From Candidatus Poribacteria bacterium (GTDB lineage Bacteria; Poribacteria; WGA-4E; WGA-3G): DNA of 33,648 nt. Location of the stretch: the NCBI GenBank assembly GCA_022825665.1, contig JAJDWI010000138.1:1-33648 (forward strand), in the 5' to 3' direction. A program made the position numbers and the translations under genes. A model generated the notes under the pieces. It saw only the letters and a program-made list of their open reading frames with translations. It did not search any database and had not been told where the DNA came from. Below, piece by piece: positions 1 through 33,648 of this stretch; within the stretch, counting starts at the first letter, position 1; each line of letters begins with the position of its first letter.

Positions 1-314
1 TCTAAGGTTTATTGCAGCGTTGACTGCTAAACCAATGCCTTTGCTTAATAGTTAGTTCTAATGTGATTTTATGTGTTTTGTATGCCATACCTGATCCCTG
101 ATAAGATACTGACCATCACTGAGTCAGTCTTATGATTATACAACAAAATACCTCCAAATACCAACCGTTATTGGACCCACAGCTAAAGCAGTGGGATTGT
201 CAGTTACTTCCCTTCATCATAAGCATAAAAAATCTCCCGATGATGGGTCAAATGAACCAACATCAGGAGATTATGAATAATTTAGATAGAACCGAATAAA
301 ACTAAAATAGATAG
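1..314. other. Left-edge intergenic stretch
   Basis: No coding region is supported here on either strand. The stretch is AT-rich and lies downstream of the DUF4159 gene. It holds the terminator hairpin at 227-272 and a weak 6-bp inverted repeat (ACTGAC/GTCAGT, 108-128). Nothing else was recognised. Confidence 0.6.
227..272 (-). terminator. Rho-independent terminator of the DUF4159 gene
   Basis: Read on the minus strand, the arms AATCTCC-GATG and CATC-GGAGATT (261-272 and 231-242) form a 12-position stem with one mismatch around an 18-nt loop. A run of six T follows directly. It lies about 40 nt past the DUF4159 stop codon, the expected place for its transcript to end. Confidence 0.75.
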
Positions 315-1796
315 TTATTCAGTTGCGCCAATTTTGGCTGCTTCAGGTGCACGAGTTGGAAGTTCTTTCTGTGCTAAGGTGTCTTCGGGGACATAACCGG
401 AATAGTCGGAAATGGCACCGTGTGTCAATGCATAAACGACTACGTTTGTCATAAAGCGATAGACACCAGGCGAATAGTGAACACTACGTGTTGGTAGACT
501 GACAGCTTCCATTGCGCACATATAGTCACGACGGACAACTAATACGGATAATTTTTCACCGACAGAAAATCCTTCAAGATAATTCCGTCTCGGAGGTCTT
601 GTACCCCACCAGAAAATGTCAAATCCGACGGGTGGACCACCCATTTCGTAGAAATTGTCGTAAATCTCGTGTCCGTTATCAATTCTTTCAATTTGATATT
701 CGGGCATGACGTAGCGCATTTGTGCAATGAACAAACGGACCATTGCTTGTGCTGGGGCATTTACACCGCAGTCATCAAAGACGAGGAATCCACCTTTTTC
801 AACAAGGTATTTACGGAGTCCAGCGGCTTCGGATTCGGTCAACCGGCTATCCATTTTACCACCACCGTACTGTTTGCCGAGCAGGTTCCGTGATCGGACG
901 AGTGCAGGATCGTGTCCTGTCATAAAGGCAAGCGGTGTTTTATAGAGATTAGCATCGGTAAGTTTGAGCGAACCACCTTCAACGTTCATGTCCGTTTTGA
1001 TCTTGGTTTTTTCGTTGAGCCATTTGGTTAGAGCGTTCAACGAGGATGAATCTGCCCACCAGTCAGAAAGGGTATGGCGAATTCGTGTGAAACGAAGCAC
1101 ACCGCGAATGTCACGACCTTTTCCTATGACACGTCCACCGGGTTCACCTTTGGGCAATGGTGGAACTTCAACGTTACCAAGCGTAATGCTATCAGCAACT
1201 TCGCCAAGTGCGTCACGCGCAACACCAACGTTTTCAACCATGGCAAGACCTGGTGGACGTTGGATTTGAACTTTTACCTGAACAGGACTACCTGCAATAC
1301 CACGTGCAATGTTTTTTGGACCAGCAGAAGGTGCGCTTGCTGCAGGACCAGCAAAAGCTAATGCACTTGGAGCATTAGACACAGGTAAGTCTGTATGTGT
1401 TACTACCTCCGGAACCGGTGCGTTTGGTCTAACAACTTTCGGTACGTTCGGATTAATCGGGGCATCTACTTTGATAGCTTGGTTAGAAAATTCTAACGTC
1501 GTCTGTTGGATATTTTGGGTTACCTTTGGCGCAAACGCTGTTGTTAAACGCGGCTGAACTTGCACCTGCTCAACAACGACTGTGCTTTCCACAGGAACGA
1601 TCGGTTTAAGAATCTTCTTTACGATCGGTTTTCGCACCTTAGGCTTCGGCGGATCCGGTGGTTCAAGTGTTTCAACTCCAACTAAATCTTTAAATGTTTG
1701 TGTTTGCGTTACAAAATAGAGTCCCGCAATAAGAGCTAAAACTAAGTGAAGCACGAGCGAAGTCATTAAGGCACCTGACGTTCTTTTTACACTCAT
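315..1796 (-). CDS. DUF4159 protein with TonB-like N-terminal membrane anchor
   Basis: This is a 493-residue protein. Residues 8-29 form one membrane helix with the SLVLHLVLAL pattern typical of TonB N-termini. A Pro/Lys/Val-rich stretch follows (about 45-80, PPDPPKPKVRKP and similar), as in TonB periplasmic spacers. The C-terminal part (about 330-475) matches DUF4159: GGFLVFDDCG, then RIDNGHEIYDNFY, then GFDIFWWGTRPP, then RFMTNVVVYALTHG. DUF4159 proteins are linked to outer-membrane or lipoprotein processes, but no reaction is established. GAGGTG upstream of the ATG supports the start. The gene appears to be transcribed alone and ends at the terminator at 227-272. Family assignment is fairly sure; the role is unknown. 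Confidence 0.85.
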   Translation of the reverse strand: MSVKRTSGALMTSLVLHLVLALIAGLYFVTQTQTFKDLVGVETLEPPDPPKPKVRKPIVKKILKPIVPVESTVVVEQVQVQPRLTTAFAPKVTQNIQQTTLEFSNQAIKVDAPINPNVPKVVRPNAPVPEVVTHTDLPVSNAPSALAFAGPAASAPSAGPKNIARGIAGSPVQVKVQIQRPPGLAMVENVGVARDALGEVADSITLGNVEVPPLPKGEPGGRVIGKGRDIRGVLRFTRIRHTLSDWWADSSSLNALTKWLNEKTKIKTDMNVEGGSLKLTDANLYKTPLAFMTGHDPALVRSRNLLGKQYGGGKMDSRLTESEAAGLRKYLVEKGGFLVFDDCGVNAPAQAMVRLFIAQMRYVMPEYQIERIDNGHEIYDNFYEMGGPPVGFDIFWWGTRPPRRNYLEGFSVGEKLSVLVVRRDYMCAMEAVSLPTRSVHYSPGVYRFMTNVVVYALTHGAISDYSGYVPEDTLAQKELPTRAPEAAKIGATE

Positions 1797-2132
1797 TATT
1801 TCACCTCATAATATTTATACGTAATCGGTTTTGATACAAAATTTTAATATGATAATACTAAACCTATACTTCTTTATGCAATTTATGTGCCATTAACAAA
1901 TAGGCGTTATATGTAGATTAACTCCAATTTGTGAGATGTTTGCTGCACGAAATAGTGCATCCAGAAGATTAAGCTGCACAAAATGGGGCAGCTTTGCATG
2001 ATACTCAATAATATTTTACACTAAAAAATGGTTTCCTCTTATACACACTTCATTGCTTGCCATTAATATACCAAATTTACATAAAAAAGTAAATAAAAAA
2101 TATTCACTTCAATTTATTAGGAAATTGGTAGG
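1797..2132. other. Intergenic region between DUF4159 gene and glycosyltransferase gene
   Basis: This AT-rich spacer has no supported ORF. It presumably holds the 3' end of the glycosyltransferase transcript and the promoter of the DUF4159 gene. A 7-bp inverted repeat (AAGCTGC/GCAGCTT, 1971-1994) is not followed by a T-run on the minus strand, so I do not call it a terminator. Confidence 0.5.
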
Positions 2133-3248
2133 TTAATGTATGTATCCAGATTCTTCTATTAATTGAATCACATCTGTAACCTGAATAATAGACATACACC
2201 CTTCTTCCCCTAATCGACATGTATTACCTGAACACGGGGGACAATCAAGTTTCTTCTGGATAGTTTTGCACTTGTCTCCGACAGGACCAAATCGTGTTGG
2301 GTCGCCAGGTCCATAAATTCCAATCGTCTGTGTGCCTACTGCTGCAGCAAGATGCATTGGACCACTATCATTCCCAATAAATAGTTTACATTTCTTTAAT
2401 ATGGATGCTAACTGTGGGATAGTAGTTTTACCTGCAATGTTAGTAGATTCTCCTATCATCAAGTTCTGTATTTTCTTAATTATTGGAATTTCATCTTCTA
2501 CACCAACAAATATGACTTGTGCACTTTTCTGTTTAATCAACCAATCCGCCAATTCAGCAAATCGATTGGGTTTCCATCGTTTTAATGGAATCGGTGACCC
2601 TGGGTGAATAGCAATGAGAGGGTCGTGATTATTAAAATCTTGTGTTACTATAAAATCTGATGTCCATATTTCATCTTGTTTTGCGATAGCAAATGTAGTC
2701 TCTTGTATCGGTGTTGGAATACCTGCATGCATTAAAACATCAAGATTTCGGGTTGTTTCATGTTTACCACTAAATAGTCGAGAACCTAACCTGTTTGCTA
2801 TCTGCAAGGAGGCGCGATTGATGCGTTTCGGTGTAACGTCAAAGAGCGAGAAACAGGCAATCCGAAAATCACCCCTTAGTTCTACCAACAGATCGTATTT
2901 TTGACTACGTAATTGTCGATAGAGTTGATATGTTTCCTTAATTGATGTTGGCTGTCCAGATCGACAAAATGAAGGTGAATTGTATGTTAGAACCTTATCT
3001 ACATCGGGATGGTTTTCAAGAATGATACGACTCCAAGTGCCAGTAAGTGCGTGCAGTTCTGTGTTTGGGTAAGACTTGCGCAGATTGGAAAACACAGGTG
3101 ATGCTAACAAAACATCCCCAATGTGATCAAGTTTGACAACGAGAATACGTTTAGGTGTGAAATCTTTGGGCAGAGGTTTTGTATAAAACAACCGCTGAAT
3201 CAATGCAGAGAAAATAATTGTTAGTATTTCGGTTGCATTTTGAAACAT
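2133..3248 (-). CDS. Glycosyltransferase family 9 (LPS heptosyltransferase-like)
   Basis: This 371-residue protein has the GT9/ADP-heptosyltransferase pattern. The N-terminal Rossmann start is KRILVVKLDHIGDVLLASPV (about 33-52). The mid-domain has AIHPGSPIPLKRW, and the C-terminal nucleotide-sugar site has FIGNDSGPMHLAAAVG followed by GIYGPGDPTRFGP. A Cys cluster near the end (CPPC, then CRLGEEGCM) is usual in this family. Enzymes of this type transfer heptose or a related sugar to lipopolysaccharide core or other glycans at the inner membrane, which suggests a diderm cell. The exact sugar and acceptor cannot be read from sequence. It is divergent from the cytochrome gene at 3511. Confidence 0.88.
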   Translation of the reverse strand: MFQNATEILTIIFSALIQRLFYTKPLPKDFTPKRILVVKLDHIGDVLLASPVFSNLRKSYPNTELHALTGTWSRIILENHPDVDKVLTYNSPSFCRSGQPTSIKETYQLYRQLRSQKYDLLVELRGDFRIACFSLFDVTPKRINRASLQIANRLGSRLFSGKHETTRNLDVLMHAGIPTPIQETTFAIAKQDEIWTSDFIVTQDFNNHDPLIAIHPGSPIPLKRWKPNRFAELADWLIKQKSAQVIFVGVEDEIPIIKKIQNLMIGESTNIAGKTTIPQLASILKKCKLFIGNDSGPMHLAAAVGTQTIGIYGPGDPTRFGPVGDKCKTIQKKLDCPPCSGNTCRLGEEGCMSIIQVTDVIQLIEESGYIH

Positions 3249-3312
3249 CTTTTCAGTTTACGTAAATCACTCAGTTCTGTCAAGGAAGTTCAGATATGAA
3301 TATTGGCTTGAT

Positions 3313-3332
3313 TCAACAATAATAATTGTTGA
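3313..3332. promoter_or_regulatory. Palindrome in divergent promoter region (operator candidate)
   Basis: TCAACAAT and ATTGTTGA are perfect 8-bp arms separated by AATA. The site sits between two divergent genes (glycosyltransferase and heme lipoprotein), a typical place for a dimeric regulator to bind. No regulator is identified. Confidence 0.35.
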
Positions 3333-3373
3333 TTTTCATTACACATGTCAGTGGAATTTTCAAACAAATTACC

Positions 3374-3402
3374 TTGACGGTATCAACGTTTAATGTTATC
3401 CT
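3374..3402 (+). promoter_or_regulatory. Candidate sigma-70-type promoter for the heme lipoprotein
   Basis: TTGACG, a 17-nt spacer and TATCCT lie about 110 nt upstream of the ATG at 3511. The -10 matches the one in front of the xanthine-dehydrogenase-type operon (27379-27384), which gives it some extra weight. Confidence 0.45.
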
Positions 3403-3510
3403 TGCATAATATTATCTGAAGTGAGTGTATTTAGTTTCCTAACTTTTTACATCAGATGTTTAATACAATCAAATTCTTTTAACTTTTATTGGAGGTACTC
3501 CGTTACATTT

Positions 3511-3984
3511 ATGAACACATTTAGATTTTCCATCCTGACAGTCTTTTGCCTGATAGGTATATTAGGATGTACTCGAGACTATACTGAGGTCATTACCTCG
3601 CCTGCAGAATCCCCTGATCCTGCTGAAATTGAAGCTTCCTTCCACATGAACATTTTACCTATTCTAACTGAAAGATGTGCTCTTGCTGGATGTCACGTCG
3701 CTGATGGTCCTGAAGATCTGGATTTAAGGACTTATGAAAGTTTCAAAGCTGGTAGTGAACATGGACCGATATTCATACCGGGAAATGCGGAAGAGAGCGA
3801 AGTCGTTGAAGAAATTGAATCTGGTAAAATGCCCCCAGGCGGCCCACCATTGACACCAGACCAAATTCAACTTTTCGTTGATTGGATTAATAACCAACCA
3901 CTCCAGGATAGTGTAGCACAGTATGAACATGTTGATGACCATCCTAGCAACATGGATGATGGCAATGATCATGTGAATGAATAA
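3511..3984 (+). CDS. Lipoprotein with planctomycete-type cytochrome c domain
   Basis: This is a 157-residue protein from the ATG at 3511. I chose this start because it opens a classic lipoprotein signal (MNTFRFSILTVFCLIGILGC, lipidated Cys20) and GGAGG lies upstream. An upstream in-frame GTG at 3421 would bury that signal. The heme-binding motif is C56-ALAG-C61-H62, i.e. CX4CH rather than CX2CH. A later KMPPGGPPL supplies the likely axial Met, and the end of the domain is the usual LTPDQIQLFVDWI. The last 20 residues are rich in Asp, His and Asn. It is probably a membrane-tethered periplasmic electron carrier. It stands alone, with a strong terminator behind it. Confidence 0.8.
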   Translation: MNTFRFSILTVFCLIGILGCTRDYTEVITSPAESPDPAEIEASFHMNILPILTERCALAGCHVADGPEDLDLRTYESFKAGSEHGPIFIPGNAEESEVVEEIESGKMPPGGPPLTPDQIQLFVDWINNQPLQDSVAQYEHVDDHPSNMDDGNDHVNE

Positions 3985-4022
3985 GCTTCAATTCCGCAAT
4001 TATTTCATAATATAACTATATT

Positions 4023-4049
4023 GAGACTGGTTTCCGACCAGTCTCTTTT
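4023..4049 (+). terminator. Rho-independent terminator after the heme lipoprotein
   Basis: GAGACTGGT and ACCAGTCTC make a perfect 9-bp stem around the loop TTCCG, followed by TTTT. It lies about 40 nt after the lipoprotein stop and separates that gene from the five-gene operon downstream. Confidence 0.9.
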
Positions 4050-4080
4050 CGCGTCACCTCACTTTTTATTAACCAGAGGA

Positions 4081-4114
4081 AGACGGACACTGAAGTAACC
4101 TCACAGTGTCGTCT
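4081..4114 (+). promoter_or_regulatory. Hairpin in the probable leader of the five-gene operon
   Basis: AGACG(G)ACACTG and CAGTGTCGTCT pair over 11 bp with one bulged G and a loop of about 10 nt. The hairpin lies roughly 90 nt upstream of the ATG at 4203. It has no T-run, so it is not a simple terminator. It may stabilise the mRNA or be a leader element; its function is unknown. Confidence 0.4.
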
Positions 4115-4202
4115 CACATTCAGCAATCACATTTGCATTTGGAACTTGGACGCTGCTATACTAATTCCACTTGTCCCAACCTTTGCAGCTAAACCAATAC
4201 TT

Positions 4203-6752
4203 ATGTCATATATCAAACGTTTCTCAGAAATTGACGAAGATGACCTTCTACATGTCGGTGGAAAAGGTCTGAATCTTGGGAAATTGACAAGAGCAGGATT
4301 TACCGTGCCACCGGGATTCTGCGTCACCACAGATGCCTACCGTTTTTCTGTGGAAAACTTATCTGAACAGAACGTGAGTAGTGTTAAAGAAGTGGAGTTA
4401 GCACCTGAATTAATTGAAGCGGTTTTAAAAGCGTGCGAAGAATTGCAGACAGACACTGTCGCTGTTCGTTCCAGTGCAACAGCAGAAGATTTAGAAACAG
4501 CAAGTTTTGCAGGACAACAGGACACCTTTTTGAATGTCCAAACCGCTGAAATTATAGATGCACTGAAAGCGTGTTGGGCATCGCTCTGGTCTGAACGTGC
4601 AATTGCATATAGACAAACACAAGGTATCTCAAATGAAGGGTTAGCAATGGCAGTGGTTGTTCAAGAGATGTGTCAAGCGGATGTTTCAGGTGTTCTTTTT
4701 ACTGTCAGTCCTTATGATGAAAACGTAAGTATAATTGAGTCGAATTGGGGGTTAGGAGAATCGGTCGTGTCTGGTAATATTACACCTGATAGTTTTCAAA
4801 TCTCACGTAAAACAGGTGAAGTATTAGAAAAAACCGTTGCATCAAAACGTGAGATGATTACAGAATCTGGTGTGAGTGAAGTTTCAACATCACAGCAGAA
4901 TATCGCGAGTCTCACGGATGAACAATTAAAACAACTTGTACAATTCGGTATTCAGGTAGAAACTCTCTATGGTCAACCGATGGATATTGAGTGGGCACTT
5001 GCAGATAATAAGTTTGTCTTGTTACAGGCAAGATCAATTACAACTCAGACACAGAAGCAAATATCTGTTGATGGTATTGACGGTGAAATTGCAAAGTTTC
5101 GCGAAGCAGAAATTCAGATACTGAATACACTTTCAGACACACGTTGCACAATCTGGAGTCATCATAACCTCGCAGAAGTTTTACCTGCTCCGTTGCCAAT
5201 GACATGGATGATTATGAAGCAATTTATGTCAGGTGAAGGCGGATTAGGCAAGGCATATCGTAGTTTAGGTTTTTATCCAAGTAAAAAAGTAGATAAAAAC
5301 GGTATTTTGGACCTCATCTGCGGAAGAATATATGTCAACTTAAACCGTGAAGCAGAACTGTTTTTTGATGGATACCCGTTAGTGCATAATTTTGCTGAAC
5401 TGAAACAGCAACCACAGAAAGCGATGTATGCTCAAGCAGCATTAGATATTAAGCATAGTGCACCCTCATTTTGGTTCAAACTTCCACTTTACATAGTCCG
5501 TATGACAAAAGCAGAAATGCAATTACGAAAATTTCGCACTGGTTTCGATCAGGAGTTGACAACACAGATATTTCCGCAGTTTCGTGAAGATGTTGAGAAT
5601 GAACAAAAATCATCATATTCAAAGCTTTCAGATGTGGAGTTGGTCAACAAGTTTCGAGTATGGTGTTTAAAAACATTGGATGAATTTGCCCCGAAGGTGC
5701 TTACCGCTACAGTGCTCGCAGCATTTTCACTGCAACGGTTGGAAATCGCACTTAAGAAATGTATTGATGAAACAAACGCAACGAACCTTGCAAGCAAATT
5801 GATAAGTGGGATATCCGGGAATCTCACCGTAGAGACGAATGAGAAGCTACAGCAAGTAGCAAACGACGAAATGACACTTGAAGATTTCATAAAAGAATAT
5901 GGACATCGTGCAGTAGGAGAGTTTGAATTAGCACAACCGAGGTGGCGGGAAAATACAGATTACCTTAAACAGATTATCGCATCCTTTCGTCATGATACTG
6001 TGGAGAACAATCAAGAAACACAAGAACAGGTGGCACGGCAAATTGAACAACGTGAAGCAGCAGAAAAGGAACTTGCTCAGATAACTGAAAAAAAGACAGG
6101 ATTACGAAAACAGATTGAGAGTGAATTGGATTTCACAAGACGTTATATGCCTTTTCGGGAAACAGCTAAATTTTACCTGATGCTCGGATATGAACAGATT
6201 CGACGTTCCTTAGTTGAATTGGATGATCGTTATAACTTAAATGGTGGAATTTTCTATCTTTTACCGGATGAATTGAATCAACTAATTGATGGGAAAGAAT
6301 TTGGAGATGTAATTTCGGATCGAAAGGCACAGCGCGATCTTTTACTACAGATTGAAGTGCCTGATGTCATCTTTAGCGATTCGTTGGATAGCATTGGTTC
6401 CCCATTGTCAATTGACGCAACGGATACATACACAGGCGTAGGTGTTTCCACGGGTGTAGCAAAAGGACAAGCACGCGTGCTCATGAAACCTTCAGACATA
6501 GAACCAACTGAAAGGGATTATATTCTTGTGTGTCCATCCACAGATCCAGCGTGGACACCCTTGTTTTTACATGCAGCTGGATTGGTGATGGAACGTGGTG
6601 GGTTACTGTCGCATGGCGCGGTTGTTGCAAGGGAGTACGGTGTTCCTGCAGTGGCGAACATCCCGAATGCCACACAAAATATCACTGACGGACAAATACT
6701 TCAGGTTGATGGAAATCAGGGGAAGGTATCAATTATATCGGATACATCGTAG
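4203..6752 (+). CDS. PEP-utilising phosphotransferase, rifampicin phosphotransferase-like
   Basis: This is an 849-residue protein. The N-terminal PEP-synthase-type ATP-grasp domain has GGKGLNLGKLTRAGFTVPPG at 19-38, then AVRSSATAEDL, then GLGESVVSGNITPD, then GQPMDIEWAL. A less conserved central substrate region follows. The C-terminal swivelling domain carries GGLLSHGAVVAREYGVPAV with the phosphorylated His at 804. Length and domain order fit rifampicin phosphotransferases, in which ATP gives AMP, Pi and a phosphorylated antibiotic via phospho-His. PEP-synthase paralogues with other substrates look the same, so the substrate is unproven. The ATG at 4203 begins the conserved sequence; an upstream TTG at 4146 is less likely. 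It is first in a five-gene operon. Confidence 0.82.
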   Translation: MSYIKRFSEIDEDDLLHVGGKGLNLGKLTRAGFTVPPGFCVTTDAYRFSVENLSEQNVSSVKEVELAPELIEAVLKACEELQTDTVAVRSSATAEDLETASFAGQQDTFLNVQTAEIIDALKACWASLWSERAIAYRQTQGISNEGLAMAVVVQEMCQADVSGVLFTVSPYDENVSIIESNWGLGESVVSGNITPDSFQISRKTGEVLEKTVASKREMITESGVSEVSTSQQNIASLTDEQLKQLVQFGIQVETLYGQPMDIEWALADNKFVLLQARSITTQTQKQISVDGIDGEIAKFREAEIQILNTLSDTRCTIWSHHNLAEVLPAPLPMTWMIMKQFMSGEGGLGKAYRSLGFYPSKKVDKNGILDLICGRIYVNLNREAELFFDGYPLVHNFAELKQQPQKAMYAQAALDIKHSAPSFWFKLPLYIVRMTKAEMQLRKFRTGFDQELTTQIFPQFREDVENEQKSSYSKLSDVELVNKFRVWCLKTLDEFAPKVLTATVLAAFSLQRLEIALKKCIDETNATNLASKLISGISGNLTVETNEKLQQVANDEMTLEDFIKEYGHRAVGEFELAQPRWRENTDYLKQIIASFRHDTVENNQETQEQVARQIEQREAAEKELAQITEKKTGLRKQIESELDFTRRYMPFRETAKFYLMLGYEQIRRSLVELDDRYNLNGGIFYLLPDELNQLIDGKEFGDVISDRKAQRDLLLQIEVPDVIFSDSLDSIGSPLSIDATDTYTGVGVSTGVAKGQARVLMKPSDIEPTERDYILVCPSTDPAWTPLFLHAAGLVMERGGLLSHGAVVAREYGVPAVANIPNATQNITDGQILQVDGNQGKVSIISDTS

Positions 6753-6763
6753 GGAGGTAGGCA

Positions 6764-7834
6764 ATGTTGTTTGATATCTATACTGAACAACGTCGGAGAA
6801 AACGTAGAAAAATGCAACGTGCATTTCTAATGTCGTTGGTGTTACATGCCATTGGAATAGCACTTGTGAGTATAAGTTATGTCAAATGGTATCGTCCTAT
6901 GCTATCTCCAGAAACATTGGTATCAGATGCCATCATCTTGTCTACACCTAAACGTCTACACATGAGTAGTAAACGCAAACGTTCAATGCCAAAACGTCGT
7001 CCTACCTCTTCAAACGCTGTGAATGTTAGCAAACAGAATGCTGCACAACCGATAAATTCCGCACGTCCTATTTCAACCGGCACATCAATGTCAGAATTCG
7101 GAACAGACGCAGGTCTACCAATAGCTGAGACTTCTCTGAGTGCAAAGGCAACTGATTCACCTGAATGGAAGTCCATTGCGATAACGAATGCACAGTCTCC
7201 GACAATCGTACCTATTGCTGAAAAAATGCACGAACAATCGGGAATAATTCAGGCAGGTGCTGAGGATGCACCACTACCTGTTGATCGTGATGGAATGATG
7301 GGAGAAGCGTTAGAAGGTATCGCTGAAAGTGTTGCTGACACAGAAAATGATAGTATCGTTGACATCGTATTTCTACTTGACATCAGCGGGAGTATGATAG
7401 ATAATATCCGTGCTGTTGGGAGACAACTTAGTCAGATGGTTACGGTATTTGAAGAAAAAGCAATAGATTTCAGACTTGGAGTTGTTATCTTCAGGTATCT
7501 TGAAGGTGATACCATTATCCATCAACCGACTTGGGATGTTGAAAGATATAAAAGACTCTTGACGACGCACGTTGTCGCCGCAGCTGGTGATGAACGCGCA
7601 CACAATGCAATCATAAAAGCAATTCGTAGAGTCAAATTCCGAGATGAAGCAAAACGACGTTTTGTTCTCGTAACCGATGAGGCAAGTAAAGGATCTTACA
7701 AACTATTAGATATTATACGTCAATGTCAACAGAACGGAATCGTTGTAGATGTGATTGGGATTAATCATACTACACATCGGGCACTCACATCTAAGACAGG
7801 TGGACTCTGGTACCCGATTCCAATTCAGGAGTAG
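6764..7834 (+). CDS. VWA-domain protein with TonB-like membrane anchor
   Basis: This is a 356-residue protein. A basic N-terminus (RRRKRRK) is followed by a single membrane helix (about 19-40, FLMSLVLHAIGIALVSI) of the TonB/ExbD-like kind. A low-complexity linker spans about 60-190. A von Willebrand A domain runs from about 198 to the end. Its metal-site motif is D206-I-S208-G-S210, with FVLVTDEAS later as the typical second acidic loop. VWA domains bind protein partners through Mg/Ca; no partner is known here. AGGGAGG overlaps the stop of the preceding gene and sits ideally before the ATG, so translation is likely coupled. The anchor resembles that of the DUF4159 protein at 315-1796. Confidence 0.85.
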   Translation: MLFDIYTEQRRRKRRKMQRAFLMSLVLHAIGIALVSISYVKWYRPMLSPETLVSDAIILSTPKRLHMSSKRKRSMPKRRPTSSNAVNVSKQNAAQPINSARPISTGTSMSEFGTDAGLPIAETSLSAKATDSPEWKSIAITNAQSPTIVPIAEKMHEQSGIIQAGAEDAPLPVDRDGMMGEALEGIAESVADTENDSIVDIVFLLDISGSMIDNIRAVGRQLSQMVTVFEEKAIDFRLGVVIFRYLEGDTIIHQPTWDVERYKRLLTTHVVAAAGDERAHNAIIKAIRRVKFRDEAKRRFVLVTDEASKGSYKLLDIIRQCQQNGIVVDVIGINHTTHRALTSKTGGLWYPIPIQE

Positions 7835-7842
7835 AATAATAT

Positions 7843-8607
7843 ATGAAGTGGTCATTAAATACATATCAGACATGTCAAGATTGGGAACTCAAACGAATAC
7901 TTGATATCGCTGAGGCAACAGGCTATCACGGCGTTGAGTTGCTAATGGATTACAATCAGAAACACGGATTTGAGTGGGATACACCCGAAGAAGCATGGGA
8001 TGGATTGAAATCACAAGTTGACGCAAGTGGTGTGGTTATATCATCGCTAACAAGTTGCCAAAATTTTCACTCAGAAAATGCTTCTGACCGTGAAGAGACG
8101 GTCCGACGCGTTACTTGTGTAATTGACATGGCGGAGTATATGGGATGCGACCATGTTCGTGTACTCGGTGACAGGTATTCTGATGACAACCGTGATGCTG
8201 TAGTAGGCTACGTTACTGATGGATTGAAAGCACTTGGTACCTATGCTGGCGAAAAGGATATTACGGTATCAATTGAAATGCACGGTTCTTTTACAGACCC
8301 GGATTCTGCGATGGAAGTAATTGAAGGGGTCAACCTACCGAACGTTGGTTTTGTCTTCAATTCACAATTCATCGGTTGCGAAGGTGGAAGTATTGATCCT
8401 CTCTTTTCACGCGTAGCACCCCATATTACTTCGGTACATACACACAAGGTGGAAACGCCAGAAACCTTTGAACTCTATCGACAAATGTTTGAATGGCTTA
8501 ATCGTATCGGATTTTCTGGTTATATTTCCAACGAATGTGCATATACAGGACCAGACCCAGAGAAGGTACTGGCACTCTACGTTGGACTATTCAAGGCATT
8601 TGTGTAG
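7843..8607 (+). CDS. Sugar phosphate isomerase/epimerase family TIM barrel
   Basis: This 254-residue protein matches the AP-endonuclease-2/xylose-isomerase-like TIM barrel family. The strand-1 start is MKWSLNTYQTC and the early barrel contains ATGYHGVELL. Metal-ligand Glu candidates are in VSIEMHG and near the end in YISNECAY; His residues lie in SVHTHK. Relatives isomerise or epimerise keto-sugars or cyclitols such as inosose, using a divalent metal. The specific substrate cannot be assigned. It starts 8 nt after the VWA gene, and its stop overlaps the GTG of the next gene, so it sits inside the operon. Confidence 0.85.
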   Translation: MKWSLNTYQTCQDWELKRILDIAEATGYHGVELLMDYNQKHGFEWDTPEEAWDGLKSQVDASGVVISSLTSCQNFHSENASDREETVRRVTCVIDMAEYMGCDHVRVLGDRYSDDNRDAVVGYVTDGLKALGTYAGEKDITVSIEMHGSFTDPDSAMEVIEGVNLPNVGFVFNSQFIGCEGGSIDPLFSRVAPHITSVHTHKVETPETFELYRQMFEWLNRIGFSGYISNECAYTGPDPEKVLALYVGLFKAFV

Positions 8608-9965
8608 TGGATATATCACAAGCAGCACATCTCTTCAAACGGGTTGCAATTCCAGACGCATTTCTGAATAAGACAGCAGGACGTTCGTGGGGTGGCGATA
8701 TCCGTATCGGTGACCTGACGGGAGATGGCACTGTTGATTTTTTAGTTTATAAAGCACTCGGTGGCATACATCCATGTTTTCTTGGTGCGTTTTCACTTGA
8801 AGGTGAACAGTTATGGAGCCTTGGTGATAAGCATCTTGAAATCAATGATGCCGATTCCAAAGACACCTCTCTTACAACGCTCTCACCAGACAGACCAGGA
8901 CCCGTTGCTATATACGACATTGATGCTGATGGACAATCAGAGGTAATCTGTTTTTGGATAGACTCGGAGATTTCAAAAGCGAGTAAGTGGGATTTGTCTG
9001 CAGTTCGCTTGATGATTTTAGACGGTGCAACGGGTGCTGTCAAACATTCTGTTGTGTCTGATGAACTACAGCAGTGCAATGCTTATGTAAATGGTGAACT
9101 ACATATCCCAAATTATGTACATCAACGGTTAATGATCGCTAACCTTAGTGGTAATGAACAACCACAAGATTTCGTTGTCAAGGTTGGTGTTAATATCCTT
9201 GCATTCAATCACAAACTTGAACTGCTTTGGCAACATACAGATAGATGGTTTCGGTATCCAAAGCATTCGGCATATATTCCTGCAATTGGTGATTTCAATG
9301 ATGATGGTCTTGATGAAGTGAACGGTGGTAATTTTGGACTTGGTGCTGATGGAACGGTGTTATGGGATAAATACCTTGGTGATAACATAGATTCTGTTTT
9401 GGTTGAAACGTGGGATGGTAAAAAACGGGCGATCCTTTCTGGTGGAGGACAGGTAGTTAATGCAGAAGGCAATCCTGTGTTTTCACTTGGATTTGACATT
9501 GTGCCACATGGACAAGAGATAAGACACGGAAACGTACTATCAGATTCAACACCAAACTTAGTTATCCGCTATAATGGACACCACCCGGATTTAATAGTAA
9601 TAGATAATGCTGGTGAAATACGAAGTCGGTTTAGGGTAGATGAAACCCCGAACAACACAGGATTAGAAATCATCCGTTGGAATGGTCTTGGCAATCCTGA
9701 ATTGATTTATAGTCCTGCAGCACTCTATGATGGGGAAGGGAACAAAGTGGTGACTTTTCCTGACCTTCCACCTCCTACTGGTGGTAAAATGGGGTGGTAT
9801 CACTGTTTTCCTGCTGATGTCTGTGGAGATGCGCGCGAAGAGATTGTCCTTTATGATCCTTATAGTGATACTGTTTATATCTACACACCTCATCCTTTTA
9901 ACCCCGATCAATATGAAGGTTATCAACATACAGCACGACAGTATAATGCAAGGTTAATTGACTAA
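8607..9965 (+). CDS. FG-GAP/VCBS-type beta-propeller protein
   Basis: This is a 452-residue protein from the GTG at 8607. The G of the upstream TAG stop is the first base of this GTG, which points to coupled translation. A longer form from the ATG at 8535 would run through the upstream gene and adds sequence without family likeness. Calcium-loop-like repeats are visible: GDLTGDGTVDFL near the start, YDIDADGQSEVI, and GDFNDDGLDEV. The C-terminus (GDAREEIVLYDP, then YIYTPHPFNP) resembles the end of rhamnogalacturonan-lyase-like propellers. No signal peptide is seen, so it would be cytoplasmic unless exported otherwise. It may act on or bind a polysaccharide; this is inference. Confidence 0.75.
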   Translation: MDISQAAHLFKRVAIPDAFLNKTAGRSWGGDIRIGDLTGDGTVDFLVYKALGGIHPCFLGAFSLEGEQLWSLGDKHLEINDADSKDTSLTTLSPDRPGPVAIYDIDADGQSEVICFWIDSEISKASKWDLSAVRLMILDGATGAVKHSVVSDELQQCNAYVNGELHIPNYVHQRLMIANLSGNEQPQDFVVKVGVNILAFNHKLELLWQHTDRWFRYPKHSAYIPAIGDFNDDGLDEVNGGNFGLGADGTVLWDKYLGDNIDSVLVETWDGKKRAILSGGGQVVNAEGNPVFSLGFDIVPHGQEIRHGNVLSDSTPNLVIRYNGHHPDLIVIDNAGEIRSRFRVDETPNNTGLEIIRWNGLGNPELIYSPAALYDGEGNKVVTFPDLPPPTGGKMGWYHCFPADVCGDAREEIVLYDPYSDTVYIYTPHPFNPDQYEGYQHTARQYNARLID

Positions 9966-9969
9966 CAAT

Positions 9970-11235
9970 ATGGAAACTAAACCTATCAATAAATTTCTCC
10001 TCATTTCAATTGATTGTTGGCGATATGACGCACTTAGCCGAACCAATCCATTCTTCAATACACCGAAGTTTGATCTACTGACCAAAGATTTCTCGCTTGC
10101 AGAGAAGTTTTTCGTGGCAGCACCTGCAACACGTCCTTCTCATACCTCCTATTTTACAGGTTTATATCCTTTTGAGCATGGAGTTTATGGACAAACCTAT
10201 CTTAAAATGTTTGAAGGTATTCCAAATCTATTTCAGTTGTTTGCTGATGCGGGTTATCACATTACGGGACGTTCAGAACGCGCTGAGGTATTTCGCTTCC
10301 TTGACTATGAGTCGTTCATCACACCAATTGACCCAAACGCGAAAGCACAACAGCTTGGTTCGCTTGAAGACTTGATGCATAACCTCAAACAACCTTCAGA
10401 TACGCCGCAATTTTGCTTTCTGCACTTTTGGTATACGCATGGCGGGTATGGGATGAGTGGCATTCCGGGAGCACCAAGTCTTGGATCGCTTGTCAACAAA
10501 GGTAGAACCGATGAGGCACTTCGGTATTACTATGCTGCAGCAACACACATACTTGAGTTTAAACTCGTTGAAATCCTAAAGCAGCTTGACCTTCCTGAAT
10601 GGGCAGTGTTTATCTTTGGTGACCACGGAGAGGGGATTTGCGAGGAAATTATTGATCATGGACATACGCTTAATCAGAATGTCCTACACGTACCCCTTTT
10701 AGCACATATTCCTAATGTAGATGAATTGGACTTTCCATCCGCGCCGATCTCAGCGATTGACCTATTTCCAACAATTACAAAACTCGCTGGAATTGACACA
10801 GACTATAAAGGTTATGGGCAAGATTTACTTACGCCTTCGGAGATTGAAGATGACCGTTTAGTCTTATCTGAATTGGACAGTTTGTATGGCATTGGGTTTC
10901 TCAGTCGCAAAAATCTGGAGATGCCGCATGATCGCGTAACTTCTCGCACCACAGTTGACAACAAGGAAATTAGCAAGTATTCTGAAGGAGTACGTCTTTG
11001 GTCACTGACGGATAGTGAGTATATGTATCGGGAAGATGAACAGACAGGTGAGTTCGTGTTCCGACACATCCTGAGTGGTGAGAATATGACCTGCGAAGAT
11101 CCAGACAGATTCCGTGATGCCTACGATGAGATCTTGATGAACTCCAATTATCAGCACCTACAAGCACAAGCCTCTACACCAGAGGAGAAGAAGATCTTAG
11201 AAGGTAGGTTGCGGAATTTAGGGTATATTGAGTAA
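9970..11235 (+). CDS. Sulfatase/alkaline-phosphatase superfamily hydrolase with Thr nucleophile
   Basis: This is a 421-residue protein from the ATG at 9970; a TTG at 9958 overlapping the upstream stop is an alternative. The fold markers are LLISIDCWRYDALS (metal Asp15), ATRPSHTSYFTGLYPFEHG and FIFGDHGEG (second metal site). The sulfatase signature C-x-P-S-R reads T54-R-P-S-H58 here, so there is no Cys or Ser that could become formylglycine. Related enzymes with Thr at this place are phosphatases or phosphotransferases rather than sulfatases. No signal peptide is seen. It is last in the operon and converges with the phosphodiesterase gene 21 nt away. Confidence 0.82.
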   Translation: METKPINKFLLISIDCWRYDALSRTNPFFNTPKFDLLTKDFSLAEKFFVAAPATRPSHTSYFTGLYPFEHGVYGQTYLKMFEGIPNLFQLFADAGYHITGRSERAEVFRFLDYESFITPIDPNAKAQQLGSLEDLMHNLKQPSDTPQFCFLHFWYTHGGYGMSGIPGAPSLGSLVNKGRTDEALRYYYAAATHILEFKLVEILKQLDLPEWAVFIFGDHGEGICEEIIDHGHTLNQNVLHVPLLAHIPNVDELDFPSAPISAIDLFPTITKLAGIDTDYKGYGQDLLTPSEIEDDRLVLSELDSLYGIGFLSRKNLEMPHDRVTSRTTVDNKEISKYSEGVRLWSLTDSEYMYREDEQTGEFVFRHILSGENMTCEDPDRFRDAYDEILMNSNYQHLQAQASTPEEKKILEGRLRNLGYIE

Positions 11236-11256
11236 GTTTAATAACAACCAATAACG

Positions 11257-11739
11257 CTACAGTTCATAGATTTTGGCTTCTCGTGTATCTAATTCCACAA
11301 CAGCAATCGTCGCCTTTCCCGTTGTCCATCCACCTGTTTCCCCTGGATTGAGAAGTAGGGACTGCTCTTTTTGAATGTCAATCTTATGGGTGTGTCCATA
11401 GACGACAATATCGTATTCTCCGCTCTTTGCTATAGGGATAGCAAGTTCAGGATAGTGCATTACAGCAATGGTTGTGTCACCGAGTGATGTGCTTGCAAGA
11501 TTCGGATGCACCTCTCCTATTTGCTCAAACTTTTTCACAAGGACAACCCGCTCCCCATCATTGTTACCAAAAACACCAACGACACGGCAGTTCAAATCTG
11601 CTAACGGGTCAATGGTGAACGGAGCGATGAAATCCCCCGCATGCACTACCAAATCTACACCAATATCGTTGAATACCTCAACAGCGCGTATTATGTTCGG
11701 AACGTTGTCGTGACTGTCTGACATTACACCAAGTTGCAT
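11257..11739 (-). CDS. MJ0936/YfcE-type metallophosphodiesterase
   Basis: This 160-residue protein has all the calcineurin-like metal motifs: D8-S-H10, G-D36, G58-N-N60-D61, H95 in VMHYPEL, and G115-H-T-H118. Length and motif spacing match the small YfcE/MJ0936 phosphodiesterases, which bind two metals and hydrolyse phosphodiester model substrates; the natural substrate is generally unknown. AAAGGA lies before the ATG. The gene follows the sulfite-oxidase-like gene by 17 nt and is probably cotranscribed with it. Confidence 0.88.
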   Translation of the reverse strand: MQLGVMSDSHDNVPNIIRAVEVFNDIGVDLVVHAGDFIAPFTIDPLADLNCRVVGVFGNNDGERVVLVKKFEQIGEVHPNLASTSLGDTTIAVMHYPELAIPIAKSGEYDIVVYGHTHKIDIQKEQSLLLNPGETGGWTTGKATIAVVELDTREAKIYEL

Positions 11740-11756
11740 TTCAAATTCCTTTCAAT

Positions 11757-13037
11757 TTATGCGATTATAAAAATGGGTAACCTATGAATGACATTGCCGA
11801 GATAACCTTTCGGGTTCCACGGTTGAGTAAAAGGTTGGGCGTTACCAGTGTCGTCATAGGCACGTGTCCATATTTCGTAATAGCCTTTGTTTGTTAAGGT
11901 CAGTTCTGTTTCCCAATGATACCAAGCATATCTATTTGATGGTAAAATCAACTGCGTTTCTTGCCATTGAACGCCAAAATCTGTAGAAACAAGAACCTTT
12001 TCAATATGATTTTCTCCTGCCCAAGCATGTCCTTTTATGGAGATAGGTGTACCCGCGCTGAATTCCGTAGATTGTTGTGGTTGTGTAATTAAAGACTTCA
12101 CCCGCCACGCAGTTGCAATTTCCATATCCTCTATCGGTGGATTATTTCCCGGTTCAATTGGATACTTAGGAATACGGTAGGAATACCCACTCATTTTCTC
12201 TGAGTCATGGACTTGGTCTCTTACCCAAATGCGGTTGAGCCACTTTTGCATTGCACTGCCAATCCAACCAGGAACGATCAATCTCGCGGGAAACCCATGG
12301 GCAGCTGGTAGCACTTCTCCATTCATCTTTAATGCAATGAGTGTGTTTTCATCCATTGCCTTTTCAATTGGAATCCCACGTGAAAACTGTTCACTGTCGT
12401 CATTTGGAATATCTTCACCGTAGTTTCCTGTATATACAGCAGTTGGCTTCAAACCTGCTTCTTGTAGGACATCACGCAACCGCACACCTGTCCATTTACT
12501 ACAAGCAACGGCACCGCGTTGCCACGGCGTGCCGCTAACCTCTGGTACAAACAGACTTCTTCCATTCCCAGCACATTCCAATACTATTTCCATCGTGACC
12601 TGTGGAAAACGCAATAAGTCATCCATTGACAGTTCAAGTTTCTTATGAACTTCGCCATCTATAACCAATTTCCATCCATTGAGATCATGATTTATCGCTC
12701 GTTCAGGTATTCCGTTGTTATTACGGACGAAATGCCTTTCTGTTGGGGTAACATCGTCGTTGAGGTGGTGCGGGGCAAATTCACCATTAAAAAACGGACT
12801 TTCAGTGTGAACAAGCATGTCTGCCTTTGGGAGTCCTGCTGCCTGCAGATCATCAAGGATAACAGGCATGAGTCCTCTATCCAACAAGCCTTGATTGACG
12901 GCTTCACAGCCTGCCCCAAAAGTCCCAATACTTGCAAGTAATCCGGCTTTACCTATGTTGATAAGAAAATTACGTCTGGTGGTCGGTATGGTATCTAAGA
13001 AATTCTTGTTATTGGATTCGTGTGATGAATGTTGCAT
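11757..13037 (-). CDS. Tat-exported sulfite-oxidase-like molybdopterin enzyme
   Basis: This is a 426-residue protein. The N-terminus carries a twin-arginine motif (TTRRNFL, R21-R22), a hydrophobic stretch (AGLLASIGTFGAG) and a Cys44 that could be lipidated. The molybdopterin domain contains LECAGNGRS with C155 as the probable Mo ligand, then WTGVRLRDVL and AHGFPARLIVPGWIG. The C-terminal Mo-cofactor dimerisation domain includes GHAWAGENHIEKVLVSTD and ends in KGYLGNVIHRL. Family members oxidise sulfite to sulfate, or related substrates, in the periplasm. No heme domain is fused, so electrons must leave through a partner. The Rieske protein upstream is an obvious candidate by position only. Confidence 0.87.
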   Translation of the reverse strand: MQHSSHESNNKNFLDTIPTTRRNFLINIGKAGLLASIGTFGAGCEAVNQGLLDRGLMPVILDDLQAAGLPKADMLVHTESPFFNGEFAPHHLNDDVTPTERHFVRNNNGIPERAINHDLNGWKLVIDGEVHKKLELSMDDLLRFPQVTMEIVLECAGNGRSLFVPEVSGTPWQRGAVACSKWTGVRLRDVLQEAGLKPTAVYTGNYGEDIPNDDSEQFSRGIPIEKAMDENTLIALKMNGEVLPAAHGFPARLIVPGWIGSAMQKWLNRIWVRDQVHDSEKMSGYSYRIPKYPIEPGNNPPIEDMEIATAWRVKSLITQPQQSTEFSAGTPISIKGHAWAGENHIEKVLVSTDFGVQWQETQLILPSNRYAWYHWETELTLTNKGYYEIWTRAYDDTGNAQPFTQPWNPKGYLGNVIHRLPIFIIA

Positions 13038-13065
13038 GATTAGCGTTTCTGTTTCAAAGTGTTGT

Positions 13066-13091
13066 GTCGGGGTACAAAGACCCCGACCTAC
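13066..13091. repeat. REP-like palindrome
   Basis: GTCGGGGT and ACCCCGAC form a perfect 8-bp stem with loop ACAAAG, followed by CTAC. The layout (GC-rich stem, then CTAC) is shared with the repeats at 28026, 32065 and 32125. It lies between the Rieske and sulfite-oxidase-like genes and may affect mRNA stability there. Confidence 0.6.
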
Positions 13092-13122
13092 AATGTCTAA
13101 GACGCGTTAATCTGTTTTGATA

Positions 13123-14964
13123 TTAATCGTCGTCGCGTTCACTAAGCAACTCACCACGTGCAAGACGTTCCGCGTTCTCGGTTGACCACAATATGTTCTT
13201 CATGAGTTTCTGTGCGGTGATGTAACGCGTTGCTGCCAATAGATGCATCCGCTTTTCTTCCGTGTCGTCTGACAAGTCGTAATGACGAAATGCGACTTCA
13301 AGCACTTGGAACATATGAAGTTCAGCATCTTCTCGGAGCAGGATGTGTGCTAACGTCCGTTTTAGCGGTTCAACATCATGTCCTTCTTCCAAATACTGAT
13401 TGACGAGAATTTCCGCTTCGTAGACTTTTTGGAAGTCGGCGAATTCCTGTAGACGTTCTAACATCTTTTCAGATGATGCGTAAGTTTCATCAAGTCGCTG
13501 TCCGGGTTTGGGAATACGTGCGGCAGGCATGTTCAACCAACGTAAGTATGCCAAGTAGACCACACCATGAAAGATACCACGTAACAGGTTCGCACTTGGT
13601 GCATATTTAAAAGCGTGATAAAGTGCATGAGAGTATGAATAAATATTCGCTACATCGTGCCAATCTCCTTCGTTTTTGAGATGGAACCTTGCAGTGCGAA
13701 TTGCGGAGGCATAGGTCATCGCACGGCAGATGTCAGTTGGATCAACACCTTTGCGAAGTTGCTGTTCTACCTCTACGACAGTGGGTTCGAAATCATCAGC
13801 AAGTAGCGTCTGTGCAAACGCAGATATATCCAACTCTGCGCTGTTATTTTGATTGTCGTCCCACATACTATCAAGATTCTTAAAAATGGGTCGTAAGACA
13901 GGAACTGCGTCTGCCCATCGGGAAGTTTCCTCATGTCGCGTTCTACTGACGAGGTCAACGACGATTGGACGCAAAATCTCGTGTGAACCTTCCCAATTGA
14001 CATAATCCAACGCTTCAAACATTTTATTCGCAAAATCAAGTGCGTGTCCATCACCAGTGAAGTAATAGTCTGTTGCTGCCGTGTACACAAAGTCTGCGAT
14101 AACTGATTTATCATAGTCTCTGTCATTAAGCGTTAACAAGATGCGTTCGGCTGCACCTCTGTGGCGTTTATCCACAAAATAGCGGAACCATCGCTTGAGT
14201 GTTTCCAAGTCATGATCATCCTTTACTCGCGGGAAAGGTGCGCGATAAGGTCGTGCACTTCCTGTGGTTCTGCGACTAATCTGACTTAATCCGTGTACGA
14301 GAAATAGGTTGTGGTCATTTGGGTCAACGGCATCCCACAGGTTTGCTGCCAAAGTTAGGATTGCTACACCTGATGACCATCCGTCACTACTTTTATGTGC
14401 GCCGTAGTGGAGTCCTTGTTGAATGATAACTTCTGGGGGGGCGCCTGCGTCACGGAGTGCTGTAACGGCTTTGGCAATGAAAAAAGTGCTTCGGTCTTTG
14501 AGTCCACGTTCAAGAGCACGTTTGCCGTTTGCAATGACACGTTGTTTTGCTGCCTCGCGTTCCCCCTTCGCTAACCCAACGTATAGATAACCGTCCTCTC
14601 TGGTTTCAACGGGAAACGCCTTTAGGTCATCGCCGGATGCAAGGAAGCAGGCACCTGATTTTAGATCAAATTCCCAGTGGTGCCAATGGCATATCAGAAC
14701 ACCGTCACGGATACTCCCTTTTGACATTGGATACCCCATGTGCGGACAACGATTGTCAACTGCATAAAAACTACCGTTGTTTTTGAAAACCGCCAGATGC
14801 GTTCCATTGACATGAAAGGGTTTGCCTTCGAGATCTTCAAAATCCTCAGCGGGGCAGAGCTGGTGGTAGACAAGTTCGGTTTCGTCTATTTCAATTGGTG
14901 GTATCGGTTCAACGTTGATGGTACCGACACCGCTTTTCTCAAGAGCAGAAGTTGTATCTTGCAC
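13123..14964 (-). CDS. Rieske [2Fe-2S] protein with large helical C-terminal region
   Basis: This is a 613-residue protein. Residues 31-130 form a Rieske domain of the ferredoxin type: C73-P-H75-MG and C92-HW-H95, the two Cys and two His that hold the cluster. The remaining 480 residues or so are mostly helical and match no domain I can name. They contain HYGAHKSSDGWSSGVAILTLA and many His and Trp residues, e.g. HALYHAFKYAPSANLL. No signal peptide is visible, so the protein is probably cytoplasmic, which argues against direct contact with a Tat-exported partner unless it is moved. AAGGAGG supports the start. The gene heads a probable operon with the molybdoenzyme and phosphodiesterase genes. 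Confidence 0.82.
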   Translation of the reverse strand: MQDTTSALEKSGVGTINVEPIPPIEIDETELVYHQLCPAEDFEDLEGKPFHVNGTHLAVFKNNGSFYAVDNRCPHMGYPMSKGSIRDGVLICHWHHWEFDLKSGACFLASGDDLKAFPVETREDGYLYVGLAKGEREAAKQRVIANGKRALERGLKDRSTFFIAKAVTALRDAGAPPEVIIQQGLHYGAHKSSDGWSSGVAILTLAANLWDAVDPNDHNLFLVHGLSQISRRTTGSARPYRAPFPRVKDDHDLETLKRWFRYFVDKRHRGAAERILLTLNDRDYDKSVIADFVYTAATDYYFTGDGHALDFANKMFEALDYVNWEGSHEILRPIVVDLVSRTRHEETSRWADAVPVLRPIFKNLDSMWDDNQNNSAELDISAFAQTLLADDFEPTVVEVEQQLRKGVDPTDICRAMTYASAIRTARFHLKNEGDWHDVANIYSYSHALYHAFKYAPSANLLRGIFHGVVYLAYLRWLNMPAARIPKPGQRLDETYASSEKMLERLQEFADFQKVYEAEILVNQYLEEGHDVEPLKRTLAHILLREDAELHMFQVLEVAFRHYDLSDDTEEKRMHLLAATRYITAQKLMKNILWSTENAERLARGELLSERDDD

Positions 14965-15471
14965 AATGTGCCTCCTTATTGACGATATTGATTCTTATTG
15001 TTGTATAACAAATAGGTCGCGTGTATTATTACGTCAGAGTATATTCAACCTACTTAAAAAAGTAAAGAAAAAAGAGGGAATTTGCGGATCAATTTATGGT
15101 AAATTCTGACAATTATTGCGTTACGTTGTTTATCAACATGTGTCTTAAATTGTGATGTTTTGCACGTCACAGGTGACGTTAAAAATTCAGTTAGGACAAG
15201 GAAAGTGACGCGAATTTCACATTTTTTGCTTTCCTTCTGTTTTATTTTACACAATTTATCTCTATTGAAACACACATTTATTATGTAATATGTATTTTAA
15301 CATAAAATGTGTGCTTGTCAAGTTAAATTTGATTTTTTAGAGATTTATGACAAAGATTGTACAATGAATGAACGAGGGTGTTGTCTGTGAAATGATTCTG
15401 TGGAGAGACAACCTTGTCAACAAATTAAAATTTTTCATTGATCTTGTTCAAATCTGCAAGTAATGGTACTT
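14965..15471. other. AT-rich intergenic region beside the restriction-modification locus
   Basis: This spacer of about 500 nt separates the Rieske operon from the gene at 15472. No ORF is convincing. A 7-bp inverted repeat (GTTGTCT/AGACAAC, 15380-15412) lies 60-90 nt past the stop of that gene but lacks a T-run. Its low G+C compared with the flanking genes would fit the edge of an acquired segment. Confidence 0.45.
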
Positions 15472-16287
15472 TTACTTTAATACACTTGCAATTGGAATTA
15501 TGTCCTGATCAGGAATAGAGGAAAGTTTCATCAGATTGTATAAGTCGCCACCAATTCCTTGGATTGCTATATTATTAGGTTGCAAGTTCACATAACCAAC
15601 AGTGATTTTACCATTGAATATCAAAGGTATTTTGTAATCAAGATAATTTTTGAGACAAAGATCATGGCACTCTTGAAGCACTTGATAAAGTTCCTTTGAA
15701 AATCCTGCATGATTTTGATAGTTTTGATTACGTAAGTCATAGCGATTTTTCACTACGGCAAGTTTTAATATACAGAACTGTCGATAAGTAAGTTCCTCAG
15801 CTGCCTTTATCAGTTGGTGTCCCATATCCGCGCTGATATTTGAATCAAATGCGATACCTGCAAGTAAATATCCTATATACTCAATTTTCTTTTCCTGTGG
15901 TTCACGCTGACACTTCAACATTATGGCTTCTGCAATCTCTTCTGCATCTGATCTACCTGTTGACTTTTTATTGAAAAACCCATCATTCCGCAAATTTTCA
16001 CCTTGTTCTAAACGTTGGTGAATTTCTAATGCTGTAATTGCTAACACCTTACCTACACGATAATCTTCGCGAGGGGACAGCTGCCGTTCATTAATATCTT
16101 TACCAATACCTTTTAGTGTGCCAGCAACTATAGCACCAGCAGGACCAGCTAAAAAACCTACGAATGGTTCTGCTGTAGAAAACATACTTAACGTACCCGA
16201 TATACCGCTACCAATCACGTCAGCATAATTATTCTTGATAAATTGCTTAAATTTGCTTTTCTCTTGTGGGATTTTATACTCATCCAT
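15472..16287 (-). CDS. Uncharacterised protein with N-terminal glycine-rich hydrophobic segment
   Basis: This is a 271-residue protein of unknown function. Residues about 22-58 are hydrophobic and Gly/Ala-rich (ADVIGSGISGTLSMF, then PFVGFLAGPAGAIVAGTL), resembling a membrane hairpin or a pore-type segment. A charged region follows (NERQLSPREDYRVG, about 66-80). A soluble helical part has RSDAEEIAEAIMLKCQREPQ and then YLLAGIAFDSNIS and LTYRQFCILKLA. The C-terminus is beta-rich. From memory, the middle part resembles a widespread family of uncharacterised proteins; I could not check. It lies 70 nt downstream of, and on the same strand as, the nuclease-methylase, so a defence-related role is possible but unproven. 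Confidence 0.7.
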   Translation of the reverse strand: MDEYKIPQEKSKFKQFIKNNYADVIGSGISGTLSMFSTAEPFVGFLAGPAGAIVAGTLKGIGKDINERQLSPREDYRVGKVLAITALEIHQRLEQGENLRNDGFFNKKSTGRSDAEEIAEAIMLKCQREPQEKKIEYIGYLLAGIAFDSNISADMGHQLIKAAEELTYRQFCILKLAVVKNRYDLRNQNYQNHAGFSKELYQVLQECHDLCLKNYLDYKIPLIFNGKITVGYVNLQPNNIAIQGIGGDLYNLMKLSSIPDQDIIPIASVLK

Positions 16288-16357
16288 ATCATCTGTTTCT
16301 CATGGCAGTTTAACGATGAAATACAGTGGATCTAATGTAAACGTTAGGAAATTTTGC

Positions 16358-19300
16358 TTATTTATTCAGTTTTTTCCATTCTTTTTCAAGATTGCATTTA
16401 GATTTTTTCCCACCGTGGATACTTGGTTCGGCACATAACAGTTCGCGGAGACGGTGTATAGCGTTGTGTGCATCTTCGGTTGTTATATCTAATACCTCAT
16501 TTAGCAAACGACGATCCAGTTCGTGACGTACTGGATCGTTATCTGACTCATTAAATGGTAACATCCGCTGATGTTTCAAATCGTGGAAAATCTGTTCTGC
16601 GTTTGCCAAGGCTTTATCAGATAAGCACCGCACATCCAGTGTAGGCATTTGGAGTAAAGATGTTCTTGAATTTGCCCCTCTGCCCGGTTGTTGTTTTCCA
16701 CTATGTGCCCAATGTAGCATGAGTCCTAAAGTAGTATTTCCCCAGAGCGTCCAGACGTAATCGAAAATAGGTTTTTCAAAAACAAGGTTTGGAATTGAAC
16801 TTATTCCAAGAACAGATTCTTCAGTAAATAGAACACTGATGGAATTAGCATTGAATCTATGCATCAAGTTAAAATGTACACGTCCACTACGTGCAAGAAT
16901 CATCTGTGCTTTTTCATGTCGATTGGGACGAGGAATGAGATGACAATCGGGTTGTACAACCATAGTCCTTTGTGCTGGTGCGTTTAGATGCCATAACCCA
17001 GGATAGAGATCAGTATCCGTATAACTCTCTTCTATATCAAATGCCCCTCGTTTTCCTTTCTCAAAAATATCACGATGGCTTGCACTAATTTTTGCAATAT
17101 CGTTAACTAAACAGATAGGAATTTCAATAGGAGCTGCTTGTGTTGGTAGCCACATCTCTCCGTTAGCTAAACGGTGTGCGGACTGGATTAAAGCCATCTC
17201 CTTAATCCGAACTGAATCCCACGTGCTGTCTATCTGTAGGGGACAGTTGAGTGCATGTCCAAAAATGTCATCGCCAACCTTGATGGGTTCACCACCACTT
17301 GGGGCATCTTCAAGTTGTCGTAAGTTATCAATCTTGTATGTAAACTTGGCTATTTCAAACGCTTCTAAAACACTCCTTGGTCGATGACTCAGAGATATGA
17401 ACGTGCCTCGCCCTGTATTATCATTTTCTTTTCCCTTGGATGCTATTACCATGCACTCTGCCATATTGGTATCCGCGGAGAACGCGCAGTCTTCAGCCTT
17501 GGCATCCGCTATGGTAATCACAACAACGTCGTGGTATTCAGTCGCCCACATGTTTCGGACTTTCTGCCAGTCTGAGACGGCGAGACATGTAATAGGCAAA
17601 ATGAATCCCATTCTACTCTTCCCGTTTTCCTTTAACATTTTATCTGCGAGGTCAACAAAATCAGAAGCGAGTCCAGCGTTTCCGTTTCCGACTCGCCACT
17701 TTTTTCGTTTGCGTGCTTTCCGCATCGCTTGTTCTTCCAATTTGCCCCTGCTGCTTCCTTTGAATACGGCTTTAGGTGTACCACTGCTTGCATCGGAATC
17801 TGGTCTGGTAAACGGTGGATTTAAGACGACAATATCAAATTCTTTATGGTGAAATTCCTTTTGTGGAATTACTGTCGCGTCGTCATCTCCACCGACTTGT
17901 TGGAATTCTGTACCCATCATTGGAAGGGGAAACTTTCCTTCAGGACCATCATACAGATCAAGCGAACCAAGGGCATAGCTACTATCTGTTTGTCTACCGT
18001 AAGGCATTGTATAGATTCGGGTATTCCCGATTTTCAAGTCTGGATAGGTGCTTGTTAACAACGATGCAGTCAAGTGGCTTGCATTCGGCATAATGTCACA
18101 TCCAACAAGATTATTTTCTATCATCTTAGTGTGAATAGGGCTGCCCTTGTTGTCTGTTTGTTCATATAGTTCAATGATACGTTGGTATACACCGTTGAGA
18201 AGCGAACCTGTTCCACATGCAAAATCAGCGACCTTTAATTCGCTTACATTTTCTTGGGTTTTTGGCAGAACTAATGCAGACAACAAGGAAACGGATTCAA
18301 GACGTGTGTAGTTTGCTTTAATATATTTTCTGTCAACAATGAGACGTTGAAATACAGTACCAGCGAGTTCGTGTACCTGTGTGAGTCGTTGGTCAACGAG
18401 TTCCCTGGCTGCTTTACAGAGAATTGCCAGGACCCTATCAATTAGTTCGTCGTCAGTTGCAATTGCCTCAATAAGTCTTTTTGCAACATAGAAAATTGGA
18501 CGATAATTTACCTTGAGAATAATGTTCCATCCTGCAATCACTTGATCATAGCGTAGACGTTTGGAGTTGTCGGATAACATCCGTTTGAGGGAAAGTACTT
18601 TCTTCATTTCAGATTTACCTGCAAGTGCGCTCTGAAAAACAAATGCGTTGGTGATAATAAGCATTGCCATTCGTGAAGTTTGTTCACCAATTTTTTGAAA
18701 GAGGATCCCTTCGATTTCCGTTCCGATACCTGGTCGAATTGAAATTGCAGCTTCAAGTTGTTTTGCGGCAATTTCTATCCGTGCTTCTAATAGGTCAGCG
18801 GCAGCATTGATTTTAGATATTGGCGTTGCCCCGACGCGAATAGCGGTTGCTATATCAGCTACACTGCCATTTAACCAACCACTTTTTGGGAAACTATCAA
18901 ATTCTGGTTCACTCTCAAGTTCAGTTTCTTCTGCTTCATTGATAAATAGGTCCCAATCAGGGTGCGGTTCAATTTCTGTTTCCGGTTTGTTGATAAGCAT
19001 ATAAGCGATGTCTTCTGCATTTCGCATTTCAATGTCAATGTTCTCTTGTGGCATCGTTTTGAATCGCGCAGGCATGCGGATGCGTAGGACATTCTCAACG
19101 GTATTGTAAGTGAGTCCTGAGAAAAGGTTGGGATTAAGTTCACTTCCGATATGTGCCTTTGCTTGTGTAATGCCCGAAAAGTTCGGTGTTTTACCGTCTA
19201 TTTTTACCTCAATGACAATTGGGTTTCGTCCCGTCTCGGTAACAATCACATCAGGTTTTGTTGACGCATTTAGGAATGGTTTTGTAATTTGTTCATTGAC

Positions 19301-19372
19301 AGTCCAAGCATCCCGCATGTTACGTAGGACATTTACAAAGGCACTGGTGATGGTGTTTTCACTGTTTGGCAT
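16358..19372 (-). CDS. Single-chain restriction nuclease/N6-adenine methyltransferase (type IIG-like)
   Basis: This is a 1004-residue protein. Near the N-terminus, P-D41 followed by E55-V-K57 forms a PD-(D/E)xK nuclease signature (EVK in PIVIEVKI). A helical connector spans about 160-360. The methyltransferase core has motif I DFACGTGSLLNG (383-394) and motif IV N518-P-P-F, the gamma-type order of adenine-N6 enzymes. The remaining 340 residues or so are probably target recognition. This order (nuclease, linker, methylase, recognition) is that of type IIG/IIL enzymes such as MmeI, which cut and modify with one chain. A standalone modification enzyme with a decayed nuclease is possible. The recognition site is unknown. 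Confidence 0.83.
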   Translation of the reverse strand: MPNSENTITSAFVNVLRNMRDAWTVNEQITKPFLNASTKPDVIVTETGRNPIVIEVKIDGKTPNFSGITQAKAHIGSELNPNLFSGLTYNTVENVLRIRMPARFKTMPQENIDIEMRNAEDIAYMLINKPETEIEPHPDWDLFINEAEETELESEPEFDSFPKSGWLNGSVADIATAIRVGATPISKINAAADLLEARIEIAAKQLEAAISIRPGIGTEIEGILFQKIGEQTSRMAMLIITNAFVFQSALAGKSEMKKVLSLKRMLSDNSKRLRYDQVIAGWNIILKVNYRPIFYVAKRLIEAIATDDELIDRVLAILCKAARELVDQRLTQVHELAGTVFQRLIVDRKYIKANYTRLESVSLLSALVLPKTQENVSELKVADFACGTGSLLNGVYQRIIELYEQTDNKGSPIHTKMIENNLVGCDIMPNASHLTASLLTSTYPDLKIGNTRIYTMPYGRQTDSSYALGSLDLYDGPEGKFPLPMMGTEFQQVGGDDDATVIPQKEFHHKEFDIVVLNPPFTRPDSDASSGTPKAVFKGSSRGKLEEQAMRKARKRKKWRVGNGNAGLASDFVDLADKMLKENGKSRMGFILPITCLAVSDWQKVRNMWATEYHDVVVITIADAKAEDCAFSADTNMAECMVIASKGKENDNTGRGTFISLSHRPRSVLEAFEIAKFTYKIDNLRQLEDAPSGGEPIKVGDDIFGHALNCPLQIDSTWDSVRIKEMALIQSAHRLANGEMWLPTQAAPIEIPICLVNDIAKISASHRDIFEKGKRGAFDIEESYTDTDLYPGLWHLNAPAQRTMVVQPDCHLIPRPNRHEKAQMILARSGRVHFNLMHRFNANSISVLFTEESVLGISSIPNLVFEKPIFDYVWTLWGNTTLGLMLHWAHSGKQQPGRGANSRTSLLQMPTLDVRCLSDKALANAEQIFHDLKHQRMLPFNESDNDPVRHELDRRLLNEVLDITTEDAHNAIHRLRELLCAEPSIHGGKKSKCNLEKEWKKLNK

Positions 19373-19408
19373 TACTATTTAGACCATATTAATAAAGAGT
19401 TTGACAAT

Positions 19409-20251
19409 CTACTCAAATAAGGATGCATCTGGATGACCGCGATAGAGAACTACGCTATATCGCAACGTCAAGGATGCGTCGGGTGAGAGATGGAAAGGTT
19501 CATAATAGACGGGTGAGGGATGGATTAAGCAGTAGTTTTGTCGGTTGCGTACCCACCACGTTGTTGGATGACGGGGATTGTCTGGGTGGTCAATGATTGC
19601 AACTCCGTAGGTTTCATTGTCAGTTGGGTGTTTGGAAGTGAAACTACACCATTTGCTCTGTTTACCGAAGATGTCCGTTGGTTCGGTGCGTCCATCGGCA
19701 TCTAAAAGGTTGCCGGGTGTGATGATGTTGTCAAATCGAATTGCCATGCCGCTGTAGTATCTTCCATCTGCACCGGGTTCACCTCGTCTCAAGTCAAGTA
19801 CAACCTCACGTTGGTTTGGACGAAGTGTCAATCCTACAGAAATTTGCATAGAATCATCAGATGGTGCATGAACGGTTGTTTTTCGTGTCTCATTTAGATG
19901 TGTTCTACCTTGCCAATCAATCCAGGCGTTTTCTGTTAGTAAACTCGCGCTGTTTGTGGTGGTATTCAGTGAAACAATCCGTTGATGAACAATCTTGCCA
20001 AAGCCAGTGGGATCAGCATCCTTTGCGGGTTGTTCCCAGAAATTGACATCGTTGACCTTTTTCCACGCAACCCATAGTCCTTGATGGTGGACATGATCTC
20101 CAGGTTCGTTCATGGTAAGTGAAGGTGCACCGGGTAGATTCAATGGATGGCAAAAGGGACGATTGCCATCTTCAGGATAATGGTAACCTAAAACTTGTTC
20201 GTCGTTCCAAGCGATAGTTAGACTGTGTTGTGTTTTTGATAATGAGAACAT
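19409..20251 (-). CDS. PmoA family protein (DUF6807)
   Basis: This 280-residue protein matches the PmoA/DUF6807 family. The signature is HPLNLPGAPSLTMNEPGDHV followed by HHQGLWVAW (about 36-64). Later parts include RTHLNETRKTTVH, a Gly-rich GEPGADGRYYSGMAIRF and SKWCSFTSKHPTDNETYGVA. Despite the name, these proteins are not methane monooxygenase subunits. They are beta-rich and occur in sugar-degradation clusters of planctomycete-like bacteria, with no proven reaction. It lies 44 nt past the RelE-type toxin gene and 36 nt before the nuclease-methylase gene. Confidence 0.8.
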   Translation of the reverse strand: MFSLSKTQHSLTIAWNDEQVLGYHYPEDGNRPFCHPLNLPGAPSLTMNEPGDHVHHQGLWVAWKKVNDVNFWEQPAKDADPTGFGKIVHQRIVSLNTTTNSASLLTENAWIDWQGRTHLNETRKTTVHAPSDDSMQISVGLTLRPNQREVVLDLRRGEPGADGRYYSGMAIRFDNIITPGNLLDADGRTEPTDIFGKQSKWCSFTSKHPTDNETYGVAIIDHPDNPRHPTTWWVRNRQNYCLIHPSPVYYEPFHLSPDASLTLRYSVVLYRGHPDASLFE

Positions 20252-20295
20252 ATTTTATCAATTAAGTGGTACTTCTACTAAACTGGATCACAGTA

Positions 20296-20559
20296 TCATG
20301 AAAAAAACCGTGTATATTCATCGTGATTTCCTATCCAGAACCATGTAACTGTATCTTTCTCTAAAGTGCCAACAGCACGGTAACCTTGTGTGATACGTAC
20401 AGACCAAATATTTTCTTTATTATTAATACACTTGAAACGCAAAGAATTATGAAAGGGATTAGACATCCATAATCTATAAGCTTTTTTTACTTGATTTTTT
20501 AGTGTGTTATCAAGATTCTGATAAGCTGTCCAAAAAGATGGTAATGTCGCAGATTTCAT
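20296..20559 (-). CDS. RelE/ParE-type toxin
   Basis: This is an 87-residue protein with the compact RelE-like pattern: an N-terminal helix pair (FWTAYQNLDNTLKNQVKKAY) and then the beta-sheet segments WSVRITQGYRAVGTL and WFWIGNHDEYTRFF. RelE-family toxins cleave mRNA, usually at the ribosome; ParE relatives poison gyrase. RITQGYRAVG and the terminal HDEYTRF resemble the RNase-type members. Its ATG overlaps the antitoxin stop (ATGA), as expected for a coupled antitoxin-toxin pair. Confidence 0.8.
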   Translation of the reverse strand: MKSATLPSFWTAYQNLDNTLKNQVKKAYRLWMSNPFHNSLRFKCINNKENIWSVRITQGYRAVGTLEKDTVTWFWIGNHDEYTRFFS

Positions 20560-20786
20560 AACCGATCCAAATCCATTGGTTCAGCTTTACCTTCTGCAAT
20601 CTCCTGTTTTGCGCGGCGGGCAGCTTTAACAAGTTGGTCCTGCGTATTGTTAAAAGTATTTTCCCATCGGAGTTCATCTTGTTGCTCAGCAATATACTCA
20701 CGCAGATGTTCAACAATCTGATTCTGTAATGTTTCTGGTAGTGTTTCCATCATCTGAGCAATCGTGGTAATAGCATTAGAAGCCAT
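20556..20786 (-). CDS. Antitoxin partner of the RelE-type toxin
   Basis: This is a 76-residue acidic helical protein (ETLPETLQNQIVEHLREYI) ending in the short motif EPMDLDRL common to small antitoxins of this kind. Its stop overlaps the toxin start by 4 nt. GGGAGG sits before the ATG. Antitoxins of this class neutralise the toxin through the C-terminal tail. No classical DNA-binding domain is obvious, so autoregulation is uncertain. It begins 17 nt after the sugar isomerase stop, so it may also be read from that operon. Confidence 0.72.
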   Translation of the reverse strand: MASNAITTIAQMMETLPETLQNQIVEHLREYIAEQQDELRWENTFNNTQDQLVKAARRAKQEIAEGKAEPMDLDRL

Positions 20787-20803
20787 TATAAAATCCTCCC
20801 AAT

Positions 20804-21628
20804 TTAATTGAGATAAGGGTTCACGACTTCGCGTTCAATAGTCAAACCTTCCCATTCGTCATCACCAGGTCCGTCGTAGATGAGGGTATGCGGACCAGCA
20901 AAGCCGGCTTCCTGTGTAAGATCAAGGCATTGGATGTAATCGTCTTTGTCAATTTCACGTGGGGCAGCAAAATGTGCTTTGGTATGACACGATTCTGCCC
21001 GCGGTGCAATTGCTGCAAGGTCTGTATATTTTGCATCACCACGCCAGTTGCCAAAGTCAAGGCATAACCCAACTTTACCATCCAAATTGTCTAAAATAGT
21101 GTTGACATTTTCTGGTGTTGAAAAAATAGAGAACCAGTTTTCAGTCATCAAACGTATACCAGCAGCATTAGCACGTTCGGTTAGTCGAGAGAGTGCATTT
21201 TGACTTTGTGCTAAGGTTTCTTCGGACGGTTCTGCTTTACCACCAATGACACGCGCACATTCCGCACCAAGCTCACCAGCAATGTCAATCCACTTTTCAA
21301 TCCATGCGATGTCACGTTCTGCATTATCGGGATGTGTGATGTCACCATCGTCTATTAGTAAGGAGAAAAGTTCAAGATCAGCATCTTGGAGTGCTGCGCG
21401 GAGTTCATATAGATATGTTTTTTCAACTGAGGGAAGATGGAAATGACAGAGTTCAACTGTATTTATACCGAATTCTGCAATACGAGATGGTAAATCCAGC
21501 AGTGGAATAGGTCCGTTGTTGTGGGTTTCAGTAGGTATTTGCATGTCGTGTGCGGGTCCCGTAAATCCAGGTTTTCCGAGTTGCCGATGCAAACTCCACG
21601 TTGAAACTGATAATCGGGGTGATGACAT
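20804..21628 (-). CDS. Sugar phosphate isomerase/epimerase family TIM barrel
   Basis: This is a 274-residue protein of the xylose-isomerase-like TIM-barrel family. Markers are SVSTWSLHRQLG at the start, FGINTVELCHFHLP, ECARVIGGKAEP, LMTENWFSIF (metal Glu), GLCLDFGNWRGD (metal Asp) and SCHTKAHFA (His). These metal-dependent enzymes interconvert sugar or cyclitol isomers; the substrate is unassigned. It is distinct in sequence from the barrel protein at 7843-8607. It lies 40 nt after the alpha/beta hydrolase gene, on the same strand. Confidence 0.85.
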   Translation of the reverse strand: MSSPRLSVSTWSLHRQLGKPGFTGPAHDMQIPTETHNNGPIPLLDLPSRIAEFGINTVELCHFHLPSVEKTYLYELRAALQDADLELFSLLIDDGDITHPDNAERDIAWIEKWIDIAGELGAECARVIGGKAEPSEETLAQSQNALSRLTERANAAGIRLMTENWFSIFSTPENVNTILDNLDGKVGLCLDFGNWRGDAKYTDLAAIAPRAESCHTKAHFAAPREIDKDDYIQCLDLTQEAGFAGPHTLIYDGPGDDEWEGLTIEREVVNPYLN

Positions 21629-21668
21629 AATTTGACTTCTCCGATGTATTCGTTTTTAAGAAATGTAG

Positions 21669-22385
21669 TTACAATTTTTGGCTAACCCACGCGACAACTT
21701 TTTCAACCATGATAGGAGTGCCATCATCGGAAAAAACGTGGTCTACGCCGGGAAGTTCAAGGAGTTCTGTTGATTCGTTTGCGAAATTTAATATATCAAT
21801 GCTATCTTGAATTGGAACAATATCGTCCTCTGAACCGTGAACTAAAAGCCAAGGAACAGCAAATTTACTTGCGATTTTTGCAACACTATCAATCGTTGCC
21901 ACATCATCCATATATTTTTGTGAAAGCGGACAATCCGGTTCATCCCACATAAAACCCTTGTCAGGTATTACACCACCAAATTCACGGTCAGCGAATGCTT
22001 TTGTATGGACCATACCAGCAAGTGAAACAAGGACTTCAATACGTTCATCAGAAGCAGCACGTAGCACCCCGACTGTGCCACCCATGCTATGTCCAACATA
22101 ACAGATCTTATATTTGCTAAGGACATCAATGACACTGCCGAGGTCTGCAACCTCTTTTGTAATCGTGGAATCTGTAAATGCACCTTCTGATTCGCCATTA
22201 CCGGAAAATGAAAAGCGGAGTGCGGAAATACCAGCATCGGCAAGACCATCTGCTAAAGCGATTAGGGCAGGTCTATCTTTATTACCAGTGACACCGTGCC
22301 CAATTACTACAATTCTGTCGCCTTTACCTTCGTGGTATGTATAATCAAGACGTTCGCCTTGTTCGTTTCTAATTTCTCCAAACAT
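21669..22385 (-). CDS. Alpha/beta hydrolase (esterase-like)
   Basis: This is a 238-residue protein with the full alpha/beta hydrolase plan: oxyanion region VIGHGVTGNKDRP, nucleophile elbow GHS100MGG, acid in HGSEDDIV, and catalytic His in LPGVDHVF near the C-terminus. RFSFSGNGESEG is typical of the serine-aminopeptidase-like/esterase subgroup. No signal peptide is seen, so it is cytoplasmic. It most likely cleaves an ester or amide; the substrate is unknown. It sits between the PIN-toxin gene and the sugar isomerase gene on the same strand. Confidence 0.86.
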   Translation of the reverse strand: MFGEIRNEQGERLDYTYHEGKGDRIVVIGHGVTGNKDRPALIALADGLADAGISALRFSFSGNGESEGAFTDSTITKEVADLGSVIDVLSKYKICYVGHSMGGTVGVLRAASDERIEVLVSLAGMVHTKAFADREFGGVIPDKGFMWDEPDCPLSQKYMDDVATIDSVAKIASKFAVPWLLVHGSEDDIVPIQDSIDILNFANESTELLELPGVDHVFSDDGTPIMVEKVVAWVSQKL

Positions 22386-22423
22386 AATTTCTCTGAATTC
22401 CTATAGATATATAAGTATCGGAT

Positions 22424-22687
22424 TTACAACGATTGATCAGGATCTTTACCTTCCTGTTTTCTTTTAATAGCAAGTTCTTTGTACATTTTTTTAATATTCT
22501 TTTCAAAGTCAGGCGGTGGAGGCGGAGCGGGTCGATATTTTTTACCACGTGCTTTTTCCTGTTTTTCAATTTCCATTAGATAGGCAGAGAGTTCCTCCAT
22601 TGAGTTGAATTGTGCATTGAATTCTTCTTTCATTCGATAGCATTCTTCAAGTATTGGATCTGTTTTTGTATCGAGTTTTTCTTTCAT
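22424..22687 (-). CDS. Nested antitoxin-like ORF with internal start
   Basis: An ATG at 22687, in frame within the PIN gene, is preceded by GAGGAG (22694-22699) at a spacing of 6 nt, better than the start of the larger frame. It would give an 87-residue protein opening MKEKLDTKTDPILEECYRM. Making extra free antitoxin from an internal start would fit toxin-antitoxin logic. Whether it is really made is inference. Confidence 0.55.
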   Translation of the reverse strand: MKEKLDTKTDPILEECYRMKEEFNAQFNSMEELSAYLMEIEKQEKARGKKYRPAPPPPPDFEKNIKKMYKELAIKRKQEGKDPDQSL

Positions 22688-23182
22688 TTGTATCTCCTCA
22701 ATTAAGTCTAAAGGTGTACAAAGATTCACTGGTGTATAACCTGCGCTACGACAAACTCTATAAATATGTTGTTGCTTTAATTCATTGACAATATGTTTAA
22801 AGTTCCATGATATTAGATAGTCGAGATTATGAACCGTTGCAATAGATATATGTTGTGCATCTGACCGAGATTTCGGTGGTACAGCACCTGAATCTATCAG
22901 GAGTTGAGCGAGTTTATCTATTGCTTGGGATGTTTCCAATGTCGTTAAGTATTCAACAGTTTTAAGTCTTTTCTGAGCTTCAATTACATCCCCTTGTTTA
23001 ATTTCATTAACAACCGATTCAGAAACAATAAACTCAAAACTGTCAAAATACTGATCCCATAACCTACGAGTCGCTTCTTGTCGAGAAAATATAAAACTAT
23101 CACGGCTCGGAAGCGAAGTTAAATAACTGATTACTGATGTTTCAACATAGACTGTAGGCTTAATTAACGCGTATTCTATCAT
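22424..23182 (-). CDS. PIN-domain toxin read through in frame into a probable antitoxin
   Basis: This is a 252-residue open frame. Residues 9-165 are a PIN-type RNase of the VapC-like kind: VYVE14TSVISYL, VSESVVNE60I, the acidic RSD108AQHISIATVHNLD and the closing NLCTPLDLIEEI, where related toxins normally end. Residues 166-252 (MKEKLDTKTDPILEECYRM, then a Lys/Glu-rich stretch with PAPPPPPDF) resemble the small antitoxins usually encoded beside such toxins. No stop separates the two parts. An internal ATG at codon 166 has a strong ribosome binding site. Possible readings are a true fusion, or loss of the toxin stop with separate antitoxin translation. Confidence 0.78.
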   Translation of the reverse strand: MIEYALIKPTVYVETSVISYLTSLPSRDSFIFSRQEATRRLWDQYFDSFEFIVSESVVNEIKQGDVIEAQKRLKTVEYLTTLETSQAIDKLAQLLIDSGAVPPKSRSDAQHISIATVHNLDYLISWNFKHIVNELKQQHIYRVCRSAGYTPVNLCTPLDLIEEIQMKEKLDTKTDPILEECYRMKEEFNAQFNSMEELSAYLMEIEKQEKARGKKYRPAPPPPPDFEKNIKKMYKELAIKRKQEGKDPDQSL

Positions 23183-23199
23183 GATCTATATCTGAGTAA

Positions 23200-23244
23200 A
23201 ATAACGGTCTTGCAAGGTTTGAATACATTGCAAGAACCGTTATT
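23200..23244 (-). terminator. Terminator-like hairpin after the molybdenum hydroxylase operon
   Basis: AATAACGGT and ACCGTTATT form a 9-bp outer stem. An inner TTGCAA/TTGCAA stem continues beyond a small internal loop. On the minus strand it starts 6 nt after the large-subunit stop and runs into TTATTTTA. It separates the operon from the PIN gene, whose start lies 18 nt further on. Confidence 0.7.
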
Positions 23245-23250
23245 AGAAAA

Positions 23251-25554
23251 CTACGCGCCATGTCCATTGTTCTTCAATGCTTCAACAACCTTTTCGGGTT
23301 TGATCGGTAATTCAGTGACCCGTATGCCGACAGCATCTTTGACAGCATTTGCCATCGTTGCCAATGTGGGTGTGATAGGCGGTTCACCTACACCTTTTGC
23401 TCCATAAGGACCGTTCGGTGCGGGCACCTCAACGATAACAGATTCAACGGTAGGCAGGTCAGCAGAGGTAGGAACTCGGTAATCAACGAAGCCAGGATTA
23501 ATATTACCGTTATCACCGTATTGCATTTCTTCCATCATTGCCCATGCGTAACCTTGCACTGTGCCACCTTCAATCTGTCCTTCAACCGCCATCGGATTAA
23601 TTGCGAACCCGACATCTTGTGAGGCAACAAGTTTCAGGACTCTTGTTCTACCGGTATCAGGGTCAACTTCAACTTTTGCTATCTGTGCTGCGAGTGCAGG
23701 TGTACTCGGTTGCCGTGCAAAGGAGCCTTTACCGACGATGGGACCTCCTGTTGTTGAAAGACTATATGCAGCGAGTTCACCCAATGAAATGGATTTTGGC
23801 GGATCTGCGGTAACAATATGAACCGCACCATCTTTCAGTTCAAGGTTATCCTCGTTTGTATTGAGTCTTTCAGCCGCGAGTTCAAGAATACGTCTACGTG
23901 CATCTTCAGCTGCCAGTTTTGCTGTGTTACCCATTGTGAAAGTTACAACGCTACCACCTGAACCAGTAGAATATGGAGCAGAATCAGTATCACCACGACG
24001 TATAGTTACGTTTTCATAAGGCACAGTCAAGATTTCAGCGATAATCTGTGTGATTGCTGTGTCTGTTCCTGTGATGTCCATAGAGCCGTGGAATATACGT
24101 GCACTGCCGTCTTCGTGGACGGAGACATAAACACCACCAGGACCGCATCCGTTTGTCCAATCACCAATGGCAACTCCCCAACCTTGGTTGTCATCTGCTT
24201 CACGATCCCACCATCCGGCGGCATCTGCAACAGCCTCTAAAGTTTCCTTGTACCCGACTTTTGGTTCGCTTCCACCAGCGGGGACAGCATCACCCTCTTC
24301 GCGCATATTCATCAGACGGAATTTGACAGGATCCATACCAATTTGTTCTGCAATATCGTCAAGTTGTGATTCACCTGCGAAAATCGCCTGTGGTGCACCC
24401 GGTGCTCTATAGGCAGCAGTACCAGATTTGTTGGTATGTACGCCGTAGGCATCTATTTTAATGTTTGGTATCTTATAAACACCACGCACTCGGATTGTAC
24501 TACCGATGGAAGCACCAGAGACTGAACCTGAATCCCAAAATGCAAGTGCTTGCCTTGCAAGAATATGTCCATCTTTGGTAGCACCGGTCTTTATTTTGAT
24601 TACGCAACCAGGAGCAGGTCTACCATCAAGGAATTCCTCTTCCCGAGTCATTTGCACACGAACTGGACGACCAGATTTTTGTGAGAGCAATACCGCAGGA
24701 ACATGCGTTATGATCACACCAAATCGTCCACCAAAACCGCCACCCATTGTTGTTCCGATGACGTTTATTTGTGTCAGTGGAATACCAAGTGTACCAGCTA
24801 TACCGGATCGGATAGCAAAGGGACCTTGTGTTGATGCCCATACCGTTATTTTACCTGATGAATCAGCACTTGCAACTGAGACGTGTGGCTCCATATAGGT
24901 CTGATGGACACGAGGAATCACATAGGTATCTTCAACGACGACATCAGACTCAGCAAATCCTTTTTCTACATCTCCCGCTTCATTGTGTGTTTCGGCTGAG
25001 ATATTATAATAAACTTCATCAGAATACTGTTCCAATTCTGCTTTAAGTTTCCGTATTGTGTCGCTATTGTCATCTTCTTGATCGCTTGACAGTTCCTTTA
25101 TTTTTGCATTAATGTCTCGACGGTTTGGACCATCTTTTGTTTCATCTCCGTGTAAGCGAGGGGCAGATGACTTAATGGATTCCATTACGTCCTGCACTAC
25201 AGGCAACACTTCATATTCAATCTTAATCAGTTCAGCGGCTTCTTCAGCAACGTCAGCATCAGTAGCAGCGACTGCTGCAAGCGGTTCACCCAAATAAAGC
25301 ACTTTATCAGTTGCAAAAACTCGTCGACCACTCGGTACATCGTCCTGCGTAATAATAGCTCTGACACCGGGTAGTTTTTCTGCTTCACTGGTATCAATAC
25401 TGAGGATTTTTGCGTGTGCATGCTTACTACGTACGATTTTACCGTAGAGCATGCCAGCAGGATGCACATCTGCACCATATTGCGCGGCACCGGTTACTTT
25501 TTCAACAGCGTCTACACGCGGTAATTTTTTACCAACGACAGAATAATCTGACAT
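23251..25554 (-). CDS. Xanthine dehydrogenase family molybdopterin-binding subunit
   Basis: This 767-residue protein is the large subunit of a molybdenum hydroxylase. It has the N-terminal a/b hammerhead domain (KVTGAAQYGADVHPAGMLYG). The cofactor-binding domain has GGGFGGRFG (271-279), AYRAPGAPQA (381-390) and, near the end, KGVGE724PP, with Glu724 as the likely catalytic base. These enzymes hydroxylate purines, aldehydes or heteroaromatics. Substrate-pocket residues do not let me name the substrate. Residues about 137-180 are an unusual charged, helix-forming insertion (KIKELSSDQEDDNSDTIRKL). AAAGGAG precedes the ATG. It is the last gene of its operon. Confidence 0.9.
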   Translation of the reverse strand: MSDYSVVGKKLPRVDAVEKVTGAAQYGADVHPAGMLYGKIVRSKHAHAKILSIDTSEAEKLPGVRAIITQDDVPSGRRVFATDKVLYLGEPLAAVAATDADVAEEAAELIKIEYEVLPVVQDVMESIKSSAPRLHGDETKDGPNRRDINAKIKELSSDQEDDNSDTIRKLKAELEQYSDEVYYNISAETHNEAGDVEKGFAESDVVVEDTYVIPRVHQTYMEPHVSVASADSSGKITVWASTQGPFAIRSGIAGTLGIPLTQINVIGTTMGGGFGGRFGVIITHVPAVLLSQKSGRPVRVQMTREEEFLDGRPAPGCVIKIKTGATKDGHILARQALAFWDSGSVSGASIGSTIRVRGVYKIPNIKIDAYGVHTNKSGTAAYRAPGAPQAIFAGESQLDDIAEQIGMDPVKFRLMNMREEGDAVPAGGSEPKVGYKETLEAVADAAGWWDREADDNQGWGVAIGDWTNGCGPGGVYVSVHEDGSARIFHGSMDITGTDTAITQIIAEILTVPYENVTIRRGDTDSAPYSTGSGGSVVTFTMGNTAKLAAEDARRRILELAAERLNTNEDNLELKDGAVHIVTADPPKSISLGELAAYSLSTTGGPIVGKGSFARQPSTPALAAQIAKVEVDPDTGRTRVLKLVASQDVGFAINPMAVEGQIEGGTVQGYAWAMMEEMQYGDNGNINPGFVDYRVPTSADLPTVESVIVEVPAPNGPYGAKGVGEPPITPTLATMANAVKDAVGIRVTELPIKPEKVVEALKNNGHGA

Positions 25555-25605
25555 GCAATTCTCCTTTCTATATATAATGTCTTGTATTAAGATGGTATGT
25601 GGTTA

Positions 25606-25845
25606 CTATTCTGCAGCTGCGGTGGCTGTGGGAATTTCTATTTTCCCGCGTCCAATAGCAGTATTACATCTTTTGCATACTCTAAATGAAGTTTCATCAA
25701 CTTCACGTGTATATAGCACCTTTACACCCGTTCGTCCACAAGCGGGACATGTGCCGCGTCCATTGTTATATTCTCCTTCATGGACATTCCCGTTCGGATC
25801 GACATATAGGTGTCTGATGCCTGACCCTCGATGTGTTTTTGCCAT
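25606..25845 (-). CDS. Small zinc-ribbon protein within the molybdenum hydroxylase operon
   Basis: This is a 79-residue protein with two knuckles, C33-PA-C36 and C57-KR-C60, spaced as in a zinc ribbon. The first half is MAKTHRGSGIRHLYVDPNG and the end is Ala/Thr-rich. AAGGAG lies before the ATG. It is the third of four genes, between the [2Fe-2S] and molybdopterin subunits. I do not recognise the family. A chaperone, redox-linked or regulatory role for the enzyme is possible. It could also be an unrelated cotranscribed protein. Confidence 0.72.
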   Translation of the reverse strand: MAKTHRGSGIRHLYVDPNGNVHEGEYNNGRGTCPACGRTGVKVLYTREVDETSFRVCKRCNTAIGRGKIEIPTATAAAE

Positions 25846-25888
25846 GTTTTCTCCTTATTCCTTAGTGCAGATCTCTTCTGCTTGTTGT

Positions 25889-26368
25889 CTATGAATTGGT
25901 TCGTATCTCTTCAGCGGCTTGTAGTACTGCCTCAAGTATTTTTGTGTATCCGGTACAACGGCAAATATTGCCACCAAGCGCAAATCTGAATTCCTCTTCC
26001 GTTCGGTCAGGATTTTCATCTACAAGGGCTTTTGATGCCATAATAAAGCCTGGGGTACAAAAACCGCACTGATAACCGCCTGTATCAATAAATGCTTGTT
26101 GTATAGGGTGAAGTTCACCGTCACTTGCTAAACCTTCAATCGTCGTAATCTCTTTTCCAGATGCGGTGACTCCAAGTACCATACAAGACGTGACAGCTTT
26201 TCCATCAACGATAACAGTACATGCACCACAATCTCCTGTGCTACATCCTTCTTTCGTTCCTGTCAAACCGATTGTATCACGAAGTACCGCGAGTAATGTT
26301 TTGCGTGGTTCAATGAGTAAATCGTGTTCATCTCCATTAACTTTTAGACTGACAGGGTGTTTTGCCAT
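25889..26368 (-). CDS. Xanthine dehydrogenase family [2Fe-2S] subunit
   Basis: This is a 159-residue protein from the ATG at 26368, chosen for its AAGGAG at ideal spacing and for the family-like start MAKHPVSLKVNG; a longer frame from 26407 adds residues unlike the family. The plant-type cluster has EGCSTGDCGACTV with a later SCMVLG. The second cluster has QCGFCTPGFIM and GGNICRCTGYTKI. It carries electrons from the molybdenum centre to the FAD subunit. It is the second gene of the operon. Confidence 0.92.
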   Translation of the reverse strand: MAKHPVSLKVNGDEHDLLIEPRKTLLAVLRDTIGLTGTKEGCSTGDCGACTVIVDGKAVTSCMVLGVTASGKEITTIEGLASDGELHPIQQAFIDTGGYQCGFCTPGFIMASKALVDENPDRTEEEFRFALGGNICRCTGYTKILEAVLQAAEEIRTNS

Positions 26369-26438
26369 ATTTTTCTCCTTAACATACATGTGAAGTATGA
26401 GACTCAATCTTCACTTTAAAATATGAATTCTATTGCCT

Positions 26439-27287
26439 TTATACTCTGTCCAAGGCATTTTGCAGAGTTCGCCTTGTCAGGACATCGACCATTTCTTTTC
26501 GGTGTTCAGCAGAACATCTTAAGTCTGATATCGGACTGGTTGCAGCGGCAGCGGCTTCGCCTGCTTGTGCCAATAGTTCTGGTGTAGGTGTTTTGCCGCT
26601 TAGAAGATTCTCTGCTTCTGTTGCTCGAATTGGGGTTGGTGCAACTGCAGCGAGTCCAATCCGTGCTTCTTTAATTACACCGTTTTGCATATTGACTGCA
26701 GAAGCAACACCGATAAATGCTAAATCCATGACTTCACGTATTTTATGCTTAATATAGTGGGAACCAGATGCCGGATGCAGAAGTCGAAATTGTGTAATTA
26801 TCTCACCTGGTTTTAGGACTGTTTGTCCCGGCCCTGTGAAAAGTTCATTAATCGGGACAGATCGTTCACCATCAGCACTTGCGATATCTACCTGTGCGTC
26901 AGCAACAAGCAAACCTGCGACTGTGTCTGCAGCAGGAGAGGCATGTGCGATGTTACCACCGATTGTAGCGAGATTGCGTATTTGTATTGAGCCTATTTCT
27001 GACGCACCTTCCGCTAATGCTGTGTGGTATTGCTGTATATCCTCAGATAACTCTACTTGTCTTACCTTCGTCATCGCTCCAATAGAAATGCTTTTATCGT
27101 TATCAGTAGTAATTCCATCCAATCCCGGTATTTTCTGTAGACTTATTACGGTTTCTGGTGTTTCAGTGTATGCCTTCATTCCGATAACAAGGTCTGTTCC
27201 ACCGGCAAGGAGTTGCGCGTGTTTTTGGGCAAATAGGCTGGACGCTTCGGCAAGGGTGGTTGGTTCAAAAAACTCAAAACTTTTCAC
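26439..27287 (-). CDS. Xanthine dehydrogenase family FAD-binding subunit
   Basis: This 282-residue protein is the FAD subunit of the molybdenum hydroxylase. Markers are the N-terminal MKSFEFFEPTTLAEA and AGGTDLVIGMK (FAD pyrophosphate loop), then NLATIGGNIAHASPAADTV (isoalloxazine loop). The C-terminal CO-dehydrogenase-flavoprotein domain ends in EHRKEMVDVLTRRTL. Translation starts at GTG 27287; GGAGGA at a spacing of 6 nt makes this start convincing. It is the first gene of the four-gene operon behind the promoter at 27379-27407. Confidence 0.92.
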   Translation of the reverse strand: MKSFEFFEPTTLAEASSLFAQKHAQLLAGGTDLVIGMKAYTETPETVISLQKIPGLDGITTDNDKSISIGAMTKVRQVELSEDIQQYHTALAEGASEIGSIQIRNLATIGGNIAHASPAADTVAGLLVADAQVDIASADGERSVPINELFTGPGQTVLKPGEIITQFRLLHPASGSHYIKHKIREVMDLAFIGVASAVNMQNGVIKEARIGLAAVAPTPIRATEAENLLSGKTPTPELLAQAGEAAAAATSPISDLRCSAEHRKEMVDVLTRRTLQNALDRV

Positions 27288-27378
27288 ATCTGTTCCTCCA
27301 TATCATTCTGTTTTTTCAAGATATTACATTCCTTTTAACTTCTATTTCATATAAATCCTATCTATATACTATTATAAA

Positions 27379-27407
27379 AGGATACAGAATTAAGGTGTAA
27401 TTGTCAA
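27379..27407 (-). promoter_or_regulatory. Candidate promoter of the molybdenum hydroxylase operon
   Basis: On the minus strand a perfect TTGACA (27402-27407) is followed by a 17-nt spacer and TATCCT. It lies about 90 nt upstream of the GTG of the FAD subunit. The -10 is the same as that of the candidate at 3374-3402. Confidence 0.6.
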
Positions 27408-27489
27408 CCTTAAATTCATTGTGATAATCACGTAAACTGAGTTATTAGGTGAAGTAATTTGAATGTCTCGCGTTGAATATTAACATCTT

Positions 27490-27529
27490 CCGTCAAATCC
27501 CCATGCTTTAGCTTGTGGGATGTAGACGG
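27490..27529 (+). mobile_element. IS200/IS605-like left-end hairpin
   Basis: An inner hairpin at 27499-27519 has CCC/GGG at its base with one bulged T, a short stem and a TTTA loop. An outer CCGTC/GACGG pairing (27490-27494 with 27525-27529) encloses it. The same design recurs at 27841-27861. Subterminal hairpins with a bulged T are what TnpA of IS200/IS605 elements binds. No transposase gene is present. Confidence 0.6.
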
Positions 27530-27552
27530 CTAAGGGTGTTATAAAAATATAT

Positions 27553-27581
27553 TTGACAATCTAATCAATCTATGGTATCAT
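27553..27581 (+). promoter_or_regulatory. Strong extended -10 promoter of the element's RNA
   Basis: TTGACA, a 17-nt spacer and TATCAT, with TG one base upstream of the -10 (TGGTATCAT). This is the best promoter match in the window. Initiation is expected near 27588, just before the structured RNA. Confidence 0.72.
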
Positions 27582-27840
27582 ATATGCAGCATCTTTGGAT
27601 AGGATTTCTACCTCAGCACTAACCCGTGCTGAGTCCTATCTCCAACCGTAGAAAGTTGTGTGGTGCTGGTGCGAAATCACTATAAAAGTATAAGGAATGC
27701 ACGCGACCGATACGAGATGTAAGAACCCGATCAACTGTTTGTGCATTCCACCAATTCTTATAAAACGGGCAGGCTTAGCTGCCTAAAGTGGAGCAGATGT
27801 AAGACGTAGCTCAGATCAGCTATCCGCGAGGAAGCACAAG

Positions 27841-27861
27841 CCCCTACCTTTAGGTAGTGGG
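27841..27861 (+). mobile_element. IS200/IS605-like right-end hairpin
   Basis: CCCCTACC, a TTTA loop and GGTAGTGGG form an 8-bp stem with one bulged T in the 3' arm. It has the same loop and bulge as the hairpin at 27499-27519. In TnpB elements the guide segment begins just after this hairpin, here in the sequence from about 27862. Confidence 0.62.
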
Positions 27862-27918
27862 TACTATGACTCAGTGATGGGTAGATATGGCAATATCTTG
27901 AAAGCGTTAATAAGAATC

Positions 27919-27940
27919 GGACTTTATTAAGTCCTGTTTT
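27919..27940 (+). terminator. Possible terminator of the element's RNA
   Basis: GGACTT and AAGTCC form a perfect 6-bp stem around TATT and are followed by TGTTTT. The stem is modest, so this is a candidate only. It would end a transcript of about 350 nt begun near 27588. Confidence 0.45.
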
Positions 27941-28025
27941 GGTCATTGTCACCCAGAAAAAAAGAACAAGTAGATAACAAAATGGTTACCTAACGTGAGT
28001 TCGGGAAAACGAATTTTGGCGTGCT

Positions 28026-28051
28026 GTGCGGTTAGGAAACCGCACCTACCG
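28026..28051. repeat. REP-like palindrome
   Basis: GTGCGGTT and AACCGCAC form a perfect 8-bp stem with loop AGGA, followed by CTACCG. It belongs to the same stem-plus-CTAC design as the repeats at 13066, 32065 and 32125. Confidence 0.6.
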
Positions 28052-28143
28052 TTGTTATTAAGGTGATATTCAGGAAAAGAGCACATCATTTTTTTATACC
28101 GAATATTTGAATTAGTTGAGGACATGCCAGAGTACTTGATAGA

Positions 28144-28209
28144 TTAAAAACTTCGTATAATAATACCGAGTAACACCAGCAATCCAATAACAATAATACC
28201 TAACAACAT
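28144..28209 (-). CDS. Tiny single-helix membrane peptide
   Basis: A 21-residue ORF, MLLGIIVIGLLVLLGIIIRSF, begins 11 nt after the STAS stop on the same strand. It is one uninterrupted hydrophobic helix with a basic C-terminus, as in known small membrane proteins. AGGA lies about 10 nt before the ATG. An AT-rich spacer would rarely give such a clean helix with a start and stop, but chance cannot be excluded. If real, it may be coupled to the STAS gene; its role is unknown. Confidence 0.4.
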   Translation of the reverse strand: MLLGIIVIGLLVLLGIIIRSF

Positions 28210-28220
28210 TATATATAATC

Positions 28221-28571
28221 CTAATAGTAGTGATTTAAAAATGCCTTGACCGCTAAATCCTCTGTGCTGAAATGCTCGAATATGTTGATAAGTCGACTTT
28301 TGACAATCAAATTTTTGATATTTTTATCTACATTGATAATTGCGATTCGTCCTCCTTTTGCCCTTACCATCTTATAGATTGAGATGAATGCACCAAGTCC
28401 TGCGCTATCCATTTTATGAACACGTTTGAGGTTAATAAGGATATAAGGTGTTTCAGTTTTATCTATATGGGTTATTAAGATTTCTTGTAATTCTGGTATA
28501 GCGTCCCCTATAATTTTGCTACTCGGTTCAAGAATTAGAATTCCATCTTTCTGATGGAACGTGGTGGACAT
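28221..28571 (-). CDS. STAS-domain anti-anti-sigma factor
   Basis: This 116-residue protein has the full STAS fold. The phospho-acceptor loop is KMDS56AGLGAFISIY, with Ser56 in the position phosphorylated in SpoIIAA/RsbV. Such proteins, when unphosphorylated, bind an anti-sigma kinase and free the sigma factor. No kinase or phosphatase gene lies in the window, so the partners are elsewhere. GAAGGAG precedes the ATG. The upstream region carries the same element as the sigma-like gene next door, suggesting shared control. Confidence 0.88.
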   Translation of the reverse strand: MSTTFHQKDGILILEPSSKIIGDAIPELQEILITHIDKTETPYILINLKRVHKMDSAGLGAFISIYKMVRAKGGRIAIINVDKNIKNLIVKSRLINIFEHFSTEDLAVKAFLNHYY

Positions 28572-29036
28572 AGAATACTCCTTCTCACGTAGGCTTTATT
28601 ACAGTTATATTGGTTTATGGACACCTCTCTGCAATAAAAAAGTAATATAAAGACATTTATATAAATTCAAGGTCATATATTATATATATGTCTTAATTCG
28701 GAAAAGTTAATAGCGAATTGTGGATTATTCCTGAAAATTCTCTAAGAGATCTTGTGAAATGTGGCGGAAAAGCGAGATCGGTGGGTTAATCTTGCTTTGG
28801 TATGATTGATTTATGAATCAAAACAATGAATGCACGTATAGCATTCCTGGAGAACGCGGAGAATACAATATGGGTATTTATTAGAACGTATTGTGCGATC
28901 AAACAAGAAGAGATGATTACGTGCCAGTTGTTGTGCCGGCATGTCAATCGACTCTAAAGTTAAATCTTGATAATTTTCAAAATAGAATGAACACACATAC
29001 CCTGTTATAATGGGTTGTAGTTACTCGTTTTTGGGA
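28572..29036. other. Intergenic region with shared element and one doubtful small ORF
   Basis: This region holds the upstream sequence of the STAS gene, including the shared element at 28692-28720. A doubtful 61-codon minus-strand ORF (28811-28996) also lies here. Its product begins MCSFYFENYQDLTLESIDM and resembles nothing I recognise. It has no good ribosome binding site, so I do not call it a gene. Confidence 0.45.
28692..28720 (-). promoter_or_regulatory. Shared upstream element, copy 1 (before STAS gene)
   Basis: On the plus strand it reads CTTAAT, then GAAAAG-TTAATAGC, then AATTG. It matches the copy at 29758-29786 with three substitutions and two single-base gaps over about 29 positions. 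It lies about 120 nt upstream of the STAS start. It is a candidate promoter or operator for a common regulator. Confidence 0.55.
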
Positions 29037-29693
29037 CTATTCAATTAACCCGAACCTTTGGCATGCATCACGCAATTTCTGTTCTACATTTCGTGCTAAC
29101 TGACTGATTCGTGGCGGACTAAGATTCATCATTTTAGCAATTTCACACTTCGGTATATCCTCGCGAATGTAGGAGAAAACCTGTTGTTCACGGTGTGTCA
29201 ATGCTTTGAGGAGTTGGGGTAAGGCTTTCTCAAAATTGGCAACAGAGAGTTCCCAAACGAGTTCATCCACAAAATTTTCTGCATCGGCATCAGGAAAATT
29301 TTCAATAAGTTCTATCTCTTCCTCTATATTTAATAATCCATTACCGTCTGACACCATATAGGATTCAGGGGATTCTCGTGATAAGTGTTTGAGTTCTCTC
29401 TGTTTTGCATACATCAAACTTCCACAAATTTGTGGACGGATAAAAGTTCCAAAACTTGCACCACTTTCATGTGTAGGATTATACGTAGGACCTTTTTTAA
29501 TGAGTGTTATGGAAGCGATTTGTAGTAAATCGTCTCGGAATACAGGTAGCGTTGGTGAATCATAAGCTATGCAATTCGCGCACCGACGCAAATCAGGTAA
29601 TAGACCTGTAATTGTTTTATTGTTTGGATGAAATTCACCATCATGTGAATAAGGTGGGCATTTCGCTCCTATCAATTGACACTTTAATTTCAT
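29037..29693 (-). CDS. Sigma-70-like factor with Cys-containing N-terminus
   Basis: This is a 218-residue protein. Residues about 53-105 resemble sigma region 2 (FRDDLLQIASITLIKKGPTY, then SGASFGTFIRPQICGSLM, like the -10-binding helix of sigma factors). Residues about 164-208 form a region-4 helix-turn-helix (LTHREQQVFSYIRED, then KCEIAKMMNLSPPRISQLA). The N-terminus adds Cys5, Cys12, Cys38 and Cys41 (CANC), possibly a metal or redox site. An acidic linker joins the two regions. It probably directs RNA polymerase to a small regulon. Its upstream region carries the element also found before the STAS gene, so autoregulation is plausible. Confidence 0.78.
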   Translation of the reverse strand: MKLKCQLIGAKCPPYSHDGEFHPNNKTITGLLPDLRRCANCIAYDSPTLPVFRDDLLQIASITLIKKGPTYNPTHESGASFGTFIRPQICGSLMYAKQRELKHLSRESPESYMVSDGNGLLNIEEEIELIENFPDADAENFVDELVWELSVANFEKALPQLLKALTHREQQVFSYIREDIPKCEIAKMMNLSPPRISQLARNVEQKLRDACQRFGLIE

Positions 29694-29757
29694 TAAGAGA
29701 CCCCTTTCCCTTTTTCAGATATCTGTCTCTTAGGACATCTATTGACACTATGTAAAC

Positions 29758-29786
29758 CTTAAATTGAAAAGGTTAATAGCAAATTG
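29758..29786 (-). promoter_or_regulatory. Shared upstream element, copy 2 (before sigma-like gene)
   Basis: On the plus strand it reads CTTAAATTGAAAAGG, then TTAATAGC, then AAATTG. It lies about 65 nt upstream of the sigma-like gene. A 10-bp palindrome (CAGATATCTG, 29716-29725) lies between it and the start codon. Confidence 0.55.
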
Positions 29787-29947
29787 CAGAATTTTCAGTA
29801 ATTGAACGAGTTTTTCTATTTAGCGATTACAGTACCTACCATAAGCCAATAAAAAAATATAGGAATAATTAATCCCATCCGAGAAACATTATTTCTTATT
29901 GAATAGGCAAACCTGTGTCGGTTCAGCATGGAGTCCTTTGATTTCAC

Positions 29948-30472
29948 TTACGAATCGCCAAATTCAAAGATTGAAAAGATAGGAATATCCCCGATTTTTT
30001 GTCGCCCATTAAGTTCCGGTAGCTCTATTAAAAGGGCAATACCAACAATGTCTCCACCCAGTTTTTCAACAAGTTCAATTGTTGCAGCAAGAGTTCCTCC
30101 CGTAGCTAAGAGATCGTCACATATAAGTATACGACTCCCTTTTGGAAAAGCGTCTTGATGTATAGTTAATGTATCAGTTCCATATTCAAGATCATAGGTA
30201 ACTTGATATGTGTCGTGCGGTAACTTTCCCTCTTTACGAACAGGTGCAAAGCCAGCACCCATACGATAAGCGAGTGCAGAAGCAAAAATAAAACCCCTTG
30301 CTTCAGGTCCTACAATAACCTCAACTGATTCATTTTTGTAATGGTTTGCATATACCTCAATTACAGCGTTGAAAACAGGTGCATTTCCTAAAAGTGGTGT
30401 AATGTCTTTAAAAATAATACCGGGTATCGGATAGTCAGGTATATTTCGGATAAATTTCGATAAATCATCCAT
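29948..30472 (-). CDS. apt: Adenine phosphoribosyltransferase
   Basis: This is a 174-residue protein, the usual length for Apt. The phosphoribosyl-diphosphate motif is RILICDDLLATGGT (114-127). Other family signatures are the N-terminal IPDYPIPGIIFKDITPLL and VGPEARGFIFASALAYRMG, and the adenine-site region FAPVRKEGKLPHDT. It converts adenine and PRPP into AMP and diphosphate in purine salvage in the cytoplasm. It follows the Gfo/Idh/MocA gene by 30 nt and is probably cotranscribed with it. Confidence 0.95.
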   Translation of the reverse strand: MDDLSKFIRNIPDYPIPGIIFKDITPLLGNAPVFNAVIEVYANHYKNESVEVIVGPEARGFIFASALAYRMGAGFAPVRKEGKLPHDTYQVTYDLEYGTDTLTIHQDAFPKGSRILICDDLLATGGTLAATIELVEKLGGDIVGIALLIELPELNGRQKIGDIPIFSIFEFGDS

Positions 30473-30502
30473 TGTATAAGGTTACTCCTCCTCAATGTAT
30501 AT

Positions 30503-31756
30503 TTATATCCCCGCTTTGATAGGCCATCCCGGTGTCGGTTCAGTGCGGAGTGCTTCTATTTCGTAAAGTTCTTCTACGCTGATTTCACGACGGAGTTTGG
30601 CAGATAAAAGCGCGCCGCTCATTATTTCAGTAACCTTCTGACCAATATCAGCATTGCTTGCAGGTTGTGCATCACTGTTGCATGCGTCAAGAAAATCACG
30701 GAACTTATCGGGGAAGTGTTTATCTGGCAGCTCTAACGGTGTTTCTTCAAGGTTACCTTGATAACGTCTACGGTTACCTTTGTCGTCAGTCTCCCATTTC
30801 CCTTTTTCAAGGAAGAGTTTATCACCACTAAATGATCCTTTAGAACCGAAAATAAAGATGCCTTGCGGTTGTCCTGCCATATTACTTGACCATCCATGTT
30901 CATAAGTAAAGGACATACCGTTTGTAAAACGAACAAACACGGAAACGAATTCCTCAACATCGTTAATTTCTTCACCAGTATATTCGGGAGGCATGCCGCG
31001 ATATGCTATTCCGCTGATTGTGGCGGGTTGTGGTGAACCGAGTAGATAGATAGAACGGTTTATATCGTAGACACCTGTGTCATAGGTCGTACCACCCCCA
31101 CTGTATGCTGAATTGAGGAACCATTTACCGAAACCGAACATGTCAACATTAGGTCTTCCACGTAGGCGGTAACTTGTCAACCGCCCATAGTGTACGTCAC
31201 CTATTAATCCGGATGTAACTGCCTCTCGGATAGCATAACTCGTTTTATTGAGACATGTTCCTCCACTCTGATATGCAAGTTTCACTCCTGCTTTATCACA
31301 TGCTTCGCGCATGTTTCTTGCTTCAGTTGCAGTGCGTGCCATCGGTTTTTCGCAAAAGACATGCTTGCCAGCATTTGCAGCTGCAACTGTAGGCTCTTCA
31401 TGGAAAAAGGGTGGTGTTGCAAGACTAATGGCATCTAATTCAACCGATTTCAACATTTCTTTGAAATCATTGAAGATTTCAACACCGTTATCTTTATATT
31501 CTGCCCAACGTGCAGCGTTTTCTTTTAAAGTTTCGCGTGCTTCTGCTGAATCTGCTTTTTTTGCTTCGTCCGATGCAGTCTTAGCGCGTGCTTCCGCACC
31601 AGAAAGCACTTCTGCTGCTCTGCGCTGAGCGTTTGCATCAACTGTATCGCAAACAGCGACGATTTCAGCATGCTGCGGGTGTGCTAAATAACCGTTGACG
31701 TGTGAACCGGATATCATGCCACATCCAATTAAACCGATTTTTATACGTTTTGACAT
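30503..31756 (-). CDS. Gfo/Idh/MocA family oxidoreductase
   Basis: This is a 417-residue protein. The N-terminal Rossmann domain has IKIGLIGCGMISGSHVNGYL and the family signature HVFCEKPMARTATEA with the conserved Lys. The C-terminal domain shows GGGTTYDTGVYDINRSIYLLG. Family members oxidise or reduce sugars, cyclitols or amino sugars with NAD(P). Residues about 44-90 are an unusual charged, Ala/Glu-rich helical insertion (LSGAEARAKTASDEAKKADS) inside the Rossmann fold. AAGGAG precedes the ATG. It is first in a two-gene operon with apt behind a good promoter. Confidence 0.9.
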   Translation of the reverse strand: MSKRIKIGLIGCGMISGSHVNGYLAHPQHAEIVAVCDTVDANAQRRAAEVLSGAEARAKTASDEAKKADSAEARETLKENAARWAEYKDNGVEIFNDFKEMLKSVELDAISLATPPFFHEEPTVAAANAGKHVFCEKPMARTATEARNMREACDKAGVKLAYQSGGTCLNKTSYAIREAVTSGLIGDVHYGRLTSYRLRGRPNVDMFGFGKWFLNSAYSGGGTTYDTGVYDINRSIYLLGSPQPATISGIAYRGMPPEYTGEEINDVEEFVSVFVRFTNGMSFTYEHGWSSNMAGQPQGIFIFGSKGSFSGDKLFLEKGKWETDDKGNRRRYQGNLEETPLELPDKHFPDKFRDFLDACNSDAQPASNADIGQKVTEIMSGALLSAKLRREISVEELYEIEALRTEPTPGWPIKAGI

Positions 31757-31854
31757 TTAATGCTCCTTAGCAGGAATAATTTGTAATTATAATCTTGTTG
31801 TGTAAGGTCAGCAATCTATTCGTGTGGAATCATTCAGAATGTGAAAATATTTTA

Positions 31855-31882
31855 ATTGTATACGTTTTTAGGTTTTTGTCAA
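31855..31882 (-). promoter_or_regulatory. Candidate promoter of the Gfo/Idh/MocA-apt operon
   Basis: On the minus strand a perfect TTGACA (31877-31882), a 16-nt spacer and TACAAT (31855-31860). It lies about 100 nt upstream of the oxidoreductase start. Confidence 0.65.
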
Positions 31883-32006
31883 GTGTATTATTCAATCCTT
31901 ATCAGATCCATTCAGTTTTCCAAATAATATGATTTTCTAAATTAAGTATTCCTCTGTAGGAAGGACCTATCGGTACCGACTTTACGACAATTACTTATGT
32001 CTGAAC

Positions 32007-32030
32007 CAGGATTTTCAGGATTTCAGGATT
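32007..32030. repeat. Short tandem repeat of CAGGATT(TT)
   Basis: Three imperfect copies of a CAGGATT(TT) unit follow one another. The tract lies at the edge of the REP-like cluster. Its function is unknown. Confidence 0.45.
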
Positions 32031-32064
32031 AGTATTTTCTCAGATAAATGTGCCACAATATACA

Positions 32065-32088
32065 GGCGGGGAGACCCCGCCCCTACGA
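32065..32088. repeat. REP-like palindrome, tandem copy A
   Basis: GGCGGGG and CCCCGCC form a perfect 7-bp stem with loop AGA, followed by CCCTACGA. A second, nearly identical copy lies exactly 60 bp further on, at 32125-32148. Confidence 0.65.
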
Positions 32089-32124
32089 TTGGGCATGGGT
32101 ATATGGATTTTTTGTCTGAATACG

Positions 32125-32148
32125 GTCGGGGAGACCCCGCCCCTACGA
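32125..32148. repeat. REP-like palindrome, tandem copy B
   Basis: CGGGG and CCCCG pair around AGA, followed by CCCCTACGA. It shares a core of 22 identical bases with copy A at 32067-32088; the sequence between the copies is not repeated. Confidence 0.65.
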
Positions 32149-32189
32149 GGGTTAGGAGGTGTCCTATTATGAATTAAATTGCTTCGGAA

Positions 32190-32233
32190 AAAACGAACCA
32201 AAAAAGGCTGTTTTTCGTTTTTTGGTTCGTTTT
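32190..32233 (-). terminator. Perfect 16-bp inverted repeat, probable terminator of the terminase gene
   Basis: AAAACGAACCAAAAAA (32190-32205) and its exact complement (32218-32233) are separated by 12 nt. Read on the minus strand the stem ends in a run of T, and it lies about 140 nt past the terminase stop. On the plus strand no T-run follows. It could also be a symmetric protein site. Confidence 0.6.
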
Positions 32234-32375
32234 GGGTTTCGGGTTTATGCCAGTCTGAAACTGGGTTTATGAGGTGGTACGATTTTTTTGAGATTTTCAT
32301 TTTGGTACGTTTTTCCTTTTCGGTTTTTTTTCATATTTAGTCGTTAGTATTCGGATAATAATGGACATAGGTGTA

Positions 32376-33648
32376 TTAGAATCGTCTGCCCATGGTGACT
32401 GCGCCGCAGACGACTTTGCCACTGCCGACAGTCTTACGTTTACGTTGGAGGCTTAGGACGAAATAGGCTGTGCTGTCTATACCGTGATGGTCGCGGGTGA
32501 TTGCTTCGTCGTCTTTGTCTGTGCCGTCTGTGTTTTCAAGATATTCACAGGTTAAGAACTCATCGGTGACTTCAAGCGGACGATATGCCTCTTTTAACTC
32601 TGGGTCTGGTGGATGCACAAGTCTGTTTCGACAGAAGAAGATTGAGGGTTTGCCTGTTTCGTCTACCTTTAGTCTTTGTTTTACTGCATCTATCTGTTTG
32701 GCACGAGACTTTTTAGGTTCTTCAACGCGGAAACCTGCTTGTTTTAGCTGCTCTACCGCATCTTGATCAGCACTGTCTACTGCGGCATAATCAATACGTT
32801 CACCCTCTTCGCGGTGGTCCTTTATCATCTTGATGAAATCGGGTTGCGTGAGTTTGGTTTTGTATATCTCCTTGTATGCATAGACACGACCATCCTTGTC
32901 TTTTGCCCACCAGATACAACTTGCGGGGTTGCGGTAGCCCCAATCAATACTGAGAAATCGTATCCATTCATCCGGCACGTCAAAGTTGTCAATGATGTGG
33001 ATGTCGGGTTGGAATTCTTCAAAGACTAATCCTTCTCCTGAGACCCATAGCCCTTCGTAGCCACGCTTATAACGTAGACCTTCCAGGTCTTGGAGTCTAT
33101 CTACGCGACGCTTGCCTTCGTCTGTGATTTCTCCTGTCAGTTGGTTGTAGATTTCAGGGTTATCTTTGTATGTCATCTCAAAGAACTGTACTTTTCCTGC
33201 TTTGGTTTGTTGGCGTATCCAGTGGTTGGGTGTGCTTGGATTGCAATCACCGAGTAGGAATGCGATGGGTGCTGTGCCTGCGCGTTCTGAGACGCGCGCC
33301 CTTAAATGATCCCACGATTCGAAAGGCACTAATTCTGCTTGATTGACAAATGCACCATCATAAAAATCTGATAGCATGTTCTCGATTTTGTCCAATCCGT
33401 TGATGTAAATACGGGAACCGTTCCAGTATTCAAAGAATTCGGGGAGTTCTCCTCCGTATTTTACGATTGGCGTGGGGTTTTGGGATTTATAGGTTGCGGG
33501 TTTGAATCCGAGATATTTTTCGTAGGTTGGTATAACATTCCTATAAACTCTATTGAGATAACGGTGTATGAATGTAAGTCTTGCACCGGGATATTGTCGT
33601 GCTAACATGTCCATATAAGCGACGCAGCTATAGGTTTTGCCTGCATCG
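32376..33648 (-). CDS. Phage terminase large subunit, cut by the window edge
   Basis: The frame stays open to the last base, so the gene continues outside. The first codons in view (33615-33647) read DAGKTYSCVAY, the end of a Walker A motif, so an in-frame ATG at 33612-33614 is not the start. The ATPase part continues with SDFYDGAFVNQAELVPFESW near the Walker B position. The C-terminal RNase-H-like nuclease shows FLSIDWGYRNPASCIWW, YAAVDSADQDAVEQL and DHHGIDSTAYFVL with acidic residues at the three expected sites. TerL packages phage DNA or serves gene-transfer agents. No other phage gene lies in the window. Confidence 0.85.
   Translation of the reverse strand, partial: DAGKTYSCVAYMDMLARQYPGARLTFIHRYLNRVYRNVIPTYEKYLGFKPATYKSQNPTPIVKYGGELPEFFEYWNGSRIYINGLDKIENMLSDFYDGAFVNQAELVPFESWDHLRARVSERAGTAPIAFLLGDCNPSTPNHWIRQQTKAGKVQFFEMTYKDNPEIYNQLTGEITDEGKRRVDRLQDLEGLRYKRGYEGLWVSGEGLVFEEFQPDIHIIDNFDVPDEWIRFLSIDWGYRNPASCIWWAKDKDGRVYAYKEIYKTKLTQPDFIKMIKDHREEGERIDYAAVDSADQDAVEQLKQAGFRVEEPKKSRAKQIDAVKQRLKVDETGKPSIFFCRNRLVHPPDPELKEAYRPLEVTDEFLTCEYLENTDGTDKDDEAITRDHHGIDSTAYFVLSLQRKRKTVGSGKVVCGAVTMGRRF

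Follow-up and report, generated by a model that had tools for sequence, protein, structure and literature searches.

The window analysed in this work is a stretch of DNA of 33,648 nucleotides that forms contig C52 of the genome (G000; 4.5 Mb in 170 contigs) of a member of Candidatus Poribacteria, a sponge symbiont. Our analyses have identified in this window, in a position between genes, a mobile element of the IS200/IS605 type that is 387 bp long (27484..27870, + strand) and lacks open reading frames. The element is bounded by a left-end hairpin (27499..27519, +; CCCCATGC-TTTA-GCTTGTGGG), which is near-identical in ~15 left-end copies, and by a right-end hairpin with a bulged T (27841..27861, +; CCCCTACC-TTTA-GGTAGTGGG). 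An earlier note on this DNA had described two hairpins with the loop TTTA and a single bulged T, and we find them at these positions and also within the predicted fold of 27490-27870 (-114.5 kcal/mol, below 100/100 shuffled sequences, z -3.3); the bulge is present as described, but the left hairpin has in addition a T.T mismatch in its upper stem. Imperfect subterminal hairpins at both ends are a feature of IS200/IS605 elements. As had also been noted, the hairpins enclose no ORF, none of 80 aa or more being found between them, and a Y1 transposase TnpA is hence not encoded here. Because no TnpA ORF lies inside, the element can only be classed as a non-autonomous IS200/IS605 derivative.

The limits of the element are provided by an empty orthologous site in locus L265 (Candidatus Poribacteria jk18x7bins.36), which belongs to a close relative in which a neighbouring dehydrogenase subunit is 97% identical. 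The window reads TTAA-[27484...27870]-TCAGTGATGGG and L265 reads TTAA|TCAGTGATGGG, beginning TTAA|TCAGTG; the uninterrupted site of L265 is GTATATTAA|TCAGTGATGGGTAG, given also as GTATATTAA|TCAGTGATGGGTAGATATGG. From this empty site it follows that the element measures 387 bp and was inserted 3' of a short target without duplicating it, as IS200/IS605 elements do. The exact ends of the element are thus 27484 and 27870. The target flank TTAA (27480..27483, +), which is TAM-like and is kept at the empty site, is the left flank in 12/13 class-1 insertions identified by pattern matching. On the other side of the element, the host flank that would act as a guide (27871..27890, +; TCAGTGATGGGTAGATATGG) equals the empty-site sequence beside TTAA in L265.

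DNA searches of G000 have identified a second full-length copy of the element on contig C94 (93%) and about 35 further end matches (~15 left-end and ~25 right-end), nearly all of which are located at contig ends, the places at which an assembly breaks at repeats. The flanks of the copies in this genome diverge outward from one same base, right ends stopping at ...GGGTACTATGAC and left ends starting after TTAA. Full-length cassettes are also present in other species, and some copies are decayed (e.g. L140 and L213). An automatic score applied to the RNA-bearing loci that lie away from contig edges (n=101) placed both TTTA-type hairpins above threshold in 39, one in 35 more and none in 27, so that linkage of the two hairpins recurs among the homologues. 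The search for further copies and empty sites that the earlier note had recommended has therefore been productive, and its proposal of a mobile non-coding RNA cassette is supported by the L265 empty site, the C94 copy and the cassettes of other species, neither of the two outcomes that it had named as refuting having been obtained. Its suggestion of a tnpA with the same hairpins gave a different outcome: only 2 tnpA genes were found in G000, and the ends of the one examined (C159) are different. Against these 2 tnpA genes stand 28 tnpB-domain matches in the same genome, many of them at contig ends, and its class-1 tnpB copies are cut by contig ends; this scarcity of suitable partners in G000 itself weighs against the reading favoured below. 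A weak match at C107:24985 was rejected as a copy of the RNA, since reading it revealed no sign of the RNA.

The 5' half of the cassette contains a pseudoknotted RNA core of 95 nt (27587..27681, +) that was delineated by covariation, folding and model search. This core consists of the helices P1 (27587-27593/27662-27668), P2 (27597-27604/27634-27641), P3 (27612-27619/27626-27633), P4 (27643-27646/27655-27658), and P5 (27669-27671/27678-27680) and of a pseudoknot (27605-27611/27648-27654), all on the + strand. In a MAFFT alignment of 15 core sequences that was made without reference to structure (A1), 98.2% of the cells pair, 17/37 pairs exhibit two-sided changes, and 0/500 shuffles are as high on 4/5 measures. 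In an alignment of 66 distinct sequences (A2), which, unlike A1, was fitted to the structure model, 97.1% of the cells are paired and two-sided changes are found in 34/37 pairs, again with 0/500 shuffles as high; sliding the partners in this alignment lowers pairing to ~40%. The pseudoknot, though absent from the covariance model, pairs in 98% of the cells and exhibits two-sided changes in 6/7 pairs, its strands being UUUCUAC/GUAGAAA in the window and UUAUCAC/GUGAUAA, UUUUCAC/GUGAAAA, or UUUCCAC/GUGGAAA elsewhere. Folding of single core sequences yields the same nested helices. The structured RNA that had been reported between the hairpins thus has a core supported by covariation. Downstream of it, a second hairpin domain (27694..27749, +; GGAATGCAC/GTGCATTCC) is predicted by folding and found in the cassettes; its sequence differs between classes, and its two arms, compared by eye, change together.

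No relevant Rfam family matches this leader RNA in the window or in 12 diverged loci at either gathering or permissive thresholds, and no HEARO, group I intron, ribozyme, or riboswitch is detected at the Rfam gathering score. With a second covariance model the leader is found in 50/59 genomes of its own family, and covariance-model searches identify it in 0/26 genomes from the rest of the phylum and in 0/291 genomes of another phylum, the latter result indicating that the false-positive rate of the model is low. A strict-pattern scan of viral contigs likewise gave no copies. In the open papers that treat Poribacteria together with IS605/TnpB or non-coding RNA the RNA is not described, and a description in other papers may have been missed. 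The leader is an RNA family that Rfam lacks and for which covariation provides strong support. That the RNA of the 5' half is absent from Rfam, and that it is present beyond the element, had escaped the earlier note.

A promoter had also been reported between the hairpins, and it is indeed present as a well-phased sigma-70-like sequence, TTGACA-17-TATCAT (27553..27581, +). A TTGACA/TATAAT-like promoter lies upstream of nearly all leader copies (mean 10.4/12 matches vs. 8.0 shuffled), and in 85/104 copies its -10 box ends 5-6 nt upstream of P1; on account of this phasing, the RNA should start with the first strand of P1. This strand (GCAUC, 27589-27593) has a second possible partner, GGUGC (27668..27672, +), in addition to its partner in P1. 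Two tandem partners of this kind, viz. the P1 3' strand and the P5 5' strand, are present in 84/105 distinct copies, compared with 30 when strands are shuffled among copies and 24 when the tail is shuffled, which suggests that the 5' strand may exchange between them. The predicted transcript would begin with the leader at 27587 and continue into the tnpB 3' end and the omegaRNA scaffold (27759-27870).

The 3' half of the cassette, whose nature had likewise been missed before, consists of the 3' end of tnpB and the omegaRNA scaffold of a TnpB family that has the same ends. The parent tnpB is represented by its final codons (RAGLAA stop; 27766..27786, +), close to where the right-end homology begins (~27759), and these are followed by the scaffold and right end (27788..27870, +), which are common to tnpB-bearing elements and whose helices covary. 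A sister species (L314) possesses an intact tnpB element whose two ends are those of the cassette; the class-1 TnpB of this element has 370 aa and ends in ...NAAINIEQAGLAA (C-terminus ...DRDINAAINIEQAGLAA), and the homology of the window to L314 resumes at the last codons of tnpB (27759 on) and continues to the right end. Taken over 23 cassettes together with 6 tnpB elements, pairing in the scaffold stem and the end hairpin reaches 96.5%, and 9/13 pairs exhibit two-sided changes. In other cassettes the retained C-terminal tail is that of a second TnpB family (..NACGVQVRP.EARETEARK), and a full tnpB behind the leader RNA was found in none of the cassettes searched. In view of this homology and of the retained tails, the cassettes are tnpB elements in which the gene has been replaced and the omegaRNA end kept, and they derive from at least two TnpB families. 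In ISDra2, the reRNA or omegaRNA is made up of the tnpB 3' end, the right end and ~16 nt of flank that act as the guide, and the TAM is the left target site (PMC8612924). The cassette resembles it in that its scaffold is derived from the 3' end of tnpB together with the right end and that its 3' flank is the target sequence beside a TAM-like left flank, as the L265 empty site reveals; by analogy, the flank 27871-27890 would serve as the guide. It differs from ISDra2 in having no tnpB in cis, so that TnpB must come from elsewhere, and in possessing its own 5' leader from a separate RNA family.

The reading that we favour, with a probability of about 0.6, is that the cassette is a non-autonomous IS200/IS605 derivative of a tnpB element, with a 5'-leader module in place of almost the whole tnpB frame, and that it depends on TnpA and TnpB supplied in trans. 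The sequence itself shows where the element ends and that it was once inserted, how the RNA is paired and the promoter phased to it, the homology of the scaffold, the guide-target match at the empty site, and the free copies of the leader; transcription, movement by TnpA and use by TnpB in trans, and a function of the leader are inferred. A single transcript would be started at ~27587 by the internal promoter; the pseudoknotted leader would fold first and the omegaRNA scaffold next, and the guide would come from read-through into the flank. The DNA of the cassette would be moved by TnpA supplied in trans, and TnpB from an intact relative would use the omegaRNA of the cassette to cleave the donor site next to TTAA once the element has left it, whereupon repair would restore the element and lead to its retention. 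The leader itself would be a separable module that heads the omegaRNA transcripts of several TnpB families as well as the mRNAs of other genes, and, placed at the extreme 5' end of the transcript, it would most likely regulate or stabilise that transcript, possibly through exchange of the partners of its 5' strand. A regulatory or stabilising 5' leader is the most economical reading of this RNA.

Copies of the leader that lack IS605 hairpins are located 20-240 nt upstream of ORFs, and the leader is thus predicted to head the transcripts of other genes as well, a further point that was missed before. The genes behind these free copies include two for CBASS cyclases (one of them then followed by an S-4TM effector) and two for type II methyltransferases, as well as genes for a GajA/AriA-like ATPase, an FRG protein, and an HsdR-N-like protein and ParE-like toxin operons; genes for lipoproteins, a DUF805 protein, and unknowns are also found, and no metabolic theme is common to them. 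PADLOC matches at 1e-4 or better are obtained for 7/19 first ORFs behind free copies, against ~10/83 control ORFs among the matches listed (Fisher p ~0.016, the test having been chosen after the genes were seen), which suggests a modest association of the free copies with defence genes. A broader proposal, that a lineage-specific switching leader, with its pseudoknot and two partners competing for the strand at which transcription starts, controls defence genes and guide RNAs and has repeatedly been captured by TnpB transposons to give gene-free cassettes served by TnpB in trans, can be advanced only tentatively, and we hold it to be a good deal less probable than its negation.

Several individual loci bearing the leader deserve description. 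In L217 (486-2537, -), the leader RNA, a CD-NTase and an S-4TM effector are arranged in series and form a CBASS operon headed by the leader. Locus L258 contains two leaders (1735-1831, -, and 2511-2606, +), one of which lies before a CBASS-like cyclase and the other before a type II methyltransferase. In L189 and L211, which are from two species, the leader and a class-2 scaffold, without IS605 hairpins, lie ahead of the same lipoprotein gene at a shared position, and this is possibly a retained, domesticated copy. The sequence ACGGAAT[A/T]AGTCGTTTTGGACTT, with a hairpin AAGTC/GACTT in L203, is found upstream of the leader in L203 and L205 and is perhaps the end of another element.

The placement of free copies directly 5' of varied genes, together with the strict 5' position of the RNA, its pseudoknot, and the two mutually exclusive partners of the 5' strand in most copies, is what would be expected if the core were a ligand-sensing riboswitch in which switching of the 5' strand between its partners determines how much of the omegaRNA or gene behind it is expressed. 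The conserved positions of the core are, however, nearly all paired, and since few conserved unpaired bases remain, a classical ligand pocket is not favoured. Inspection by eye also revealed no conserved terminator or element sequestering a Shine-Dalgarno sequence, and the downstream genes share no metabolic theme. We consider a riboswitch rather unlikely on these grounds.

In terms of its DNA the element is a PATE and belongs to a known kind, as it is too short for a transposase, has palindromes near its ends and lacks a target duplication. The PATEs of Haloquadratum are transposase-free IS605 derivatives with near-terminal palindromes and without inverted terminal repeats or target duplication, and some of them retain the C-terminal coding end of the transposase gene (PMC3119063). 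Their likeness to the cassette in these respects, and the existence of many copies, some of them decayed (L140 and L213), would agree with a degenerate IS605 derivative that lost its interior, but not its ends, by deletion and whose central RNA is incidental cargo with no role in the element. A promoter-driven structured RNA is not mentioned in the passages of their description considered here (PMC3119063), whereas the cassette has an RNA domain conserved by covariation in the place of the gene. Compensatory change maintains the RNA structure in dozens of diverged copies, in which the promoter phasing is kept as well; scaffolds from different TnpB families are found joined to this one RNA, and a new structured domain does not arise by internal deletion. 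The covariation already refutes in part the notion of functionless cargo, which we regard as distinctly unlikely.

Leader and scaffold stay together in the cassettes and no full tnpB was found with the leader, from which it might be supposed that the whole RNA of 27587-27870 is the complete omegaRNA of an unrecognised nuclease that serves both cassettes and free copies. This is very unlikely, as tnpB-bearing elements share the scaffold alone, free copies are leaders without a scaffold, and no protein regularly accompanies the RNA. The least probable alternative, to which we give very little credence, is a ribozyme that would cleave itself and so trim the omegaRNA or mRNA at its 5' end: ribozymes do occur in mobile elements, and the order of P2, pseudoknot strand, and P3 recalls HDV-like nesting, but no computed result favours a ribozyme, no Rfam ribozyme is matched, the pseudoknot strand is enclosed by a 4-bp stem, and an HDV-like ribozyme specifically was rejected because the base before the pseudoknot 3' strand, at the place of the active cytosine, is variable (C, A, or U) and P3 is long (7-8 bp, not 3).

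In terms of its RNA, the cassette combines the known omegaRNA kind with a leader family for which no description was found in open papers, although one published elsewhere may have been missed. Its nearest precedent is RAGATH-18, a covarying orphan RNA that was later tied to TnpB near defence genes and proved to be the reRNA of IS607 TnpB; 64% of its copies adjoin TnpB and the others do not (PMC11061315). In RAGATH-18 the orphan RNA is the scaffold, whereas here it is a 5' leader that is also found before unrelated genes, and no match to RAGATH-18 was obtained with Rfam. Stand-alone, trans-acting omegaRNAs of IscB, reportedly described by Altae-Tran in 2021, are similar to the cassette in that the guide-RNA locus is away from the nuclease gene; IscB guides lie at the 5' end and belong to the HEARO RNA, to which the cassette has no match. 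IStrons, which are IS605 or IS607 elements fused with group I introns, also contain a structured RNA within an IS605-type element, but the cassette has no Rfam match to group I introns, possesses an internal promoter, and in the present copy lies between genes. Both HEARO and a group I intron or IStron were rejected for want of any match. These results suggest that TnpB transposons may shed the nuclease gene and yet retain a promoter-driven guide RNA, a parasite-of-a-parasite arrangement, and gene-free cassettes are a possible source of stand-alone guide RNAs. The leader family is in addition common in sponge-symbiont Poribacteria, with copies 5' of CBASS, methyltransferase, and other conflict genes.

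Some further features of the window may be recorded. A gene with a ParE-like toxin domain is located at 20296-20559 (-), and the same domain is found behind the free leader of L190. The protein of 1004 aa encoded at 16358-19372 (-) contains an Eco57I-type methylase domain and is probably a restriction-modification protein. Beyond the element, a short palindromic repeat at 28026-28050 (GTGCGGTTAGGAAACCGCACCTACC) lies in a stretch unlike that of the relative L265 and recurs exactly in the unrelated Poribacteria loci L010, L029, L245, L294, and L326.
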